In this document: in pieces, positions 1 through 64,000 of the stretch | Layout of the letters: each line of letters begins with the position of its first letter | Numbering within the stretch: the stretch's first letter is position 1 | Source of the DNA: Candidatus Aenigmatarchaeota archaeon | Lineage (GTDB): Archaea > Aenigmatarchaeota > Aenigmatarchaeia > CG10238-14 > SCSR01 | Assembly (NCBI GenBank): GCA_016187415.1 | Contig: JACPJT010000001.1 | Location: 1 to 64,000, forward strand | Reading direction: 5' to 3' | Length of the DNA: 64,000 nucleotides | Position numbers and translations under genes: made by a program | The notes under the pieces: model-generated | What the model was told of the DNA's origin: nothing | Database searches by the model: none | The model's input: only the letters and a program-made list of their open reading frames with translations

Positions 1-793
1 TCGAGACGCTTCAGGATAGGCAGACGCAAGTTAACTGTTGAAGTCTCTAGAGTCTTGTAATGAGGAGAAGGAGATGAATTCAGGAATAGCTCTGCGTATG
101 CGGAGTTTTGCTGATTCCCGGAGTCCGTGAAAATTAAATTCGGAAGGATCCTCCGTGTCCGTACCAAGAACCGTCACAGGTAGACTCGCTGAGAAGGCGA
201 AGGTGTGTTGGGATAACCCAGTTTAAGGAACTCGGCAAATTAGCTGCGTAAGTTCGCGAGAAGCAGTGCCTGTGGTTTTCCGCAAGGGGAACTGCAGGTC
301 GCAGTAACAAGGGAGAGGCGACTGTTTAACAAAAACGCTGGAGACTGCAAGCCTGAAAAGGTTAGTACAGTCTCTGATGTCTGCCCAGTGGTGGTGTGTG
401 AAATGCGGGTTCAACCGTAAGAAGCCCCACTAAACGGTGGCGGTAACTCTGACCGTCGTAAACCGTCTGAAGGGCTTAACGACTTCTCCACTGTCTTGGA
501 CTGGGACCCAGTGAAATTACTATTCAGGTGAATAGGCCTGAGACCTCCTGTGGGAAACGTAGACCCCGTAGAGCTTTACGGTAGTCTGTTGTTGCAGTAC
601 GCTTTTGGCTGCATAGTGTAGGTAGTACTCGCTACTAGGTCTTGCTTGCGGGCAAGACTGAGAGGAAAGTGTAACACTACCCTTTCGAAACTGTATTGCT
701 AACTCGAAAGAAGACAGCATCAGATGGACCGTTCGGCTGGGGCGGTACACCCTTTATAAAGGATCAAGGGTCTCCTAAGGTTTCCTCATCCGG

Positions 794-900
794 GTCATAA
801 TGTGAGTTGCAGTTGCGACTGTGATTGCAACCTTTGATTTTGAAACAATATGATAAGCGAGGTAGCTGATGAGTCGCAGAATTTTCGATTCACATTACCC
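794..900 (+). other. ORF-less 107-nt insertion in 23S rRNA, candidate intron
   Basis: Haloarcula 23S rRNA (recalled) has CCGG-GACAGAGAC-CCGG at this hairpin. Here CATCCGG (787-793) and GACAGAAATCCGG (901-913) are separated by 107 extra bases. The ends are complementary. GGGT (792-795) pairs with ACCC (897-900), and AATGTGA (799-805) pairs with TCACATT (890-896). A 3-nt bulge CAT (796-798) lies on one strand and GAC (901-903) on the other, which is the bulge-helix-bulge layout used by archaeal splicing endonuclease. The cuts that motif predicts would leave two more bases in the hairpin loop than the comparison predicts, so an unspliced expansion segment remains possible. Confidence 0.55.
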
Positions 901-1048
901 GACAGAAATCCGGAGTAGAGTATAAACGCAAAAGGAAGCCTGATTGGATTTCGCCCAGCAAGAAATCCAAACGCGAAAGCGTGGGTTAGCGATACATCGG
1001 TGTCCATTAATGGGTGCCGGTGGTATGAGAAAAGCTACCTCGGGGATA

Positions 1049-1755
1049 TATTAAGTTGGGTTGGCGTTTCTTCAGGGAAATCCACTCCAGTTAGATTTAA
1101 ATATCGAGCAAAGTTACAGTAACTTTCATGGAATCGGAAAAATTCTTTGTGCTGGGTGCTCTTATGGGCGATGGCTGCTTAACAAGCAGGCCTAGTATAG
1201 GAGAATTCACGATTGAATTCGATCAGAAATCTAAGGAATGGTTAGAAATATTGTCTGAAAAATTCCTAAAATATTTCGGGAAAACTTCCGAAATAAGGAA
1301 AACGACAAAAGGATACTTCAGATTAAGAATCCATTCAAAAAAGATTTTTGAGGAATTGCAAGAGATGAAAGCAAGATTCCAAGAAATATTAGTAACTTCT
1401 GACGAATCTTCAAAAATCAAATTTCTACAAGGAATGTTTGATTCTGAAGGAAGCGTTCATAAATCGAAATTTAGAATAACTTTCTCGAGCAAGAGAGATG
1501 CGATAATCAACACGTGCAAATCATTGCTTGAAGAGTTTGGAATATCGACTGGTAAAATTTGGGTTTCCAAAGATGATGTAAAGATTCTTCCTATCTATGG
1601 AAGATGTTGTTTGCGGCTTTTCCAAAACAAAATCGATTTTACACATCCTGAGAAGAAACAAAAACTGAAATTAATCCTAACTTAGTACTCCAAAATGGGC
1701 CCGTGGCCGGTGAAAGCTCACTGCTTTTACTTTATGGGGTCTATTTATTTCCCAG
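1049..1755 (+). mobile_element. Archaeal rRNA intron carrying a homing endonuclease gene
   Basis: The universal peptidyl-transferase strand GGGGATAACAG is broken after GGGGATA (1042-1048). It resumes, in altered form, about 700 bases later before GCGAG (1764-1768). GGGA (1043-1046) can pair with TCCC (1750-1753). Each strand is followed by a possible bulge (TAT at 1047-1049, AGA at 1754-1756), giving predicted cuts after 1048 and 1755. Splicing there would yield GGGGATAAAAGAT. The intron encloses an intact LAGLIDADG reading frame and a perfect hairpin (AAAGTTAC/GTAACTTT, about 1110-1127) just before its start codon. Boundaries are inferred; the insertion itself is clear. Confidence 0.75.
1128..1685 (+). 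CDS. LAGLIDADG homing endonuclease in the 23S rRNA intron
   Basis: This is a 185-residue double-motif LAGLIDADG endonuclease. The first motif is FVLGALMGDGC (residues 7-17) and the second is FLQGMFDSEGS (99-109). Each has its acidic metal-binding residue (D15 and D105 by count). The length is typical of compact monomeric archaeal enzymes such as I-DmoI. Such enzymes cut the intronless rRNA allele so that repair copies the intron in. The frame is intact, so the element may still be mobile. The ATG follows a stable hairpin, which may influence translation from the excised intron. Confidence 0.92.
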   Translation: MESEKFFVLGALMGDGCLTSRPSIGEFTIEFDQKSKEWLEILSEKFLKYFGKTSEIRKTTKGYFRLRIHSKKIFEELQEMKARFQEILVTSDESSKIKFLQGMFDSEGSVHKSKFRITFSSKRDAIINTCKSLLEEFGISTGKIWVSKDDVKILPIYGRCCLRLFQNKIDFTHPEKKQKLKLILT

Positions 1756-2233
1756 AAAGATTTGCGAGTAAATTGACCTGGCGCGTTGGTGCGTCGTTGT
1801 CGGCTCCCCCTCTCCTGGGCGTGCAGTAGCGCCCAAGGGTATAGGTGTCCACTAGTCAAAAGGGGACGTTAGCTGGGTTCAGAACGTTGTGAGACAGTTC
1901 GGTCGCTATCTACAGGAGGTGTAAGTTGTCTGACTGAAAGGATGGTTAAGTACGAAAGGAACATCCGTCCGTGGCCTCTGGTATACCGGTTGTTAATAGC
2001 ATAGCCGGGCAGCTAAGCCATAGTGGATAAGTCCTGAAAGCATCTAAGGACGAAACCACCCGGAAATAATAGACAACTAATCTGATGGCTGGTCCGCAAG
2101 GATCGGTTGTCAGACGAAGACTGCCATAGACGATGGCGTTGATAGGAGAGCGGTGTAAGCACCAAGGATTCGTCCGAGGTGTTCAGCCGGCTCTTACTAA
2201 TCGTTTGAGATTGATGGACCTTTGATAAATGAC

Positions 2234-2250
2234 CTGTGCCTATGAATAGT
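2234..2250 (+). repeat. 17-nt direct repeat, left copy
   Basis: CTGTGCCTATGAATAGT lies just past the 23S rRNA 3' end and recurs identically at 3057-3073. The two copies bracket a single orphan gene on the minus strand. An exact 17-base repeat in direct orientation around one AT-rich gene suggests a duplicated target or attachment site, or a short homologous recombination scar. Confidence 0.8.
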
Positions 2251-2288
2251 AGAAAATTTTATATCTCAACAAGGAGAATTAGCCATGT

Positions 2289-2990
2289 TTATGAGATTTT
2301 TAAAACATAAAATGGTGGTGAGATAACTGCCACATGTCTTTTAGGAGCACGTGAGGTTTCTAAATCCCGAATATAAACACCGAAATCCGAATGTAATCTC
2401 CCTGCAATTTCCCTATATTCGTTTTCACCAATTAGATCGATCAGCGTAGGATGGCTTTTTAAATCACCTACGTTATGTGGTTGACCACGCGTGTATCGAT
2501 ATAATTCAGACATTCTCCTATTCCATTCATGATCACGTATTGGTATGTAATGCAACGGAATTTCATCAACAGTCATAATTCCCTGTTTAACAGCCTCTCT
2601 AATTTTTCCATACATAAACTCCACCTCTTTATTTCTTTTGGAGTCCAATTCTCTCGTGGTAGATTCTACTAGTGTAAATACGGCGCGCTCTATCGCCGAA
2701 CCACCACCAGCATAGTGAAGTACACTCTTACGTACCTCGGGTTGCCCACCAAACACATAGCCAGTATAACTTACATAAACCGTGGTAGACGATCCTTCCA
2801 TATGCACATCGATATCATATTCCGGAAACCTCTTACACAAGCCTATTAAAGTGCGCAGATCACCTGCGTGCTCTTGTAATTGAAATATAAGATTTGATCT
2901 ATTATCTAAAGCTGAGGTTTGAAGACGTAATCGTTCTTCTAATTCGGCTATATATATTTCTAGTTCAATTTCGCTAAGAGGCTTAGACAT
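2289..2990 (-). CDS. Uncharacterised protein in a repeat-flanked cassette
   Basis: About 233 residues; I do not recognise the family. The start chosen is the ATG giving MSKPLSEIEL rather than the upstream TTG. The first ~50 residues look helical and possibly coiled-coil (EIYIAELEERLRLQTSALDN). The middle is more beta-like (STTVYVSYTGYVFGGQ). A charged helical region and a basic C-terminus follow. There is no signal peptide or membrane segment. It is read toward the 23S rRNA gene and is alone between two 17-nt direct repeats (2234-2250 and 3057-3073). Its AT-rich codon use resembles other orphan genes in the window, which suggests acquisition as a cassette. Confidence 0.7.
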   Translation of the reverse strand: MSKPLSEIELEIYIAELEERLRLQTSALDNRSNLIFQLQEHAGDLRTLIGLCKRFPEYDIDVHMEGSSTTVYVSYTGYVFGGQPEVRKSVLHYAGGGSAIERAVFTLVESTTRELDSKRNKEVEFMYGKIREAVKQGIMTVDEIPLHYIPIRDHEWNRRMSELYRYTRGQPHNVGDLKSHPTLIDLIGENEYREIAGRLHSDFGVYIRDLETSRAPKRHVAVISPPFYVLKIS

Positions 2991-3056
2991 AATAAACAAA
3001 ATGATTTAAGATATTAATAGTTTTCATCCGGTCAAACTTAGTCATGAACAAATAAT

Positions 3057-3073
3057 CTGTGCCTATGAATAGT
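3057..3073 (+). repeat. 17-nt direct repeat, right copy
   Basis: Second exact copy of CTGTGCCTATGAATAGT (first at 2234-2250). It lies between the orphan gene and the 3' end of the exonuclease gene. The sequence after each copy differs, so identity is confined to the 17 bases. Confidence 0.8.
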
Positions 3074-3085
3074 GTGAATTAATTT

Positions 3086-3604
3086 TTAAAATTTGAACAA
3101 TTGTGGGAATTGATTTTGTAATTTCAGGAAAAGTTCTTCGGATGTATTCAAATCATCTTTGTTGTGTTCTTCAATTCCTTTATAATTTCCTATTCTATAG
3201 GACTTTGGAACATTGCTTCCTTTCACTTCTTCAAATGCTCTTTTGATTCCAAATTTATTTAACCAGAAAGTTAAACTCCTGTAGCTGTTGCCCAAGAATT
3301 GGTAAAGATCAAACCATTTCTTATTGTGTAGCATGCTCCAGATTTCCGGTTTCATTTTTCCGATAACTTCTAATCTAGCAATGATAAACGGCACATCAAA
3401 TTTCAAATTATTGTACCCAACTATTATTTCGTCGGAGCTTATGTATCGTAAAACTTTTAGACATTTGAAAATCATTTTTGGTTCGCTTTTAGTTTCCCAT
3501 ATTTTCCATTGGTGTATTTTGTCGTCTTTTTTGAGGCCGATTAAAATAATTTTATCTTCGTAGCCATTCAATCCGAGAGTTTCTATATCGAATGTTACTA
3601 CCAT
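3086..3604 (-). CDS. DEDD-family 3'-5' exonuclease, cas1 neighbour
   Basis: This 172-residue RNase H-fold exonuclease resembles the proofreading domain of family B polymerases. Exo I is the DIE triad in VTFDIETLG near the N-terminus. Exo II is in VGYNNLKFDVPF. Exo III is the final acidic region EEHNKDDLNTSEEL. There is no other domain, so it is a free-standing nuclease. The ATG at 3604 is preferred because it follows a GTGA-type ribosome site; a TTG upstream would overlap the end of cas1. It lies immediately downstream of cas1 and is probably cotranscribed. DnaQ-like DEDDh exonucleases can trim prespacers in some CRISPR adaptation systems, so a similar partnership is plausible but unproven. 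Confidence 0.8.
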   Translation of the reverse strand: MVVTFDIETLGLNGYEDKIILIGLKKDDKIHQWKIWETKSEPKMIFKCLKVLRYISSDEIIVGYNNLKFDVPFIIARLEVIGKMKPEIWSMLHNKKWFDLYQFLGNSYRSLTFWLNKFGIKRAFEEVKGSNVPKSYRIGNYKGIEEHNKDDLNTSEELFLKLQNQFPQLFKF

Positions 3605-3608
3605 ATTC

Positions 3609-4592
3609 TCACTTTTCAACAATCATGAAATTAAGGAAACTCTCCACTTCTTTGGATATCATCTTCTGGAATTTATTAATCTTTTCTTCATGCAATTTTT
3701 GCATTAGTATTTTTACACCAGATTTATTCAGATGAACACCGTCTTTCACTTTTTTAATGTGTTTGCTGGCTTTAAGCACGCTTTTAGTAACCAAACTGAT
3801 TACCACCCAATCAATAAACCAGTGCCTGAACCCTTCCATCATATCAAATGTTAGAAATGGTTTTATTTTATCGGCTTCTCCATGTAGCAATCCATAATAA
3901 GGATTAATGCCGTTTAACCAGAATTCTTTTTCTACAAAGTATCTTAAATAACCATAACCAAAAGATATTGCAGCATTGAACAAATCTTCTGGAGGATTTC
4001 TCGTCCTTAGTCCTTTAAAGCCTATATCCTCTGGTATTACATACTTTAAAGATTCGAAATATAGTCTGGCAGAAAACCCCTCCAAACCCATGAAATGTTT
4101 TCTCAATTCCTCATAATCGCCTTTCAAGAATTTAATTTTCTTTTCAATTCCCCTAATCCGGTTTCTATAGCTTGTGAGAATATCTGCAACACTAGGATTT
4201 GATTTTTTCCTGTTTCTGATTAGTTGTGTAAGTACATCAGCCTTAGCTCTTATGGAATTGAGAACAAACCTTCTAGCAAGAGCTATCTTTTTTCTTTGGT
4301 TTAAGTTCAGTTGCTTTTCCCATAGCTTCCAGATTTTAGGTTTGGTCCATGTCGGTATCAAGTAAATCAACGGGTTACCTGACTTGGAAAGTAGAACCAC
4401 ATCTATATCCCTTTCTACAAGTTCGAGCATGATGGCTTTTGATATCCTACCCTCACCGGCAAGATAGACACCTTTTATATCCCTTAGTTGATATCTAGTC
4501 TCAGTTCCGTTGGCATAAGTAATAACCAAATCTTCCTTCTCCTTACTCACCCTATAACCGAATTCACTTACGAAAACAATTTGGTCATACAC
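3609..4592 (-). CDS. cas1: Cas1 integrase, solo, without Cas2 or a visible CRISPR array
   Basis: 327 residues, normal length for Cas1. An N-terminal beta domain (1-85) precedes the helical catalytic domain. The metal ligands are present: E171 in GLEGFSARLYF, H237 in YYGLLHGEAD, and D250/E253 in TFDMMEGFR, with the typical NAAISFGYGYL helix before them. It should therefore be catalytically competent as a DNA integrase. The start is GTG behind AAGGAG. The next gene is a DEDD exonuclease; cas2, cas4, effector genes, terminal inverted repeats and a polB (as in casposons) were not seen here. It may be an orphan adaptation module, a remnant, or the integrase of an undescribed element. Confidence 0.9.
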   Translation of the reverse strand: MYDQIVFVSEFGYRVSKEKEDLVITYANGTETRYQLRDIKGVYLAGEGRISKAIMLELVERDIDVVLLSKSGNPLIYLIPTWTKPKIWKLWEKQLNLNQRKKIALARRFVLNSIRAKADVLTQLIRNRKKSNPSVADILTSYRNRIRGIEKKIKFLKGDYEELRKHFMGLEGFSARLYFESLKYVIPEDIGFKGLRTRNPPEDLFNAAISFGYGYLRYFVEKEFWLNGINPYYGLLHGEADKIKPFLTFDMMEGFRHWFIDWVVISLVTKSVLKASKHIKKVKDGVHLNKSGVKILMQKLHEEKINKFQKMISKEVESFLNFMIVEK

Positions 4593-4804
4593 AAAACTCC
4601 TTAAATATAATTAAAGATAAAAAGACCTGATTTCTTGTGTACCCCTCCTTGTTCTAACATACACATAAAACGATATTCCGATACATCGTCAAATATGTTG
4701 AATATTAGATTTTAGACCAAGTGTTGCGATAAGTGGTGTTATCAGAAACCCAATAAAAGTGTTACAAGTCTTTCAGAAAAATTCAACATTCTTCCCTATT
4801 AAAG

Positions 4805-5200
4805 CTATTTCAACTGTTTCAGAGTCTTTATTTCCATGACCTCGAAGTACGCTATCTCTCCGCCAGGCTGCACTTTTTCTTTCACTTCTTCTGGTATGTC
4901 CAGCTCAAGCGTCTCGTAAGTTTCCATATCCATAAGCTGAGCCTTGTTTCCAACAACAGCCAGCACTTGCGCCTGTTTCTTCAGAATTATCGGGACAGAA
5001 ACTTCTTCATGGCTCGGCGCTATCATGCTTCTTCTTCTGTCGTCAAGCAGTCCCATAGCTTCGATTCTTACTTTCGCGGCGCCGTGCTTGCCCGAAGTGG
5101 ATACCTGAACCTTCTCGACTCGGCAGGGCACGTCTTCTATAACTACAAAACTGCCTGGCTTCAGATCCTTGATTCCTGTTCTAGTCGTCTCTCCAACCAT
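4805..5200 (-). CDS. Translation factor aIF5A
   Basis: This 131-residue protein has the two-domain aIF5A layout: an SH3-like N-domain (1-68) and an OB fold (69-131). Lys38 in the loop STSGKHG is the conserved site of hypusine modification. aIF5A binds near the ribosomal E site and helps peptide-bond formation and termination. The modifying enzyme, deoxyhypusine synthase, is encoded at 26763. The gene starts 5 nt after the histone stop on the same strand, so the two are probably cotranscribed. Confidence 0.95.
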   Translation of the reverse strand: MVGETTRTGIKDLKPGSFVVIEDVPCRVEKVQVSTSGKHGAAKVRIEAMGLLDDRRRSMIAPSHEEVSVPIILKKQAQVLAVVGNKAQLMDMETYETLELDIPEEVKEKVQPGGEIAYFEVMEIKTLKQLK

Positions 5201-5204
5201 TGGA

Positions 5205-5411
5205 TCATCGCTTGCTCGCTAAAATAATATCTTCCCTTTTGATGGTCACTCTTTTAGCATGTTCGCACAATTTTACAGCTTCATGAGCCATTTGTTCGGA
5301 CATCTCGAGTAGAGATTCCTTCAGAGCAATCAGTGCGGAATGAGAAACCCTTTCAGCTCCGGCTTCTCTTGCTATTTTCTCCAACGGTAATAACGGAAAG
5401 TCTTTGACCAT
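5205..5411 (-). CDS. Archaeal histone
   Basis: A single histone fold of 68 residues with almost no tails. Recognisable parts are LPLEKIAREAGAERVS (helix 1 and loop), the long middle helix ALIALKESLLEMSEQMAHEAVKL, and the C-terminal KRVTIKREDIILASKR. It should dimerise and wrap DNA as archaeal histones do. It is the first gene of a likely histone-aIF5A operon, with an AT-rich TATA-like element (TTATATTAAG on the minus strand, about 5437-5446) about 26-35 nt before its ATG. A SET-domain protein is encoded at 24414. Confidence 0.95.
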   Translation of the reverse strand: MVKDFPLLPLEKIAREAGAERVSHSALIALKESLLEMSEQMAHEAVKLCEHAKRVTIKREDIILASKR

Positions 5412-5469
5412 ACTTCAACTTATTTGCGCAAATAACTTAATATAACTTTCTTATAGTACAAGTGTAGGC
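5412..5469. promoter_or_regulatory. Divergent promoter region, histone and nob1
   Basis: 58 bp between two divergent starts. It contains TTATATTAAG on the minus strand for the histone and CTTATAGTAC on the plus strand before nob1. A perfect 14-bp palindrome, ATTTGCGCAAAT, lies close to the histone ATG and could be a regulator site. This is a sequence-only assignment. Confidence 0.45.
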
Positions 5470-5949
5470 ATGAAAGCAGTCTTAGACACGAGCGCATTCA
5501 TCTATTTGAACAATTTCAGGATGTTTGAGAAGGTTTACACTGTCACCGATGTATTGGACGAAGTCAAGGACAGGATAAGCTCGTTGAAGCTTTCCGGCAT
5601 CGAGATGAAAGTTCTTGAGCCGGCAGAAAAGTCTGTCAACGAAATCAAACTAGCGGCAAAAGAGACTGGGGACATCAGCAAGTTGTCGAAAACAGACATC
5701 AAAGTGCTTGCACTGGCAAAAGAAAAAGGGCTCGTCCTTGTGTCAGATGACTATAATGTGCAGAATGTTGCTGAGAAAATAGGCATAGACTACATCTCAT
5801 TGTTCAACAAAAGAATTACAAAGCTTGTAAAGTGGGGGAACTATTGCATAAACTGCGAAAAATTCTATGGCAAGAAAATTTGCCCGAAGTGCGGGAATGT
5901 CTTGACCAAAAGGCGAGTGAGTGAAGAGTTTATAAATAAGCAAAATTAA
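5470..5949 (+). CDS. nob1: Ribosome maturation endonuclease Nob1
   Basis: 159 residues: an N-terminal PIN domain and a C-terminal zinc ribbon, the archaeal Nob1 layout. The PIN acidic residues are D6 (VLDTSAF), E31 (VLDEVKD) and the pair in LVLVSDDYNV. The ribbon has CINC and CPKC pairs (YCINCEKFYG, KICPKCGNV). Nob1 cuts the 3' end of 16S rRNA during small-subunit maturation. The gene diverges from the histone-aIF5A pair and precedes tfb in the same direction. Confidence 0.93.
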   Translation: MKAVLDTSAFIYLNNFRMFEKVYTVTDVLDEVKDRISSLKLSGIEMKVLEPAEKSVNEIKLAAKETGDISKLSKTDIKVLALAKEKGLVLVSDDYNVQNVAEKIGIDYISLFNKRITKLVKWGNYCINCEKFYGKKICPKCGNVLTKRRVSEEFINKQN

Positions 5950-6036
5950 TTAAATTCGGGGGTTATAGAAAGGCTTAAATACTTTACTGATTATAGATAA
6001 TCTAACAAATCTGACCTTACTTAAAAGTGATAAATA

Positions 6037-6984
6037 ATGCCAAAAGGACCAGCGCCAACACAAAGCAAATACGGCAAAAAGTGCCCGGAATGCAGCAGCA
6101 CCAATTTTATCGAAGATTCTACAAGGGGAGAACTTGTCTGCGCTAAATGCGGTCTTGTTATGGAAGAGGAAATGATAGATACCGGTCAGGAATGGAGAGC
6201 TTTTGATACAGAACAGATGTCAAGAAGGGCCAGAGCGGGTGCTCCGTTGACATTTACAAAGCACGACAAAGGCCTGACCACGGAAATCGGCAAGGGTGTA
6301 GGCGAGCTTTACAAAGTCCCTACAAAGAAAAGAGCCCAGTATTACAGATTGACAAAGTGGCACAAGAGGTTGATCAAGAGCAAGGACAGGAACTTGTCTT
6401 TCGCCTTGTCTGAATTGCAGAGAATTGTCTCATTTTTGAATTTGTCCAGAAGCGTCCATGAAAAGATTGCAAGATATTATGAACAGGCTGTCAACAAGGG
6501 ACTGGTCAGGGGAAGATCAATAGAATCTGTCATCGCAGCTTTGACTTATGCCGTCTCAAGGGAATTCGCTTCACCAAGAACTTTGGACGAGATTGCAGAA
6601 GCGTCTGGCGAAGACAAGAGGGAAATCGGAAGAACTTATCGTTATATTTCAAGGGAGCTTGAGATCAGAATACTTCCCGCAGAACCAGTAAGCTATGTTC
6701 CAAGATTTTGTTCAATGCTCGGGTTGAGCGACAAGGTCATGGCAAGGGCAATTGACATTCTGAAGAAAGCCAAGAAACACGACATCACTTCAGGCAAGGG
6801 TCCTACAGGCGTGGCGGCTGCAGCTATTTACATTGCATGCGTCCTTGTCGGCGAAAAGAGAACACAGAGGGAAGTTGCAGACACAACAAACATAACAGAA
6901 GTGACAATCAGGAACAGGTACACAGAACTTGTTAAGAAACTCGAATTGGAAACCGAAATGGAAAAACGCGCTAAAGAAGAGTGA
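6037..6984 (+). CDS. tfb: Transcription initiation factor TFB
   Basis: 315 residues. The N-terminal zinc ribbon has C16, C19, C35 and C38. The B-reader/linker region contains RRARAGAPLTFTKHDKGLTT. Two cyclin-like repeats follow (roughly residues 115-210 and 212-305), the second containing GKGPTGVAAAAIYIACVLVGEKRTQ with its helix-turn-helix. TFB binds the TBP-TATA complex and recruits RNA polymerase. A TTAAATACTTT element lies upstream and GTGAT precedes the ATG. Its stop overlaps the possible GTG start of the next gene. Confidence 0.97.
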   Translation: MPKGPAPTQSKYGKKCPECSSTNFIEDSTRGELVCAKCGLVMEEEMIDTGQEWRAFDTEQMSRRARAGAPLTFTKHDKGLTTEIGKGVGELYKVPTKKRAQYYRLTKWHKRLIKSKDRNLSFALSELQRIVSFLNLSRSVHEKIARYYEQAVNKGLVRGRSIESVIAALTYAVSREFASPRTLDEIAEASGEDKREIGRTYRYISRELEIRILPAEPVSYVPRFCSMLGLSDKVMARAIDILKKAKKHDITSGKGPTGVAAAAIYIACVLVGEKRTQREVADTTNITEVTIRNRYTELVKKLELETEMEKRAKEE

Positions 6985-7931
6985 ACGTTGTGAGTACTCA
7001 AGAAAGAATTGAAGAACTCGAAAACAGACTTTCAATTTTACATGCTTTAGTTGTCAATAACGCACCGATATTAGGAGATGCCGGTATAACTAGCAATTTA
7101 GATGCTGTGGATTTACTTGCTGCTAGAAAGGCAGAATTAGAAAAATTAAAACTTATGCAACATGACTTGGACAGGTCTGCTGCGGTGAGAAAAAGTTTAG
7201 AAGATCCAGCGCACATCGCTTCTCATAGTCCTGAATTTGTAGCTAGATACAACCGATTAACCGCAAGTTTCAGGCAAATGATGGAAACTCCCGATTCTGT
7301 ATTTGGAAGGCAAATGGACGCAACCGCTCGAGATCCGAACTATAAAACTTTATTAAAAGATGAAAGTTATCTGACAGACCTTTTGTCAGGCGGATACACA
7401 GATTTCAGAATTGTGCCACTTGTCGAAGAACGTTTACAACCAGAATCTAAAAGGAATCCCTTTGAGACAGAAAATTTATATGAAATAATAAATCCTCTAA
7501 AATATGAACATAAAATAATAAATAATTATTTGGAACTAACACGAAAAACAGCTAGATTATGTATTGTAGATAGACTTTACGCAAAAGATAGACAACTGGC
7601 TGAAGACTTGCTGAGACAAGTAAAAGAAACTCGTCAAAAGTTCGAAAGAGATATACAGCGAAGAGCGTTAAAGGAAGGCGATTACAATCACGCTGAATCA
7701 TTGGATGACGAAGTGGCAAGACTTAGAATAACACGCGATTATGAAGTTGTATACTGTATAGCAGAAAGTGATTTTGAAAGGAAGATTGATAGTATTTTCT
7801 CAACATCGGGATTTTTCGACACGAGTCACAAGAAAGATTTGGAAGAAATTGGTAGAGTGCCTGAGAGTAACTATTTTTCTAGAGATACCCGACCGCACGC
7901 CTTCAGTGAGTCATATAAGAAAAGACAATAA
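6981..7931 (+). CDS. Uncharacterised coiled-coil protein
   Basis: 316 residues; family not recognised. Heptad-like helices at 8-25 and 50-75 (QERIEELENRLSIL, ARKAELEKLKLMQHDL) and again at 185-245 suggest a long coiled-coil or helical bundle. There is no signal peptide or membrane segment. The GTG at 6981 overlaps the tfb stop; a second GTG at 6990 is equally possible. AT-rich codon use differs from tfb and matches the other orphan genes here, so it may be a later arrival. Confidence 0.75.
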   Translation: MNVVSTQERIEELENRLSILHALVVNNAPILGDAGITSNLDAVDLLAARKAELEKLKLMQHDLDRSAAVRKSLEDPAHIASHSPEFVARYNRLTASFRQMMETPDSVFGRQMDATARDPNYKTLLKDESYLTDLLSGGYTDFRIVPLVEERLQPESKRNPFETENLYEIINPLKYEHKIINNYLELTRKTARLCIVDRLYAKDRQLAEDLLRQVKETRQKFERDIQRRALKEGDYNHAESLDDEVARLRITRDYEVVYCIAESDFERKIDSIFSTSGFFDTSHKKDLEEIGRVPESNYFSRDTRPHAFSESYKKRQ

Positions 7932-8017
7932 TGATAAATCTTCTAGGATAACTATTTTTTGAGATTTCACGCCATTTATTGCATATGAATTTAATTTAGA
8001 ATCTCAATCTAATAATC

Positions 8018-8557
8018 ATGAAACCCAGCATTGGCCAAGGCGACAAAGGCACAACTTCCTTGTTCGGCGGCAAAAAAGTCAGCAAAGCGGATATACGGGT
8101 TCAAGCCTATGGCGAAGTGGACGAGCTCAATTCTTTCATAGGTCTGGTGCGTGCAATCAATAGTCGGAAAGAGATAGATCCGATGTTGGAAAAAATCCAG
8201 GAAAATTTATTTGTCTTGGGTTCACAACTGGCTTCAGCTTACGAAAATCCCAGTCTGCCCCAGCTGACCAAGGACGATATCGAATTCCTTGAAGACAATA
8301 TTGTAAATTTTGAAAAGGGTTCAAAGGAGCTGAGAAAATTCATTCTCCCCACAGGATACCCGACTGCAGCATTGTTGCATGTTGCCAGATCAGTATGCAG
8401 AAGAACAGAGCGCATTATAGTGGCGCTATCAAAACTAAGGAAAATGAATGAAAATGCGATTCCGTATATAAATCGTTTGTCTGACCTGTTGTTCGCCCTA
8501 GCCAGGTACGTAAACAAAAAAGAAGATAAAGAAGAGCACGAATGGATATCTAAGTGA
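8018..8557 (+). CDS. PduO-type cob(I)alamin adenosyltransferase
   Basis: 179 residues. It transfers the adenosyl group of ATP to cob(I)alamin to make coenzyme B12. Motifs present are GDKGTTSLFGGKKVSKAD near the N-terminus (ATP loop), RVQAYGEVDELNSFIGL, FILPTGYPTAALLHVAR, and RSVCRRTERIIVAL with the family's paired Arg. No other cobalamin gene and no B12-dependent enzyme is visible, so salvage of host cobamide is the simplest role (inference). The stop overlaps the start of the next gene. Confidence 0.92.
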   Translation: MKPSIGQGDKGTTSLFGGKKVSKADIRVQAYGEVDELNSFIGLVRAINSRKEIDPMLEKIQENLFVLGSQLASAYENPSLPQLTKDDIEFLEDNIVNFEKGSKELRKFILPTGYPTAALLHVARSVCRRTERIIVALSKLRKMNENAIPYINRLSDLLFALARYVNKKEDKEEHEWISK

Positions 8558-8856
8558 TTCTATTGGGGCTTGAACACAAGATTACAGGTGTCATGCATCT
8601 GGGCGCATTGTCTATTATAGCATTGCATTTATTTACTGGCTCGATACAGCAGTCATATGTAATAATAGCTTCGCTTTTCTTCATCGTGAAAGGTATAGCA
8701 TTTACACTCATGAAGCAAAATCCGTTAAGTCTTTTGGATACAGTCGCTGGCGTTTATCTGATGTTCCCTGTTTTGGGTATATTTTCCATTTCTCTGTTGA
8801 ATATTATTTTCATCGTTTTTTTGGCGCAGAAAGGGCTGATTTACTTATTGAAATGA
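8554..8856 (+). CDS. Small multi-span membrane protein
   Basis: 100 residues, mostly hydrophobic. There are three or four transmembrane helices (about 12-30, 35-52, 62-80 and 82-98) and short polar loops. The GTG start overlaps the stop of the adenosyltransferase gene by 4 nt, so the two are translationally coupled. The family is not recognised. Its link with the cobalamin enzyme could mean cobamide uptake or membrane anchoring, but nothing in the sequence shows this. Confidence 0.75.
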   Translation: MILLGLEHKITGVMHLGALSIIALHLFTGSIQQSYVIIASLFFIVKGIAFTLMKQNPLSLLDTVAGVYLMFPVLGIFSISLLNIIFIVFLAQKGLIYLLK

Positions 8857-8857
8857 A

Positions 8858-9655
8858 TTAGCTTAGCATCTTCCTGAATTTTATCATCGAATCCTTGGCG
8901 TCTTTCTTGCTTGTGAAGACTTCGAAAGTTATCGTTTTGTCATAACCGATTTGCTTTAGCCACTTGGCCGTCTGCTCAAAATTTATTTTTCCCTTGCCCA
9001 AAGGCAAGTGCTCGTCCCACTTGCCGTGGTTGTCATGCATGTGGATGTGTTCCAGTTTATTCTTGAACATGAATATGTAGTCCTTGATTCCGTCCATGCC
9101 ATTTTCAATAAATGCATGCCCTATGTCTAAATGGACTTTTAAATTGGGAACACTGTCAATAACGAATTTATAATCTTTGATATCAACCACTGATTTTTTC
9201 TGCTGGTTGGAATTTTCCAGCATCACCATGATGTTTTTAGAATTCGCGTATCTGGCCACTTCCCTCAAACTTTTGACGATGTTATCAACAATCAATTTAT
9301 GATATGGTTTGTATTCTTCTACAAGCCCGATTGAGTAGAGATGGAAATTAATTTTTTTTATGCCAAGCAACTCGGCAGCATCTATGCTTTTATTGGCTTC
9401 TCTGATCCATACTTCCCTCACCAAGTCGTATCCGCCGCCAAAATCAATCCACCACGCCGTATGGGCAAGCGGAGGGAATTTAAACTCCTTGACAAGATTC
9501 CGGATCTTGTGGCTGTTCCTGTGAACGACTTCAGGAGAACCGCCAGGCATTTCTATGCCCAATTCAGCATAATCAAAACCAAGTTTCAGTATAGAATTAA
9601 TCTCTTCCAAAATATCATTAGCAGGATTTGTTATCATGCCGAATTTGATTGTCAT
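8858..9655 (-). CDS. Sugar-phosphate isomerase/epimerase-like TIM barrel
   Basis: 265 residues of the xylose isomerase-like / AP endonuclease family 2 fold. Metal-binding positions are suggested by PPLAHTAWW, INFHLYS, MVMLENSN, VHLDIGHAFIENG, EHIHMHDNHGKWDEHLPLGKGKINF and TITFEVF, which follow the family order of His, Glu, Asp and His ligands. The substrate cannot be told from sequence; members act on keto-sugars, inosose or abasic DNA. It ends a minus-strand run shared with the nucleotidyltransferase genes. Confidence 0.85.
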   Translation of the reverse strand: MTIKFGMITNPANDILEEINSILKLGFDYAELGIEMPGGSPEVVHRNSHKIRNLVKEFKFPPLAHTAWWIDFGGGYDLVREVWIREANKSIDAAELLGIKKINFHLYSIGLVEEYKPYHKLIVDNIVKSLREVARYANSKNIMVMLENSNQQKKSVVDIKDYKFVIDSVPNLKVHLDIGHAFIENGMDGIKDYIFMFKNKLEHIHMHDNHGKWDEHLPLGKGKINFEQTAKWLKQIGYDKTITFEVFTSKKDAKDSMIKFRKMLS

Positions 9656-9658
9656 ACT

Positions 9659-10924
9659 TCACTGTTCGGACTCTTCTTCAGAAATACCTTTGTCTTTCAA
9701 TACCTTGGCCAAATCCCTGATGAGTTTCCTGACATATTCCCTCATCTCGTAAACTTCCCTGTCGGGTATTTCTGTTATTTTCTTCTCACCGGAAAGTTTT
9801 TTCATCTGTTCTATCCTGTTCCACACATCAAGATAATAAGGTTCAACCAATCTTGTATCGATGAATTCTTTCTTGAATTCTTCCGATACGTTTCCAACAC
9901 GCTTTGCAACTTCGTCTTCCCGCATGCTCTCAGGCATTTTCTTCAAGCTCTTTATCGCCGTAATGGCGGCCTTGTACATGACATCATGGGTCCTCTCCAG
10001 TATTTTTTCCTTCTTTCTAATCTCAAGCGCGTTCAGCAGCCCGAACATCTTGTCGACAAACTTTTCCGACTTGTCAATCCACTCATCAATAACAGCGCCA
10101 GAAACATCCATCAATTCCTTATGCTCAATCTTCTTCCTGATTTCAATAATATCTCTCAGCCAATCCGCATATTGCTGTTCAAGGATTCCCGGCTTGACCA
10201 GATGCAAAACAACCTCGTCATACGCCTTGCTTGGCACGGGCGGCGCCAGTCCCATGAACATCAAAACAGCTTGAGACGAATTAAGTATCGCATAATAGCA
10301 GTCTTCAGCCAGCATGAGCAACTTGACAGTCTTGGCGCGGTTCAATTTCTTCGGCGCGCCTTCCATGTAGCTCTCTATGGCTTCTCTTGTTGCTGGAATC
10401 TTTCCCATTTCCAGCAATCTTTTAATCGGCGCGAAAAATCCCGTATCGTAAATTGGCATGCCTTCCTTGATAAAATTGTAAATTATAGGATGCGCGACTC
10501 TTGCGTAATCCCAGAATTCTGTCAATGTGTATACCGGTTGGATGGAAAGGAGATTGATCTTCTCTTCTTTGCCGTCCGGAGTCTTGACGCTTATCCACGC
10601 GTCCGGCATATCATCTGCCATCTTTAACAAATCAGCGTCTATCTTGTCAAGCAGTTCACTCGTTAAATCGAATGTGGCATCGTCAACCACGACAAAAATG
10701 TCTATGTCGCTTTTCGGTTTGAATTCTTCCCTGACAACAGAACCCATCATTACGATTGCCTTGATATACTGTCCGTATTTGTCCAAAACCTTTTTTGCAT
10801 AATGATTGACAAGTTCCATTCTTTTTTCCTTTGTCTCCAGCTTTGGTTCTGGATTAGAAGGGACAACAGAACTAATATTTTTATCTTCTGGCAATTGCTC
10901 GTCTTCCGGTTTTCTTTTAGGCAT
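9659..10924 (-). CDS. Nucleotidyltransferase-domain protein A
   Basis: 421 residues. The nucleotidyltransferase core (about 35-130) has the signature GSVVREEFKPKSDIDIFVVVDD: a G-S pair, then D-x-D for metal binding. A long, largely helical region (about 160-400) follows, which might be HEPN-like. The N-terminus is charged and low complexity. Substrate unknown. The neighbour at 10936 is a shorter paralogue with the same order of motifs, including TLTEFW and YDTGF.APIKRLLEMG-type stretches, so the pair arose by duplication and may act together. Confidence 0.82.
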   Translation of the reverse strand: MPKRKPEDEQLPEDKNISSVVPSNPEPKLETKEKRMELVNHYAKKVLDKYGQYIKAIVMMGSVVREEFKPKSDIDIFVVVDDATFDLTSELLDKIDADLLKMADDMPDAWISVKTPDGKEEKINLLSIQPVYTLTEFWDYARVAHPIIYNFIKEGMPIYDTGFFAPIKRLLEMGKIPATREAIESYMEGAPKKLNRAKTVKLLMLAEDCYYAILNSSQAVLMFMGLAPPVPSKAYDEVVLHLVKPGILEQQYADWLRDIIEIRKKIEHKELMDVSGAVIDEWIDKSEKFVDKMFGLLNALEIRKKEKILERTHDVMYKAAITAIKSLKKMPESMREDEVAKRVGNVSEEFKKEFIDTRLVEPYYLDVWNRIEQMKKLSGEKKITEIPDREVYEMREYVRKLIRDLAKVLKDKGISEEESEQ

Positions 10925-10935
10925 AATTTACCACA

Positions 10936-11784
10936 CTATAATTCTTCGCCAATAAAATCTTTAGGCAATAATTTCTGCAGACCATCAATGATGTCTTTAG
11001 CCAATCCTAGGGCCTCATTCAAGTGGTCAGTTGTGACTTCCTTGATTTCCCCGTGGTCGATGTTCTTCCATAACTTGTCAAGTTCCACAAACCTTTCAAC
11101 ATAAACCTTGTCCAGTTTCTTCTCTTTCACGAGTTTCTCCAAAAATTCAGGCGCTTTCTTATAGTCAGGAGTTTCCTTGTAATAGTGCATGGTAACCGCC
11201 TGAACAATGTCTAATGCGGTGTATCTCAATTCGAAAACCATCGATTTTATGTCAAGTTTTATCTTCTTGTATCGGGTGCTTGCGGCCCTTGCCTTCAAGC
11301 TTATGGTCTCATCGCTCGGTGGAATCAGTCCCATATGGAGCATTCTTTGTATAGGCTTGATAAAACCAGTATCGTATATCGCGAGCCCGTATCTCAAAAA
11401 GTTTGAGAATTCAGGCGAACCGACTCTTATAGACTGCCAGAATTCTGTCAGTGTGTGCGCCTGTATGTGAAGTTCTTTGAACTCGCTTGCCAGCAGATAA
11501 AGGTGATCGATCACGCTGTTCAGGTCTTCAGAAGCTTTTGTGACAGTATCGTCAATGATAATCCAGACATCGATGTCAGAACCTTTAACCATGGTTCCCT
11601 TGACGGCCGAACCGAAAATAAGGACAGATTTTATCAGTTCACCATACTGTTTTCTTATGGTATTTGTGAATCCTATTACCTTGTCAATGACTTCTTTCTG
11701 GCTGACGGTAGGAACCTGTTGCTTTGTCTCCTTTTTAACAAGTTCCGTGTCTTCCAGCTCTTCTTCCAATGTTTCAAAAGGCAT
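10936..11784 (-). CDS. Nucleotidyltransferase-domain protein B
   Basis: About 282 residues, paralogous to the gene downstream. The signature is LIFGSAVKGTMVKGSDIDVWIIIDD, with the D-x-D pair intact. Shared motifs with its neighbour are HTLTEFWQSIRVG and YDTGFIKPIQRMLHMGLIP. The C-terminal third is helical. The start is the ATG preceded by GTGAT at the genome's usual spacing, rather than the GTG nine bases upstream. It opens the minus-strand pair. Which base or protein it modifies is unknown. Confidence 0.82.
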   Translation of the reverse strand: MPFETLEEELEDTELVKKETKQQVPTVSQKEVIDKVIGFTNTIRKQYGELIKSVLIFGSAVKGTMVKGSDIDVWIIIDDTVTKASEDLNSVIDHLYLLASEFKELHIQAHTLTEFWQSIRVGSPEFSNFLRYGLAIYDTGFIKPIQRMLHMGLIPPSDETISLKARAASTRYKKIKLDIKSMVFELRYTALDIVQAVTMHYYKETPDYKKAPEFLEKLVKEKKLDKVYVERFVELDKLWKNIDHGEIKEVTTDHLNEALGLAKDIIDGLQKLLPKDFIGEEL

Positions 11785-11845
11785 AAATATCACTTGATTT
11801 GTTTATATATAAACCTTACTGTTACTTGAAAGTGATGAAAATCAG

Positions 11846-13672
11846 TTACCTTAATTCCTCTTTCTTCCATTTCTCTGGTGTCATGCCGGGTTTGGCTAGG
11901 GCGTCCTTGCCCAATGCCGTGTGTTCCTCTTCTGGGATTATTATCAATCCTTTCAACGGGTCTCTGGCGTGTTCCCTGATGATTACCATCTGTCTTTCAG
12001 TTGACAGGACGCCTTCTGGAGATATGCCATAAAATTCTAATGGGAGTTTGCTCGGTTCTATGTCCTTTTCCAAATTTTCTTTTATCTGCCTTAATGCGAG
12101 CACTGCCGTTTTTGTTATTTCCTGCGGGTTCTGCCCGCCGCCCCTTTCAAAAACAAGATAGCCATCCTTGAATCCCAAACCCCTAAGCTGAAAGAGCCAG
12201 CGGTAAATTTTGAACTGCTGGTCTGATGGAATTTCGAAAGGGTTGTGCCAATGAATAGGAAGCGGTTCGTAAATATGGACAGCCCTAACATAGCTGCCGA
12301 AGTCAGACGAGTCTTTTTTCATATGGTCGAATTCTTTACCCGGGTCCACAGCATTATGTAACCAATGGTTAAGGTCTATTAAAAGTTTTATCCGATCGGT
12401 CTTTAAAGTCTGTTCGGCGGCTTTAGCAAAGTAATACATGTGTTCAGCACGAATAATTCTCTGCAAGCCTTCTATCTGACCTTCACTATATTCAGGGTTC
12501 TCGAAAACCAGTTGTACTTTAATTTCTTTCAATTTTTCAATTGCAGATTTTGTATAAAATGGATTTTTTTCTCTTTCCGGATTTTTTTTAAGCATCTCAC
12601 CCGTATACTCCTTTAGAACATCTGCTTCAAAATGGCCCAGAACATATCTGCTTGCAACCATTGCAACAATTTCTGGGTCGAGGTATATTTCTCCCGTCTT
12701 GGTATTTACAAGTTTTTTTGGAGACCACTTCTTTTCAAGGTCTTCCATTGATCTGTCTTGGAAATACATTTTCCACAAAGGCTCGTTAGGATCATTTTTT
12801 TTAAATTCGAGATATTTGGCTACTAGAACATATGCCAATTCCTCGTCTGTTATAGCGCCTTTTATAAATCGTATCGCAGTTGCCTCTTCCCATTCTTTAT
12901 ATATATCGTCCGATATCTGGCCGTCTGATGGATTCAGATCACTATGCCGTCTTAATATTTCTTGGAATAAATTTTCTTCTGTTGGTGGAATTCCTTGTCT
13001 TCCAAGGTCTTGAGAAATTTCTTCGACTTCTTGCTGATGATTAATATAATAATTTCGGATATTTCTCGCACGTATCTGCGATGCCATTCTATTCTTAACG
13101 TCTTCTGTGCTTGTAATTGCAATAGGAACTTCTCTTCCATAAACCAGAAGCAGTATATCCCTTTTAAACCATTCCTTCAATTCGGAGTTTTCCTCTAACA
13201 AATCTGACCAAGAATTTCTTCCCGTAAAATCAAGCATGACAGTTCCAGCCAATCTGTACCTCTCAGCAAAATACCCGATTGACATCATGTTTGAGATATG
13301 GAAATCAATATAGCCGGGCAGATACTTGCTCATATCTTTCGGTTTCACAAATTTGTCGTACATCGCATCCATGTACTGGTGCAGTCTTCTATGCGCCTGT
13401 CGCCATATCTGCTGTTGAGCTGTTTCGAATGCGACGGTTTGTCCGATTTCCCCGTGCATAACCCACTTCACACCAAGACTGTCAATCAGTCTTTTGATTG
13501 TAATTTCGACTTCCGGTTCAAACAATTCAGCCGACGTATAAGTTTCCATATCAGCCTGTACGATATTTACACCGTATGTCAGGATGGATGGGATTTTTTT
13601 CCCTAGACCCATTAGATTAGGATCTCTGCCGATGCTTCCGATACCGCTTGATACTGTCAAGTAATATGTCAC
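11846..13672 (-). CDS. Large uncharacterised protein, possible TIM-barrel enzyme
   Basis: 608 residues; family not recognised. The C-terminal 180 residues contain LLIDLNHWLHN, VRAVHIYEPLPIHWHNPFEI and GYLVFERGGGQNPQE. The spaced Asp/His/Glu at strand ends is reminiscent of the xylose isomerase-like barrel. The N-terminus has GVNIVQADMETY and GVKWVMHGEIGQ, and a helical insertion (about 200-330) lies between. No membrane segment. Its stop-to-start spacing with the 598-residue gene upstream is 2 nt, so the two are cotranscribed and probably partners. A metal-dependent hydrolase or isomerase is my guess only. Confidence 0.8.
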   Translation of the reverse strand: MTYYLTVSSGIGSIGRDPNLMGLGKKIPSILTYGVNIVQADMETYTSAELFEPEVEITIKRLIDSLGVKWVMHGEIGQTVAFETAQQQIWRQAHRRLHQYMDAMYDKFVKPKDMSKYLPGYIDFHISNMMSIGYFAERYRLAGTVMLDFTGRNSWSDLLEENSELKEWFKRDILLLVYGREVPIAITSTEDVKNRMASQIRARNIRNYYINHQQEVEEISQDLGRQGIPPTEENLFQEILRRHSDLNPSDGQISDDIYKEWEEATAIRFIKGAITDEELAYVLVAKYLEFKKNDPNEPLWKMYFQDRSMEDLEKKWSPKKLVNTKTGEIYLDPEIVAMVASRYVLGHFEADVLKEYTGEMLKKNPEREKNPFYTKSAIEKLKEIKVQLVFENPEYSEGQIEGLQRIIRAEHMYYFAKAAEQTLKTDRIKLLIDLNHWLHNAVDPGKEFDHMKKDSSDFGSYVRAVHIYEPLPIHWHNPFEIPSDQQFKIYRWLFQLRGLGFKDGYLVFERGGGQNPQEITKTAVLALRQIKENLEKDIEPSKLPLEFYGISPEGVLSTERQMVIIREHARDPLKGLIIIPEEEHTALGKDALAKPGMTPEKWKKEELR

Positions 13673-13674
13673 AT

Positions 13675-15471
13675 CTACACCCTTATTGCAGGCACACCCG
13701 AGCCGCGTTGAAGGTACCTTAGAACAAACAAATATCCTTGGTACATGGTTTCCAATTGGAACATTTCAGCCAGCCTGTCATCTACGGCGAATTCATACGG
13801 CCCTCTCGCCCTGAGTATGTCAAATTTTAATCCGAATGTGTTGTCTAGGAATTTACCAAATTTAGTCCTCAGCTTGTCCATTTCGGCAAACATATTTTTC
13901 TGGTCGGATTTTTTTTCCTTGCCTTCATCTGGTTTACCACCAAAAATTTCCGGATAGCGTTCTTTTGCAACTTCCGATATTTCCTTGAACACAGGAATAC
14001 TGCCAGTCTCACTAACCAACCCCTGCTCGCCCAGCAACTGACCAATGTAATTTTCCATTTGTTTTTCGCGCGCAATGAGTTCGAGTAAAGTTACAATGAC
14101 CACATTTTGTGTCCTGTTTTGTACAGTCATGTTTGTTATCATCAGGTTTTCCATTTCAGTGCCGTTAGGCAACTTTATGACCGCCCTTTCAAACGGCAGA
14201 TCCAGAAATACGAAATACGGGCTGTACGTCCAAGTCATACCAGGCGCCACAAATTCCCCTATTTTCGAGTAAGATTCACCGCCGCGAGTTTCCAAAGCCT
14301 TTCTGAGAAAGAGATTAGTCAGGCGTTTTCTTGCGTCATAAATATCACCGGCGTTAAGCTTGACTTTGTAGTAGTTTTCTACTTTCGGCAGGTATCTTAG
14401 GACAATTTCGTCTATAGAAGGTTCCACAGGCAATGCAGGAACCAGCATATCGCGGTCGGATATCTTCTTCCCAGCCACGAGTTCTTCAATCTGGTCCCTT
14501 GTGAAGCCGGCTTTTCTAATCGGTATTTCGTCGAGGTAATCGCGAGTAACTTTATACTTTTCTGCCGGCGCAAACGGTAAGATCGCCCAGATTCTGGTGT
14601 TGTCAATTGAAAATGCCTGCGACGCAGCCGGAAAGAAAGCTTTCAATGAGCCCGCCCTGCCGCCACCTCCTTCCAATGAATCGTTTATCATTTTGTACCT
14701 AGCTACGACCGGCTTTAGCATTTCCGAATACTTTTCTATCGATGTCTTTCTTGCTTCTGTTAACCTTAGGACATTTTGATATCTCTCTTTCAAAGTCGGT
14801 TTGAACAGGTTGTCCTTCCATTCAACAAAAAGTTTGTTTTTAGTCCCAAGAACAGCACCTTCAGCTTCAGATATTTCGTACCTTTCAGAAATCTTTTTCT
14901 GGTCGGTGTCCTTATCATCTAGGCGCATAAAATCCACGATTATGGTGGGCCACCTTTGCGTAATTGACCTTATAGAAATGTCTCCTGTATGGGCGTCAAC
15001 CTGGTCGATGAAAACCGAACGCAGCGTCTGCAGTCCTTCTTTCTGCAATTTCGCACCCTCTTCAGCTTCTTCCTTTTTCTTCGCTTTCAGCAGCTTCAGG
15101 CCCTTTTCAATCTTTGTATAATAATCCAGATACTCTTGGTATTTTCTCAGGTCGTGTGAAACCAAATCATAATCGTGTATCGCAGTTGCGATTTGCGCAA
15201 GGCCGGATTTCATTTGCGCCTCCAAAGCTTCCTTTTGGTGTATGGTCAATTCCCAGTATTGCTTGAACATCGGAGAAACGTTTATGCTTTCATCCATCTT
15301 GAAAACAAAAAAGCCGTTTTTCCCAAGCTGGAACATAAGCGAATAGTACAGGCCGCTCAGTGATCCCATGGGTCCTGTAAGGTCAAGATAAATCTCTGAT
15401 TCAAACGGGTTGGCGTTTATTCCCATACCGGGATCTGTGTCCAAAATGAACTCTTTCACGACATTAGACAT
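13675..15471 (-). CDS. Large uncharacterised protein, partner of the 608-residue gene
   Basis: 598 residues, not recognised. The region 85-150 is strongly helical and charged (GLKLLKAKKKEEAEEGAKLQKEG), likely a coiled coil. The centre has a mixed alpha/beta region with the glycine run EGGGGRAGS. The C-terminal half contains FVFLDLPFERAVIKLPNG and ends RYLQRGSGVPAIRV. There is no signal peptide. It starts the two-gene minus-strand unit with the 608-residue protein and sits next to nucleotidyltransferases and a paralogue pair on the plus strand. Native-like codon use suggests a core gene of the lineage. Confidence 0.8.
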   Translation of the reverse strand: MSNVVKEFILDTDPGMGINANPFESEIYLDLTGPMGSLSGLYYSLMFQLGKNGFFVFKMDESINVSPMFKQYWELTIHQKEALEAQMKSGLAQIATAIHDYDLVSHDLRKYQEYLDYYTKIEKGLKLLKAKKKEEAEEGAKLQKEGLQTLRSVFIDQVDAHTGDISIRSITQRWPTIIVDFMRLDDKDTDQKKISERYEISEAEGAVLGTKNKLFVEWKDNLFKPTLKERYQNVLRLTEARKTSIEKYSEMLKPVVARYKMINDSLEGGGGRAGSLKAFFPAASQAFSIDNTRIWAILPFAPAEKYKVTRDYLDEIPIRKAGFTRDQIEELVAGKKISDRDMLVPALPVEPSIDEIVLRYLPKVENYYKVKLNAGDIYDARKRLTNLFLRKALETRGGESYSKIGEFVAPGMTWTYSPYFVFLDLPFERAVIKLPNGTEMENLMITNMTVQNRTQNVVIVTLLELIAREKQMENYIGQLLGEQGLVSETGSIPVFKEISEVAKERYPEIFGGKPDEGKEKKSDQKNMFAEMDKLRTKFGKFLDNTFGLKFDILRARGPYEFAVDDRLAEMFQLETMYQGYLFVLRYLQRGSGVPAIRV

Positions 15472-15499
15472 TAAGTAATATTATGTATTTTTCTTTTCA

Positions 15500-15688
15500 T
15501 TAACTTTTAACCAGAAGGTATATTCCCACGCCTATGATGGCAAGGCCGATTACTATTATCACGCTTGCAAATTCATCGGGCATATAGCCGCCCCTACCGG
15601 GCGTCGAGGTATTCATACCAGGCAGGGCGACAACAAAAAAGAGACCTGTAAGGATAAGTATCCAGCCGAACAGCTTCTGAAGCACCAT
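15500..15688 (-). CDS. Small two-helix membrane protein
   Basis: 62 residues with two hydrophobic spans (about 5-24 and 41-60) and a short loop rich in Gly, Pro and Ser (GMNTSTPGRGGYMPDE). Both ends are probably on the same side. Family unknown. It lies 28 nt upstream of the 598-residue gene in the same direction, so it may be the first gene of that operon and provide a membrane anchor. That role is inferred from position only. Confidence 0.65.
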   Translation of the reverse strand: MVLQKLFGWILILTGLFFVVALPGMNTSTPGRGGYMPDEFASVIIVIGLAIIGVGIYLLVKS

Positions 15689-15749
15689 AATACTAATTGG
15701 TTGTATATACTTTTTAGCCTTAGATTCCTATATTTTATCAAGTGATAAT

Positions 15750-16277
15750 TTGCCAGTATTCGCAAGATCGAGAATCTTAATTCATGACTATTGCCTCATA
15801 CCGCGACCAACGGCTACTCTTGAATACACTGGTCCCAATCCGCAGAGGGCGTATGAATACATACGCAAACTTTTCGGGTCGTTGTTCAACGTTTCGGAAA
15901 AGGAGATACAGGAAAGAGAGTTCAGATGGGAAAAGGTTGCTGACGGCGAGAGTTTCCATGTGAGATGGGAAGTAATAAAGGATTTGGATTCGCACACATT
16001 CCAGGACATAACGATTACAATTGACGGTCTGGCGAGGCCAAGCAAGGAATTCGGAAAAGAGGGCAACCTGAAGATTGCATTTGAGGGGAAGATAAGGACC
16101 GAGTATCCTCAAGATACGATTTGGCAGAGAAGCCTTCTTTACGAAATGTTCCGTACTTTCTATCACAAGGTAATTTACCAGAGCATACGCAAGACGTACA
16201 TAGAGGAATGCCGTGCCTTGTTGTTGCAATTTACCGACGAAATAAAATCATTTTTCAACATACTACCAAAGATGTGA
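15750..16277 (+). CDS. Uncharacterised paralogue 1 of a gene pair
   Basis: 175 residues. It is homologous over its whole length to the next gene: both share E-x-EFRW (QEREFRWEKV, YEKEFRWDFT), a central beta region with a G-K pair, and a C-terminal helix with RKTYIEECR/RRNYIEECR. The TTG start is preceded by AGTGAT. No membrane span or known enzyme motif. The next gene begins 4 nt after its stop, so the two are coupled and probably form a heterodimer. Function unknown. Confidence 0.75.
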   Translation: MPVFARSRILIHDYCLIPRPTATLEYTGPNPQRAYEYIRKLFGSLFNVSEKEIQEREFRWEKVADGESFHVRWEVIKDLDSHTFQDITITIDGLARPSKEFGKEGNLKIAFEGKIRTEYPQDTIWQRSLLYEMFRTFYHKVIYQSIRKTYIEECRALLLQFTDEIKSFFNILPKM

Positions 16278-16281
16278 ACGA

Positions 16282-16797
16282 ATGCCAACATGGATATTGG
16301 AAGACGACTGTTTGACCCCTGAGAGAATAATACGGATCGATTTCAAAGGGGTGAACCCATTCAGAGTTTATTACAGGATGTCGGAGTTCCTCAAATTCAT
16401 ATTCGATGTCCGTGGAAAGGACGTATATGAAAAAGAATTTAGATGGGACTTCACGTCCGATCCGCGTGATTTTCTATCAAGATTCATCGTGAAGAAGAAG
16501 TATGACGAGTGGACCAATGCATGGATTGAGGCCAAGCTGCAGGGAAAACAACCGGCAGACTCCAATAAAGACGGTGAGGTGACTATCCTATTGACAGGCA
16601 AGTTGCAAACAAAATCGCCTGAAAGGACCGTTATGCAGAGGAGCACATTGTACAAATCCCTCAGATGGCTGTACTTCCGAACTCTTTATAATGACTTACG
16701 AAGAAATTATATAGAAGAATGCAGGATCAAAATTAATGATCTAAAGAGGACTCTAGAAAAAACTTTGGGGATATCGCCAGAAGTTGTGTTGAAGTGA
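16282..16797 (+). CDS. Uncharacterised paralogue 2 of a gene pair
   Basis: 171 residues, tandem duplicate of the preceding gene. Conserved features are FRVYYRMSEFLKFIF, YEKEFRWDF, LLTGKLQTKSPERTVMQRS and the C-terminal YIEECR helix. A DSNKDGE stretch breaks the central beta region. The gene is followed after 4 nt by a small coiled-coil gene, giving a tight three-gene operon. No function can be assigned. Confidence 0.75.
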   Translation: MPTWILEDDCLTPERIIRIDFKGVNPFRVYYRMSEFLKFIFDVRGKDVYEKEFRWDFTSDPRDFLSRFIVKKKYDEWTNAWIEAKLQGKQPADSNKDGEVTILLTGKLQTKSPERTVMQRSTLYKSLRWLYFRTLYNDLRRNYIEECRIKINDLKRTLEKTLGISPEVVLK

Positions 16798-16801
16798 TAA
16801 A

Positions 16802-17104
16802 ATGAGCATATGGAGCATCATAGGAAAAATAATAACATTTCCGTTCAGATTGATTTTTCGGGAAAAGAAGCAGGAACCGCCTATGGAGGAAACATCACAA
16901 GCAGATACAACTAATACGCCATCGCCAGGTGCAACATCGCCAGTTGTCGCGCCTAATCAGTCAGACAACACCGACTTGGAAACAAGGATTGATTTGATGC
17001 TTTCCCAATTCGACAATATCAAACTGGAATACGAAGCAATGAACCAGAGAGTGCAAAACATAGAAAGAATGGTAAAAGAACTTTACACGATGGCCAAAAG
17101 CTAA
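16802..17104 (+). CDS. Small protein with amphipathic N-terminus and coiled coil
   Basis: 100 residues in three parts. Residues 1-22 form an amphipathic or weakly hydrophobic helix (SIWSIIGKIITFPFRLIF) that could touch the membrane. Residues 23-56 are a Pro/Thr/Ser/Ala-rich flexible linker. Residues 57-100 have heptads typical of a short coiled coil (LETRIDLMLSQFDNIKLEYE). It closes the operon with the two paralogues and may tether them to the membrane (inference). Confidence 0.75.
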   Translation: MSIWSIIGKIITFPFRLIFREKKQEPPMEETSQADTTNTPSPGATSPVVAPNQSDNTDLETRIDLMLSQFDNIKLEYEAMNQRVQNIERMVKELYTMAKS

Positions 17105-17162
17105 CTTATTGAAACACCCACTGATATAACCCTTTAAAATTCTTTTCAGACAGATAATTGGT

Positions 17163-18311
17163 ATGGAAGTCGCTTTAGCAGGAAAGACAAACTCGGGCAA
17201 GTCAAGCTTCTTCAAAGCAGCCACCATGATAGACGTGGAGATATCAAACAGGCCATTCGTTACAATCAAGCCGAACGAGGGAGTCGCGTATCTTACCACA
17301 GAATGCGTTGAAAAGGAATTTGGCATAAAGTGCAAACCCAAAACAGGATTTTGTAAAAACGGTACAAGATTCGTGCCCATCAAATTATGGGACATTGCGG
17401 GTCTTGTCCCAGGCGCCCATGAAGGAAGGGGTCTTGGTTTACAGTTTTTGGATGATATACGTCAGGCGTCTGTTTTGCTTCATATAGTGGATTTCTCAGG
17501 CATGACAGATTCTGAAGGGATGCCGACTGAAAATCATAACCCTGAAGACGATATACAATTCGTAGAGAATGAAATCAATTTGTGGTTTGTAGATGTGATA
17601 AAAAGAAATCTGGAGAAAATCAAAAAATTACCACCAGGCAAAGCCGAACTTATGGATGTGCTGCAACAGCAGTTAAGCGGGTTGGGCGTTACAAAAGAAC
17701 AGATATCGCAAACACTGGATAAGTATGCTATATCCGATGTAGAATCGTTTGCCAAAGGACTCAGACAGATATCCAAACCGATTCTTACAGTCGCCAATAA
17801 AATGGATTTGAAGAAATCGCAGGAAAATTTCGAAAAGTTGTCCCAGAAACACCCCAACATAGTCCCGGCAAGTGCAGAGTCAGAAATAGCATTGAAAAAA
17901 GCAGGCGAAAAGAAACTGATTAATTACACATCTGGTAATGGTTTTGAAATAGTCGGGGAGTTGGATGACATTAAACGGAATGCATTGGAGATGATCAAGA
18001 GAGAAGTGATCGACAAATACGGATCTACTGGCGTGCAGAATGTTTTGAATAAAGCAGTTTTCGAGATTCTGAATTATATTATTGTATATCCTGTTGCCGA
18101 TGCAAGCAAACTTACTGACAAGGACGGCAACTATTTGCCAGACGCTTTTCTTGTGCCAAACGGAACTACGATGAAGGAATTTGCATTCAGGGTTCACACC
18201 CAGCTTGGGGAAAAGTTCATCACGGGAATAGATGCGCGGACAAAATTAAGGTTATCAGCCGATTACAAGTTGAAAAACAGGGATGTTGTTTCCATAGTTT
18301 TCGGCAAGTGA
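17163..18311 (+). CDS. YchF/Obg-type P-loop NTPase with TGS domain
   Basis: 382 residues. Walker A is AGKTNSGKSSF (residues 6-16), switch II is WDIAGLVPGAHEGRGLG, and the G4 motif is VANKMDL. The C-terminal TGS domain includes DAFLVPNGTTMKEFAFRVH and ends RDVVSIVFGK. The archaeal YchF-like class is ribosome-associated. A CTTTAAAATT element about 20-30 nt before the ATG suggests a short-leader or leaderless message. It is the first of a plus-strand run that includes the CTP synthase. Confidence 0.93.
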   Translation: MEVALAGKTNSGKSSFFKAATMIDVEISNRPFVTIKPNEGVAYLTTECVEKEFGIKCKPKTGFCKNGTRFVPIKLWDIAGLVPGAHEGRGLGLQFLDDIRQASVLLHIVDFSGMTDSEGMPTENHNPEDDIQFVENEINLWFVDVIKRNLEKIKKLPPGKAELMDVLQQQLSGLGVTKEQISQTLDKYAISDVESFAKGLRQISKPILTVANKMDLKKSQENFEKLSQKHPNIVPASAESEIALKKAGEKKLINYTSGNGFEIVGELDDIKRNALEMIKREVIDKYGSTGVQNVLNKAVFEILNYIIVYPVADASKLTDKDGNYLPDAFLVPNGTTMKEFAFRVHTQLGEKFITGIDARTKLRLSADYKLKNRDVVSIVFGK

Positions 18312-18324
18312 CAAAATTAAAAGC

Positions 18325-18333
18325 TTATAAATT
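18325..18333 (+). promoter_or_regulatory. TATA box of the CTP synthase gene
   Basis: TTATAAATT lies with its centre about 23 nt before the GTG start at 18352, with purine-rich bases before it. The spacing predicts a start at or next to the GTG, that is, a leaderless transcript. Confidence 0.55.
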
Positions 18334-18351
18334 TTAGAAACGTATTTTCCT

Positions 18352-19942
18352 GTGTCCCATACTGCGACAAAAACACTAGCCGAGAAAGCGGTTGAGCACG
18401 AATCTTATTCTTCTATACCAGATGGCTACCAATCCGGTAAAACAAAATACATAATCGTAACAGGGAGTGTGATGTCCGGCGTTGGCAAAGGCACATTCTC
18501 CGGAGCATTGGCTTCGTTGTTGAGTTGTCATGGATTCAAAGTGTCTCCCGTTAAATTCGATGGCTATATCAATTATGATGCTGGTACGTTGAATCCGTTT
18601 AGACATGGAGAAGTTTTTGTTTTGGGAGACGGTACAGAGTGCGATTTAGATTTGGGTTCGTATGAAAGAGCGCTTCATAGAAACCTGACAAAAGACAATT
18701 ACTTGACTGGGGGGAAGATCTTCAAAATCATCATTGACAAAGAACGTGCAGGCAAATATCTGGGAAGAGACGTCCAGTTCATCCCGCATGTAACGGGCGA
18801 AATAAAGAATTTCTTACGCGAGCTTGCAACGAAGACAAGTGCCGATATAGTCTTGGTTGAAGTTGGCGGCACGGTCGGTGACTTGGAAAATTCTTATTTT
18901 GTAGAGGCTATGCGCGAGCTCAGATATGAAGAAGGCAGAGAAAACGTCATGTTTGTCAATGTGACTTACATAATTGAGCCGAATTCATTAAATGAATACA
19001 AAAGCAAAGCGGCTCAAATCGGAATAAGGCAGCTTATGGCATTGGGTGTACAGCCCGATATGATAATATGCAGATCGCAGACATCTGTTCCAAATTCGAT
19101 AAAAGAAAAAATTAGCGTGTTCGGCGACGTCCCAATTGAGCGGGTGTACAATCTCCACGATTTTTCCAACATATATGAGATACCATTGATTCTTCGCGAT
19201 GTCGGCCTCGACAAGGAGATATTCAAAATTCTAGGCGTATCTCCAAAAGAAAATAGCGACAAGATACTCAATTTTAAAAATTGGGAAAGTTTCGTGGAAA
19301 AAATAAAAGGTGCAAAGAAAGAGGTCGTAGTTGGAATAGCTGGCAAGTACACAAATGTCCACGACGCTTACTTGAGCATATTAAAGGCGCTGGAGCATGC
19401 TGCACCATATTTCGGTGCTAAAGTAAAAATAAAATGGATCGAGGCGACAGACATAGAAGACGGGAAGATTTCTGCAGAAGAGGCTTTGAAAAATGTGGAT
19501 GGCGTTATTGTTCCCGGTGGTTTTGGGAAAAGAGGAATTGAAGGCAAAATAAAAACCATTGAATATGTGCGGAAAAACAACATCCCTTATCTCGGTTTAT
19601 GCTATGGAATGCAACTTGCTGTAGTCGAATTCGCCAGAAATGTATGCGGTTTGAATGGTGCCCACACGACAGAAGTGAATCCCGATACGGAGTGCCCGGT
19701 CATAGACATAATTCCGGAGCAGAAAGGTAAACTGAGTGAACCCAGAATTCCATAAAATACTGGAAGAGAAGGGATTGAGCTTGTCTGGAATCTATCCGGA
19801 TAGGAATTTGGTGGAATTCATAGAAATACCTAAAAACAGATTCTTTGTCGCAACCCAGGCCCACGGCGAATTTACATCCAGACCATTGACACCCAGCCCG
19901 TTGTTTATGGGATTTGTTCAGGCGTGCTTAACAAGAAAATAA
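18352..19942 (+). pseudogene. pyrG: CTP synthase, internal deletion with frameshift
   Basis: The synthetase domain is complete (TGSVMSGVGKGTFSGALAS P-loop; HVTGEIKNF). In the glutaminase domain the nucleophile is present (LGLCYGMQLA) up to PEQKGK, where the frame runs into LSEPRIP and a stop at 19755. From 19737 a second frame continues with VNPEFHKILEEKGL and ends with the His-Glu pair in TQAHGEFTSRPLTPSP. Compared with Methanocaldococcus PyrG (from memory), about 40 residues including the RHRYE motif are missing at the junction (about 19730-19737), with a change of frame. The first product is 467 residues and lacks the glutaminase His and Glu. Either an ammonia-only enzyme, a decaying gene or an assembly deletion. 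Confidence 0.85.
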
Positions 19943-19978
19943 TTCCGAACATTATATTTTAATAACCGAAATAATATC

Positions 19979-20098
19979 ATGGTGCAACTAAAGGAAAGAT
20001 TCCGCAAGGTAAGGCAGGGTCTGAGAAAATTCAGGGCGGTTTGGGAGAAAGTAAATATCTCTAAATATTGGAAACGCTATAAGACAAAGCGGTTATAA
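19979..20098 (+). CDS. Possible 39-residue basic protein
   Basis: The ATG opens a short frame of 39 codons with many Lys and Arg and few acids (MVQLKERFRKVRQGLRKF...). A TATTTTAATA element lies about 20 nt upstream. It looks like one amphipathic basic helix with nucleic-acid-binding character. It is too short to judge further; it may be noncoding. Confidence 0.35.
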   Translation: MVQLKERFRKVRQGLRKFRAVWEKVNISKYWKRYKTKRL

Positions 20099-20204
20099 GA
20101 TTCATACTAATCCCTATTAGCCGGCTCTTTATTTTCAGTAGTTAGAAATATGTTTTGAATACTATTATTTTATATTCCCGAACCATTATTATATTGGGAA
20201 AAGC

Positions 20205-21536
20205 TTGTACTCTCAAGATATTGAGTCGTTGCTCAACGCCAAGAAGATTAAGATTGGAGATAAAATTTTAGTAACTAAGGTCAATGACGAGTATGCAGGT
20301 ATACTAATGCCCAGAATCAAGCTCGGCGATATTTCTTCAATCGTAATAAAGCTCTCAAACGGCTACAACATAGGCATAAAATATGACAAAGATGTGAAAA
20401 TAAGGCGACTAGAGTCAGGTAAACCAATAAGATTCAAACCAGCCGAAACAGTTCCAAGAAAAGACCCCGAAAAACCTACTGTATCGATATTGGGTTGCGG
20501 CGGAACTATAGCTTCTAGGGTAGAATACACTACAGGAGCGGTATTTCCGGCATTCTCGCCTGCAGACCTGTTATTATCCTTCCCTGAATTGGGGGATATA
20601 GCCAATATTAAGGCTAGAAAGTTATTTGACCTTTTTTCAGAGGATATTACAGCTGAGCATTGGAAAATAATCGCTAACGAGATAATTAAAGAAATACAAT
20701 CTGGTGTTGATGGTGTTGTTCTTATGCATGGTACAGACACTATGCACTATACCGCAGCAGCTTTGAGCTTCATGCTAAGAGATTTACCAGTTCCTGTGAT
20801 TTTGGTAGGCGCGCAGAGAAGTAGTGATCGTGGTAGTAGCGATAATCTTGTTAATCTGGTATCAGCTGTAGTCGCAGCAGCACAATCGAGTGTTGCAGAG
20901 GTTACCGTATGCATGCATGGAAGTATGAACGATGATTTCTGTTATCTGCACCAAGCAACCAAGGTGAGGAAACTTCACACATCCAGAAGAGATGCATTTC
21001 AAAGCGTGAACGTAAAGCCTTATGCAAAAATTTTCTATCCTGACAAAAAAATTGAATATCTGCGAAATGATTACAAACTAAGAGAAAAGAGAACGGTAAA
21101 AATCGATGACAAATTGAATACTAATGTAGCACTAGTTTACACGTATCCTGGAATAAAACCAGAGTTCATACAATCTTTAAGAAATTTTGATGGTGTTGTT
21201 ATTGCAGGTACAGGACTAGGACACGTTCCTACAAATCCAACAGGAGACAAATTCACACAAAGTCTGTTGCCAGCATTAAGAAATTTGATTCATTCTAATA
21301 TCCCCGTTGTAATAGCGCCTCAGACGATATACGGCAGGTTGGATTTGAATATCTATGAAGCTGGACGCATGCTGAATGAAATTGGTGTGATTGGTGATGG
21401 TTGTGACTGGCTCCCCGAAGTTGCTCTCGTGAAACTAATGTTTGTATTAGGAAAGACCAAAGATATGGATAAAGTCAGGGAAATGATGTTGACGAACTAT
21501 GCAGGCGAGATAAGCGAGAGAACTGAAATAAGTTGA
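20205..21536 (+). CDS. gatD: Glu-tRNA(Gln) amidotransferase subunit D
   Basis: 443 residues. The N-terminal beta-barrel (1-80) is followed by an asparaginase-type domain. Catalytic motifs are GCGGTIASRVEY (first Thr), LMHGTDTMHYTAAAL (Thr-Asp) and TKVRKLHTSRRDAF (Lys region). GatD hydrolyses glutamine and passes ammonia to GatE for archaeal Gln-tRNA formation. The start is TTG at 20205, the only suitable codon near the expected N-terminus. gatE would normally follow directly; here a homing endonuclease gene lies between. Confidence 0.95.
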   Translation: MYSQDIESLLNAKKIKIGDKILVTKVNDEYAGILMPRIKLGDISSIVIKLSNGYNIGIKYDKDVKIRRLESGKPIRFKPAETVPRKDPEKPTVSILGCGGTIASRVEYTTGAVFPAFSPADLLLSFPELGDIANIKARKLFDLFSEDITAEHWKIIANEIIKEIQSGVDGVVLMHGTDTMHYTAAALSFMLRDLPVPVILVGAQRSSDRGSSDNLVNLVSAVVAAAQSSVAEVTVCMHGSMNDDFCYLHQATKVRKLHTSRRDAFQSVNVKPYAKIFYPDKKIEYLRNDYKLREKRTVKIDDKLNTNVALVYTYPGIKPEFIQSLRNFDGVVIAGTGLGHVPTNPTGDKFTQSLLPALRNLIHSNIPVVIAPQTIYGRLDLNIYEAGRMLNEIGVIGDGCDWLPEVALVKLMFVLGKTKDMDKVREMMLTNYAGEISERTEIS

Positions 21537-21540
21537 TATT

Positions 21541-22959
21541 ATGGAAGCTAAAATTGGGATTACAGACGGGAAACAGGCTTGGTTAAACCATTCTAATCAA
21601 AACCAAGTTTATTTTGCTTCCTTTAAAAAACATGTGGGAAATGACCTCCTCCGAAAAGAGGATATGCTATTATTGGTAAATTACATGAGAAAGGTGATGT
21701 TAGATGGACAATCTAAATTTAAAGCAGAGCTAACGCCAGAAGTTATTAGAAGACTCTATTGGGAAGATAAGAAATCGTTGCCAGAGATAGGAAAACTCTA
21801 CAGAATTGACAGCGGTAGCTTGTATCGATGGATGAAACAACATGGAATACACACTAGGAGTAAATTAGTTGCTGCTCAGCTACATAAAAAATTAACAATT
21901 CGCCCAGATAAGTTATATGAGTTATATTGGAAAAAGTCAATGACGACAAGTGAAATAGGAAAATTATATGACGTATCAGGTGCAGCCGTTCAGCATTTAA
22001 TGCTTAAGCACAAAATACCTACACGAACTCCTTTACAAATTGGCTCGTCTAAAACAAAATCCCCATCTTACAAAATACTCCATCATTTGTACATAGTTGA
22101 ACGAAAATCGACCATAAAAATAGGAAAACAATTAGGTGTTGCACAAGCCTCTGTACGTAAATGGCTGAAGAAATATAAAATATCTGTTAGAAGTCGCTCT
22201 GAAGCGTGCAGAGAATACACGAGAACATCCTTTTCAGGAGATAAAACTGAGAAATCTTATATGCTTGGATTTTGCGTTGGTGACGCATACGTTTCTAAAC
22301 GTTACCAGAGTATAGATATACATACAACAACTACACATCCAGCGATGATCAAACTTTTTCATACAACATTTTCAGGATACGGTCACCCTTCGAAGTATGC
22401 TAGAAGCGGTACTCTACAATATGAATGGGCACTTCGATGCAGTTTAGATCAATCATTTTCATTTCTTTTAGAAAAATACAAAAGATTGATACCAGATTGG
22501 GTTCTTGAAGACGATACTACTTTTTATTCATTCTTAGCAGGCTATGCGGATGCTGAAGGTTGCTGGATGGTAATTAAATCGCATAAGGACGGCATAGGAG
22601 CTTTATTCGAAATTCGGAGTAGAGATGTAAAAGTTTTAGAAACAATCAAAGCGGAATTAGAAAAGTACGACTATCATCCTACTTTTGGTTTATGCAGTGG
22701 GTCGCTACATTTTGTACGTTTGTCTAGAGCCAGTGAAATTAGAGAACTTGCTAAAAAATTACTCTCATTTTCTAAACATGACGAGAAAATAGAAAAAATG
22801 CAGTTCATTCTTGATATCGAAAAAGAGAAAAGTTGGTCTGAAATTAGACCTAAATTACTAGAATTAAAAGACAAAATTAGGAGTCAAGTTCTTGGGTGTG
22901 TACTGAAAGCTGAAGGCTTGTATAAAGAGAAACAAAGAATGGAGGTGATGCAACTTTGA
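21541..22959 (+). CDS. LAGLIDADG homing endonuclease with HTH repeats, between gatD and gatE
   Basis: 472 residues. Three helix-turn-helix units occupy the N-terminal half (around 62-105, 120-165 and 178-222; for example SLPEIGKLYRIDSGSLYRW and TTSEIGKLYDVSGAAVQ). A two-motif LAGLIDADG domain follows: MLGFCVGDAYV (about 240-250) and FLAGYADAEGCW (about 331-342). The ATG is 4 nt after the gatD stop. The last codons overlap the TTG start of gatE and contain GGAGGTGA, which serves as the gatE ribosome site. It is not inside an intron, yet it lies 44 nt from a 17-nt intron in gatE. Confidence 0.93.
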   Translation: MEAKIGITDGKQAWLNHSNQNQVYFASFKKHVGNDLLRKEDMLLLVNYMRKVMLDGQSKFKAELTPEVIRRLYWEDKKSLPEIGKLYRIDSGSLYRWMKQHGIHTRSKLVAAQLHKKLTIRPDKLYELYWKKSMTTSEIGKLYDVSGAAVQHLMLKHKIPTRTPLQIGSSKTKSPSYKILHHLYIVERKSTIKIGKQLGVAQASVRKWLKKYKISVRSRSEACREYTRTSFSGDKTEKSYMLGFCVGDAYVSKRYQSIDIHTTTTHPAMIKLFHTTFSGYGHPSKYARSGTLQYEWALRCSLDQSFSFLLEKYKRLIPDWVLEDDTTFYSFLAGYADAEGCWMVIKSHKDGIGALFEIRSRDVKVLETIKAELEKYDYHPTFGLCSGSLHFVRLSRASEIRELAKKLLSFSKHDEKIEKMQFILDIEKEKSWSEIRPKLLELKDKIRSQVLGCVLKAEGLYKEKQRMEVMQL

Positions 22960-24421
22960 GAAATATTAATTACAAAAGTATCAGGCTGAAGGCTGGACTC
23001 GAAAGTTAACAACCGGGTAAATCCACCAACAGCTTGAGGTAAATCGAAAACTTTTCTGTAGTTGTTCTACAGCTATGAAGGAAAAAGTACCTATCATGAC
23101 AATATCTAGACGTCAACACCCAGTTGCATCGGAAATGGGCTTGATAGACACAGCTGCGCAATTTGAATATTTACGCGATAGAACTTTCCATTACCAAGTG
23201 TTCAACAATGAAAATTGTCTCGTTGAAGTTGATTGTGAACCACCACACAATTTGAATCCTGAGGCTTTAGAGATTGCTCTACAAATTGCACTATTGCTCA
23301 ATTGCGAGATTCTAAATGAGATTCATGTCATGAGAAAAACTGTTATTGACGGCAGTAATACAAGCGGATTTCAACGTACGGTAATTGTAGGATTAAACGG
23401 TCACATTAGTTACAAAGGTAAAAGAATTCTGATAACACAGGTAACTTTGGAAGAAGACGCAGCAGCGATTGTCGATGAAGAGAATGGTAAAGTGGTGTAT
23501 CGATTAAATCGCCTAGGGGTTCCATTGGTAGAAATTGACACAGGAATTCTGGAAGGATACTCACCTCAAGAAATCCAAGAGATTGCCTATTTAATTGGTA
23601 TAATAGCTCGTTCAACAACTAAAACAAAACATGGCATAGGTTCAATCAGGCAGGATGTCAATGTCAGCATAAGAAACGGACCGAGAGTAGAGGTTAAAGG
23701 CATGCAAGAATTGGGCATGCTGGCGAAGGTTGTTGAATTGGAAGCCCAGAGACAAACGAAGGAGAAAATCAAAGAAGAAACCCGTGCGGCAAACCCCGAC
23801 GGTACGACAAGGTTTCTAAGACCTTTGCCCGGAGCCAGCAGGATGTATCCCGAGACCGATATACCGCCTGTGGTGCTTTCGAAGGAATACATCGATGAAA
23901 TCAAAAAGAGTTTGCCAGAGCCTTGGACGAACAAAATTGAACGATTCAAATCCAAATTAAAATTGCCCGATGTGCTGGCAAAGGAAATACTTGGATCAGA
24001 ATATCTTGATTTGTTTGAAAGGATTGTCGCCAAAACGAAAGTGGATCCCACTATTGTTGCTAACACATTTGTATCAGTTGTCAAGGATTTGGTTCGAAGG
24101 GAGAAAGTGGAGATTAACAGGATACAGGAGCACAGGTTCTTCGAACTTTTCGAGTCTCTAGGGGAAAAGAAATTCGTCAAGGAAGCGATGCCTGAGATTA
24201 TAAAATATCTTGCGGCATATCCGCAGAATGGTGTAGCTGATGCGCTGAATGAATTGGATTTGAAGCCGATGACATCAGAAGAAGTTCGTGAAATTGCGAA
24301 AGGAATTCTTACGCAACCAAATATGCCATTCGAAAAAGCATACGGGATTGTTATGAGCAAGGTTAGAGGGAAGATAGATGCTCAGGAAGTCATGAAGATT
24401 GTCAAGAGTATGGTCAAATAG
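22956..24421 (+). CDS. gatE: Glu-tRNA(Gln) amidotransferase subunit E, split by a 17-nt intron
   Basis: Exon 1 is 22956-23003: TTG start behind GGAGGTGA, 16 codons ending YKSIRLKAGLE. Exon 2 is 23021-24421, opening IHQQLEVNRKLFCSCST in frame. Joined, they restore the invariant GLEIHQQL motif and the zinc-site Cys pair of the GatE kinase-like core. Unspliced, a TAA follows two codons into the insertion. Downstream are the hallmarks MRKTVIDGSNTSGFQRT, LEEDAAA, GTIRQD-type IRQDVNVSI and the tail domain. The stop overlaps the convergent SET gene by 8 nt. Codon use appears AT-richer in the first ~600 bases than in the rest, suggesting a mosaic gene. Confidence 0.93.
23004..23020 (+). other. 17-nt bulge-helix-bulge intron in gatE
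   Basis: Removal of these 17 bases exactly joins GAA to ATC. The fold is: outer helix TGG (22994-22996) with CCA (23023-23025); central helix ACTCG (22997-23001) with CGGGT (23014-23018), containing one T-G pair; bulge AAA (23002-23004); inner helix GTT (23005-23007) with AAC (23011-23013), loop AAC; second bulge AAAT (23019-23022). Archaeal splicing endonuclease cuts after the second bulge base, which on both strands gives exactly the boundary required by the protein. Confidence 0.82.
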
Positions 24422-24947
24422 GTTCGACTCTCTGCATGTCGATTTGTTGTTGGATAGGACGCGCAAAATAACCTCTATACTTTCTTTGTAAATCCTCTCT
24501 TCTCCAGTCATTTCCAGTAACAACTCTTCTGCAACTATCCGCTCCGCAAGCACAGTTGAACTCGTATTCCAGATGCAAATCCACCATTGCATAATCGATA
24601 GTTATTTCTTCATTTGGTTTTATGCGTCTTCTCGCAACTACAGTTATCCGACCATCGATTCCACAGTTTGGATTGCATGAGTGATTGATATAATCACCAC
24701 CGTCAAGTTCCTCCGCATGGAGTTTTGCAATTGCAAAATCCCGACCCACAGCTACGGCAGAAATATCTACAGGCGTTTCGTGTCCGTCAGTTGAAACGGC
24801 AAGCTCCCTTAATTGTGAACTGCGCAGTATGTGCCCACCCCAGACAACCACCTTTTCGCCTTTACGAATATAATAAGTCGCAAATAACCCATAACCTCCA
24901 ATGTGCGATTCTCTTTTTGAGGTCTTAGGACTTACCCAATTATACAT
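24414..24947 (-). CDS. SET-domain protein methyltransferase
   Basis: 177 residues: a SET domain with a post-SET-like cysteine tail. The AdoMet and pseudoknot motifs are IGGYGLFATYYIRKGEKV (N-terminal SET motif), YINHSCNPNCGI (the NHSCxPN motif), RIKPNEEITIDYAMV (EEITIDY motif) and CACGADSCRR (zinc-binding Cys). It should methylate protein lysines using AdoMet. No DNA-binding part. With a histone in the same window, histone or another chromatin or ribosomal protein are candidate substrates, though the histone here lacks tails. Convergent with gatE. Confidence 0.9.
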   Translation of the reverse strand: MYNWVSPKTSKRESHIGGYGLFATYYIRKGEKVVVWGGHILRSSQLRELAVSTDGHETPVDISAVAVGRDFAIAKLHAEELDGGDYINHSCNPNCGIDGRITVVARRRIKPNEEITIDYAMVDLHLEYEFNCACGADSCRRVVTGNDWRREDLQRKYRGYFARPIQQQIDMQRVEPI

Positions 24948-25004
24948 TAATTAACAATATCCGTAAAAGGATAAAAACTAAGCTTAGCTTTGTTTAAAAA
25001 TTGT

Positions 25005-26612
25005 TCATATCAATAAAGCTTGTTGACGGGATCCGGATTTTATAATTTGTTTCGTACACATGTAAGCTGGCGTCCCTGCGACAGAACCGCATGGATAAGA
25101 CCCCGACCCGCAGTAAAATATATTTTCATTATCACCGAACTGGTAGAAATTCTTTTCCGGATTAGGAGAATAATTACGCTCAAAAAATGTCTGTCCGTTT
25201 GAAACACCAATGTGATCCATATTCCCCTTTGGAATATGGAACATGTCTCTCAGATCCTTCGGAGTGATAAAAATGCTTTTTATCAGATCTTTTTTATTTT
25301 CAATTTTTGACAATATGACACGTTCTATTTCCTTTTTGGCACTGTTCAAGTCCTTTCCTTTTTTGGAAAACGCAACATTTTTACAAATGGCCGATACGAT
25401 ATCATAATCCGTTTTTATCCCAAGTTTCCGCATCCCCGCGCCTTCACAGTAAAGTTCAAAGTAAGCAGGTTGAAAGTCCTTCTTATTCTCAGCAACGGCT
25501 TTTGTAGTTTTCTCATACTCGTCAAGTGAATTGACAGAAAAAATAAGGCGAAATGCAGAATCGAAGTCTTCCTCGTTTGTTCTATTCTTCCATATGACCG
25601 GTTTTTTGAAAATTAATATCATTTTACCAGATGTACCAAGAAATTCTTTCCGAGAAATTTTATTCACGAGTTCCTTGTCATGTAGCAGTTTGGCTGCAGT
25701 AAGCGGATCGGTTGCAAAAATTATATAGTCTCCCTTTATTTTGAATTTCTCGCGTGATTTCACATAAGTTACTTCTCGTGTTTCTTTTGACACGTCGATT
25801 ACTTTTGATGCCGTAATTATATTGACGCCGCATTTTTTGTTAATCATACCCAGCGTCTTTGTTAAGTTCCATATGCCACCCTTTACAATGCCCCACTTGC
25901 CGTCGAAGATTGTACCGGAAAACATCAGAGGAAGAGTGAATGCCGAATAAGGAGAGTCTAAAGATACAGGACCGTCCATAGTAATAGGCACGCTAAAAAC
26001 CAATTTGGTTTTTTCTGATGTAAAATAATAATCCAATAGCCCTCTAGCACTTCCAGATATCCACAATTTTGCAAGTTTTTTCCCCAGATATTTTTCAGCA
26101 TTCTCAATGGTTGGCACCTCCGCATTCCTATAGCCTTTAATCAGAAACGACCTTACTTTCTCAAGATCCCAAAAAAACAAATTGACTTTACCCCTTTCGC
26201 CCCACCTTTCTCTAAATTCTTTTTTCAGTTGAAAAATTTCATCTAACAAAAGCATTTTTTTATTCAACTTGCCCAGCATCCTGAATATTGCCGTGAGACT
26301 ATTTTCACTAGAAGCATCGGAATCTTTTTCCGATTCGAAATAAATTATTTCTGGATGTTTCGGAAGGTAAGCAGTCAGATATTTATCAAGCCCAGTCTCT
26401 TTAAAAACGAAATCCTGCATCAATCCCAAAACGCTGGCTCCAGTGGCGTAAGGAATCCTTTTTCCTTTGTATTTGAAGTAATCGACTGCGCATGCGCCAC
26501 CCACGACATCATTTCTTTCCAGGACAGTGACGTGAAACCCGTTTTTTTGAAGATAATTTGCGGCAACAAGACCGTTTATACCGCCGCCCACAATAATAAC
26601 GTTCCCACTCAT
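25005..26612 (-). CDS. FAD-dependent oxidoreductase of the phytoene desaturase class
   Basis: 535 residues. The N-terminal dinucleotide fold has VIIVGGGINGLVAANYL and an acidic end LERNDVVGGAC. The C-terminus has the second FAD contact (IFYCGSGSYPCGSVAG) followed by a helix. The overall pattern matches CrtI/CrtD/COG1233 proteins, which desaturate or isomerise polyprenoids. No carotenoid or archaeol gene is next to it, so the substrate is uncertain; saturation of lipid chains (geranylgeranyl reductase relatives) is another option. Confidence 0.87.
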   Translation of the reverse strand: MSGNVIIVGGGINGLVAANYLQKNGFHVTVLERNDVVGGACAVDYFKYKGKRIPYATGASVLGLMQDFVFKETGLDKYLTAYLPKHPEIIYFESEKDSDASSENSLTAIFRMLGKLNKKMLLLDEIFQLKKEFRERWGERGKVNLFFWDLEKVRSFLIKGYRNAEVPTIENAEKYLGKKLAKLWISGSARGLLDYYFTSEKTKLVFSVPITMDGPVSLDSPYSAFTLPLMFSGTIFDGKWGIVKGGIWNLTKTLGMINKKCGVNIITASKVIDVSKETREVTYVKSREKFKIKGDYIIFATDPLTAAKLLHDKELVNKISRKEFLGTSGKMILIFKKPVIWKNRTNEEDFDSAFRLIFSVNSLDEYEKTTKAVAENKKDFQPAYFELYCEGAGMRKLGIKTDYDIVSAICKNVAFSKKGKDLNSAKKEIERVILSKIENKKDLIKSIFITPKDLRDMFHIPKGNMDHIGVSNGQTFFERNYSPNPEKNFYQFGDNENIFYCGSGSYPCGSVAGTPAYMCTKQIIKSGSRQQALLI

Positions 26613-26762
26613 GACAAATCGCCAAACAATCTATTAGGATGTTCAAAGGTTATAAATATACAATATCACTAATACGATACAATGTCTGCATATAACCTTA
26701 CAGCGAAAGTAGTTTACATATAAATCTCCTTCTTAGTTAACTCTCTCTGAAATGTGATATCC

Positions 26763-27767
26763 ATGGTTAATGAAAAACAATTGAAAAAAGCGCATGAATA
26801 CGATTTTCGTAAAACAATTGCTCTGAAAAATTTCGTTGATGTTAAAGGCTATGACTTCTCCAAACCTTTCGATTTCAAACAGTTCTTGGAATCATTCAAG
26901 AATACAGGGTTTCAAGCGACGAACATCGGAATAGCCATGGATATTATCAAGAAAATGCGCAAGGACAACGTAAAGATAATTCTCACTTACACATCCAATC
27001 TGGTAACATCCGGCCTAAGGGATGTAATCGCCTATTTGGTGAAAAATAAACTAGTTCATGCACTTTGCACAACAGGCGGCGGCATAGAGGAGGACATAAT
27101 GAAATGTTTCAAGCCGTTTGTCATCGGACATTTTGACAAAGACGCGAAGGAGCTTTATGTAAGAGGCATGAACCGCACCGGTAACATCTACGTTCCAGAT
27201 TCTATTTACATGGAATTCGAGCAGTTTGTATTGCGCCTATTGGAAAAATTTTATAAGAGGCAGCTAACAGAAAACAAGGTGGTCAGTACCATCGAGTTTG
27301 TCGATGAACTCGGTAAGGAGATAAACAACGAATCATCGATATTGTACTGGGCATACAAAAACAGGATACCGGTATTTGCTCCAGGATTAGTCGATGGCGC
27401 TATAGGCGACATAATATGGTTTTTCAAAAACAAGCACCCCGACTTTAAGCTTGACGTGTCGGACGATGTTCTGAAGATGAATAACCTGCCTGTTGAAGCG
27501 GATAACACCGGTGTGATAGCTTTAGGATCCGGCTTGCCACGGCATTACGCATTGAACGCGAACATATTCCGTGGCGGCACAAAATATGCAGTTTATATTT
27601 CCAGCGGGACCGAATGGGACGGTTCGACATCCAGCTCAAAGCCCAACGAGGCTTATACATGGGGAAAAATAAAATTATTCGAGCCGTTTGAAAAAAATTC
27701 CGTGGAAGTTGTAGGCGATGCGACAATAATTTTTCCCCTTATAGTCGCTTGCGCATTCCGGCAATAA
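26763..27767 (+). CDS. Deoxyhypusine synthase
   Basis: 334 residues. It transfers the aminobutyl group of spermidine to Lys38 of aIF5A (encoded at 4805). Signature parts are LTYTSNLVTSGLRDVIAYLV, CTTGGGIEEDIMKC (NAD site), FAPGLVDGAIGD and SSSKPNEAYTWGKI, whose Lys is the expected attachment residue. ATG 26763 is chosen because GTGAT precedes it at the usual distance; the GTG at 26754 is part of that ribosome site. A SpeD-like gene follows after 39 nt. Confidence 0.95.
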   Translation: MVNEKQLKKAHEYDFRKTIALKNFVDVKGYDFSKPFDFKQFLESFKNTGFQATNIGIAMDIIKKMRKDNVKIILTYTSNLVTSGLRDVIAYLVKNKLVHALCTTGGGIEEDIMKCFKPFVIGHFDKDAKELYVRGMNRTGNIYVPDSIYMEFEQFVLRLLEKFYKRQLTENKVVSTIEFVDELGKEINNESSILYWAYKNRIPVFAPGLVDGAIGDIIWFFKNKHPDFKLDVSDDVLKMNNLPVEADNTGVIALGSGLPRHYALNANIFRGGTKYAVYISSGTEWDGSTSSSKPNEAYTWGKIKLFEPFEKNSVEVVGDATIIFPLIVACAFRQ

Positions 27768-27806
27768 GTTAATTTTAATAGGAATCTAAATAATTTTACG
27801 GTTTAA

Positions 27807-28169
27807 ATGGCAGAACCAGGAACTTACGGGTATGAACTGATAATGAATTTGCGCGGTTGCAATCTGGAAAAATTATCTTCACGAGAACATTTGGTCGATT
27901 TTGTAGATAAGCTGTGCAATTTGATTAAAATGAAAAAATTCGGCGAGACGTTTTGCGAAAGATTTGGATTGGGTTTAGATTATGCGGCAGGTTATTCTGT
28001 CGTCCAACTCATAGAATCCAGCTCAATCACAGGCCATTTCTCAGAATTGTGGAGAACGGCTTACATCAATGTATTCTCGTGCAAGGAATTCGACTCTAAA
28101 GCCGTGGAGAATTTCACTAAAGAGTTCTTTGAAGCTAAGGATACAACCAGCACATTCCTAGTCAGATAG
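27807..28169 (+). CDS. SpeD-like S-adenosylmethionine decarboxylase family protein
   Basis: 120 residues. It matches small SpeD-type proteins at YGYELIMNLRGCNLEKL, VVQLIESSSITGHFSE and AYINVFSCKEFDSKAVENF. In the family an E-S-S/H step self-cleaves to give the pyruvoyl cofactor; ESSS is present here, and the conserved Cys lies in FSCKEFD. The expected His-Thr after the cleavage site is replaced by GHF, so activity may differ. SpeD relatives include AdoMet, arginine and ornithine decarboxylases, all serving polyamine synthesis, which fits the adjacent spermidine-using deoxyhypusine synthase. Confidence 0.82.
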   Translation: MAEPGTYGYELIMNLRGCNLEKLSSREHLVDFVDKLCNLIKMKKFGETFCERFGLGLDYAAGYSVVQLIESSSITGHFSELWRTAYINVFSCKEFDSKAVENFTKEFFEAKDTTSTFLVR

Positions 28170-28279
28170 TATTCCCGATTAGATGCAGAAGAGTATTTTT
28201 AACGAATCAATATGGAAAAATAGGGATCGTCGAGCGGCTATTTGGAATACTTAAATAGCTAACTATTTAGAGTGGAATT

Positions 28280-28594
28280 ATGAAACAAACACTCTTGGGA
28301 ATTAGAAATGGTCTTGTAGAATTGGGGCTGTGCTTAGGTTGCCTCATTGGTGGAGGAGTTGCTATTCCAGTTAACATGGAAGCCGGATATTATGGTGGCA
28401 GACCTTATCAGATTCTACGTGAATTGCGTAAAAAACCTAATACAAGAATTGCACAAAGCGTTATTGCAGTTTATGAAACTATTGGATTACCATTTTATGC
28501 ACTAGCGGCATTATGTGGAAGTGTTGATGAGATTGATCCATCGTTCCGTTCACATCCAAAATACAAATCCTACAGAGAAGAACGTAAGCAATAG
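28280..28594 (+). CDS. Uncharacterised small protein with hydrophobic segments
   Basis: 104 residues. Two hydrophobic stretches (about 15-32, GLCLGCLIGGGVAIPV, and 62-80) may span or dip into the membrane. The C-terminus is charged (HPKYKSYREERKQ). TTTAAATA-like AT-rich sequence precedes it (ACTTAAATAGC, about 30 nt before the ATG). Family unknown; AT-rich codon use resembles the orphan genes elsewhere in the window. Confidence 0.6.
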   Translation: MKQTLLGIRNGLVELGLCLGCLIGGGVAIPVNMEAGYYGGRPYQILRELRKKPNTRIAQSVIAVYETIGLPFYALAALCGSVDEIDPSFRSHPKYKSYREERKQ

Positions 28595-28664
28595 CGAACT
28601 GGGACACGGTTCAAAAGAATAATTATTCTAAATCCATTTTAGCCACAATCATTTGAAACTACAA

Positions 28665-29945
28665 TTAGAGACACTCTCCAATCAATAAATTCCTTTTCGC
28701 ACCCGTTATTCTGATGTCTAGAAACTCACCAAGTTTTACTGGACCATTGATTAGAACAGGCTTGTACGCGTAGTTACTGCCTATCATAGTACCATTATTC
28801 TTAATGTTGACCAATACTTTACCTTTCCATCCCACCCATTTCTTATTTCGTTCATAGGATATTTTCCTCACCAGTTTTGACAGCTCCCTGCTGCGTTCGT
28901 CTACGACAGTTCTTGGCACTTCTATCATTTTTTCGGCATGCGTTCCCGGTCTTTTGCCAAATTTTGATATGTTCACTATGTCGGGTCTGATTTTTTCAAT
29001 CAATTGGATAGTTTTTTCAAAATCCACATCTTCCTCGCCAGGATGACCAACAATAATGTCAGTAGCCAAGGCCAACTCGGGTATTTCTTTTCTGAATAAT
29101 TCAACATAGCTGATGAAACCCTCAACAGTGTATCCGCGTCTCATTATTTTCAGGACTTTATTACTTCCAGACTGCACGCATAGATGCAAGAATTTGTAAA
29201 TCTTTTCATTCTTGAATGCCTCTATCAGATCTCTAATTTCCACTTTTTTGAAGTGTAACGGATTCATCATCCCGACACGGATAAAGAATCTCCCTTCCAA
29301 TCTTGTCACCGATTCCAGCAGTTCAGGAAGACTTGTGTCGATGTCCCTGCCATAAGCGCTGGAATCTTGCGATGCCAGCCAGAATTCTTTACAGCCGTCT
29401 TTTATGCCATCTTTGATTTGCTCCCTTATTGCATGCGGCCGATAACTGTGCAAATCACCGCGCGCCAGTTTTGTCGCACAGAATGAACAATTGGAAATGC
29501 ACCCACTGCTAATTTCCACTATATCAATTATAGGAGTTGTTCTCAAATGTGGCAGTGAAACCTTTTCTTCATTTAACCTCTCCAATGATAGTACCTTTTC
29601 ACCATTCAATGTTGCATATGCTACGTCCACAATATCTGTAATCGCATCAGGCCCGATGAAACTCGCTTTCGGATTTATCTTTTCAACTAGTTTTCTTTCT
29701 TTGTCAATCTTGGACAAACACCCGGCTACTATTAATGGTCTGTTCACCTTTGTCAACTCCCGGGATCTGAAAATCATTCTCGCCACTGTCGGAGACTTGA
29801 CTGCACATGTTGTAATTAAATTGATGTCAGCTTCTTTGGGAGATCCGACTGTCTTAAACCCCGATTTTTTCAGTAACCCTAGCATTATTTCATGATCAGC
29901 TTTGTTCGCACTGCATCCATAAAATTCCCCATAAACTTTTACCAT
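28665..29945 (-). CDS. tRNA t6A37 methylthiotransferase (MtaB/CDKAL1 type)
   Basis: 426 residues. The N-terminal UPF0004 domain has three cluster Cys (FYGCSANKAD, ITTCAVKSP, VAGCLSKID). The radical-SAM domain has SSGCISNCSFCATK (CxxxCxxC). A TRAM RNA-binding domain closes the protein (about 363-425). The enzyme converts t6A37 to ms2t6A37 in ANN-decoding tRNAs. It is the archaeal/eukaryotic e-MtaB form. The GTPase gene ends 4 nt upstream, so both probably share a transcript. Confidence 0.93.
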   Translation of the reverse strand: MVKVYGEFYGCSANKADHEIMLGLLKKSGFKTVGSPKEADINLITTCAVKSPTVARMIFRSRELTKVNRPLIVAGCLSKIDKERKLVEKINPKASFIGPDAITDIVDVAYATLNGEKVLSLERLNEEKVSLPHLRTTPIIDIVEISSGCISNCSFCATKLARGDLHSYRPHAIREQIKDGIKDGCKEFWLASQDSSAYGRDIDTSLPELLESVTRLEGRFFIRVGMMNPLHFKKVEIRDLIEAFKNEKIYKFLHLCVQSGSNKVLKIMRRGYTVEGFISYVELFRKEIPELALATDIIVGHPGEEDVDFEKTIQLIEKIRPDIVNISKFGKRPGTHAEKMIEVPRTVVDERSRELSKLVRKISYERNKKWVGWKGKVLVNIKNNGTMIGSNYAYKPVLINGPVKLGEFLDIRITGAKRNLLIGECL

Positions 29946-29949
29946 CTAA

Positions 29950-30837
29950 TCACTCGGTGTGGACTTCTACAATGTCGTTGTCCTGCAGTTTATAGCCCAG
30001 TCCAACCTTTTTGCCTGAGAATTTTGTAGAATTGAATATGCGCGCAAATTTGAATTCTTTTGCAAGATCCTTGTGTATCTTTTTTGCAAGGTCTTCTACA
30101 GTAGAATTTATTTTTAATGCCACAGCTGGTATGGCCTTTGGCTTGTTCGGAGATTTTGTGTAAATTTTTATCATGCCCAATTCTTTCCACATCTTTTCTT
30201 TCAACTCGTCAAGTCCAATTCCAGTTTTAGCATCTATGCAAACTGTATCGGGATCCAATCCACACACCTTGCTTTTATTTTTAACCAGAACACGCTTTTT
30301 ATTTCCAATCCTGAAATCTTTCACATTTTTCATTAATTCGTTTTTCTGTTTTTCAATATTATGCTCGGAATCTAAAATGACCAATATCAAATCGCACGAA
30401 TGTAAGAGACCCGATAGTTCACGGTTGAAAGTTGATGGTATTTCCACTAACTGGAACTGCAGATCATTGTAAAACATCATTCCAACTTTCGGTTCCTTTG
30501 TTGTGTATGGGTACTCACCGATCTCAACATCTGCATTTGTCAATGAATTGAGCAATGTGCTTTTGCCTGATTTGGTAATGCCAACAATGCATATTTGGGC
30601 CGCGCCGTCTTTCCTTATAGTGAATTTCGGTCTCTGTGATTTCCTCCTTTCGATTGCAGCTGCCCTTTTAAGTTTTGACAAACGTTTTCTCAAATCTGCC
30701 AGAAGATGTTCAGAACTTTTATGCTTGGGAGCTGTACGTATCATCTCTTCCAAAGCGATTATTTTCTCTTCAAGTGTTCTGGCTTCTGAATAGCGTCTTT
30801 CTGCTGCGAAATATTCAGGTCCGGCATTGACAGGCAT
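29950..30837 (-). CDS. DRG-like P-loop protein with TGS domain, degenerate GTPase motifs
   Basis: 295 residues. A helical N-terminus (AAERRYSEARTLEEKIIALE) and KRLSKLKRAAAIERRK precede the G domain, as in DRG proteins. Walker A is VGITKSGKSTLLNSL and switch I is YPYTTKEP. The usual DxxG is replaced by EIPS and the NKxD motif by NKSK, so guanine recognition and hydrolysis may be altered. The C-terminal TGS ends GLGYKLQDNDIVEVHTE. DRGs act on stalled ribosomes. It lies upstream of the methylthiotransferase gene. Confidence 0.88.
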   Translation of the reverse strand: MPVNAGPEYFAAERRYSEARTLEEKIIALEEMIRTAPKHKSSEHLLADLRKRLSKLKRAAAIERRKSQRPKFTIRKDGAAQICIVGITKSGKSTLLNSLTNADVEIGEYPYTTKEPKVGMMFYNDLQFQLVEIPSTFNRELSGLLHSCDLILVILDSEHNIEKQKNELMKNVKDFRIGNKKRVLVKNKSKVCGLDPDTVCIDAKTGIGLDELKEKMWKELGMIKIYTKSPNKPKAIPAVALKINSTVEDLAKKIHKDLAKEFKFARIFNSTKFSGKKVGLGYKLQDNDIVEVHTE

Positions 30838-30853
30838 AATTAAAGAATCGTGC

Positions 30854-31384
30854 TCATTCCTTTTCTGCTTTGTCCTTTTTACCGAACATTTCCAGCTGGC
30901 CTTCCCTTACAAGATTGACGCGGTTCTGTATCATGGCATGTATTCTTTCAGGGTATCTGACGCCTTTCAATACCATATCGCTGTCAGCTTTGAAAGAACC
31001 TACACTCAATGTCCCGTAATTAAATATCCTACCTAAAACATTCTTTTCCACACGTACATCTGCTACTGTCGCATAAGGCAAAATGACCCTTTCTTTATTG
31101 ATTATACCTTCCTGTTTTATGACTTCATTTAATGTAAGAACCATTCGCAGTCTGTACCTTTCCCATTCTGGCTGTTCTATCATTGCAGCCGCTATGCCGA
31201 AAATGCCCAGAAGAATCAAAGTCGACAATAAATCTCCTTCTGTCTTCGGAAACAGCGTAAATTTCATGTTAAAGTTTGTATAAAGCAATACTAGAAATAC
31301 AATCACAAGAGCGGCTATCAAATAATTGCCTAAGAAGTATAGTCTGGATGTCTTAAGCACAATTTCCTTTTGCCCATTTTCCAT
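30854..31384 (-). CDS. Membrane protein with bacterial-type PH domain
   Basis: 176 residues. Two transmembrane helices (about 16-36 and 50-68) are followed by a cytoplasmic bPH2 domain (about 75-150), with RLRMVLTLNEVIKQEGIINKERVILPY and the typical NVLGRIFNYGTLSVGS strand-turn. The C-terminus is charged. PH-domain membrane proteins of this class are widespread in archaea and mostly uncharacterised. The gene lies directly upstream of the DRG-like gene on the same strand. Confidence 0.85.
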   Translation of the reverse strand: MENGQKEIVLKTSRLYFLGNYLIAALVIVFLVLLYTNFNMKFTLFPKTEGDLLSTLILLGIFGIAAAMIEQPEWERYRLRMVLTLNEVIKQEGIINKERVILPYATVADVRVEKNVLGRIFNYGTLSVGSFKADSDMVLKGVRYPERIHAMIQNRVNLVREGQLEMFGKKDKAEKE

Positions 31385-31473
31385 AAACTAAATTAGTATT
31401 CTAGGATTTAATTATTCACGTCAGAAACGAAAAAGTAAAAAATTAAAGAAAGTTAAATGACTGCAAACCGGAT

Positions 31474-31842
31474 TTATTCCTCTTCTGGTTGTTCTTCGTT
31501 TTCGGATTCTGATTCTTCTTCGTCGTCATCGTATTTCATTTCAGTTGTCTCCTTCTTCTCAGAAGTTTCACCTTCTGCTGATTTGACCTCGTCAGTTCTT
31601 TCACCGATGGCATACTTGTTTCTAACATCTTTTATTTTGATGTGGATTTTCTCTCCAAGTTTGGCACCGTTTACGAACACGACAAAGTTGTTTATCCTTG
31701 CTATGCCGTCGCCTTTAGAACCGGTTTCTTTTATTTCAACATCGTATTCTTCGCCGACTTTGACGGGCTTTGGTTCGTTTGACTCGCGTTCAAATCTTGA
31801 ACCACCAAATCTACCGAAGCTTCTTCTTTCACCAAATCTCAT
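31474..31842 (-). CDS. TRAM-domain RNA-binding protein with acidic tail
   Basis: 122 residues. An Arg/Gly/Phe-rich N-terminus (RFGERRSFGRFGGSRFER) leads into a single TRAM domain (about 27-83) with VGEEYDVEIKETGSKGDGIARINNFVVFV. The last 40 residues are almost all Glu, Asp, Lys and Ser. Stand-alone TRAM proteins act as RNA chaperones in archaea. AGGAGGT precedes the ATG, an unusually strong ribosome site for this genome, suggesting high expression. Confidence 0.92.
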   Translation of the reverse strand: MRFGERRSFGRFGGSRFERESNEPKPVKVGEEYDVEIKETGSKGDGIARINNFVVFVNGAKLGEKIHIKIKDVRNKYAIGERTDEVKSAEGETSEKKETTEMKYDDDEEESESENEEQPEEE

Positions 31843-31987
31843 TTAAAACGTAGACCTCCTTTATAGTTTCTTAAACCAATTTTGTTAAGAATTGGCTTCT
31901 TAGAGTAAACATAAGAAACAGATAGTATCAAATCACCTTGTTACTTTCACCTAAGGTTTATTCCAAGTCAAAGTATTTAAAGGTTAG

Positions 31988-32069
31988 CGCCGAGGATGGG
32001 AGTCGAACCCACATGGCCTCACGGCCGCTAGTTTTCAAGACTAGTGCACCACCATTATGCGACCCCGGC
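31988..32069 (-). tRNA. tRNA-Ser (TGA)
   Basis: An 82-nt class II tRNA. The acceptor GCCGGGG pairs with CCTCGGC with one G-T; the discriminator is G. The anticodon loop CTTGAAA carries TGA between CTAGT and ACTAG. The long variable arm is GGCC-GTGA-GGCC and the T arm has GGGTTCGACTCCC. No intron and no encoded CCA. Confidence 0.95.
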
Positions 32070-32086
32070 TTAGTTTACACTGGTTA

Positions 32087-32239
32087 TCAGATATCAAGCC
32101 TATATCTTATTTCTTGATAACAATTTTTACATAAATGATATTTTTCAACTTTATTATCTTTATCTGGAGGGCTCAACAGAATAGCGCCGAAATCGTCTAG
32201 TTCTTTATTGCATTTAACACAAACAGGACTTATTGGCAT
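32087..32239 (-). CDS. 50-residue zinc-ribbon protein
   Basis: A short frame with VCVKCNKEL near the N-terminus and HLCKNCYQEI near the C-terminus, two CxxC knuckles about 27 residues apart, as in rubredoxin-like or treble-clef minis. The middle has LLSPPDKDNK. It lies between tRNA-Ser and the OB-fold gene on the same strand, about 40 nt from the next coding start. The partner is unknown; such proteins often bind RNA, ribosome or RNA polymerase. Confidence 0.72.
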   Translation of the reverse strand: MPISPVCVKCNKELDDFGAILLSPPDKDNKVEKYHLCKNCYQEIRYRLDI

Positions 32240-32281
32240 ATATCATAGATATGGTTAGATAATTAGATAGGGATTTGTTAT

Positions 32282-32569
32282 TTACTTGACGACTTCCAAT
32301 TTCCCGCCTTTAGGCATGCTCAATTGCAGAACATTCCTGAACTGCGTGACATAGGCGCCTTTAACAATTACGTTATCACCCACGGAAACTGAATTAATTT
32401 GTTCTTCCCACAATGAAAGTTTTATTTGCCCGGTTTCATCTTCGAGTACAGAATCGGCTACACTTTTAACGCCGTATTTTGTATTCACATCCCGTGGCTC
32501 ACCTTTTTCTACAACTTTGGCTTCAACGGTTATTCCGCTCAAGCCGAGTTTGATATCCGCGATTTTCAT
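32282..32569 (-). CDS. Single OB-fold nucleic-acid-binding protein
   Basis: 95 residues of one OB fold resembling the DNA-binding domain of archaeal RPA/SSB. Visible parts are the strand ITVEAKVVEKGEPRDV, the conserved DETGQIKLSLW and VGDNVIVKGAYV. No zinc finger or acidic C-terminal tip. It may be a minimal single-stranded DNA-binding protein or a tRNA-binding OB protein. It follows cbf5 by about 25 nt and is probably cotranscribed. Confidence 0.83.
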   Translation of the reverse strand: MKIADIKLGLSGITVEAKVVEKGEPRDVNTKYGVKSVADSVLEDETGQIKLSLWEEQINSVSVGDNVIVKGAYVTQFRNVLQLSMPKGGKLEVVK

Positions 32570-32594
32570 AAAATTTCACTCGGTTTTCAATTTA

Positions 32595-33554
32595 TTAAGC
32601 TTTATCCCATCTCGGATATGTTCCTCTGTTCATCAGAACTCTGTCAACTCTAACAGAAATACCGGTTTTTCTCTTTATCATTTCACCACTCTCCATTTTA
32701 GCTATCCCTAATGCTATCAATTCTTCCTTCAATGTCATTATCAAAATGGTTTCACCCCTCACAATTTCCTTTTGGATCCTGCATATACCGTTGGGATATA
32801 GCGGCGAACCATTGCATATAGCATCCACAGCTGAATCCTTGATAAAAACTTTTTTCACATGCCCTAAAGCATATTCAACTGGCATTAGCATCTCTCTCAA
32901 CTTTTTCTCATCGCCATTTTCCCTCCAAAACTCGTAAGCGTCTCTGATTTCCACTAATGAGTGCGCTTCCTCTTCTGTAAAGTTGCCAACCTTGCTCCTT
33001 CTCAATTCTGCCATGTGCGCTCCTACTTTTAGAGCTTGGCCTATGTCGTGGCACAATTTCCTTATGTACGTCCCGGCTTCGCATCCGACTTTGAACAATA
33101 CATCCCTGCCTTCAACTTCCAGTATATCAAAAAAATAAATATCCCGTTCCCTTTCAACTCGCGCAACTGCAGATTTGACTGGCGGTCTCTGTGTTATCGT
33201 GCCTACGAATTTGTTCAGGATGACATTCCTCAGAACATCTTCCGGGACTTCTGTGTGAAGGTGCATGACACCGACATACTCCTTGTCAAGTCCGCTCAGC
33301 ACCGGCATTGTTTTTGTGGCGTTTTCTAACGCAATTGGCAACACGCCAGTCACAGCAGGATCCAATGTCCCTGCATGTCCGTTCAATTTCGCTTTGAAAA
33401 TATCTCTCACCCATGCAGTCACTTGGTGTGAAGTGGGCCCAGAATGTTTATCCGCGATTATCACAGCGGAATTAATCAGTTCTTCTATAGTTCTTTCTTT
33501 CGGCGATTTGCCGTATTCATGATTCGTTTCTTCCTCGCCTTTTGTCAACCACAT
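32595..33554 (-). CDS. cbf5: tRNA/rRNA pseudouridine synthase Cbf5
   Basis: 319 residues. The TruB-like catalytic domain has GPTSHQVTAWVRDI and HAGTLDPAVTGVLPIAL with the catalytic Asp. The C-terminal PUA domain covers about 235-315 (VKKVFIKDSAVDAICNGSPLY). Cbf5 is the catalytic subunit of H/ACA guide RNPs. Crenarchaeal cbf5 genes often carry a bulge-helix-bulge intron; this one appears uninterrupted. It follows eL14 in a translation gene string. Confidence 0.95.
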   Translation of the reverse strand: MWLTKGEEETNHEYGKSPKERTIEELINSAVIIADKHSGPTSHQVTAWVRDIFKAKLNGHAGTLDPAVTGVLPIALENATKTMPVLSGLDKEYVGVMHLHTEVPEDVLRNVILNKFVGTITQRPPVKSAVARVERERDIYFFDILEVEGRDVLFKVGCEAGTYIRKLCHDIGQALKVGAHMAELRRSKVGNFTEEEAHSLVEIRDAYEFWRENGDEKKLREMLMPVEYALGHVKKVFIKDSAVDAICNGSPLYPNGICRIQKEIVRGETILIMTLKEELIALGIAKMESGEMIKRKTGISVRVDRVLMNRGTYPRWDKA

Positions 33555-33593
33555 AAAATGTAACTTTGAATTTAAAAATTAAAAGAGAGTGTC

Positions 33594-33947
33594 TTATTCT
33601 TTCTTTTCTTTAATCATCTTGGCAGTCGCCTCTTTTGCTTCGGCCTTGGTTTTCTCTCCCTTCAACTCGCCAGCTGAAGGCAGTTTCAAATTAAATTTGT
33701 GTATAACGCCGGCCTTCTTGTAAGCTTCTAGAACATCTTCATCAGTCGCATCTTCTTTAAGCTCGACCTTAATTGAGCTGGGCTCCAAATGTGCTATGTT
33801 GCATTTTCTTCGCTTGATGCCAGTCAAAAGCTTAGGTCCGGTAATAGTAACAAAATTGCCGTTTGCGGGTTTTACAACGCAGCATATCCCGCCCGCTTCC
33901 CTGCCCACAATTTTCATGCATACAGTTCCAACATCAACGCTTGCCAT
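33594..33947 (-). CDS. Ribosomal protein eL14
   Basis: 117 residues. The KOW-like core ASVDVGTVCMKIVGREAGG and VTITGPKLLTGIKRRKCNIAHLEP are diagnostic. A Lys/Glu-rich C-terminal extension (GEKTKAEAKEATAKMIKEKKE) is present. ATG 33947 is chosen, with AAGGAG eight bases upstream. Stop and start sites in this run nearly touch, so eL34-eL14 are coupled. Confidence 0.94.
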   Translation of the reverse strand: MASVDVGTVCMKIVGREAGGICCVVKPANGNFVTITGPKLLTGIKRRKCNIAHLEPSSIKVELKEDATDEDVLEAYKKAGVIHKFNLKLPSAGELKGEKTKAEAKEATAKMIKEKKE

Positions 33948-33948
33948 A

Positions 33949-34188
33949 TTATACACTCCTTATTTTTTCTTTAAATATTTCCCTGCTGCAGCCTGAACAG
34001 AGATAGCCGCCATATGGTCTCTCGGGACCCTTTTCACTTGCACTTAATTTCTTAAATTCGCTTTTAGTGGATTTCTTTATGCCCTGTAGAGGCATTTTGC
34101 AATTTGCGCATATGACTCTGGCGGGTTTCTCATCTATCTGATAAATCCTTATCTTACCTGCCGGCGACTTGTTTTTTATCCTCTTCAT
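33949..34188 (-). CDS. Ribosomal protein eL34
   Basis: 79 residues with the eL34 zinc knuckle: VICANCKMPLQGI and YLCSGCSREIF, and basic GPERPYGG between. The ATG 34188 with AGGTGA five bases upstream is preferred over the overlapping GTG at 34197. It ends 1 nt before the eL14 ATG region and follows the DUF106 gene closely. Confidence 0.92.
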   Translation of the reverse strand: MKRIKNKSPAGKIRIYQIDEKPARVICANCKMPLQGIKKSTKSEFKKLSASEKGPERPYGGYLCSGCSREIFKEKIRSV

Positions 34189-34189
34189 C

Positions 34190-34678
34190 TCATTCACCTA
34201 TGAATTTTCTCAGCAACCAACTTCCTGTAACTGAGACAAGTATATACCATAAAACCCAGCTTATATTGTTTCCTAAAAACGGCAAATAGAACGGCAAGCT
34301 TGCGATTCCTGCCAAGCTACCGAATTGCCTGCTTGCCCACGGAAACAGTACAATCAGCACTAAAAACGAGACTATCATCACTTTGAATGTTTGACCAAGA
34401 TGCTGGTTGTTTATTGTCATGTACTCTTTCAAGAATCTGTTCACATCATCCTGTTTCCCTTCTTTCTGAGCTTTATTCATATTCTCTTTTACAGCCGCGA
34501 GTTTTTCCTTGATCTCTTTCATAACGTTTTTGTTTACCAGCAGCTTGTTCAGACCGTATATGAGCGCAGTCAATATTAGCGAAAAAAGGAATATTGCTAT
34601 ATGCGGCTTGAAAATTAGTAGAGGCGAGAATACGGGATCTATAAGCACAGCCAATGGATTCAACAAATCTAACACCAT
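34190..34678 (-). CDS. DUF106/EMC3-like membrane insertase (Oxa1 superfamily)
   Basis: 162 residues with three or four transmembrane helices (about 22-42, 87-105, and 130-150). A cytosolic coiled-coil hairpin (KEIKEKLAAVKENMNKAQKEGKQ) lies after the first span, the hallmark of the Oxa1/Get1/EMC3/DUF106 superfamily. It probably helps insert membrane proteins. It follows secY with overlap (the secY TAA lies next to this ATG), a pairing common in archaea. ATG 34678 has GGTGA upstream. Confidence 0.92.
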   Translation of the reverse strand: MVLDLLNPLAVLIDPVFSPLLIFKPHIAIFLFSLILTALIYGLNKLLVNKNVMKEIKEKLAAVKENMNKAQKEGKQDDVNRFLKEYMTINNQHLGQTFKVMIVSFLVLIVLFPWASRQFGSLAGIASLPFYLPFLGNNISWVLWYILVSVTGSWLLRKFIGE

Positions 34679-34679
34679 T

Positions 34680-36107
34680 TTATTCACCAACAAATTTTCT
34701 AATCAACGGATGTGCCTCGTCCAGCTTCTCATGCTGGAGCTGCTCGTAATAATTATAAACGATCATAACAGTTAAAAGTATTCCAGTTCCCGTTCCTATG
34801 GCTCCTGTCAAGTCAGCGAATGCGGCGAGCAGACCGATTGCAATACCGCCCAGTACAGACAACGCCGGTATATAGCGATTAAGCACGGCCTCCATGACTT
34901 TTGGATCTTTCCTGTATCCTGGTATCTGCAGCCCAGAGCTGTCCAATTGTCCTGCGACGCTTGCAGCATTCATGCTGGCGGTATTGACCCAGAATATAGA
35001 GAATATAGTTGCGCCCACTGTCAAAAACAGCGTATACGTTAACGCCCTTACAAGTTCGGATGGAATCAATGAACCGGTGACAATCTGTGCCAGCAGGCTG
35101 TTATGAAAGCCGCCCCTGCCAGGCGCGGAAAGATAATAGACTAGTCCGCTTTCAGCCACGCCTCCCTGGCCGAAGCATCCCAGCAGACTGCAAGTCAATC
35201 CATCTGATGTAACGGTTGCACCAAATCTGCCAAGCAATTGTATGTTCGCAATCAATGCGGCTGTAAGTATGACTGGGATATTGCTCGTGTACAAAAGTTT
35301 CAGATCCCATGTCCTGCCGAATCCCCTTAAAGTGGAAAATGTTAGTGGCAATTGAATTTTGATGTGCTGGGCATAAACAACCATGAAAAATATGGCTAGA
35401 GTCGTTATTACGGGGAGTATATACCCAAGTGCCAGCGTGCTGTTTCCCACCATCATGCTATCTATGAACCCCGGTATGCCACCCGCAATTCTGCCACCGC
35501 TGGCCAGCGGACTTATCACACCGATGATGACTTGCGTGGCTACTCCTGATGCGATGAAAAGGCTGACGCCTGATCCGAATCCCCACTTGCTAACCAATTC
35601 ATCCAAGATGATAACTATAATTCCGCCTGCGGCAAGCTGAATTATTACGAAGAAAATTAAGAAAGGCGATGGCGATAGCGGTATTGTTCCAGAAAATGTA
35701 AATGCAGCCGCCTCTACAAAAGCCAATAGTACGGCCATTATCTTGTTCCAAGTCTGGAATTTCTTCCTGCCTTCAGGCTTTGTCACATCCCAGCTTATTA
35801 TTTTTGAACCTATCAGAAGCTGCATTATAATACCGCCTGTAACTATAGGACCGATGCCCAGCGTCATCAGGCTTCCGAATTTCGAACCTAGTAATACTTC
35901 ATATGGTTTGAACTGGTCGAACGAAACGTCTTTGCTTACCCCGACAACGGTAATGTGGGAAAGCAGTAGGAACAACAGTAATGCTATTCCAGTCCATTTT
36001 AGTTTCGAGTTCAGACTCTCTTTATAGTCCGGTTTGCCGACAGAAGGGAAAAATCTTGAAACTCTAGAAGCAAAATCTTTTTTATCTTCCGACTGATTCT
36101 CGTCCAT
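34680..36107 (-). CDS. secY: Protein translocase subunit SecY
   Basis: 475 residues with ten transmembrane helices. A plug-like segment follows TM1 (VSFDQFKPYEVLLGSKFGSLMTLGIGPIVTGGIIMQLL). Conserved lateral-gate and cytosolic loop sequences include FGSGVSLFIASGVATQV and LQIPGYRKDPKVMEAVL. It forms the Sec channel with SecE and Sec61-beta. Usual archaeal order uL15-secY is kept. Confidence 0.96.
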   Translation of the reverse strand: MDENQSEDKKDFASRVSRFFPSVGKPDYKESLNSKLKWTGIALLLFLLLSHITVVGVSKDVSFDQFKPYEVLLGSKFGSLMTLGIGPIVTGGIIMQLLIGSKIISWDVTKPEGRKKFQTWNKIMAVLLAFVEAAAFTFSGTIPLSPSPFLIFFVIIQLAAGGIIVIILDELVSKWGFGSGVSLFIASGVATQVIIGVISPLASGGRIAGGIPGFIDSMMVGNSTLALGYILPVITTLAIFFMVVYAQHIKIQLPLTFSTLRGFGRTWDLKLLYTSNIPVILTAALIANIQLLGRFGATVTSDGLTCSLLGCFGQGGVAESGLVYYLSAPGRGGFHNSLLAQIVTGSLIPSELVRALTYTLFLTVGATIFSIFWVNTASMNAASVAGQLDSSGLQIPGYRKDPKVMEAVLNRYIPALSVLGGIAIGLLAAFADLTGAIGTGTGILLTVMIVYNYYEQLQHEKLDEAHPLIRKFVGE

Positions 36108-36116
36108 AGAGCAACC

Positions 36117-36554
36117 TTATATTTTGACGGCTTTGCCGCCAACTTCTTCCAATTTTTTAATCGCAGACTTTGAAAAATATTTACCCTCTACAATCAGCGG
36201 TTTGATTGCCTTGCCTGTGCCTAGAAGTTTTTCATATCCGAGTTTGGCCAGCGCTATTTTTACTTTCCCGTCTTGTTCCTCAACAAGTTTCTGGTCTTTA
36301 AGTTTGTCAACCATAAGATAAAGCTCTTTCAAGTTTATGGTTCTCACATCTTCCATTAGCGAATGGTGCCTTTTGAAGCCATGTTTGCCAAAATGTTCTG
36401 GGTCGTATTTTAGCATAGTCCCTTTCTTGTGGTGAGCCAACCCTACGTTGCCTCTGCCGCCATGGTTTCCAGGTCCTCTCCATTTTTTATGCGAGCCATG
36501 ATAAGTTCTATACCCACGGAACCTCGAATGTTTCTTTCTTTTTCTGACTACCAT
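36117..36554 (-). CDS. Ribosomal protein uL15
   Basis: 145 residues. The glycine- and basic-rich N-terminus RKRKKHSRFRGYRTYHGSHKK and GPGNHGGRGNVGLAHHKKG leads to the globular C-terminal part (KGKYFSKSAIKKLEEVGG-type strand). Placed between uL30 and secY as in the spc operon. One base separates it from uL30. Confidence 0.95.
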   Translation of the reverse strand: MVVRKRKKHSRFRGYRTYHGSHKKWRGPGNHGGRGNVGLAHHKKGTMLKYDPEHFGKHGFKRHHSLMEDVRTINLKELYLMVDKLKDQKLVEEQDGKVKIALAKLGYEKLLGTGKAIKPLIVEGKYFSKSAIKKLEEVGGKAVKI

Positions 36555-37013
36555 TCAAATCATTTCCTTAAGCAAGCCGTTTATAGCTACACCTCTGTAA
36601 CCCAAATCCCCTTTTGGATAGTGCGATTTTATAGATTTAAACCCTTTGGAAGGCGGTGAGAGCCGGAAAATGCGTTTAATATTTTTGAAATCGCTTAATT
36701 TAATCTTCCCAGACAACAACGCATCTGCAAGTTCTTCATAAGAATTATGGCCAAAAATTACCTTCAACGAGTCTTCGCTTACCCTTTCTTCATTGTTCAA
36801 TCTAAGCCTCTTTCGGAGAAGCTCCACCAGTGTGGGCTTGTCTATTTCGCCGAACGTGATGTAATTCCTCATCTTTTCGAGCATTCCTTTGTAGCTAGGT
36901 TCATCTGGCAACAATATGCAATGATGCGGCGCGTCCAATTTCAACATCCTCAGAGTATCCTTGAACCCTTTCATCATATCCACATTCCCTCTTATTCTGA
37001 TTATGCTGAACAT
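36555..37013 (-). CDS. Ribosomal protein uL30
   Basis: 152 residues, the long archaeal form. The ferredoxin-like core is FSIIRIRGNVDMMKGFKDTLRMLKL and HHCILLPDEPSYKGMLEKMRNYITFG. The archaeal extension has RLSPPSKGFKSIKSHYPKGDLGYRG. Adjacent to uL15; uS5, its usual upstream neighbour, has been separated by about 2.4 kb of inserted genes. Confidence 0.95.
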   Translation of the reverse strand: MFSIIRIRGNVDMMKGFKDTLRMLKLDAPHHCILLPDEPSYKGMLEKMRNYITFGEIDKPTLVELLRKRLRLNNEERVSEDSLKVIFGHNSYEELADALLSGKIKLSDFKNIKRIFRLSPPSKGFKSIKSHYPKGDLGYRGVAINGLLKEMI

Positions 37014-37132
37014 AGTTTCACTTAGATTAATGAAATTTAATGTCTTTTAAGCTTTAAGAAATTTTGTTAGAGATAAAATATTGCGTTTAAGAAAAGATAA
37101 GCCTAAAAACATAACATAATCTAAAGGAATAT

Positions 37133-38239
37133 ATGAGACCAGAAATAAGCGTGTTCATACCGGTATATAAGGGGATCGGTCTCTTATCCAAGAATTTGGG
37201 AAATCTGGTAACCCAGAAGATCAATAAGGAAATATTCGTTGTCGTAGACGGCGAACCGTCGCAAGAGAGTCTGCATGCATTTAAAGAATTTGGCAAGAAT
37301 GCCAATTTCATTTTCAACAGCAAAAGAATAGGAAAGGTAAACGGCCTGAACAAGGCTGTAAAAAGAGCAAAAGGCAATGTGTTCGTTTTTTTGGACGATG
37401 ACGTCGAAGTTGCAAATGATTCAAGGTTTCTTCAGAAAATCGTAAGCGAGATGCACGATACGGATATACTGGAAATTAAAAAAGAAGTTGTTGACAATTC
37501 CTTGCTCTCAAAGATGACTTACTGCGAATACGTCGGGTTTAACATCTGGGCATGGCTGTTGACGAGGTTTGGCAAGAGGTCGCCGTCTGTAAACGGCCAG
37601 GCGTTCGCCATAAAAAGGAACATTTTTGATTCATTAAACGGATTCAGGAGAGTCATAGCCGAAGATTTGGACATGGGCATGAGGGCCTTCCTGAAAAATT
37701 ACAGATTCAAATACACAGACAAAGTAAAGGTTTACAATCATGTAATTTCTGATTTTAAAACTTGGGTCATTCAGCGCACAAGATGGGCCACAGCAAATGC
37801 ATTTTGCGTCAGAGAATGCTTCTTGGAACTGATAAAAAAATCTGCAACCAAATATCAGATATTCATTCCCGCGCTACTTTTCCTCTTCCCGTCAATTATA
37901 CTGCTGTTATCAGGATTTTTAGTGCCTAAGATAACGGTATACAACATCGTTTCATCGATCTCGTCGTTTCTGACGAACTTTGACATGTCCATGCCGATCT
38001 GGTTTCTGACAACCGTGGGCCTGAATTTAATCAAGGGGATATCACTTTCTATAATAAGTTTTGCGATATTTTCAAGCCTGTCGTTCATGCTGTCCAAAAG
38101 AGTGGGGCTGGAGTTCAAGTTAGACGGTTTCCTTATGTACTACTTCTTCTATTCAGTCCTCAGCATGCTGATACAGATAGTCGGCTTCACCAAAGTATTC
38201 ATTTTTAATGACACCTCGTCTTCGGACTGGAAAGTTTGA
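37133..38239 (+). CDS. Family 2 glycosyltransferase with C-terminal membrane helices
   Basis: 368 residues. GT-A motifs: EISVFIPVYKG, VVVDGEP, FVFLDDDVEVAN (DxD-like), IAEDLDMGMRAF (acceptor Asp) and VIQRTRWATAN (QxxRW). Three to four transmembrane spans follow (about 248-268, 292-310 and 335-355). This D,D,D,QxxRW pattern is that of processive synthases such as cellulose or hyaluronan synthase relatives. It probably builds a surface polysaccharide. It reads against the ribosomal genes on both sides. Confidence 0.9.
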   Translation: MRPEISVFIPVYKGIGLLSKNLGNLVTQKINKEIFVVVDGEPSQESLHAFKEFGKNANFIFNSKRIGKVNGLNKAVKRAKGNVFVFLDDDVEVANDSRFLQKIVSEMHDTDILEIKKEVVDNSLLSKMTYCEYVGFNIWAWLLTRFGKRSPSVNGQAFAIKRNIFDSLNGFRRVIAEDLDMGMRAFLKNYRFKYTDKVKVYNHVISDFKTWVIQRTRWATANAFCVRECFLELIKKSATKYQIFIPALLFLFPSIILLLSGFLVPKITVYNIVSSISSFLTNFDMSMPIWFLTTVGLNLIKGISLSIISFAIFSSLSFMLSKRVGLEFKLDGFLMYYFFYSVLSMLIQIVGFTKVFIFNDTSSSDWKV

Positions 38240-38243
38240 TTAT

Positions 38244-38549
38244 CTACCTACGGTTTTCAAAATTTTCAATCATATAGTCGATTATACCTTTTTTATTACG
38301 ATTCGTTAAATAATCCAATCCTCGGGCTAATGTGTAAAAGGCAATCCCCCCGACAATACCCACACCCCAACCCATTGAACCATATTCAACATAACCCATC
38401 ACATCTTTATTTTTGGCTGCTGCCTCTTCCAGTCCAGCAACCGCACCTACAATTGATAAACCAACAGCGCCAAGTGTGGCAAGACCAAATGCATGTAGAC
38501 TTCTAAAATTTAGAACGACCCTTGCGGCATTGCGTCGTATATTATACAC
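38244..38549 (-). CDS. Small membrane protein, unknown
   Basis: 101 residues with two hydrophobic spans (about 22-42, GLATLGAVGLSIVGAVAGL, and 58-76, GWGVGIVGGIAFYTLARG) and basic ends. Glycine- and alanine-rich helices suggest tight packing or oligomers. Convergent with the glycosyltransferase gene. Family not recognised; AT-rich like the orphan genes. Confidence 0.6.
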   Translation of the reverse strand: MYNIRRNAARVVLNFRSLHAFGLATLGAVGLSIVGAVAGLEEAAAKNKDVMGYVEYGSMGWGVGIVGGIAFYTLARGLDYLTNRNKKGIIDYMIENFENRR

Positions 38550-38644
38550 ATTTATATATTATTCCAGAAAGTTTAAAAGTTTGGAGTAGCACTATCACAG
38601 AGTCATTGCTTAATTTTAAATATGCGAACTGATTAACTAAATGT

Positions 38645-39073
38645 ATGCCTTTATTGTACACTCTATTTGAATTGCTCGACAAAATATTTCCCGCTAAGAT
38701 TGCTTATGCGCATTGCGACATACCGTGCGGCATTTACGATCCTCATCTGGCTCAGATGGCTGCGCATACAGTCATCAGGATGGTCACTTTGATCAATGAA
38801 CTTACTCCAAAAATGACGCCGGATGCGAAACCCGAACAAATGCATGAGCATGTCCAAAAGAATCCGGACCTCCATGATCTTGTGTGGAAGGTGATGAAGC
38901 TCGGCTCAAAAGTGAAACAAGAAGTGAATTTACAATCTTCAGAGGATCTGCTGGAAACTGTCAATAAGATTGCTGAGATATTCTGGAAAACGAAAGACAT
39001 GGGAACTGTAAGATACAAATCACCGTATCCAACAGCAAGAGAAACTGTATATCCAGCACCAAAGAAAAGTTAA
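38645..39073 (+). CDS. sodN: Nickel superoxide dismutase precursor
   Basis: 142 residues. The nickel hook HCDIPCGIYDP starts at His23 and matches the NiSOD sequence HCDLPCGVYDP; His1, Cys2 and Cys6 of the mature enzyme bind nickel. A 22-residue leader ending AKIAYA must be removed to free the His. The rest is the four-helix bundle (LAQMAAHTVIRMVTLINEL). It disproportionates superoxide. The protease expected to process the leader is encoded 27 nt downstream. Confidence 0.94.
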   Translation: MPLLYTLFELLDKIFPAKIAYAHCDIPCGIYDPHLAQMAAHTVIRMVTLINELTPKMTPDAKPEQMHEHVQKNPDLHDLVWKVMKLGSKVKQEVNLQSSEDLLETVNKIAEIFWKTKDMGTVRYKSPYPTARETVYPAPKKS

Positions 39074-39100
39074 TTTAGTTTATTTCACCATTCCTATTTC

Positions 39101-39406
39101 ATGTTTCCCATAATGCGGTTTAAGGTCGAAGACAGGAGTATGGAACCCGCAATTCGGGCTGGCGATTATGTCGTAGTCAACAGGCTGGTTTATGCATTGC
39201 GAAATCCCTCTAAAGGCGACATAATTGTTCTAAGACATCCGAAAGAAAAAAAGAAATTTTTAATCAAGCGTATATCCGTTGTAACAAACTCAAACGAATA
39301 TTATGTTGTTGGTGACAATAAGGATTTCAGCCAAGACAGCAGGCATTTCGGGCCGATTAAACAAAGTTCAATAATTGGAAAAGTTTGGTTCCATGTGAAG
39401 TCTTGA
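39101..39406 (+). CDS. sodX: NiSOD maturation protease, S26 family
   Basis: 101 residues of the signal-peptidase S26 fold without a membrane anchor. The catalytic Ser is in VEDRSMEPAI and the likely general-base Lys in KFLIKRISV; VVGDNKDFSQDSRHFGPI is the conserved end motif. Its position right after sodN is the standard sodN-sodX arrangement, so it should trim the NiSOD leader. It faces uS5 on the opposite strand with 1 nt between the stops. Confidence 0.9.
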   Translation: MFPIMRFKVEDRSMEPAIRAGDYVVVNRLVYALRNPSKGDIIVLRHPKEKKKFLIKRISVVTNSNEYYVVGDNKDFSQDSRHFGPIKQSSIIGKVWFHVKS

Positions 39407-39407
39407 T

Positions 39408-40202
39408 TCATTTCTCGTAAACATACAAATTTTTCAAAGCATCAAAAACGGCTAAAATCAGGTTGACCCTGTTGGAAGTATTTCCAAAAGTCTTTATCCA
39501 TACGTCTTTGATACCAGCTAATCTGAGCAACTTTTTGGTTTCGTTGTCTGCCACAAGTCCAACGCCTTTAGGAGCCGGCATCAATTCAACCCTTACAGAC
39601 CCTGAATGTCCTTTTGTTTTAAATGCTATCGAATGTTCCGTACCGCAACCGCATTCCCAATCGCCGCAACCTCTTTTTATTTTTATGACACTTAATTTGG
39701 CCTTTCTAAGCGATTTTTCCATCGAAGTTCTAGGTTCGACACTGGCGCCTCTTCCCACACCTAAGATACCGTTGCCATCCCCGACGACGAAAAGTGCGGA
39801 TGTACTAAATCTTCTTCCTGAACCATGCATCTTCGCAGTTATTCTAATCGGAATCCTTTGTATACCGCCGCCTTTGCCCCCCCTTCCGCCTATGAGTATT
39901 AGTTCACTTTGAAGAGCAGGAACAAGATGATCGACTATCTGATATTCAACTATCTTGCTGCCAGAGGAAAATATTTCATCTATGTTTTTAATTTTCCCTT
40001 CCAAAACCCGTTTCCCAAGAATTGTCTTGGGTTTCCATGATGATTCAGGCTGCGGCTCTTCGACAACTGGGACCTGAGCTATGACTTCGGGAGCTTCTTC
40101 CGGAGTTACCATAACAACGACGGGCACCTTTTCCATGGATTCTTCCGAAGTTGTATTATTAGGTTCACTTTCAGTTTTATTTTTTTCTTCAGACTTTTCC
40201 AT
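39408..40202 (-). CDS. Ribosomal protein uS5 with acidic N-terminal extension
   Basis: 264 residues. The first ~55 are acidic and low complexity (KSEEKNKTESEPNNTTSEES; VVEEPQPES), not part of the normal protein. The core begins at WKPKTILGKRVLEGKI and contains RGGKGGGIQRIPIRITA and GRRFSTSALFVVGDGNGILGVG. It forms part of the mRNA entry and proofreading region of the small subunit. Coupled to uL18 with no gap. Confidence 0.95.
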   Translation of the reverse strand: MEKSEEKNKTESEPNNTTSEESMEKVPVVVMVTPEEAPEVIAQVPVVEEPQPESSWKPKTILGKRVLEGKIKNIDEIFSSGSKIVEYQIVDHLVPALQSELILIGGRGGKGGGIQRIPIRITAKMHGSGRRFSTSALFVVGDGNGILGVGRGASVEPRTSMEKSLRKAKLSVIKIKRGCGDWECGCGTEHSIAFKTKGHSGSVRVELMPAPKGVGLVADNETKKLLRLAGIKDVWIKTFGNTSNRVNLILAVFDALKNLYVYEK

Positions 40203-40715
40203 TTATCCACCCAGTATCTTATTCTTGACCTTTTCAAATTCTGAAGTCAAGTTCTTAAACTTCTCATTTGATGAAATGTGCATTCCTTTAATTCTCTCAT
40301 CACTAGGCAGCATCTCATCCTCTACTGACATGCTCATGCCAGCATCTTTAGCGCCTTTAATAACCGCAAAAATTCTCGAACCCCTAACCGGAGCATACAA
40401 ACCGGAATCAGGAATAACTCCATCCAACTTTTTTTCCACTGCGCTCTTCCCAATCAACAGTCCTGTCAAATATGCTGCTGATATGTTATCACACGCAAAG
40501 TTCCACCCCAGCTTTTTTAATTCTCTGCTGCTCGCAGCTACAACTACTTTGTCGCCTTTGTTACCAAATTCCGCTATCTGCGCGGTGATGTAGTTAAGGC
40601 TTCGCCTAATTACCAATCTTGGCGCGCCAGACTTTAACAATCGCAATCTTTGCTGATAATCCGTCTTACCTTCTTTTCTTCTCTTGAATGGCATTTTATA
40701 TCGTGGCGACTGCAT
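40203..40715 (-). CDS. Ribosomal protein uL18
   Basis: 170 residues, archaeal length. Signature KRRKEGKTDYQQRLRLLKSG and PRLVIRRSLNYITAQIAEF, then VVVAASSRELKKLGW and the central NISAAYLTGLLIG. It binds 5S rRNA. ATG 40715 has GTGAT immediately upstream. Order eL19-uL18-uS5 is that of the archaeal spc operon. Confidence 0.94.
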   Translation of the reverse strand: MQSPRYKMPFKRRKEGKTDYQQRLRLLKSGAPRLVIRRSLNYITAQIAEFGNKGDKVVVAASSRELKKLGWNFACDNISAAYLTGLLIGKSAVEKKLDGVIPDSGLYAPVRGSRIFAVIKGAKDAGMSMSVEDEMLPSDERIKGMHISSNEKFKNLTSEFEKVKNKILGG

Positions 40716-40719
40716 GAAA

Positions 40720-41139
40720 TCACTTTAACATTTTATTCTGTTCTATGTACAGCTTCAAGTGCGCCCTGCTTCTAAACATGCCGCCTTTTATCAAACCATA
40801 GAGCGATCTATAACTCACATTGTCCAATTTGCTTTCATCCTTAAGCTCTTTGATCATCCTTCTTTGAGTGCGGACAGCGGCCATCCATCTGCTTTTTCGG
40901 GAAACAATCGAATATTTTTTACCTTCTTTGCTGCCATGGCCTCGTTTTCTCTTGACTTTCGCAACTGATATTCTCACTTTTTTAGGGTGAATTTTGATAT
41001 CGCCTTTTTTGATCAGTTTGCGTATATCCCAATTGGTTATGGCCTTTTCTATGTCCTTCAGTTTATCAGGATTAAACCACACTCTAGATATGCCCGCTTT
41101 CATTACTTTCGCAGCCATTCTTTTTTGTACGTTTGGCAT
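40720..41139 (-). CDS. Ribosomal protein eL19
   Basis: 139 residues, highly basic. PNVQKRMAAKVMKAGISRVWF and VKRKRGHGSKEGKKYSIVSRK are diagnostic; the long C-terminal helix ends YIEQNKMLK. ATG 41139 is used; GTGAT lies upstream and a TTG directly before. Next gene uL18. Confidence 0.94.
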   Translation of the reverse strand: MPNVQKRMAAKVMKAGISRVWFNPDKLKDIEKAITNWDIRKLIKKGDIKIHPKKVRISVAKVKRKRGHGSKEGKKYSIVSRKSRWMAAVRTQRRMIKELKDESKLDNVSYRSLYGLIKGGMFRSRAHLKLYIEQNKMLK

Positions 41140-41192
41140 CAAATCACTTCAATAATTCTGAAGAATAGAATTTAAATGCTTTAAAAGATTTA

Positions 41193-41534
41193 CTAGGGAT
41201 TCAGAACCTTCAACTTCAGTTCTTCCGCTTTCTTTAGTATGTCGGTTCTCTTTCTGTTGCCTACAGACGAAGATATCCTCACAGCTTCCTTTCCTGCGTC
41301 CATTTTTCCCAATGCATCCACATTGCTGACCAGAACTTCCCTGAACCCTGACGGGTGCAGGTATCTCAAATCTCTGGGACCCCGATAACCAACATTGGGC
41401 ATCTGCAATTTGCCCTTTCTTTTCTCCGCCACCTTGGAGTTTATGCCTTTCGGTTTTCTCCAAGACGACTTTACCCTTTTCAAGGATGCGGACAGCCATC
41501 TTACAAATTTCGGATTTTTTTTCTTATTGACCAT
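41193..41534 (-). CDS. Ribosomal protein eL32
   Basis: 113 residues: NKKKNPKFVRWLSASLKRVK, SSWRKPKGINSKVAEKRKGK and MPNVGYRGPRDLRYLHPSGF are the conserved core. ATG 41534 with GTGAT five bases before is preferred to the GTG at the ribosome site itself. Between uL6 and eL19 as usual. Confidence 0.94.
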   Translation of the reverse strand: MVNKKKNPKFVRWLSASLKRVKSSWRKPKGINSKVAEKRKGKLQMPNVGYRGPRDLRYLHPSGFREVLVSNVDALGKMDAGKEAVRISSSVGNRKRTDILKKAEELKLKVLNP

Positions 41535-41539
41535 TGATA

Positions 41540-42067
41540 TCACTTTTTACCTGATACTAAATATATGCCATCGGAAAATCTTCTTTTGTCAAAACCCACT
41601 ATTCTGCAGGATTGCTCGATATTGGATGCGGTCTGCCCGACATCTTCCAGATTTATGCCGGTGATGGTTACATCCAGGCCGTCTATCTTTACTTGGGTAT
41701 CTCCTATGATATCAGCGACTCTTGATGTCCTTTCACCAATGAAATTCTGTGTGACCACCTTCCTGCCTTCAAGCTTGACTGTCATTGGGAAGTGGCTGTA
41801 GACTATTTTCATACGATAAGTATAACCATTGGTCACACCTTCGGCCATGTTTCTTATATGCGCAATCATCGTGCCGATCATCGCCTTCACTTCCCTCTTT
41901 GACAATTCCGAAGAGATCTTGACCTTGTTTTCGGTTTTTTCGATTTTTATACCAAAAGCAAGTTTGAATGTCCTTTCCAGCTGGCCTTTCGCCCCGGAAA
42001 CCCTTACCTTACCGCCATCAGTTTCAATAGAAATATTCGCTGGAATCAAGAATTCTTTAGAATACAT
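41540..42067 (-). CDS. Ribosomal protein uL6
   Basis: 175 residues, two repeated alpha/beta domains. Motifs include ANISIETDGGKVRVSGAKG, GTMIAHIRNMAEGVTNGYTY and the C-terminal domain's NFIGERTSRV with DGLDVTITGINLEDVGQTA. It binds near the sarcin-ricin loop, which in this genome has a GAAA rather than GAGA tetraloop. Native codon use. Confidence 0.95.
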   Translation of the reverse strand: MYSKEFLIPANISIETDGGKVRVSGAKGQLERTFKLAFGIKIEKTENKVKISSELSKREVKAMIGTMIAHIRNMAEGVTNGYTYRMKIVYSHFPMTVKLEGRKVVTQNFIGERTSRVADIIGDTQVKIDGLDVTITGINLEDVGQTASNIEQSCRIVGFDKRRFSDGIYLVSGKK

Positions 42068-42075
42068 AAAATCAC

Positions 42076-42462
42076 TTAATAGATGTAAGATAGCAACCTT
42101 CCGCCAATCTTAAGCTCTTTGGCTTTTTTATGTTCCATGACGCCTTGCGATGTAGACATGATTAACAAACCCATGTTTCGTGCTGGTAGGAACCTTTTCT
42201 CAAATTTTTCATATTTGTCAGTGGTCACAGCAAATCTGGGTTTGATGATCTTGCAGTCGATTATCTTGCCCTTTAATTCAACTTTGAACAAGCCGCCTTT
42301 GCCGTCTTCTATTTTTTCAAACGATCCGATATAACCGTTATCATGCATGACCTTGAGAACATTGCCTATCAGTTTGCTGGACTTGACTACACAATCCCTG
42401 TCTCCTATTCTTTCAGCATTCTTCACTACTGTCAGTGCATCTGCCAATGTATCCTGCAACAT
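42076..42462 (-). CDS. Ribosomal protein uS8
   Basis: 128 residues. [20 protein letters not shown] at the start and the C-terminal [27 protein letters not shown] motif (in short: [12 protein letters not shown]) identify it. It binds the central domain of 16S rRNA. It is the first ribosomal gene of this segment; PCNA lies upstream where uS14/uL5 would usually be. Confidence 0.95.
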
Positions 42463-42559
42463 AAATTCACTCTATTATCTATGGAAATAGCATTTAAAAA
42501 GTTTAAAGCAATGCTAGAATTTAATATACGGTACCAATTAATTAACTGGTTAGAAAATA

Positions 42560-43312
42560 TTACTCGCTATCAGATACTCTCGGTGCAAGGACAAATGACA
42601 AGCTAGCCTTGTCGCCTGATTTGAATTCCAATCTCATCGGATAATCCTGCCCCAGCCAGATAGTAACATTGTCTGCGATTTTAGCAGCCTTCATCATCTT
42701 CTTGAGATAATCCAGCGGATACCTTGATTTTACTTCGCTTGCAGCTTCCAAATTCAAAAGATTTTCATTTCCGCGTTCAAGTTCCAGTTCGGCCTTGCTG
42801 ACATCGCCTTCTGCGCGCATGACAAACTTGTCTTTCAAAGCCTCCATCATAACAGCATCTGAAATAACATCAGCGTCCTCTATTCCAGATTCCAAAATTT
42901 GCGGTTTTACTTCTACTTTGACTGGGAAGTCCAATTGTTGTATCGGCGGTATTTCTTCCTGGCTTATATCAAGCAGTGGTATAACAAATCTCCTCTTGGA
43001 TTTTCCCTCCAGCTTTATTTCAAGTTTTGATCCTTGCAGGTTGAGCGACATCTTGTCATCCGCACCAATCCTCTTCAATACAGACAACATGTTGGTGATA
43101 TTTAGTCCGATCTTCTGGTCGGCATCTACCTGAAATTCGTCAAACGCACTGGAAGCCATTTTAAAATCGACTACAGCAACCATGGCCCTGTCGGCCGCAA
43201 CAAGATTAATACCATCTTTTGTGATGTTGAATACGCCTTCATCTATCAGTTCGCCGATGGTAGAAATGGCATTGACGAACAATTTCGCATCTGATAGTTT
43301 CGCGCTGAACAT
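42560..43312 (-). CDS. pcn: DNA sliding clamp PCNA
   Basis: 250 residues with two clamp domains. FSAKLSDAKLFVNAISTIGE, GINLVAADRAMVAVVDF and the connecting stretch around LLDISQEEIPPIQQLDF are typical; the C-terminal part has YPLDYLKKMMKAAKIADNVT. It tethers polymerases and nucleases to DNA. The OB-fold gene upstream ends one base before this start, so they are coupled. Confidence 0.95.
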   Translation of the reverse strand: MFSAKLSDAKLFVNAISTIGELIDEGVFNITKDGINLVAADRAMVAVVDFKMASSAFDEFQVDADQKIGLNITNMLSVLKRIGADDKMSLNLQGSKLEIKLEGKSKRRFVIPLLDISQEEIPPIQQLDFPVKVEVKPQILESGIEDADVISDAVMMEALKDKFVMRAEGDVSKAELELERGNENLLNLEAASEVKSRYPLDYLKKMMKAAKIADNVTIWLGQDYPMRLEFKSGDKASLSFVLAPRVSDSE

Positions 43313-43606
43313 TTAGACACCCGATGAATTATATAGACTATTAATCTTTTTAAATAGATCCAAGTCAAGTCCCTCCATATTCTGTACAAAATCCGCTTTC
43401 AATTTTTCATCCGCAACGGAGCAGAACACCCTGACGACTCTGCCTTTTTCAGCATCATTCTCGCACGCTATTTCAATCTTGCCGGTGTCATCGGACAAAA
43501 CAAATGAATTTTTGTACACATCGCTAACGACACCCAAAATAGAGACCTTTATGTCGCTGGCCTTAATTTCGGAAATTCGTTTCGGGATATAGTGGTATGT
43601 TGGCAT
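43313..43606 (-). CDS. OB-fold protein upstream of PCNA
   Basis: 97 residues. One OB fold with IKVSILGVVSDVYKNSFVLSDD and GKIEIACENDAEKGRVVRVF, like RPA14/RPA32-type small subunits. ATG 43606 chosen over an adjacent TTG. Coupling with pcn suggests a replication role, probably with RPA-like proteins. Not assignable to a named family with certainty. Confidence 0.75.
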   Translation of the reverse strand: MPTYHYIPKRISEIKASDIKVSILGVVSDVYKNSFVLSDDTGKIEIACENDAEKGRVVRVFCSVADEKLKADFVQNMEGLDLDLFKKINSLYNSSGV

Positions 43607-43638
43607 CAATCTAAGTTCCTAGTCGAAAACTTAAATAA

Positions 43639-43965
43639 TCAACTGTAGCTTCGCCAGCTATAGCCGCATTTGGTGCATCTGTAAAACATTGTCGGAGGCT
43701 CGTCTGCCGACCTCGTCTGCTGCATCCACCAGTATGCTTCCATATGTTCGCATTGCGGGCAGATTATTTTCGTCTTTGGCAATTCGGAGAACTGGTCCTT
43801 TTCAGTCATTACAATAATTTTTTTCTTCGAGTCGGAGACGTTTGAAGAAATCCTCAGTTTCTCTCCCTTTTTGTATACTCTTTTGCATTTTCTGCATGTA
43901 AGATAAACGTTCTTCCTTTTCCTTTCAATTACGAGCAGATTGCCGCATTTTTCGCAGAATTGCAT
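43639..43965 (-). CDS. tfs: Transcription factor S (TFS)
   Basis: 108 residues, two zinc ribbons. The N-ribbon has FCEKCGNLL and LTCRKCKRVY. The C-ribbon has ICPQCEHMEAYWWMQQTRSADEPPTMFYRC; the R-S-A-D-E-P-P loop contains the acidic pair that stimulates RNA cleavage by RNA polymerase. It rescues backtracked polymerase. Starts 1 nt from the Sec11 stop. Confidence 0.96.
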   Translation of the reverse strand: MQFCEKCGNLLVIERKRKNVYLTCRKCKRVYKKGEKLRISSNVSDSKKKIIVMTEKDQFSELPKTKIICPQCEHMEAYWWMQQTRSADEPPTMFYRCTKCGYSWRSYS

Positions 43966-44529
43966 TTATACACCACTCAGTCTATTCAATATTACCTTAA
44001 AATAACCAATTTTGGGTATTATAAAGATTACCTTGCCTTTTATCTGTTCTGGTTTTACGCTCTGCTCATAACTAAGCTGCCCCAAGTTGTTGTCACCCTT
44101 TGTTTGGTATGTCCCATCATCATTGATTTTTATTATCCTGTGAATTATCGGCGCGCTTACGCCGTTTACAGAATAAACGATCACATCACCGACCTCATAC
44201 TTTTGATTTTCACTAGGGCCGGCCAGTGAGAAGAGTCCTGTGAACGGTTTGCCACCTTCGACTATGGGCATATCACCCACGTTAAAGCCGTTCGAGTCCG
44301 GCCACGATTCTATATAGCTCCTGTTATAACCCAGATTTTTCCCCAACCACTGATAATATGTCACTTCGGGGTTGGTGTGTTCCATAGAGCTGCTCACAAC
44401 CGCCACGACCGGCGTGCTTGAGGACAGGACACCGGCTAAGATAACATAATAGAAAATGACGGCTGCCAGAAACCCGAGTAGTATGTTTCCCCACCATTTT
44501 TCTGTCAATATCTTTGGTATTATTCTCAT
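43966..44529 (-). CDS. Signal peptidase I, Sec11 type
   Basis: 187 residues. One N-terminal transmembrane helix (about 14-36), then the catalytic Ser in VVSSSMEHTNPEV and the His in APIIHRIIKIN, in place of the bacterial Lys; Asp in KGDNNLGQ is the likely third residue. A C-terminal hydrophobic stretch may touch the membrane. It removes signal peptides. Overlaps the DUF99 gene by 4 nt. Confidence 0.94.
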   Translation of the reverse strand: MRIIPKILTEKWWGNILLGFLAAVIFYYVILAGVLSSSTPVVAVVSSSMEHTNPEVTYYQWLGKNLGYNRSYIESWPDSNGFNVGDMPIVEGGKPFTGLFSLAGPSENQKYEVGDVIVYSVNGVSAPIIHRIIKINDDGTYQTKGDNNLGQLSYEQSVKPEQIKGKVIFIIPKIGYFKVILNRLSGV

Positions 44530-45107
44530 GCCCTTCCACTGCTTTCTCCTTTTACTATCGCACCGGCAATCATGTGCGCCACCCGCAGAGGTTCGGGTAT
44601 GTCGCCGTGCGTTGTACTCAATCGGATCAAGTCCTCAGCTTCCGAATCCTCCAATCCAATAGTCTGATAATATACCTTTTTATCGCTTTTAATACTACAG
44701 ACCTTTATTTCCCCTGCATTTAAAAGCATTTCCCACCGTTCATTAAAGTCGGCAAAATTCTTTTCCAATGCTTCCTTGACAGAAGGCAAATTGGGGTGTT
44801 TTCTGTTTATGACGATAATCGGTATATTCGTTTCTTCGTAAAGTCTTTTGATGTCTATTATGTTGAAACCGCCAAGTGTTATGCCGTCAAACATCATAAC
44901 TTTTAGCTGCGGCTTGTGCTTGGACTTGTTGATGAGGGCGGCCAATTTTTCCGTTGCATCCAGTCCATCGACCTCAACGTCTGTCTTAAGAGCGCCATCA
45001 AGAAAACTGCCGCCGCGATAGATTATGCCAATTATGGAAACCTTCTTGTCAGTTCGTTTAAACGGCGAATCGTCGAACCCCAGTATCCTGACTTCGGACT
45101 TGAACAT
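44526..45107 (-). CDS. DUF99 protein, endonuclease V-like
   Basis: 193 residues from the ATG at MFKSEVRILGFDD. DUF99 proteins share the endonuclease V/UvrC RNase H-like fold. The acidic residues at GFDDSPF and in KVMMFDGITLGGFNIIDI fit the active site. The biochemical role is not established; endonuclease V cuts next to deoxyinosine or inosine. The start is set by the conserved N-terminus, leaving eight upstream codons out. Confidence 0.85.
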   Translation of the reverse strand: MFKSEVRILGFDDSPFKRTDKKVSIIGIIYRGGSFLDGALKTDVEVDGLDATEKLAALINKSKHKPQLKVMMFDGITLGGFNIIDIKRLYEETNIPIIVINRKHPNLPSVKEALEKNFADFNERWEMLLNAGEIKVCSIKSDKKVYYQTIGLEDSEAEDLIRLSTTHGDIPEPLRVAHMIAGAIVKGESSGRA

Positions 45108-45165
45108 GGTATGATTATAAAGATTGCACAAGGATATTTAAACCTAACACCGAAATTATAGAGTT

Positions 45166-45339
45166 ATGGTAAAGAAACTTGCCCCAGAAGCCATGGGAAG
45201 ATTGTATAACAGGGTGTATGTTTGCAAAGTGTGCTCAAGTAAGATCAGGGCAGATCCAACAAAGGTAAGGCACGGCAAAGTCAAGTGCAGGAGCTGCAGG
45301 TCTACAATGTTGCGCCCGAAAAGAAAGCCTTTGGTGTAA
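45166..45339 (+). CDS. Ribosomal protein eL40
   Basis: 57 residues with a zinc ribbon, VYVCKVCSSKIRADP and VKCRSCRSTMLRPKRK. The archaeal protein lacks the ubiquitin fusion of eukaryotes. TATTTAAAC about 27 nt before the ATG gives a near-leaderless transcript. It opens a small operon with the next zinc-ribbon gene. Confidence 0.92.
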   Translation: MVKKLAPEAMGRLYNRVYVCKVCSSKIRADPTKVRHGKVKCRSCRSTMLRPKRKPLV

Positions 45340-45342
45340 TCA

Positions 45343-45624
45343 ATGGAGAGCAAACTCATTGAAAAATGGGAGAATTCTGGATTGAGGCCAAGCACTTTTG
45401 AGTTCTTTACAAACAGGTCGGACTTGGTGATTGGGAAGCTTCCGAATCAGGATGCCGAAGTGGAATATGTGTGCCCGTATTGTCAATTCTATGAAATCAA
45501 GACTGTGCCGATGGAAAAGGGAACTACAAAAAGCGGCAAGACGAGCAAAAAGTTTAGCAGGCCTGAGTTCCCCTGTTCAAAGTGCAGTAGGGTAATCAAA
45601 GTGACTCCACTAAAGCAGAAATAA
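45343..45624 (+). CDS. Zinc-ribbon protein, unknown
   Basis: 93 residues. A helical N-terminus (SKLIEKWENSGLRPSTFEF) leads to a zinc ribbon with YVCPYCQFYEIK and FPCSKCSRVIKV. Basic linker (TTKSGKTSKKF) between. It begins 3 nt after the eL40 stop, so it is cotranscribed with a ribosomal protein and probably acts in translation. Family unnamed as far as I can tell. Confidence 0.8.
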   Translation: MESKLIEKWENSGLRPSTFEFFTNRSDLVIGKLPNQDAEVEYVCPYCQFYEIKTVPMEKGTTKSGKTSKKFSRPEFPCSKCSRVIKVTPLKQK

Positions 45625-45655
45625 ATTAAAACCTACTTCTTATATAATAATGAGT

Positions 45656-45746
45656 GCTCAGGTGGCAGAACGGCTATGCAGACTAGATTATCTAGGCAGA
45701 AGCGCCTGCAGAGCGTCGCAAGCGAGTTCGACTCTCGCCCTGAGCT
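45656..45746 (+). tRNA. tRNA-Cys (GCA) with a 20-nt intron
   Basis: The acceptor GCTCAGG pairs perfectly with CCTGAGC and the discriminator is T, as cysteinyl-tRNA synthetase requires. The D arm is GCAGAACGGCTATGC, the anticodon loop CTGCAGA carries GCA, and the T arm is GCGAG-TTCGACT-CTCGC. Without the insertion (45683-45702 or 45684-45703) the anticodon stem is perfect, GACGC with GCGTC, and the mature tRNA is 71 nt. The intron therefore lies at 28/29 or 29/30, not at the usual 37/38. No CCA encoded. The CysRS gene starts 34 nt downstream. Confidence 0.92.
45683..45702 (+). other. Non-canonical intron of tRNA-Cys
   Basis: 20 bases, CTAGATTATCTAGGCAGAAG, between positions 28 and 29 of the anticodon stem (a shift by one base is equivalent). 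The first 13 bases form a hairpin CTAGA-TTA-TCTAG. I could not draw a standard bulge-helix-bulge around it, so the splice sites rest on the restored cloverleaf. Confidence 0.8.
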
Positions 45747-45780
45747 CAATAATTTAATTTAAAACCGTCAATTACTCATA

Positions 45781-47220
45781 ATGGCATTGAAGCTTTTCAA
45801 CACCTTGACCAGAAAAAAAGAAACTTTCAAGCCCCTCAAAGACAGGCAGGTCAAACTGTATACTTGCGGTCCGACTGTTTACGATTATGCGCACATCGGC
45901 AATATGCGAGCTTATGTCTGGGAAGATTTGTTAAGACGAGTTCTCGAATTCAACAAGTTCAAGGTGACTCATGTGATGAACATAACAGACGTCGGACATC
46001 TGACTTCAGATCAGGATACAGGCGAAGACAAGATGGAAGTAGGCGCCAAAAGAGAACATAAGAGTGCGTGGGAAATCGCGGAATTTTACACAAAGGAATT
46101 CATCAAGGACATTGAAAAATTGCACATCTTAAAGCCGCATATTGCCCCGAAAGCAACAGACCATATACAGGAACAGATAGAACTAATTAAAATTTTGGAA
46201 AAGAAAGGTCACACTTACATAATTTCCGACGGTGTTTATTTTGACACTTCGAAATTGAAGGATTACGGCAAGCTCGCAAGACTAAATGTAGAAGGGCTGA
46301 AAGCTGGCGCAAGAGTTGAGATGGCCGAGGGAAAAAGAAATCCTACAGATTTTGCCCTTTGGAAATTCTCACCAAAGGATCAGCACAGGCAGATGGAATG
46401 GGGGTCGCCTTGGGGCACCGGATTTCCGGGATGGCACATAGAATGCAGCGCAATGAGCATGAAATATCTCGGCACTACTTTCGACATTCATACAGGCGGC
46501 GTTGATCACATACCGGTTCATCATACAAACGAGATTGCACAATCGGAAGCGGCAACCGGGAAAAAATTTGTAAATTATTGGCTGCACTGCAATCACTTGA
46601 TTGTTGACGGAGAGAAGATGTCCAAGTCTCTAGGAAATTTCTACAGACTTAAAGACATAACAGACAGAAATTACAAGCCTATACATTTGAGATACTTTTA
46701 CACCAATTCCAATTATAGAAGCCAGTTGAATTTCACATTCAAAGGACTAGACTCGGCTAAGAAAACAGTAGAAGGATTGTTTGATTTTGTCAGGAAGCTG
46801 AAGGATATTCAAGGGAACAAGGACAATCCAAAAGTCTCCGCGTTAATTAAAAAATTCAGAAAACAATTTCTTGTCGGAATAGACGACGATCTTAACTTCC
46901 CTAAAGCTCTGGCTTCCATGTTCGATTTTATCAGAACCGCTAACAAACTGATCGCTCAAAATAAAATTAGCAGGAAAAACGCAGAGACTATAATAAAGTT
47001 GATGATCGAGGTGGATAACATATTAGGTTTGGGTTTCATCGATTTGATTGAAGAGAAAAGGGAGATGCCCAAAGAAGTTCTTGATTTGATTAGAAAAAGA
47101 GAATCTGCTAGAAAGTTAGGCGACTTTGCAACAGCAGACGATATAAGGAATGAAATCCGGGACAGATTCAACATTGTCATAGAAGATACCAAAGACGGTC
47201 TCAAGTGGAGATTTGCTTAA
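45781..47220 (+). CDS. cysS: Cysteinyl-tRNA synthetase
   Basis: 479 residues. Class I motifs: the HIGH equivalent in [12 protein letters not shown], zinc ligands from YTCGPTVYD and [14 protein letters not shown] with [18 protein letters not shown], and KMSKSLGNF. The C-terminal helical domain ends [11 protein letters not shown], a typical close. It charges tRNA-Cys, whose gene is directly upstream; the pair is one transcription neighbourhood. A TTTAATTTAAAA element about 20-29 nt before the ATG points to a separate, near-leaderless start. Confidence 0.96.
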
Positions 47221-47247
47221 TAAGCTTTTCCCAACAAATATAATTCA

Positions 47248-47571
47248 ATGGCTGTTAAGGTAGTTACTCACATACCAGTTCTCGGTCCTGACGGTAAACC
47301 CTGCGGAAAAGTGACTTATGACGGAAGGCGATTCGACTATAGAGATTCTGGGAATCTTTATGACGTTTTTGATGAAGATTCTCCATATGGAAGGAGAAAC
47401 ACGCGAAGAGTGTTTAAGGAATTGACAGATCGCGGTCATATGCCATTGGCTGTTGCAAGTGGATTGGCACCTTATGCTTTACACCGAAGATGGGAACTGG
47501 CATTACAACAATTACGTAAAGATTTACCAGAAGCATCAGAGGAAACTTTGTCTTCTAGAATTACATGGTAG
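47248..47571 (+). CDS. Uncharacterised 107-residue protein
   Basis: Family not recognised. The N-terminus is beta-like (MAVKVVTHIPVLGPDGKPCGKVTYDG); the second half is helical and amphipathic (YALHRRWELALQQLRKDL). No Cys pairs or membrane spans. AT-rich codon use contrasts with cysS and primase on both sides, as in other orphan genes here. Confidence 0.6.
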   Translation: MAVKVVTHIPVLGPDGKPCGKVTYDGRRFDYRDSGNLYDVFDEDSPYGRRNTRRVFKELTDRGHMPLAVASGLAPYALHRRWELALQQLRKDLPEASEETLSSRITW

Positions 47572-47637
47572 TTCAACCAATTTAAATCCTTCCTTTCAAT
47601 ATAATTTCGAGGAGTCTAACTTCTCAAGGCAATTCCC

Positions 47638-48924
47638 ATGGTGGATTTTAAAAAAGTTTGGTCTTGGTATTCTAGAGAGTCCGTCCAGAAGGCTATTCTG
47701 GAAGTTGCAAAGAATCGCGAGGTTGCTTCCGTTTTTCAGGATGGTTCTTTTGGTAAGCGTCCGAATGTAGTGCAGTATCCGGCAGATGTGCTTCAGGCCG
47801 TTTCGGATGGTTCGATTTCATTTCATGGTTCTGTTGAGCAGTGGTCCAATCCTATGGGATTGGAAGTCGGCATGCCCAAAGGGGACTTGGACAAGTTGAG
47901 AATCGGTTGGAGTCTGTTAATCGACCCTGATGTAAAGGATTTTGAAATCGGAAAACTGGTTACAAAGGAAATACTGCAGACATTGGAAAATTTCGGCGTC
48001 AAAAGCTATTCTGTAAAATTCACAGGTGGCAAAGGATTTCACATCGGCGTGCCATTCGAGTCCCTTCCCGAAAGGGTCAACCTTCAGCCTACGAATGCAT
48101 TGTATCCATCCTTGGCGCAGACATTGATAGAATACATCAAGTGGTATTCAAAAGATTCGCTGAAAGAAAAATTACTCGCGTTGGATGAACCAGAAAATCT
48201 GGCCAAAAGAATAGGCAAGTCACTAAAGGAAATTGTAACAGAAAACGAGTTAGACCCCTACAAAGTTATCTCGATGGATATTTTCGGATCGCGCCATTTG
48301 TTCCGGTTGCCATATTCATTGCACGAGTCATCGCTGTTGGTGAGTCTCCCGATAAAGCCGGAAAGGATTGACAAGTTCCAAAAAGATGATGCGAAAATTG
48401 AATCGGCGAAAGTTGAAGAGAGGTTCTTGATTCCGAAAGAAAGGAATGACGCGGAAGGTTTTTTGGTCGAGGCTATGGACTGGGCCAGCAAGTATAAAGT
48501 TGAAATCAAAGAGCATGTTCCCCAGATGAAGAAATTCCTCAGGGTTAGGGAAATCTCAGAATCGCTGTTCCCCCCTTGCATTACGCATTTGCTTCAGACT
48601 GGTTTGGGCGACGGCAAAAAACGTGCGCTATTCATTTTGATTACGTTTCTAAGGAACATGGGGTGGTCGGATGAAAAAATCCAGGACAGGATATTCGAGT
48701 GGAACGAGAAGAATGTCCCGCCTCTCAGGTCGAATTATCTGCGTTCCCAGCTCAGGTGGCATTTCAGGCAGGACAGGAACCTTCTTCCGCCAAACTGCGA
48801 AAATGATGTTTTCTACAAGCAGATTGGACTGTATGACATTTGTTGCAAGGAGATAAACCATTCCACTGTCAAGAATCCGGTTAATGTGCCGTTGAGAAGA
48901 CTGCGGGACAGAAGGCCTAAATAG
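47638..48924 (+). CDS. Single-chain archaeal DNA primase, PriS core fused to PriL iron-sulfur domain
   Basis: 428 residues. The PriS-like catalytic part has the metal pair D96 and D98 in LLIDPDVKDFE and the FTGGKGFHIGVPF loop (about 128-140). The C-terminal part has FPPCITHLLQTGLGDGKKRAL, LPPNCENDVF and YDICCKEIN, giving the four Cys of the PriL [4Fe-4S] domain. The large-subunit N-terminal region is missing. Such monomeric primases are known in Nanoarchaeum and other DPANN. GINS follows, as in many archaea. Confidence 0.9.
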   Translation: MVDFKKVWSWYSRESVQKAILEVAKNREVASVFQDGSFGKRPNVVQYPADVLQAVSDGSISFHGSVEQWSNPMGLEVGMPKGDLDKLRIGWSLLIDPDVKDFEIGKLVTKEILQTLENFGVKSYSVKFTGGKGFHIGVPFESLPERVNLQPTNALYPSLAQTLIEYIKWYSKDSLKEKLLALDEPENLAKRIGKSLKEIVTENELDPYKVISMDIFGSRHLFRLPYSLHESSLLVSLPIKPERIDKFQKDDAKIESAKVEERFLIPKERNDAEGFLVEAMDWASKYKVEIKEHVPQMKKFLRVREISESLFPPCITHLLQTGLGDGKKRALFILITFLRNMGWSDEKIQDRIFEWNEKNVPPLRSNYLRSQLRWHFRQDRNLLPPNCENDVFYKQIGLYDICCKEINHSTVKNPVNVPLRRLRDRRPK

Positions 48925-48989
48925 TCGACTCTGACTAACAGGATGCCATTAGGTTATTAATCTTTTCATTTAATCTATAATTGTCGCAT

Positions 48990-49517
48990 ATGCCAGAAGA
49001 GACCATAACCTTCGAACTAATAAGGAAAATACAGCTCGACGAACAGAACACGTCCACTTTGACGCGGCTGCCTGTCAACTTTTTTCTTGCAATATCCAAT
49101 TATCTGGAGCAAAAGAAAAGGCTGGTCGCAGGCGACAACAGAAAAGATGCACTGGAAATAAAGACGATAGAAAGGCTGGTGGAAGACATTTACAACAGGA
49201 GAGAGAGAAAAATAATCAATGCCGCCATCATATCTGCTCGAAGCGGTCTGCCTCCAGAAAATCTTATAGACGAAGAAAAGCCATTTTACAATTCCATCGT
49301 AGCCACGATAAAGAATAGGAGAACAGACTTGCTAAAGACGATAATGGGCGTAAAATCTGCGGCATCACCAACAGTAGTCTTCAAGGAAGACACGCCGGAA
49401 TTTGTAGGCATCGATGAAAAGACATACGGCCCATTTAAGGTCGGCGATACGGCACTATTGCCTTATGACAATATGAAGATACTGCTTGAAAGAGGCGTGG
49501 TAGAGGAAGCTAAATAA
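48990..49517 (+). CDS. GINS complex subunit, Gins15/51 type
   Basis: 175 residues. A helical A domain (about 1-115) precedes a small B domain with FVGIDEKTYGPFKVGDTALLP. That A-B order marks the Sld5/Psf1-like Gins15 class. GINS joins MCM and GAN/RecJ in the CMG-like helicase. ATG 48990 chosen over an in-frame TTG nine bases upstream. No Gins23 seen in the window; a homotetramer is possible. Confidence 0.88.
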   Translation: MPEETITFELIRKIQLDEQNTSTLTRLPVNFFLAISNYLEQKKRLVAGDNRKDALEIKTIERLVEDIYNRRERKIINAAIISARSGLPPENLIDEEKPFYNSIVATIKNRRTDLLKTIMGVKSAASPTVVFKEDTPEFVGIDEKTYGPFKVGDTALLPYDNMKILLERGVVEEAK

Positions 49518-49548
49518 ACTTTTAAACTAAACGTTCTAATTGATTAAA

Positions 49549-49830
49549 ATGAAATTCCCAAAAGTCATGCGAACATATTGTCCGAAATGCAACAAGCACA
49601 CTGTCCACGAAGTGGAGATGGTAAAGAAAAAGTCAAGAAGAACAATGGCTCAGGGGCAGAGAAGGTTCAACAGGAAGCTCAAAGGTTATGGCAGTTTTCC
49701 AAGGCCTCAGCCGGACTATGAAAAATCGACCAAGAAAATCGACTTAAGGTACAAATGCACAGTATGCGGTAAGAAACATATGCGCGGTCAGGGTTGGAGA
49801 GCCAAGAAATTCGAATTTGTTAAAAAGTGA
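49549..49830 (+). CDS. Ribosomal protein eL42 (L44e)
   Basis: 93 residues. [20 protein letters not shown] and [20 protein letters not shown] hold the zinc knuckle; [20 protein letters not shown] lies between. It contacts the E-site tRNA end. ATG 49549 rather than the TTG before. Order primase-GINS-eL42-eS27 is a known archaeal string. Confidence 0.95.
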
Positions 49831-49834
49831 TTTG

Positions 49835-50023
49835 ATGAAAGAAACATTACAGATGCCCAAAGGCAAATTTTTAAGGGTGTCCTGCAGAAAGTGCAGGAAC
49901 GAACAGGTTGTGTTCAGCAAAGCATCTACCGTGGTAAAATGTCTCAAATGCGATGCGGAATTGGTTTCGCCTACAGGCGGCGAAGCCGAAGTCAAGGGCA
50001 AAATACTGCAGGCATTATCCTAA
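49835..50023 (+). CDS. Ribosomal protein eS27
   Basis: 62 residues. The zinc ribbon is LRVSCRKCRNEQVVFSKAST and VKCLKCDAELVSPTGG. The ATG follows GTGAT by 3 nt. It starts 4 nt after the eL42 stop. Confidence 0.95.
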   Translation: MKETLQMPKGKFLRVSCRKCRNEQVVFSKASTVVKCLKCDAELVSPTGGEAEVKGKILQALS

Positions 50024-50063
50024 GATTTAAATACAAGTTCTGTCCAATAATCAATCGATAGCT

Positions 50064-50489
50064 ATGCCATGGGATTTATGGGATCCTTTCGAAGAAATAG
50101 AGAGAATGCGCAAAAAGATGCGGAAGCTCATGGAACGCTTCGGCGAAACCATGGAAGAAAAAACATACGGATTCCCGTTGGACATAAGCGAAACTGACGA
50201 TGAACTAATTGTAAAAGCTGAATTGCCTGATTTTAACAAGGATGAGATTTCCATCAAGGCGTCTGAAAACAGTCTTGATATTTCTGCGTCCCGTAAGGAA
50301 AAGAAGATAGAGAAAACAGGGAAGGTATACAAAGCCGAAAAGAAGTTTGGCGGCGTAAGAAGATATGTGACATTGCCGGCACCAGTAAAGATTGATGATG
50401 TGCGAACCAGTTTTGATTCCGGTGTGCTCACGATCAGACTCAAGAAAGCAAAAGCTGGAAAGAAAACCAAAGAAATAAAACTCAAGTAA
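50064..50489 (+). CDS. Small heat-shock protein, Hsp20 family
   Basis: 141 residues: a short helical N-arm (WDPFEEIERMRKKMRKLMER), the alpha-crystallin domain (about 38-130) with FPLDISETDDELIVKAELP, the signature SFDSGVLTIRLKK, and a C-terminal IKL tail that can dock in a neighbouring subunit. It holds unfolding proteins. A TTTAAATAC element lies about 30 nt before the ATG. Confidence 0.94.
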   Translation: MPWDLWDPFEEIERMRKKMRKLMERFGETMEEKTYGFPLDISETDDELIVKAELPDFNKDEISIKASENSLDISASRKEKKIEKTGKVYKAEKKFGGVRRYVTLPAPVKIDDVRTSFDSGVLTIRLKKAKAGKKTKEIKLK

Positions 50490-50526
50490 ACTTATCTTTT
50501 TTAACTCCCATATTCCATTAGATAGC

Positions 50527-51075
50527 ATGTTCTGGGACAAGAAATGTAAAGGTTGCAATAGTAAGATAAAATCCGAATGGGCGTTCTGTCCTAGTTGCGG
50601 TGTTCCTCTAAGAGAAACTAAAAAAGTTTCAAGCGAATTCGATAAGGAACCGATAGAAATTGGCAGGATGCCGGAGATGAATATACCGAACTTGATGTTC
50701 AAGCCGTTCATGAAAGACAAGGGGATAAGCATAACGATAACGGCAGACAATAATGCGCCGCCAAGAATAGAGGTTGTCACATCCGGCGACCAACGCAAGC
50801 ACCACCATCATGAAGCGAAACCGGTTAGATTGCCAAAAATCACGGAAGAACCGGAAATGAAAGTAGAGCAGGAACAGAACAAAGATGTCATAACATTAAA
50901 CTTGCCTGATGTTAAAAGCCTGAATGATATCGATATAAAACAGCTGGATCAAAGCATCGAAATAAAAGCATTCGCAGGCGACAAGGCGTACTTCAAGTTG
51001 ATTCCTATTCCATCAAATGCAACCGTCAACAATCAGTTTAAAGACGGTGTGTTGAAGATAGAAATCCAGAAATAA
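50527..51075 (+). CDS. Zinc-ribbon protein with Hsp20-like C-terminal domain
   Basis: 182 residues. The N-terminal ribbon has KKCKGCNSKI and WAFCPSCGVPL. A long hydrophilic linker includes the histidine run RKHHHHE (about 96-102). The C-terminal 70 residues (VITLNLPDVKSLNDIDIKQL ... VNNQFKDGVLKIEIQK) resemble an alpha-crystallin/CS domain. It is the second gene after hsp20 and may be its adaptor. The combination of ribbon plus crystallin fold is uncommon. Confidence 0.78.
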   Translation: MFWDKKCKGCNSKIKSEWAFCPSCGVPLRETKKVSSEFDKEPIEIGRMPEMNIPNLMFKPFMKDKGISITITADNNAPPRIEVVTSGDQRKHHHHEAKPVRLPKITEEPEMKVEQEQNKDVITLNLPDVKSLNDIDIKQLDQSIEIKAFAGDKAYFKLIPIPSNATVNNQFKDGVLKIEIQK

Positions 51076-51096
51076 TTCTTATCGTATTTTTATACC

Positions 51097-52218
51097 TTAA
51101 AAAATCACATCAAGCGCTTTTTCTATTTCGTGCCATCCAACAGGATTGCTATAACCGCCCATTCCATTCTTTTGCAGAGAGCCAATTCCATTAGGAAGTA
51201 CATAGTTAACAACACCACCTACTGTTTTTTTATCATGTACCATAGGTCCCATGATATCACTTTTTGTGACAACATATCCAATTTGGCTTATTTTGGTTGG
51301 CAAGCCATATAGTTTGAGCAATGCAACAATTCGACTAGCGTTATCACGTGACATAATTCCTCTCATCGCTGATAATTCGGTCGCGACCACTAACCCTAGG
51401 CCAACTGCCAAACCATGTTGTAAACCGTAATTAGTTGCTTTTTCAATTCCATGCCCAGTTGTATGACCGAGATTTAAACTTGTTCTGATATCTCTGGTTT
51501 CGCGAGGATCTTCTTTGACAACACTCACTTTCGTCTTTGCACTTTCATGAACAATAAACTCATACGTTTCTGGATTACGTGCGAACACTTTTTCATGAGA
51601 CTGTTCGAGGAATTCAAATATGTCGGGACGAAAACCCACACCATATTTAATCACTTCTCCCATACCATTGACAACTTCCTGGTTAGGAAGAGAAACAAGC
51701 AATTTGGGATCTAGGTATATCCTTCTTGGATTGTAGAAAACTCCTATCATATTTTTTCCAAACTCATCATCAACACCTGTCTTCCCACCGATTCCCGCAT
51801 CAGTTTGACCAATAAAGGTCGTTGGGATGTTGATGTATGGTATTCCGCGTTTGTATGTACCGGCGACATATCCTACAAGATCGCTGAGGGTCCCGCCACC
51901 GACAATTATTAAGCACGACCTCCTATCAAACTCTTCACGGTGGAGAAGTCTTCGTAGTTTGGCGGCAACTGTGTCGCGCTTTACCTCTTCGCCGTCCTTA
52001 ATCGGTTCAAGTGTAACATTTAATCTTAGTTCTTTCATTCCTTCAAACAATGGTTCTCCATAGAGACCTGCAATGTCTTCACTAACAAAAATTTTATATT
52101 TATTTCCAAGCGGATAATTCTGAAGATGCGTTGGAACATCTTTGAGCATATCATATCCTGTAACCACATCGAACGATTCATCAAAGTAGACTGGTGAATG
52201 TGTAACTGGCATATTCAT
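51097..52218 (-). CDS. Sugar-phosphate cyclase, 3-dehydroquinate synthase-like
   Basis: 373 residues. NAD-binding IIVGGGTLSDLVGYVAGTYKRG, the metal-binding Glu in GMGEVIKYGVG and His pair in LNLGHTTGHGIEKA and LQHGLAVG, and the PTTFIGQTDAGIGGKTGV loop mark the AroB superfamily. It could make 3-dehydroquinate from DAHP, or be another cyclase. No other shikimate gene is near. Codon use is AT-rich relative to its neighbours, suggesting transfer. Confidence 0.88.
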   Translation of the reverse strand: MNMPVTHSPVYFDESFDVVTGYDMLKDVPTHLQNYPLGNKYKIFVSEDIAGLYGEPLFEGMKELRLNVTLEPIKDGEEVKRDTVAAKLRRLLHREEFDRRSCLIIVGGGTLSDLVGYVAGTYKRGIPYINIPTTFIGQTDAGIGGKTGVDDEFGKNMIGVFYNPRRIYLDPKLLVSLPNQEVVNGMGEVIKYGVGFRPDIFEFLEQSHEKVFARNPETYEFIVHESAKTKVSVVKEDPRETRDIRTSLNLGHTTGHGIEKATNYGLQHGLAVGLGLVVATELSAMRGIMSRDNASRIVALLKLYGLPTKISQIGYVVTKSDIMGPMVHDKKTVGGVVNYVLPNGIGSLQKNGMGGYSNPVGWHEIEKALDVIF

Positions 52219-52261
52219 TGTACTTGTTGAAAAAGCTTAAATACCCAATTAAAAGATGTGA

Positions 52262-53434
52262 TCATCTAATCTTGTATCTCATGAACCCGCCAATCCCGCC
52301 CAATTGCTTGAATTGCATCCCTTCCGGCGTATCGGTGGAGATTATTTCGACTGTGGTGCCGAAATTCTGCGCCTTTTCAGATAACAGTTCGCCAAGATAA
52401 TCCTTGTCCTGCACCTTTAGTGCCGCCCCGCAAACTCCACACGTCTGCCTGCCAATTTCACTTCCCGGCAAATCCTTTTCAGTCTCATGCGTATTGTCGC
52501 ATTTTAACTTGACCCTGACCCAGTCAAACTCTTCGGAGACCAGAAGCGTCTCTATCGCGCCGATATTCAACGCCTCGATCGTTTGCGTATATCCATAAAC
52601 TACGTTGCCTCCCTTCTGGAGTTGTGTCAGGAATTTTTGCAGCAATTGCCTCTCTTTCATAACTGCCGCTTCTTTCAACAGGTCTTCAGACCTTTGGACA
52701 AGCTCCTCGAAGCCGTGGTCGCCGGTATATCCGATATCCTTTATTCCGAGAATTTTTGGTATCAGCTGGTAATTGAGATATTCTCCCTTGACGAACTGGT
52801 CCTTTATCGGTCCCGGGCCGCCGATTATTATGCCTTTCAATTCCTCCTGCTTCATGAAAATATCAGACGCAATGCTTGCAACTTCCTTAAAATATTCTAT
52901 TATAGCATCTTCGCGAATTCTATCATAGCGCCTCTGGCTCATCCCTCCTTTTATCGCCTTGCCCGCCACAAGAGAGTCAATATGTTTCATCGGTATGATT
53001 CTTTTTCCGTGCAATATTCCAATATCCGCTTCGGACGAATCAAGAACAACAAGCCCGTAAACTTCCTTCTCAGAAATCATCTCCCTTAGCGGATCCAGAA
53101 CAAAAACTTGGTCACACCAATAAATCTTCGTATTCAATTTATCCGGGGGTTCAAAACTCCAGACTTTCAGGTCTTCGTGCCCTTCCACTTCGGACACATT
53201 CCCGCAGAAAACCACGAGGCCGTTCGTTGGCGTCTGCTTGAAAATCCTCAAGTGCTGGATTATCTTTTCCAATGCATCAAGGACATTTTTACGCGTTGTC
53301 TTGGATTTTATATTGGATGCAGTCGATTTTTCAGTGTATATTTGGTTTATTATATCGACAAGATTGTAACCTGCAGGAACATAGACAGAAACCAATTCGG
53401 TGTGCCTTCCGCGTATCGCTTCCAGTTCTTTCAA
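52262..53434 (-). CDS. Peptide chain release factor aRF1 with GGM in place of GGQ
   Basis: 390 residues. The stop-codon domain has TASNIKSKTTRKNV (NIKS at 41-44) and IYWCDQVF (YxCxxxF). The M domain should hold GGQ but reads AGKAIKGGMSQRRYDRIRED: Gly163, Gly164, Met165. The C domain has GIIIGGPGPIKDQF, and a zinc-ribbon-like CGVCGA insertion is present. The universally conserved Gln coordinates hydrolysis of peptidyl-tRNA in the peptidyl-transferase centre. The TTG start used lies about ten residues inside the expected N-terminus; upstream codons (KIRIKKL) fit the family but no standard start is visible. Confidence 0.93.
   Translation of the reverse strand: MKELEAIRGRHTELVSVYVPAGYNLVDIINQIYTEKSTASNIKSKTTRKNVLDALEKIIQHLRIFKQTPTNGLVVFCGNVSEVEGHEDLKVWSFEPPDKLNTKIYWCDQVFVLDPLREMISEKEVYGLVVLDSSEADIGILHGKRIIPMKHIDSLVAGKAIKGGMSQRRYDRIREDAIIEYFKEVASIASDIFMKQEELKGIIIGGPGPIKDQFVKGEYLNYQLIPKILGIKDIGYTGDHGFEELVQRSEDLLKEAAVMKERQLLQKFLTQLQKGGNVVYGYTQTIEALNIGAIETLLVSEEFDWVRVKLKCDNTHETEKDLPGSEIGRQTCGVCGAALKVQDKDYLGELLSEKAQNFGTTVEIISTDTPEGMQFKQLGGIGGFMRYKIR
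52940..52948 (-). other. GGM motif of aRF1
   Basis: Codons GGA GGG ATG for residues 163-165. The third codon is ATG where CAA or CAG encodes the catalytic Gln in all release factors I know. Two changes from CAG are needed, so a single read error does not explain it. Confidence 0.9.
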
Positions 53435-53531
53435 AAGTTTTTTTATCCTGATTTTTGATTCTTCGTTAAATACAATACACCTTATTGTAGATTTAATTTA
53501 ATCGTATTTGATATTTAAATCACGCACAAGT

Positions 53532-54317
53532 TCAAGCTTTGGGGGAATCAGGTGATTGTGTAGGCTGGGATTGATAAATAACTATTCCGGGAAGATTTGT
53601 AGGTTTTGTACGTTTATATCCTCGTGTTTGAGCAGATTCTGCTAACCCTAAAAATAACTTATCGATTTCAGAGTCAGGCACCAAATCACCTGCAGCAAAC
53701 AGGTAAGGATCGTCGCTACCATAAACTGGATTGAGATGTAGAAACTCTATATGTGTACGATACCTCTCATCAACTTTATGGCTCTGAAGCCTGGGTAATA
53801 TTGTTAGTCTATAAAAATCATCCCCCGAATGTTCTCTATCCCCCAAATACATTCTAACTTTATCCAAGTTTTCACGATGTTCTTCAGCATGCGTCAATGA
53901 AATAGCCGTTTTCAGTAAACGTATTCCACGGGATAAACTCATTACTTCACGTAAGAGCGACGGCATCATGCCATAAACAGCCTCTTTTTTCTCTTCATCT
54001 GTCAACCCTTCTACAGAAAGCATATGTTTTAAAAGTGAAACATAAAATTCACTCTCTTCAAAATCAGGCATTGCAGGAACTCTGTCACGACTTTTTTGAA
54101 CACCTTTTTTAATACTTTCTGATAACTCTGGGGGAAGACGAGAAGCAAAATCTCGCCACAAAGGCAATAAAAGTGGATCATGTTGACTATAAGGCGCCCA
54201 CCTATTTGAAGACGGCATTTCTACGCTTACAGCACCCAGTTCGTTTACAGCTAATTTTTCAAGCGAAGTTAGGACGTGATTCCAGTCAAGGTTCTGTTTA
54301 GTTCTTAGCCCGACCAT
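53532..54317 (-). CDS. Uncharacterised 261-residue protein
   Basis: Not recognised. Mostly helical by residue pattern, with LLKHMLSVEGLTDEEKKEAVYGM and SLSRGIRLLKTAISLTHAEEH. The N-terminus has MVGLRTKQNLDWNHVLTSLEK; the C-terminus is Pro/Thr/Ser-rich. No membrane span. AT-rich codon use, like the other orphan genes; it sits alone between aRF1 and valS. Confidence 0.65.
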   Translation of the reverse strand: MVGLRTKQNLDWNHVLTSLEKLAVNELGAVSVEMPSSNRWAPYSQHDPLLLPLWRDFASRLPPELSESIKKGVQKSRDRVPAMPDFEESEFYVSLLKHMLSVEGLTDEEKKEAVYGMMPSLLREVMSLSRGIRLLKTAISLTHAEEHRENLDKVRMYLGDREHSGDDFYRLTILPRLQSHKVDERYRTHIEFLHLNPVYGSDDPYLFAAGDLVPDSEIDKLFLGLAESAQTRGYKRTKPTNLPGIVIYQSQPTQSPDSPKA

Positions 54318-54365
54318 AATTAATATTACATAATAAACCTTTTAAATTTCATCGTCGTTACGGCA

Positions 54366-56693
54366 CTAAACATTAAGGTTGTGCATGGCTTTAAGGTCTT
54401 TCTCAAACGGATTCAAGTCCTTAGGCAACTCCATGGTGATCGGATCTTTCAGTGAGAGTTTATTTTCTTTCTTTCTATTCCATACAGAGGAATTGAACTC
54501 TATAATCTTTGGCGTGGAGTCGGACAGCTTGCTTTTCCATTCCGGTTTTGGAAATTCTTCCGTGTGTATGCTGTACTTATGATACAGTTTTCTCGCAATA
54601 AAGTCCGTCATATGCGGCACAATGGGCGCCAGCAATTCCAGAATAGTCTCAAGGCACTTATGAAGCGTGAACCACGCAGATTGTTGCTCTTCCTTACTGA
54701 ACCCTTCGCCGTATGCCCTTTTCTTTATCATCTCGATATAGTGGTCCGCAAAAACATTCCAAGCGAATTCCCTTATTTTGTTTGCAGGTATGAAAAAGTT
54801 GAAATCACTGTAGCCCGCCATGCATTCTTCGGCAAGCTTGCTTAATTCGGAGAGAATCCATTTGTCAGTTTCTGTCAATTCCGCCTTCTCGACTGTCGGG
54901 AACATGGATATGAATCTGGAAACATTCCATAACTTTGTCAGGAATTTGCCGCCGTTGGCTATTCTTTGGTCGGAGCATCTAAAGTCCGACCCCAACGAGG
55001 ATTCTGTCGCATTCCAATATCTGAACACATCGGCTCCGTAAGTCTGCAAAATCGGAATCGGATCAATGACATTTCCCTTGCTTTTACTCATCTTTTCCCC
55101 CTTCTCGTCAACGCAGTATCCGCTTATCCATGCATGTTCGAACGGTACTTTCTTTGTAATCTGGTGACATCTCAATAGCGTGTAGTAAAGCCAGGTCCTG
55201 ATTATGTCCTTTGCCTGCGGCCTCAATGAATTCGGATACGTCTTTGAAAAGAATGGCTTGTCCTTTCCGTACTTTGAAATGAAAAGCGGCGTAACACTGG
55301 AGTCGACCCATGTATCGAAAGTTCTGGTGTCGCCGACAAAATCCTTGCACCCGCACTTGTCGCATTTCTTGATAGGCGATTTCTTTTTCCATGGCTGGTA
55401 GTATTTGCCAGCAGGCGGAACAAAAACCTTCTTACAGTCCCTGCAATACCAGATGGGTATTTCTGTTCCGTAAAATCTCCTTCTGGATATGGGCCAATCG
55501 ATGCTTACATTGTCAATCCAGTCCAAAAGCAACTGCCTGTGAGCATCGGGATGGAACTTTAGTTTTTTCGCAAGTATTCTCATTTTGTCTTTCATGTCGA
55601 TCTGTTTGATATACCATTCATTCATCGGGACAATCTCGATTGTATTCTTGCTTCTTTCGCAGGTCGGCGTCCTGTGCATTATATCCTCTTTCTTGACAAC
55701 CAGTCCCTTTTCTTCCAAGTCGAGAACGACTTTCTTTCTCGCTTCATCGGCAGTCATGCCGGCATACGGGCCGGCGTTTCTTGTCAGCCTGCCTTCGGCA
55801 TTTATCATGATAATTTCCTCGAGTTTCAATTCCCTGAAAAGCCTGACATCCTCGTAATCGCCGTAGCTGCATATCATCACAACGCCGGTGCCGAATTCGG
55901 GATTGGCCTGGGTATGGGCTATGACTTTTACTTCCCTGTTGAAAAGCGGGATGACGGCCGTTTTGTTCACAACATCGCGGTATCTTTCATCGTCCGGGTG
56001 GACTATTATTGTCTGGCACGCGCCTAAAAGTTCCGGACGGGTTGTCGCAATGGTTATCACGCCGCCCTCCTTCAATCTGAAGGTTATGTAAACCAGTTTC
56101 GTGGGCATATCATTGTACACAACTTCGGCGTCTGCAATCGTAGTTCCGCAGATGGTGCAATAATTATTGGGCCTCGTGTCTTCGTACACCAGTCCTTTTT
56201 TCCACAAATCGATGAAAGTTGTCTGCGTCAATATCCTGTATTCCTCGGAATCAGTGCGGTAGTAATTTTTGAAATCGCCGGACATCCCCATCGTTTTCAT
56301 CGTGCTGATCATTTCTGCCTCCAGGTCATCCAATGCACCTTTGCAGTATTCTATGAACTTGTCACGGGGCGTCGCATGAATGGATATGTTGAATTTCTTT
56401 TCCGTGTAAATCTCGACAGGCAAACCGTTCCTATCAATTCCTATCGGAAAAAATGTCTCATGCCCGAGCATCCTTGCAGTGCGTGCTATCATGTCTATCT
56501 GCGAGTAGTGCGCCGCAGCGCCGGCATGCCACGGCCGTCCCGACGGGTATGGCGGCGGGGTGTCGATGACAAAAACAGGCTTCTTCGACTTGATGTTAAA
56601 ACTGTATAGTTTCTCCTTTTCCCAGAGACCTCTCACTTTCTCTTCGAGCTGTGGATTCCAGACAGTCTCTGTGATTTTAGGCGTGAACTTCAT
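54366..56693 (-). CDS. valS: Valyl-tRNA synthetase
   Basis: 775 residues, class I. The HIGH motif is a variant, PWHAGAAAHYSQIDMIARTA, and KMSKS is EKMSKSKGNVIDP. The editing domain has TIATTRPELLGACQTIIVHPDDERY. Zinc-like Cys pairs are IWYCRDCKKVF and IKKCDKCGCKDF. The tRNA-binding helical end is shorter than in bacteria, with no long coiled-coil arm. It reads leftward toward a convergent-free region; its start faces a 471-nt gap. Confidence 0.95.
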   Translation of the reverse strand: MKFTPKITETVWNPQLEEKVRGLWEKEKLYSFNIKSKKPVFVIDTPPPYPSGRPWHAGAAAHYSQIDMIARTARMLGHETFFPIGIDRNGLPVEIYTEKKFNISIHATPRDKFIEYCKGALDDLEAEMISTMKTMGMSGDFKNYYRTDSEEYRILTQTTFIDLWKKGLVYEDTRPNNYCTICGTTIADAEVVYNDMPTKLVYITFRLKEGGVITIATTRPELLGACQTIIVHPDDERYRDVVNKTAVIPLFNREVKVIAHTQANPEFGTGVVMICSYGDYEDVRLFRELKLEEIIMINAEGRLTRNAGPYAGMTADEARKKVVLDLEEKGLVVKKEDIMHRTPTCERSKNTIEIVPMNEWYIKQIDMKDKMRILAKKLKFHPDAHRQLLLDWIDNVSIDWPISRRRFYGTEIPIWYCRDCKKVFVPPAGKYYQPWKKKSPIKKCDKCGCKDFVGDTRTFDTWVDSSVTPLFISKYGKDKPFFSKTYPNSLRPQAKDIIRTWLYYTLLRCHQITKKVPFEHAWISGYCVDEKGEKMSKSKGNVIDPIPILQTYGADVFRYWNATESSLGSDFRCSDQRIANGGKFLTKLWNVSRFISMFPTVEKAELTETDKWILSELSKLAEECMAGYSDFNFFIPANKIREFAWNVFADHYIEMIKKRAYGEGFSKEEQQSAWFTLHKCLETILELLAPIVPHMTDFIARKLYHKYSIHTEEFPKPEWKSKLSDSTPKIIEFNSSVWNRKKENKLSLKDPITMELPKDLNPFEKDLKAMHNLNV

Positions 56694-56835
56694 AGCATCT
56701 TTCTCAGTTTAAATTGAAATTTAGGAATGGAAGTAATTAAAAGACAGTCAACCCGCGACCCGTAATCCACCAGACATTGTCTCAAAAACTAATTATGACT
56801 CTGGTTATTTAAGCCATGAATTCAACTTCTATTTA

Positions 56836-56904
56836 CCTTGCCTTTTAACGCCTCTGTGTAGTGATGAGTTAAGCAAGCTATGACCATAGAAGCACGGGGC
56901 AAGG
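56836..56904 (+). ncRNA. Candidate structured RNA, three-way junction
   Basis: CCTTGCC (56836-56842) pairs perfectly with GGCAAGG (56898-56904). Inside, TTAAC (56845-56849) pairs with GTTAA (56868-56872), and CTAT (56878-56881) with ATAG (56886-56889) around GACC. ATTTAAG at 56796-56802 could be its TATA box. GTGATGA (56861-56867) resembles a box C but no box D was found. Family unknown. Confidence 0.4.
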
Positions 56905-56989
56905 CGATATTCATTATCTTTAAACAGTCGTCACATGATAATAACATATGTTACAAAAAATAACACTAATAGAATAATGGAAATATTTT

Positions 56990-57115
56990 TTGAAAATCCC
57001 AGTAAAAAGTTTCAAATCTTATTCCTATGAAGCCAATGCCGAGTTTCTAAAGAAATTTTATTCAGTTAACGTAGGGTATGGCAAATATAAAAAGTGGACA
57101 GATATAATGAATTAG
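56990..57115 (+). CDS. Possible 41-residue protein
   Basis: A TTG-started frame: KIPVKSFKSYSYEANAEFLK and then KFYSVNVGYGKYKKWTDIMN. The amino-acid mix looks protein-like and may be a remnant of a longer gene. No ribosome site is clear. Confidence 0.3.
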   Translation: MKIPVKSFKSYSYEANAEFLKKFYSVNVGYGKYKKWTDIMN

Positions 57116-57164
57116 ACTCCAAGCCTTGTAAAACGTTTAAATCCTTATCTTTCATTAATATTTC

Positions 57165-57875
57165 ATGGTAAATGCAGAAGTTGCAGGATCCCTTAGAAGA
57201 AAAGGTTATCTTCCAAAAACAGATCTTTTTACGAGAATTCAAGAAACAGAAGAATTAAATGGTTGTTCTTTTGATATGTTATTCAGTAGTGCCAATGATT
57301 GGGGCTGGAAACCTGAGAAAGTTAGAGCAGCTTTATCGGCACACGGAATGAAAGTGGAAAATGTTGCCGTAGTTAATTGGGACAGTGACAGTACTGGAGC
57401 AACATTTACAGGAGATGAGTTAAGTCCTCAAAATCCATTAGTAATTGTCAATTCCCATCTTCAGTATGGAAGAAAATTTGGTGAATTGTGTGGGGCTTTA
57501 GAACAAGATGGAAGACAACTAGGATGGAAAGTCAAGCCAGGAACTTATGCCTTTTTCAAGCGAGTATACAGCAGTAATGATGGTTCGTTATATGGATTGA
57601 ATACAATGGTTCCAGTTTATATGACTGGTCTTGATCCAAAAATGGTTTCCGATGATATGTGTGAAAGGGGGTACGCACTTTGGTTCAGTCACGATTGGGA
57701 AAAGGGTGTAAACCATTATTCAATGGTCGCACCTGATAAAGTTACTGGTAAAAAGAAATGGTTCTCATGGGAAGAGCATCCTTTTGACGAAGAAGCTTGG
57801 AGAGTTGACAAAAATATAGAGAACAATGCTGAATTCGGTGGATTTGCCAGACGACACTCATACGTTAGATTATGA
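57165..57875 (+). CDS. Uncharacterised 236-residue protein
   Basis: Not recognised. Predicted mixed alpha/beta, rich in Trp (NDWGWKPEKV, WFSHDWEKGVNHY, WFSWEEHPF). Contains NPLVIVNSHLQYGRKFGEL and FFKRVYSSNDGSLYGLNTM. No signal peptide. A CGTTTAAAT element (about 57133-57141) lies about 25 nt before the ATG. AT-rich codons suggest the same origin class as the other orphans. Confidence 0.65.
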   Translation: MVNAEVAGSLRRKGYLPKTDLFTRIQETEELNGCSFDMLFSSANDWGWKPEKVRAALSAHGMKVENVAVVNWDSDSTGATFTGDELSPQNPLVIVNSHLQYGRKFGELCGALEQDGRQLGWKVKPGTYAFFKRVYSSNDGSLYGLNTMVPVYMTGLDPKMVSDDMCERGYALWFSHDWEKGVNHYSMVAPDKVTGKKKWFSWEEHPFDEEAWRVDKNIENNAEFGGFARRHSYVRL

Positions 57876-58017
57876 AAATAAATTGATTTTAAAAGAAATT
57901 TCTAAAAATCTATAAATATCAGAACAACCAATTATTCGATAATTCAGTGCTGTATTCTTCACGCCTCATTCTCGATGCAACGGTAACTACTTTTAATTGG
58001 AAGCACCATTATATTGT

Positions 58018-59037
58018 ATGAAGGACGACAAAGTTCTCCTTATTCTGCTGGGCGCAATGGCTGTAATAAGTGTGCTTCTCCTGATGCCGTTCCTGTCTTA
58101 TGCCCTATTTGCAATTACTCTTGCCGTCATATCATATCCGCTGTACACCAGATTCAAATCCAGCCTCAAGTTCGCCCCCTTGTCCGCGATAGTATTGATC
58201 ATCTTGCTGATCCTGATAATCATCATACCATCCATATACATCACGATAACAGTTTTCAATCAAGCCCGTGATATAATAACAAACATTGGCGCCAGCCAGT
58301 TCAAGGATGTGCAGCAGCTGGAGGCCACGCTGAACGGCGTCCTTGGCGTGCAATTGAACTTCGCCACGCCATTTAGAATCTGGATATTGGATTTTTCATC
58401 GACAATCAGGTCATATATTCTGGCTAACATCTTCGACCTTACAAAGTACATTATAAATTTCTTGGCAGGAGCGAGCTTGACGCTTTTCATAATGTTCTAT
58501 CTTTTTGTCGACGGCAAGGAAATTGTAGAAAGTTTAAAGTCCCATTTTCCAATAGAAGACGAATACAAGAACAGGCTATTCAGCAGGGCATACCGCACCA
58601 TACAGGGTCTGTTTTTGGGTTTCTTCCTCACGGCTTTATTGCAAGGCATGCTGGGAGGTCTGGGTTACTTTCTCTTTGGTGTGCCTAACGTAATCCTTCT
58701 TTCGGTCTTGACAGCCGCATTCTCATTGGTGCCTTTCATCGGACCGCCGATTGTTTATGTCCCAGCATCCATTTACCTAATGTTGAACGGCAATACACTG
58801 GCTGGCGTGGGTTTGTTTTTGTATAGCATACTTTTAATCAGCAACATCGACAACATTGTGCGTCCATGGGTTGTCAGATTCAGATCCAAGATACACCCAT
58901 TGTCGGTCATACTCGGTGTCATAGGCGGCATTTCCATTCTTGGTTTCATAGGGCTTTTCGTAGGACCCCTGATAATTACATTATTCTTGGAAACACTTGA
59001 TGTGTATCAGATGGCGAAAAACAAGAAACAGAATTAA
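58018..59037 (+). CDS. AI-2E family (PerM-like) membrane transporter
   Basis: 339 residues with about eight transmembrane helices (paired near the N-terminus, then 145-165 and five in the C-terminal half). The conserved core SRAYRTIQGLFLGFFLTALLQG and FGVPNVILLSVLTAAFSLVPFIGPPIVYVP and the ending LGFIGLFVGPLII are family marks. Members export small molecules or ions. ATG 58018 is preferred over a TTG 21 bases upstream. Confidence 0.9.
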   Translation: MKDDKVLLILLGAMAVISVLLLMPFLSYALFAITLAVISYPLYTRFKSSLKFAPLSAIVLIILLILIIIIPSIYITITVFNQARDIITNIGASQFKDVQQLEATLNGVLGVQLNFATPFRIWILDFSSTIRSYILANIFDLTKYIINFLAGASLTLFIMFYLFVDGKEIVESLKSHFPIEDEYKNRLFSRAYRTIQGLFLGFFLTALLQGMLGGLGYFLFGVPNVILLSVLTAAFSLVPFIGPPIVYVPASIYLMLNGNTLAGVGLFLYSILLISNIDNIVRPWVVRFRSKIHPLSVILGVIGGISILGFIGLFVGPLIITLFLETLDVYQMAKNKKQN

Positions 59038-59104
59038 ACGAATTTCGTCAGACAGGCTGGTCAAGTAAATTTGTTATAAGACACTTGAAATAGAAACATA
59101 CACC

Positions 59105-60424
59105 TCACTTTATAACAACTCTAGGACGATGACTAACAGATAATGTATTTCGTTCTAGATACCCAAAATATTCTAAAGTCTCTTTTAATTCTTGAGAATC
59201 TCTAGCGAGGTATGGAGCAACTCTAAAAATCAATCCTTTTTTAGAAGGTTTTGCAGTTACATCATCATAGCATCCTAGAACATCTCTAGATCGGTCAAAA
59301 TAAAATAAATCCATGAACATTTTACCAGTTGTTGGAGTAGTATATTTGTATCTTTCTAAATCCGATAAAAAGTAATGGCCAGCCGAACGTAATAAAAGAG
59401 ACTTCATATGTTGTTCTCCCAAGTCTTGAGTTTTCAATTGTGCCAATATATCATCTGAATGTAATTGGGTAAATTGACTCTCATCAAAAATTATGAAAGC
59501 ACCGTCCCTTAATAATGCGTCCAACCTTTTAACCAAATCTTCGTCATATTCTCCAGATAGTAGTATACCTTCATCTAAACTGAAGTAGTGTTTTGTGTTA
59601 TCTGCATCTAATAAAAATAGTTGATCTTCCAATGCTCTTTTACACACACCATTTAAATAATTTTTATTACCTTGTTTTAACTGATCTTGGAATAGTTTTC
59701 CAGTCTTTCTTCTATACGATTCATTGATGTTTCCAAATCTTGGATTGATCTGAAATATATCTGGCAAATATAAGTTGTGTCTACCATTATACATAATCGA
59801 CAAAACACGTCGGCTAATTCCTATATCCCTTCTAAACTCCTTGTACAGTTTTAGAAGTTCTGGGTCTCTGACAATATCCAGCCAACTAAAGTTCTTTAGT
59901 TTTGTAGGATCGGTTTGTTCTAACCAAATTCGGAATTGATCCTGCAAAGTAGTGCCTGCTAAATCATAATGAGTTTTAACTTTTAATTTCTCTCTCTTTC
60001 CATAAAGATTTACTGATAAAATACCTTTTGGTGATAAAACTTGTCTAGACGATATATATCTCAAGATAGTGAGCACGTCATCTGACAACTGGCCTTCAAA
60101 ATCAAGGGATATGACATCGAATCTATCTTTTGTAGTCGCGAAAAAATCCCTAGCTTCACCGCTAAATAAATTAATTTGTAACTCCTGAGATTCAAGATCG
60201 TCTGATCTTTCTTTAACTCTCTCAGCACCCGTGATATTGATTCTGGGTACATTGATTTTATCGAATACACTGGTTACCTCTAAAGCTTGTGTAGGCGATG
60301 TATAAGGTAAACAAAAAACTTTAATTTTACTGGGTGGTTTATCTAATTTAGGAAGCGTCTTTTGGTCGAATTCCAATTCTCTTTCCCTTGATTTTCTTTT
60401 GATTGGCGTATCAAATCTTGACAT
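59105..60424 (-). CDS. Rossmann-fold, methyltransferase-like protein, GHKL operon
   Basis: 439 residues from the ATG at MSRFDTPIKR; the upstream TTG would add a hydrophobic stretch and is unlikely. Residues 35-145 look like a class I methyltransferase or related nucleotide fold (KIKVFCLPYTSPTQALEVTS, NVPRINITGAERVK, RFDVISLDFEGQLSDD, GILSVNLYGKREK). The remainder is helical and unknown. The AdoMet glycine loop is not obvious, so the fold may be a degenerate or different Rossmann enzyme. It follows the ATPase gene with a ~30-nt gap. Confidence 0.72.
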   Translation of the reverse strand: MSRFDTPIKRKSRERELEFDQKTLPKLDKPPSKIKVFCLPYTSPTQALEVTSVFDKINVPRINITGAERVKERSDDLESQELQINLFSGEARDFFATTKDRFDVISLDFEGQLSDDVLTILRYISSRQVLSPKGILSVNLYGKREKLKVKTHYDLAGTTLQDQFRIWLEQTDPTKLKNFSWLDIVRDPELLKLYKEFRRDIGISRRVLSIMYNGRHNLYLPDIFQINPRFGNINESYRRKTGKLFQDQLKQGNKNYLNGVCKRALEDQLFLLDADNTKHYFSLDEGILLSGEYDEDLVKRLDALLRDGAFIIFDESQFTQLHSDDILAQLKTQDLGEQHMKSLLLRSAGHYFLSDLERYKYTTPTTGKMFMDLFYFDRSRDVLGCYDDVTAKPSKKGLIFRVAPYLARDSQELKETLEYFGYLERNTLSVSHRPRVVIK

Positions 60425-60455
60425 AAACACAAATAAAAACAGAAATACGATTAAA

Positions 60456-62189
60456 TTAATTATCAATACCCATTGCTTTTACACCATTCATATAAAACCT
60501 GATTGCCATATGTGGTACAAAATCTCTTAAATATTGAGTAGGGTCCTCGCCTACGGTTTCACATAATTTCAATACTTCTCCGATAGCAACTTGATGACTG
60601 ATTAAGTGCGCATCAAATCTAGCTAATCCCTCTTCATCTCTTTGACGTTCAACTTGTTTTCTAAGTGTGTGCGCAGTATTAATGTAAACTTTCCCTTGTG
60701 ACGGATCCAGTTTGCTAGTTAAATGCATTTCCTGTAAATCAAATTCTGTTCTGTGAACAACATAAGATATTAATCTCCTTCCTCCTCTAATATGTCTGTA
60801 TTCACCATCTCCTGTTTGTTCATAAGTTGGTCTTCCCTTTGTTTGCTCAGGTGTTTTCCCATTCCCTTTCCCTTGGATTCTTGTTACACCTCTTCCGCCA
60901 GTTGGTGACACACTTAATATTGGGTCTTCTTTCACACCTGGAACAAGAACATGCCCGCCTAAGAAAAGTTCTTTCCTTAAATCTTTCCATGTGGTGTCTA
61001 ATGAATTTATGAATGTATCCGTGAGTTCGGCAAGCTTATCACTTTCGGTTTTATTTACCACTTGGTATTTTCTTAGTTCATCACCAACATGTTTTTTGAG
61101 TTTGTCAACAATATCTAAGAATCCATCGAATTCGGTATTTCTAATAAAACTATCACGATTTATATTAGGCGTTAGAAAATTTTGTGTGATAAATCCTGTA
61201 ACATTTTCAGATGCTAAAGGAGTGCCCATCAAATCTGTTTCTAGTTGTGGTAATTGTACTACTAAAACACCTCTATCATATACGCGGATAGCAGTTGGTG
61301 CCTTTTGAGGTGTGTATACTATGTAGCATCTTACAGTCCCATTTTGTGTCTTGCCTGAAGAATCAGTAAATGGCACATTTATTGTCTCATCTGTTATAAC
61401 TGTTCCATTATATTCTAGAGGTTTTAGTCGTGTCTGTTTTTTCCCGCCCCACGTACCTATAAATATTTGTGCCCTATTTTCTCTCAATAGAGGATCGTAC
61501 ATTTCTCTTAGTTCTTTTGGAAGGTTTCTAAGCAAATGATCCATTTGCCTGTCTGGAATACCTTGGACAACGGTTCTCACACCATGTTTAAATGGTACAT
61601 GTGGTTCGAGGTTTCCTTCGCCAACAACGTCTATATTAACGTCTCTATTGTTCTTAAAATCGCGCATGCTGGGCCATTCACCTATATAGTAGCAGATATC
61701 GGGTGTTTTTGACGAAGTGACACGTAAACCTGATGAGCGAAACTGTTCTGAAATTTTTTGGTTAACACTATCATATACTTTCTCAGGAGCTTCTCCAAAT
61801 CTTGAATATGGTCTAGTATACATTCGCATAGTAGTTGAATCTGAGAAATTTCCATATGCCCAAAGACCGACAGCTTTTTTACCTATCAGCATTTGCTTAT
61901 CCCTTTTATTAGATAACCCCACTTTCTCAGGAGCGTGCAATAAAGTCTGCCACATCATTCCAGTGCCATCATCTTGAATAATTATTCTCGGTGCTCTAGC
62001 ACCGTTTCTCTGAGTATAATCCTTGTTAAATAAAACCAAAACTCTAATTGATGGTAAGCCAAATTCTAACATGTTGTCGACTGAGTTAGAAACATACTCT
62101 TTCAAGGCGTCTACGGGATTTCTATAAGATTGCGCCAATTGTGCTATTAAATATCTCTGATCACCAATTGCAGCTTTGACTAATGGCAT
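60456..62189 (-). CDS. GHKL (Hsp90-like) ATPase
   Basis: 577 residues. The Bergerat fold is clear: N-box ALKEYVSNSVDNM (29-40; E31, N38/N39 region), G1 DDGTGM (73-78) and G2 GKKAVGLWAYGNFS (103-116). A second-domain pattern follows (RCYIVYTPQKAPTAIRVYDRG, FLTPNINRDSFIRN), like MORC and other GHKL-S5 proteins. The C-terminus has a Gly/Lys-rich linker and an all-helical end. Regulator and Rossmann genes flank it on the same strand, 4 nt and 31 nt away. MORC-like ATPases occur in defence systems, so such a role is possible. Confidence 0.88.
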   Translation of the reverse strand: MPLVKAAIGDQRYLIAQLAQSYRNPVDALKEYVSNSVDNMLEFGLPSIRVLVLFNKDYTQRNGARAPRIIIQDDGTGMMWQTLLHAPEKVGLSNKRDKQMLIGKKAVGLWAYGNFSDSTTMRMYTRPYSRFGEAPEKVYDSVNQKISEQFRSSGLRVTSSKTPDICYYIGEWPSMRDFKNNRDVNIDVVGEGNLEPHVPFKHGVRTVVQGIPDRQMDHLLRNLPKELREMYDPLLRENRAQIFIGTWGGKKQTRLKPLEYNGTVITDETINVPFTDSSGKTQNGTVRCYIVYTPQKAPTAIRVYDRGVLVVQLPQLETDLMGTPLASENVTGFITQNFLTPNINRDSFIRNTEFDGFLDIVDKLKKHVGDELRKYQVVNKTESDKLAELTDTFINSLDTTWKDLRKELFLGGHVLVPGVKEDPILSVSPTGGRGVTRIQGKGNGKTPEQTKGRPTYEQTGDGEYRHIRGGRRLISYVVHRTEFDLQEMHLTSKLDPSQGKVYINTAHTLRKQVERQRDEEGLARFDAHLISHQVAIGEVLKLCETVGEDPTQYLRDFVPHMAIRFYMNGVKAMGIDN

Positions 62190-62193
62190 AATA

Positions 62194-62994
62194 TCACCTT
62201 ATCCTAAACACTCCCAGCTTCACAAATCTTTTCCATTCTTGATCGCTGTATAGTGCATTTGCAAGTGTTGTCAAGTAACCTACTAATTTCGGATCCAATT
62301 TTTTTGTCAATTCACGTCTTTCGGAATCATCGACATGTTTATAATGTTCCAATTCCTCAATGAGCGTTAACAACAATTCTCTAACATTGGATACTCTTTC
62401 TTTTGGCGGCGTATCTGTTTTTGATTGTAAATGTTTCCATTCACCCGGAAGTCTCTCAGACTCTAAATAATTTACTACTGAAAAAAGTGCGTCTTTAGCT
62501 GTTTTAAGAGCTTCGTTGGCTTTTCCGGATTCTCCCATTCCAGGTTGTCTATAATATGGCACTGGACTTAAGTCGATTTCATCAACAGGCGCAAAATATT
62601 TTAGCCCAGTTGCGTCATACATTTTTTTGCGCAAAGCACCTTTTATTAAGTATGGGTTTTTAACTCTCTTCGACAACCAATTTGATATAGTAGAATGTTT
62701 AATGCCAGTAGTTCTAGCAAATTCACTCGTCCCGATTTTTTTGTCTGTTAACCATTTCTCAAGATCTTTATACCATTCACCAATCTCAAAAAAAGGTTTT
62801 AATTGTTCTATACCCAAGTCATCATATAATTGCTTGGCATTTTTTTCAGTAGGTGCAGATTTTCTATGCAGATAATCTCCTATAGTTTGACGTGGCATCG
62901 AAGATGCTTGAGAATAAGCCGTGATGGATCCGTATCTTTCATTTATACGACTCTTCAGTAATTCTCTCCAGGTTGGTTTTTTTGTCTCTTCCAT
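62194..62994 (-). CDS. Two-domain HTH (Cro/XRE-like) protein, first gene of the operon
   Basis: 266 residues. Two helix-turn-helix domains: residues 5-60 (INERYGSITAYSQASSMPRQ, TIGDYLHRKSAPTEK) and 70-130 (KKIGTSEFARTTGIKHSTIS, NWLSKRVKN). The rest is helical (LLTLIEELEHYKHVDDSER) with no enzyme motif. ATG 62994 is chosen because the TATA box (63027-63034) would place the mRNA 5' end inside the longer frame. It probably controls the shared divergent promoter. Confidence 0.82.
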   Translation of the reverse strand: MEETKKPTWRELLKSRINERYGSITAYSQASSMPRQTIGDYLHRKSAPTEKNAKQLYDDLGIEQLKPFFEIGEWYKDLEKWLTDKKIGTSEFARTTGIKHSTISNWLSKRVKNPYLIKGALRKKMYDATGLKYFAPVDEIDLSPVPYYRQPGMGESGKANEALKTAKDALFSVVNYLESERLPGEWKHLQSKTDTPPKERVSNVRELLLTLIEELEHYKHVDDSERRELTKKLDPKLVGYLTTLANALYSDQEWKRFVKLGVFRIR

Positions 62995-63026
62995 AATAAC
63001 ACTTGAAGGATAAAGTGTATACTCCA

Positions 63027-63056
63027 CTTATAAATGATACCACGAAGCTTTAAATA
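63027..63056. promoter_or_regulatory. Divergent promoter between the HTH operon and the 63080 gene
   Basis: CTTATAAA (63027-63034) reads as a TATA box on the minus strand, about 33 nt before the chosen ATG. CTTTAAATA (63048-63056) serves the plus strand about 24-32 nt before ATG 63080. The HTH protein may bind between or over them. Confidence 0.55.
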
Positions 63057-63079
63057 CTTTACTAAATAGTAGTGAATCT

Positions 63080-64000
63080 ATGGATAATGACAGTTGGCGA
63101 GCACAGTTCATGGCTTTGGTAAGCAGATTAGTAGACGATGGTCTAAAAGACGCAGATCTAAGATTGATTAAAGCAAAAACAGCTCTAAGAGAAAAAATAA
63201 TAACCGAAGCAAAAGAGGTTTTTCAGACTAAAAGAGGACCGGAACAAGATGCATATGCAGCACATTTGAAAGATATAAACTATCTATCGCTTTTATTATC
63301 GTTAACCGAAAAAGAAACCAAGCCTAGAAGGGACGCTGTTAAAGAATCACCACTAACATACGCGTATCTGGAAAGCGTTATGGGCGATATAGTTAAAAAA
63401 CATGGTTATATTAGTGCAAAATTGGTGGATCCAGATCCTGAAAGAGCTAGAATAGCTGGCTATTTGCTGTCACGAGGTTCTAAAAGACTAAACTTGGAGA
63501 AGGATCCGAAATCAAAACCCAATGACACACATTTTATACCAATAAAAGAAGTAAGAGTTGGCAAAAGAAGTTTAACATATGATGGTAAAGGAATAGGCGA
63601 TTTGCTAAGAGAATATTTTGATAAACGTGATAGAGTCGATGTGACTGATTTCTCTAAAGAGTATGGTTTTCCTGATAATGAGAGCAGGCACGTCATAGCT
63701 ATGCTAGCTGCAGTACTATACAAGAATCAATATCAAGGCGAAGGTTGGGAAAAATCAACATATAAAGGAAAAACGATTTATACAAAAGATCCAATCTTAA
63801 ATCAGGATAGAGTTAATCAATACGTTACTAAAATGGATAAATATGCTGAAAAAGGATCTAGGTTTAAAGCCGATGATATAGACAGTAAACATCCAGAATT
63901 GGTTGAGCAACTTCTTCATTCTAAAATACAAGGGGACGGAACATTTATGGAAAAAGAAAATGTAGGTGAACTTACAATTAGAGGAGCACATGTATATTAT
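63080..64000 (+). CDS. Uncharacterised protein, cut by the window end
   Basis: At least 307 codons without a stop. The ATG follows TATA at leaderless-like distance. The N-terminus is helical (DNDSWRAQFMALVSRLVDDG). Repeated elements of the form IHR-like SRGSKRLNLEKDPKSKP and the segment DRVDVTDFSKEYGFPDNESR, with later RVNQYVTKMDKYAEKG, suggest tandem winged-helix domains. No catalytic motif seen so far. It is divergent from the HTH-GHKL operon and may belong to the same system. Confidence 0.75.
   Translation, partial: MDNDSWRAQFMALVSRLVDDGLKDADLRLIKAKTALREKIITEAKEVFQTKRGPEQDAYAAHLKDINYLSLLLSLTEKETKPRRDAVKESPLTYAYLESVMGDIVKKHGYISAKLVDPDPERARIAGYLLSRGSKRLNLEKDPKSKPNDTHFIPIKEVRVGKRSLTYDGKGIGDLLREYFDKRDRVDVTDFSKEYGFPDNESRHVIAMLAAVLYKNQYQGEGWEKSTYKGKTIYTKDPILNQDRVNQYVTKMDKYAEKGSRFKADDIDSKHPELVEQLLHSKIQGDGTFMEKENVGELTIRGAHVYY

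Follow-up and report, generated by a model that had tools for sequence, protein, structure and literature searches.

A predicted 17-nucleotide bulge-helix-bulge intron in archaeal gatE and the upstream LAGLIDADG-type endonuclease gene as a likely homing pair

Introduction

Among the introns of archaeal protein-coding genes, those of cbf5 in Crenarchaeota are the closest described counterpart of the one reported here. As set out in the available part of a 2009 study, they measure 16–44 bp, often have a relaxed bulge-helix-bulge (BHB) motif and are of unclear origin; splicing was at that time confirmed in no archaeal gene beyond cbf5, introns elsewhere being only predicted (PMC2738675). Its authors suggested a descent from endonuclease-bearing introns, for which an intron that includes coding sequence would be the proof, and noted that archaeal rRNA BHB introns can hold an endonuclease gene inside (PMC2738675). 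A different arrangement is found in phages, where the endonuclease of collaborative homing is free-standing and cleaves gene copies that lack the intron, and a group I intron blocks self-cleavage (PMC6083498, PMC10448857, as far as their accessible text goes). Yeast WHO elements are described, in the part of the report at hand, as replacing the end of the gene they target (PMC7282813).

The gatE gene of an uncultured Candidatus Aenigmatarchaeota archaeon, which serves the synthesis of Gln-tRNA, has features of each of these systems. As in cbf5, the intron is short, its BHB motif is relaxed and it lies in a region of catalytic codons in an essential gene; the gene and the phyla differ, however, the accessible text mentions no endonuclease linked to cbf5, and splicing was reported for the first cbf5 examples, whereas that of gatE is predicted (PMC2738675). 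Like the archaeal rRNA introns it is tied to a LAGLIDADG-type gene (PMC2738675, available part), but here that gene precedes exon 1 instead of sitting within the intron, and the intron's host is a protein-coding gene. An endonuclease gene beside the split gene and outside the intron is also seen in the F-CphI/psbA system of cyanophages (PMC6083498) and in the HEG of the phage terminase N-terminal exon (PMC10448857); as presented in the text at our disposal, these involve group I introns, in contrast to the BHB mini-intron, archaeal chromosome, LAGLIDADG-type protein and predicted cleavage of the gatE case. As in yeast WHO elements, the endonuclease gene adjoins one end of a housekeeping gene that is conserved, but protection of the gat loci would come from the intron and not from recoding (PMC7282813, in part). 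Among titles and abstract beginnings of the open-licence literature, we found no report that connects collaborative homing with archaea or BHB introns; each half of the arrangement is already known, and the combination appears new.

Results

The window, a stretch of 64,000 nucleotides from a metagenome assembly (contig JACPJT010000001.1), contains gatD, an endonuclease gene and gatE consecutively on the + strand (Table 1). Exactly 17 bases, AGTTAACAACCGGGTAA, interrupt gatE between the codons for GLE and IHQQ, with one stop in the frame of exon 1 and another in that of exon 2. Exon 1 comprises 16 codons from TTG to GAA, with the product LRNINYKSIRLKAGLE, and exon 2 begins with IHQQLEVNRKLFCSC, translated IHQQL. 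Once the 17 bases are removed, the frame is open for 482 residues, in line with the 481–486 residues of those GatE records among the 30 closest (P0055–P0084) that are full-length. This confirms what the preliminary description had seen, namely KAGLE and IHQQL separated by 17 bases with an in-frame stop. It had also held that the protein requires these exact boundaries, with which the sequence is consistent, but the protein fixes them only within four equivalent positions because A's repeat at the junction. We consider it very probable that the 17 bases are a spliced BHB intron. The predicted mRNA would then have GGACTCGAA joined to ATCCACC, and GatE would read KAGLEIHQQLEVNR across the junction.

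Table 1. Features at the gatE locus, in positions of the window
Feature	Position	Strand	Remarks
gatD	20205–21536	+	Pfam GatD_N, Asparaginase; upstream, same operon
Endonuclease gene, LAGLIDADG-type, 472 codons	21541–22959	+	Motifs, profile matches
gatE exon 1	22956–23003	+	TTG start after GGAGGTGAT; overlaps endonuclease stop
Predicted BHB intron, 17 nt, AGTTAACAACCGGGTAA	23004–23020	+	
gatE exon 2, IHQQL... to stop	23021–24421	+	Pfam GatB_N, GatB_Yqey
Predicted homing target, left half TGGACTCGAA	22994–23003	+	Also BHB outer strand TGG, central ACTCG, bulge AA
Predicted homing target, right half ATCCACCAACAG	23021–23032	+	CCA closes BHB outer helix

The comparison with gatE of related genomes that the preliminary description had proposed was carried out. 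The insert is missing in all 28 relatives whose N-termini were compared base by base, which have an uninterrupted G-L/I/F-E followed by I/L/V-H. At a threshold of E 1e-20, GatE matches were obtained in 140 of the 156 genomes of the phylum set. Judged by match coordinates for all but the 28 read, the match extends from residue 1–12 across the insertion site in 136 of the 139 other genomes, and in three (G035, G043 and G147) it is cut by contig ends, so that the site is not assessable; only in the source genome does it begin at residue 16, with a stop. Two apparent signs of further inserts were discarded: the stop within the G005 match falls between gatD and gatE, and a short GatE record alone does not point to an intron, P0165 starting as L009 does from its inner ATG onward, and L009 being uninterrupted.

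A damaged gatE, a sequencing error, or translation from the ATG at 23075 without the first residues would do away with the intron, and we regard this as highly improbable. An open frame of 448 codons does start at this ATG, and the origin of the sequence from a metagenome assembly is a caveat on the insert, but a GatE shortened in this way would have lost the motif kept in 28 of 28 relatives read, and the rest of the gatE frame is intact, with 79% identity to a same-genus gatE. Moreover, two more contigs, neither longer than 3,814 bases, encode a GatE identical to that of the window for which the N-terminus was again missed in gene calling (P0053), and the endonuclease is likewise recorded on two contigs (P0001), which argues indirectly against a single assembly error. 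The canonical BHB at the identical residue of a gatB gene (see below) would have to be a coincidence. Programmed ribosomal bypass would accommodate an insert that breaks the frame and contains a stop. It needs matching take-off and landing codons, but the GAA before the insert and the TAA just ahead of ATC do not match, and it is the BHB that fits the insert borders instead; the probability of bypass is close to nil.

The BHB of the gatE intron consists of the helices TGG/CCA, ACTCG/CGGGT and GTT/AAC and the bulges AAA and AAAT, each of which would be cut after its second base. In a relaxed scan in exact register, 921 of 200,000 shuffled introns fit equally well. A standard cut at both borders, as claimed in the preliminary description, holds with a central helix of 5 bp and the AAAT bulge, but the intron does not fit the strict 3-4-3 motif because this 3' bulge has four bases and not three. 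The three helices named there are recovered in the relaxed scan; of these, only the outer and central ones appear in the minimum-energy fold, from which the inner GTT/AAC is absent. Fold energy was not significant, the gatE piece being equalled or exceeded in stability by 30 of 200 shuffles, and was dropped as evidence in favor of the exact-register shuffles. Taken alone, the gatE fold is suggestive and only fairly convincing, and it is the comparison with gatB given below, more than the fold alone, that supports the BHB intron. Its description as one of the smallest known introns is reasonable, although the cbf5 introns start at 16 bp in the accessible text (PMC2738675), and ARAGORN predicts introns of 10–15 bases in seven tRNA genes of the source genome. 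When borders were set by hand, 2 of 10 tRNA introns (Tyr and Arg), whose borders are uncertain, fit a mismatch-free BHB scan, and no conclusion was based on this result.

The source genome has one PF01974 gene for EndA, the tRNA-splicing endonuclease, at C6:109708 (E 2.6e-28); its presence and the seven predicted tRNA introns count in favor of the homing pair proposed below. The 189-aa protein has its best E-value with 5x89 and can be aligned with 1a79 along almost all of its length (E 2.9e-30), so that it looks like the single-subunit enzyme of the M. jannaschii type. Relaxed motifs outside tRNA have been called typical of hetero-tetrameric enzymes (PMC2738675, available part), and the combination of a relaxed gatE motif with a single-subunit-like EndA was counted against the reading as a spliced intron in a homing pair. 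Relative to 1a79, the host EndA has a six-residue, lysine-bearing insertion just before EH. Lysine-bearing loops are said, in the part of PMC12397907 available to us, to widen specificity in two other EndA types, and our guess by analogy is that the insertion may do the same here.

The preliminary description was right about the insert and its BHB reading but overlooked the endonuclease gene directly upstream. In the window, the frames of this gene and of gatE are separate and overlap by four bases (22956–22959). Its product has helix-turn-helix repeats in the N-terminal half and two LAGLIDADG-like motifs, LGFCVGD and LAGYADAEG. Both stretches have invariant acidic residues in an alignment of 15 proteins, made up of the window's endonuclease and 14 relatives, and the profile of these 15 members matches I-AniI, I-HjeMI and I-AabMI (E 3e-9 to 4e-3; I-AniI 3.2e-9). 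The LAGLIDADG_3 domain was found in 11 of the 15, the window's own protein not being among them. By these motifs and the family's domain, the upstream protein classifies as a predicted LAGLIDADG homing endonuclease.

When genome contigs were scanned with the window protein alone, no relative was confirmed; the 15-protein alignment yielded 14 loci. None was confirmed on viral contigs. Within the phylum set, relatives occur in 16 of 156 genomes, including the source genome. Those whose neighbors were named, from translations, adjoin the ends of conserved genes: they lie between pheS and pheT (L068, L072), before metG (L069, L070, L074), and at the 3' ends of rtcB (L075–L078) and of a membrane pyrophosphatase gene (L065). 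At such other genes, no obvious mini-intron was present in the 10 gene ends read, which we counted against a pairing of endonuclease and intron. A displaced copy of the neighboring gene end was detected beyond the endonuclease gene in 5 of 36 stretches (L065, L069, L079, L083 and L098), the remaining hits being judged chance (low complexity, repeats within one gene). The likeness of the endonuclease start, MKINPK, to the GatE start, MxKINYK, is too short to count.

Displaced ends are also a mark of yeast WHO elements (PMC7282813, in part), and a related endonuclease might have swapped the target end for a recoded, resistant copy, making the 17 bases incidental. However, neither the window nor the gatB locus described next has a displaced gatE or gatB end at E 1e-3, although this threshold might overlook a remnant of about 16 codons. 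Nor is the split site recoded: it retains both halves of the target. A swap of this kind is therefore very unlikely.

The closest of the 14 loci, on contig JASEJC010000010.1 (L080), belongs to another archaeal phylum and encodes an endonuclease 49% identical to that of the window. The gene order is gatA (1578–2960), the endonuclease gene (3275–4570) and gatB, the two gat genes having been identified from translations. GatB is a paralogue of GatE, and its gene has an insert at the identical residue, the GLE-IHQQ junction: GGACTCGAG is followed by the 29 bases AGTTGTGTGTAAAATCACATAACCGAGTC (4559–4587) and these by ATCCACCAACAG. This intron has a canonical BHB with the helices TGGA/TCCA and CTCG/CGAG, the bulges AGA and TCA and an inner helix of 8 bp, a fit matched by none of 200,000 shuffled introns. 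Its energy fold contains the central and inner helices and is stabler than 200 of 200 shuffles for a 58-nt piece and 190 of 200 for an 89-nt piece. If each bulge is cut behind its second base, GGA CTC GAG is joined to ATC CAC CAA CAG. Both the gatE and the gatB intron start with AGTT and include AACCGRG near the end.

Within the class of L080, 24 of 27 genomes gave a gatB match, and the insert was seen in none of the 22 gatB sequences read, from 21 genomes; one further sequence, G180, is represented by a match that starts at residue 3, and the match of G163 is too distant to judge. The endonuclease frame of L080 passes through gatB exon 1 and stops inside the intron, and upon removal of the intron it continues into GatB, stop-free, for 879 residues. 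The endonuclease would thus come from unspliced RNA, and an 879-residue fusion with GatB from spliced RNA, unless GatB starts inside this frame. EndA was not found in the L080 genome, which also counted against the pairing.

Window gatE and L080 gatB have 20 of 21 bases in common around the insertion point. Beyond this island they diverge, differing at 18 of 24 upstream and 22 of 39 downstream bases. For 616 intronless gatE-gatB pairs, a mean of 13.3 of the 21 bases are shared (maximum 18), corresponding to 7.7 differences (minimum 3). The split genes differ from intronless copies of their own kind in 4–11 of the 21 bases for gatE and in 3–8 for gatB, and within the two intronless groups together at most one difference was seen in 8 of 1,225 pairs. 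The two split genes have in common a 22-bp stretch, TGGACTCGAR ATCCACCAACAG, centered on the insertion point; a LAGLIDADG target is expected to be about 22 bp in size. The island is indirect support for cutting of the intronless gene and its prevention by the intron. Part of it is also required by the BHB: a 4-bp outer helix would be possible at only 4 of 50 intronless sites, and target conservation and the need for a BHB are not fully separable as its possible causes. A search for the split-site pattern in 156 genomes returned the source genome and one match in G105; the reversed control pattern occurred in 3 genomes.

The ends of further endonuclease proteins point to more cases. Four that are 87–91% identical to the L080 gene (P0005, P0006, P0007 and P0173) end in GL(R/K)IGLESCV, which, from the protein ends only, corresponds to gatB exon 1 and the three codons that open the L080 intron. 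Two others (P0174 and P0177) end in EVEGWTRKPLI(D/G)RAYPPATGQP; in a shifted frame this would fit M-E-K-x-D-Y-N-K-L-R-L-K-A-G-L-E followed by an insert of 21 nt and by I-H-Q-Q. With a length that is a multiple of three, such an insert need not be spliced. The endonuclease P0002 is 84% identical to that of the window, with a similar end (MEVRQL versus MEVMQL), and presumably shares a contig with the N-terminally short GatE P0061, both being on contigs of 44,488 bases. Three more distant endonucleases (37–45% identical), P0010, P0011 and P0012, are on contigs sized as those of the uninterrupted GatE records P0073, P0074 and P0070. Either these have another target or the pairing can break; their apparent place beside an uninterrupted gatE was counted against the pairing.

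Discussion

In both the window and L080, an endonuclease gene stands free beside a gene split by a probable intron; two separate lineages, one with gatE and the other with gatB, combine these features at the same site. In these sequences, the upstream gene and the L080 pair are the decisive evidence, rather than the gatE fold. Since the endonuclease gene lies directly upstream and the pair recurs in L080 gatB, the gatE intron and the endonuclease likely spread together as a homing pair. For such a pair we infer splicing, cleavage, shielding and joint transfer. The endonuclease would cut an intronless gat gene near TGGACTCGAR/ATCCACCAACAG, within the codons of the conserved GLE-IHQQ motif, and repair from a donor copy would bring in the endonuclease gene, which sits just before the short exon 1, together with the mini-intron. 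As the intron would split the target site, the new copy would escape further cutting; EndA would cut at the BHB to release the intron, with a ligase sealing the exons, and GatE would remain unchanged. The gat loci, where no displaced gene end turned up, have a mini-intron in its stead. The motif may be too constrained for recoding, so that the intron would protect the copy at no change to the protein.

Alternatively, the BHB mini-intron is spliced and the endonuclease is a separate insertion in the neighborhood without a functional link. Relatives of the endonuclease at other gene ends with no obvious mini-intron, P0010–P0012 apparently near uninterrupted gatE, and cbf5 introns that occur without an endonuclease in the available part of PMC2738675 all agree with this possibility. 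It would, however, require two rare features to have met by chance twice, once at gatE and once at gatB, in different phyla but at the identical residue and in identical order; both features are missing in the relatives read, and we consider this possibility rather unlikely.

We incline to a broader form of the homing pair, in which endonuclease and separate BHB mini-intron are a mobile unit that moves between phyla and between the paralogues gatE and gatB, with the intron as immunity and the tRNA-splicing enzyme as repair; this would be one origin of archaeal mRNA introns. With the gene next door, what was a curiosity becomes a likely mobile pair: a short mRNA intron beside its probable mobility gene, seen in two paralogous genes of translation and in two phyla. 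The origin of an mRNA intron becomes testable with two purified proteins. If true, collaborative homing is not confined to the group I introns of phages but includes introns that a protein enzyme excises. For annotation, gene callers can silently lose the starts of genes split in this way.

As a separate observation, the 23S rRNA gene of the window seems to have a BHB intron with a LAGLIDADG-type gene inside it.

Endonuclease relatives at gat and other genes

Beyond the relatives of the window's LAGLIDADG-type endonuclease at five loci in other genomes lies a displaced copy of the end of the neighboring gene (see table). These loci are WHO-like homing elements in archaea, resembling the yeast elements that replace the end of their target gene.

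Distant endonucleases near gatE (P0001, P0002, and P0010–P0012) have in common an N-terminal stretch, KHVGN(D/E)xLRK, which is encoded within 21541–21750 of the window. At L080 (3275–5943), a locus from another archaeal phylum, gatB exon 1 is fused to the endonuclease frame, and a fusion of 879 residues would be encoded if the mRNA were spliced.

In genome G150, a partial second gatE copy with two stops is found shortly upstream of the intact gatE (L127; G150:C11:18800–21400). Separately, at L075, L076, L077, and L078, endonuclease relatives sit in convergent orientation at the 3' end of a putative rtcB, the tRNA-splicing ligase gene.

Predicted introns in rRNA and tRNA genes

The 23S rRNA gene of the window is about 800 bases longer in span than its model positions, and its internal ORF displays two LAGLIDADG-like motifs, LGALMGDG and FLQGMFDSEG; the gene probably contains a classic rRNA intron enclosing its own endonuclease gene.

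Among the tRNA genes of the host genome, G000 (loci L035–L063), ARAGORN predicted introns of 10–15 bases in seven, of 6 bases in tRNA-Gln(TTG), and of 34–40 bases in four others. The tRNA gene at L001 perhaps carries an unusual intron, since ARAGORN cannot read it. The window's predicted tRNA with a stop anticodon is absent from Rfam matches at gathering score.

Features of the window and of the compared loci
Feature	Locus	Position	Strand	Remark
23S rRNA gene	window	1-2220	+	internal ORF at 1128-1685
tRNA, class-II-sized, anticodon TTA (stop)	window	45656-45747	+	ARAGORN
Endonuclease-like ORF	L001 (G000:C6)	252-1211		frame overlapped by tRNA gene
tRNA gene, 111 bases	L001 (G000:C6)	268-378		unreadable by ARAGORN
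EndA (tRNA-splicing endonuclease) gene of host	L001 (G000:C6)	1237-1806		tRNA gene and endonuclease-like ORF directly upstream
Displaced gene end	L065			pyrophosphatase
Displaced gene end	L069			metG
Displaced gene end	L079			NifU-like
Displaced gene end	L083			gene without name
Displaced gene end	L098			metG
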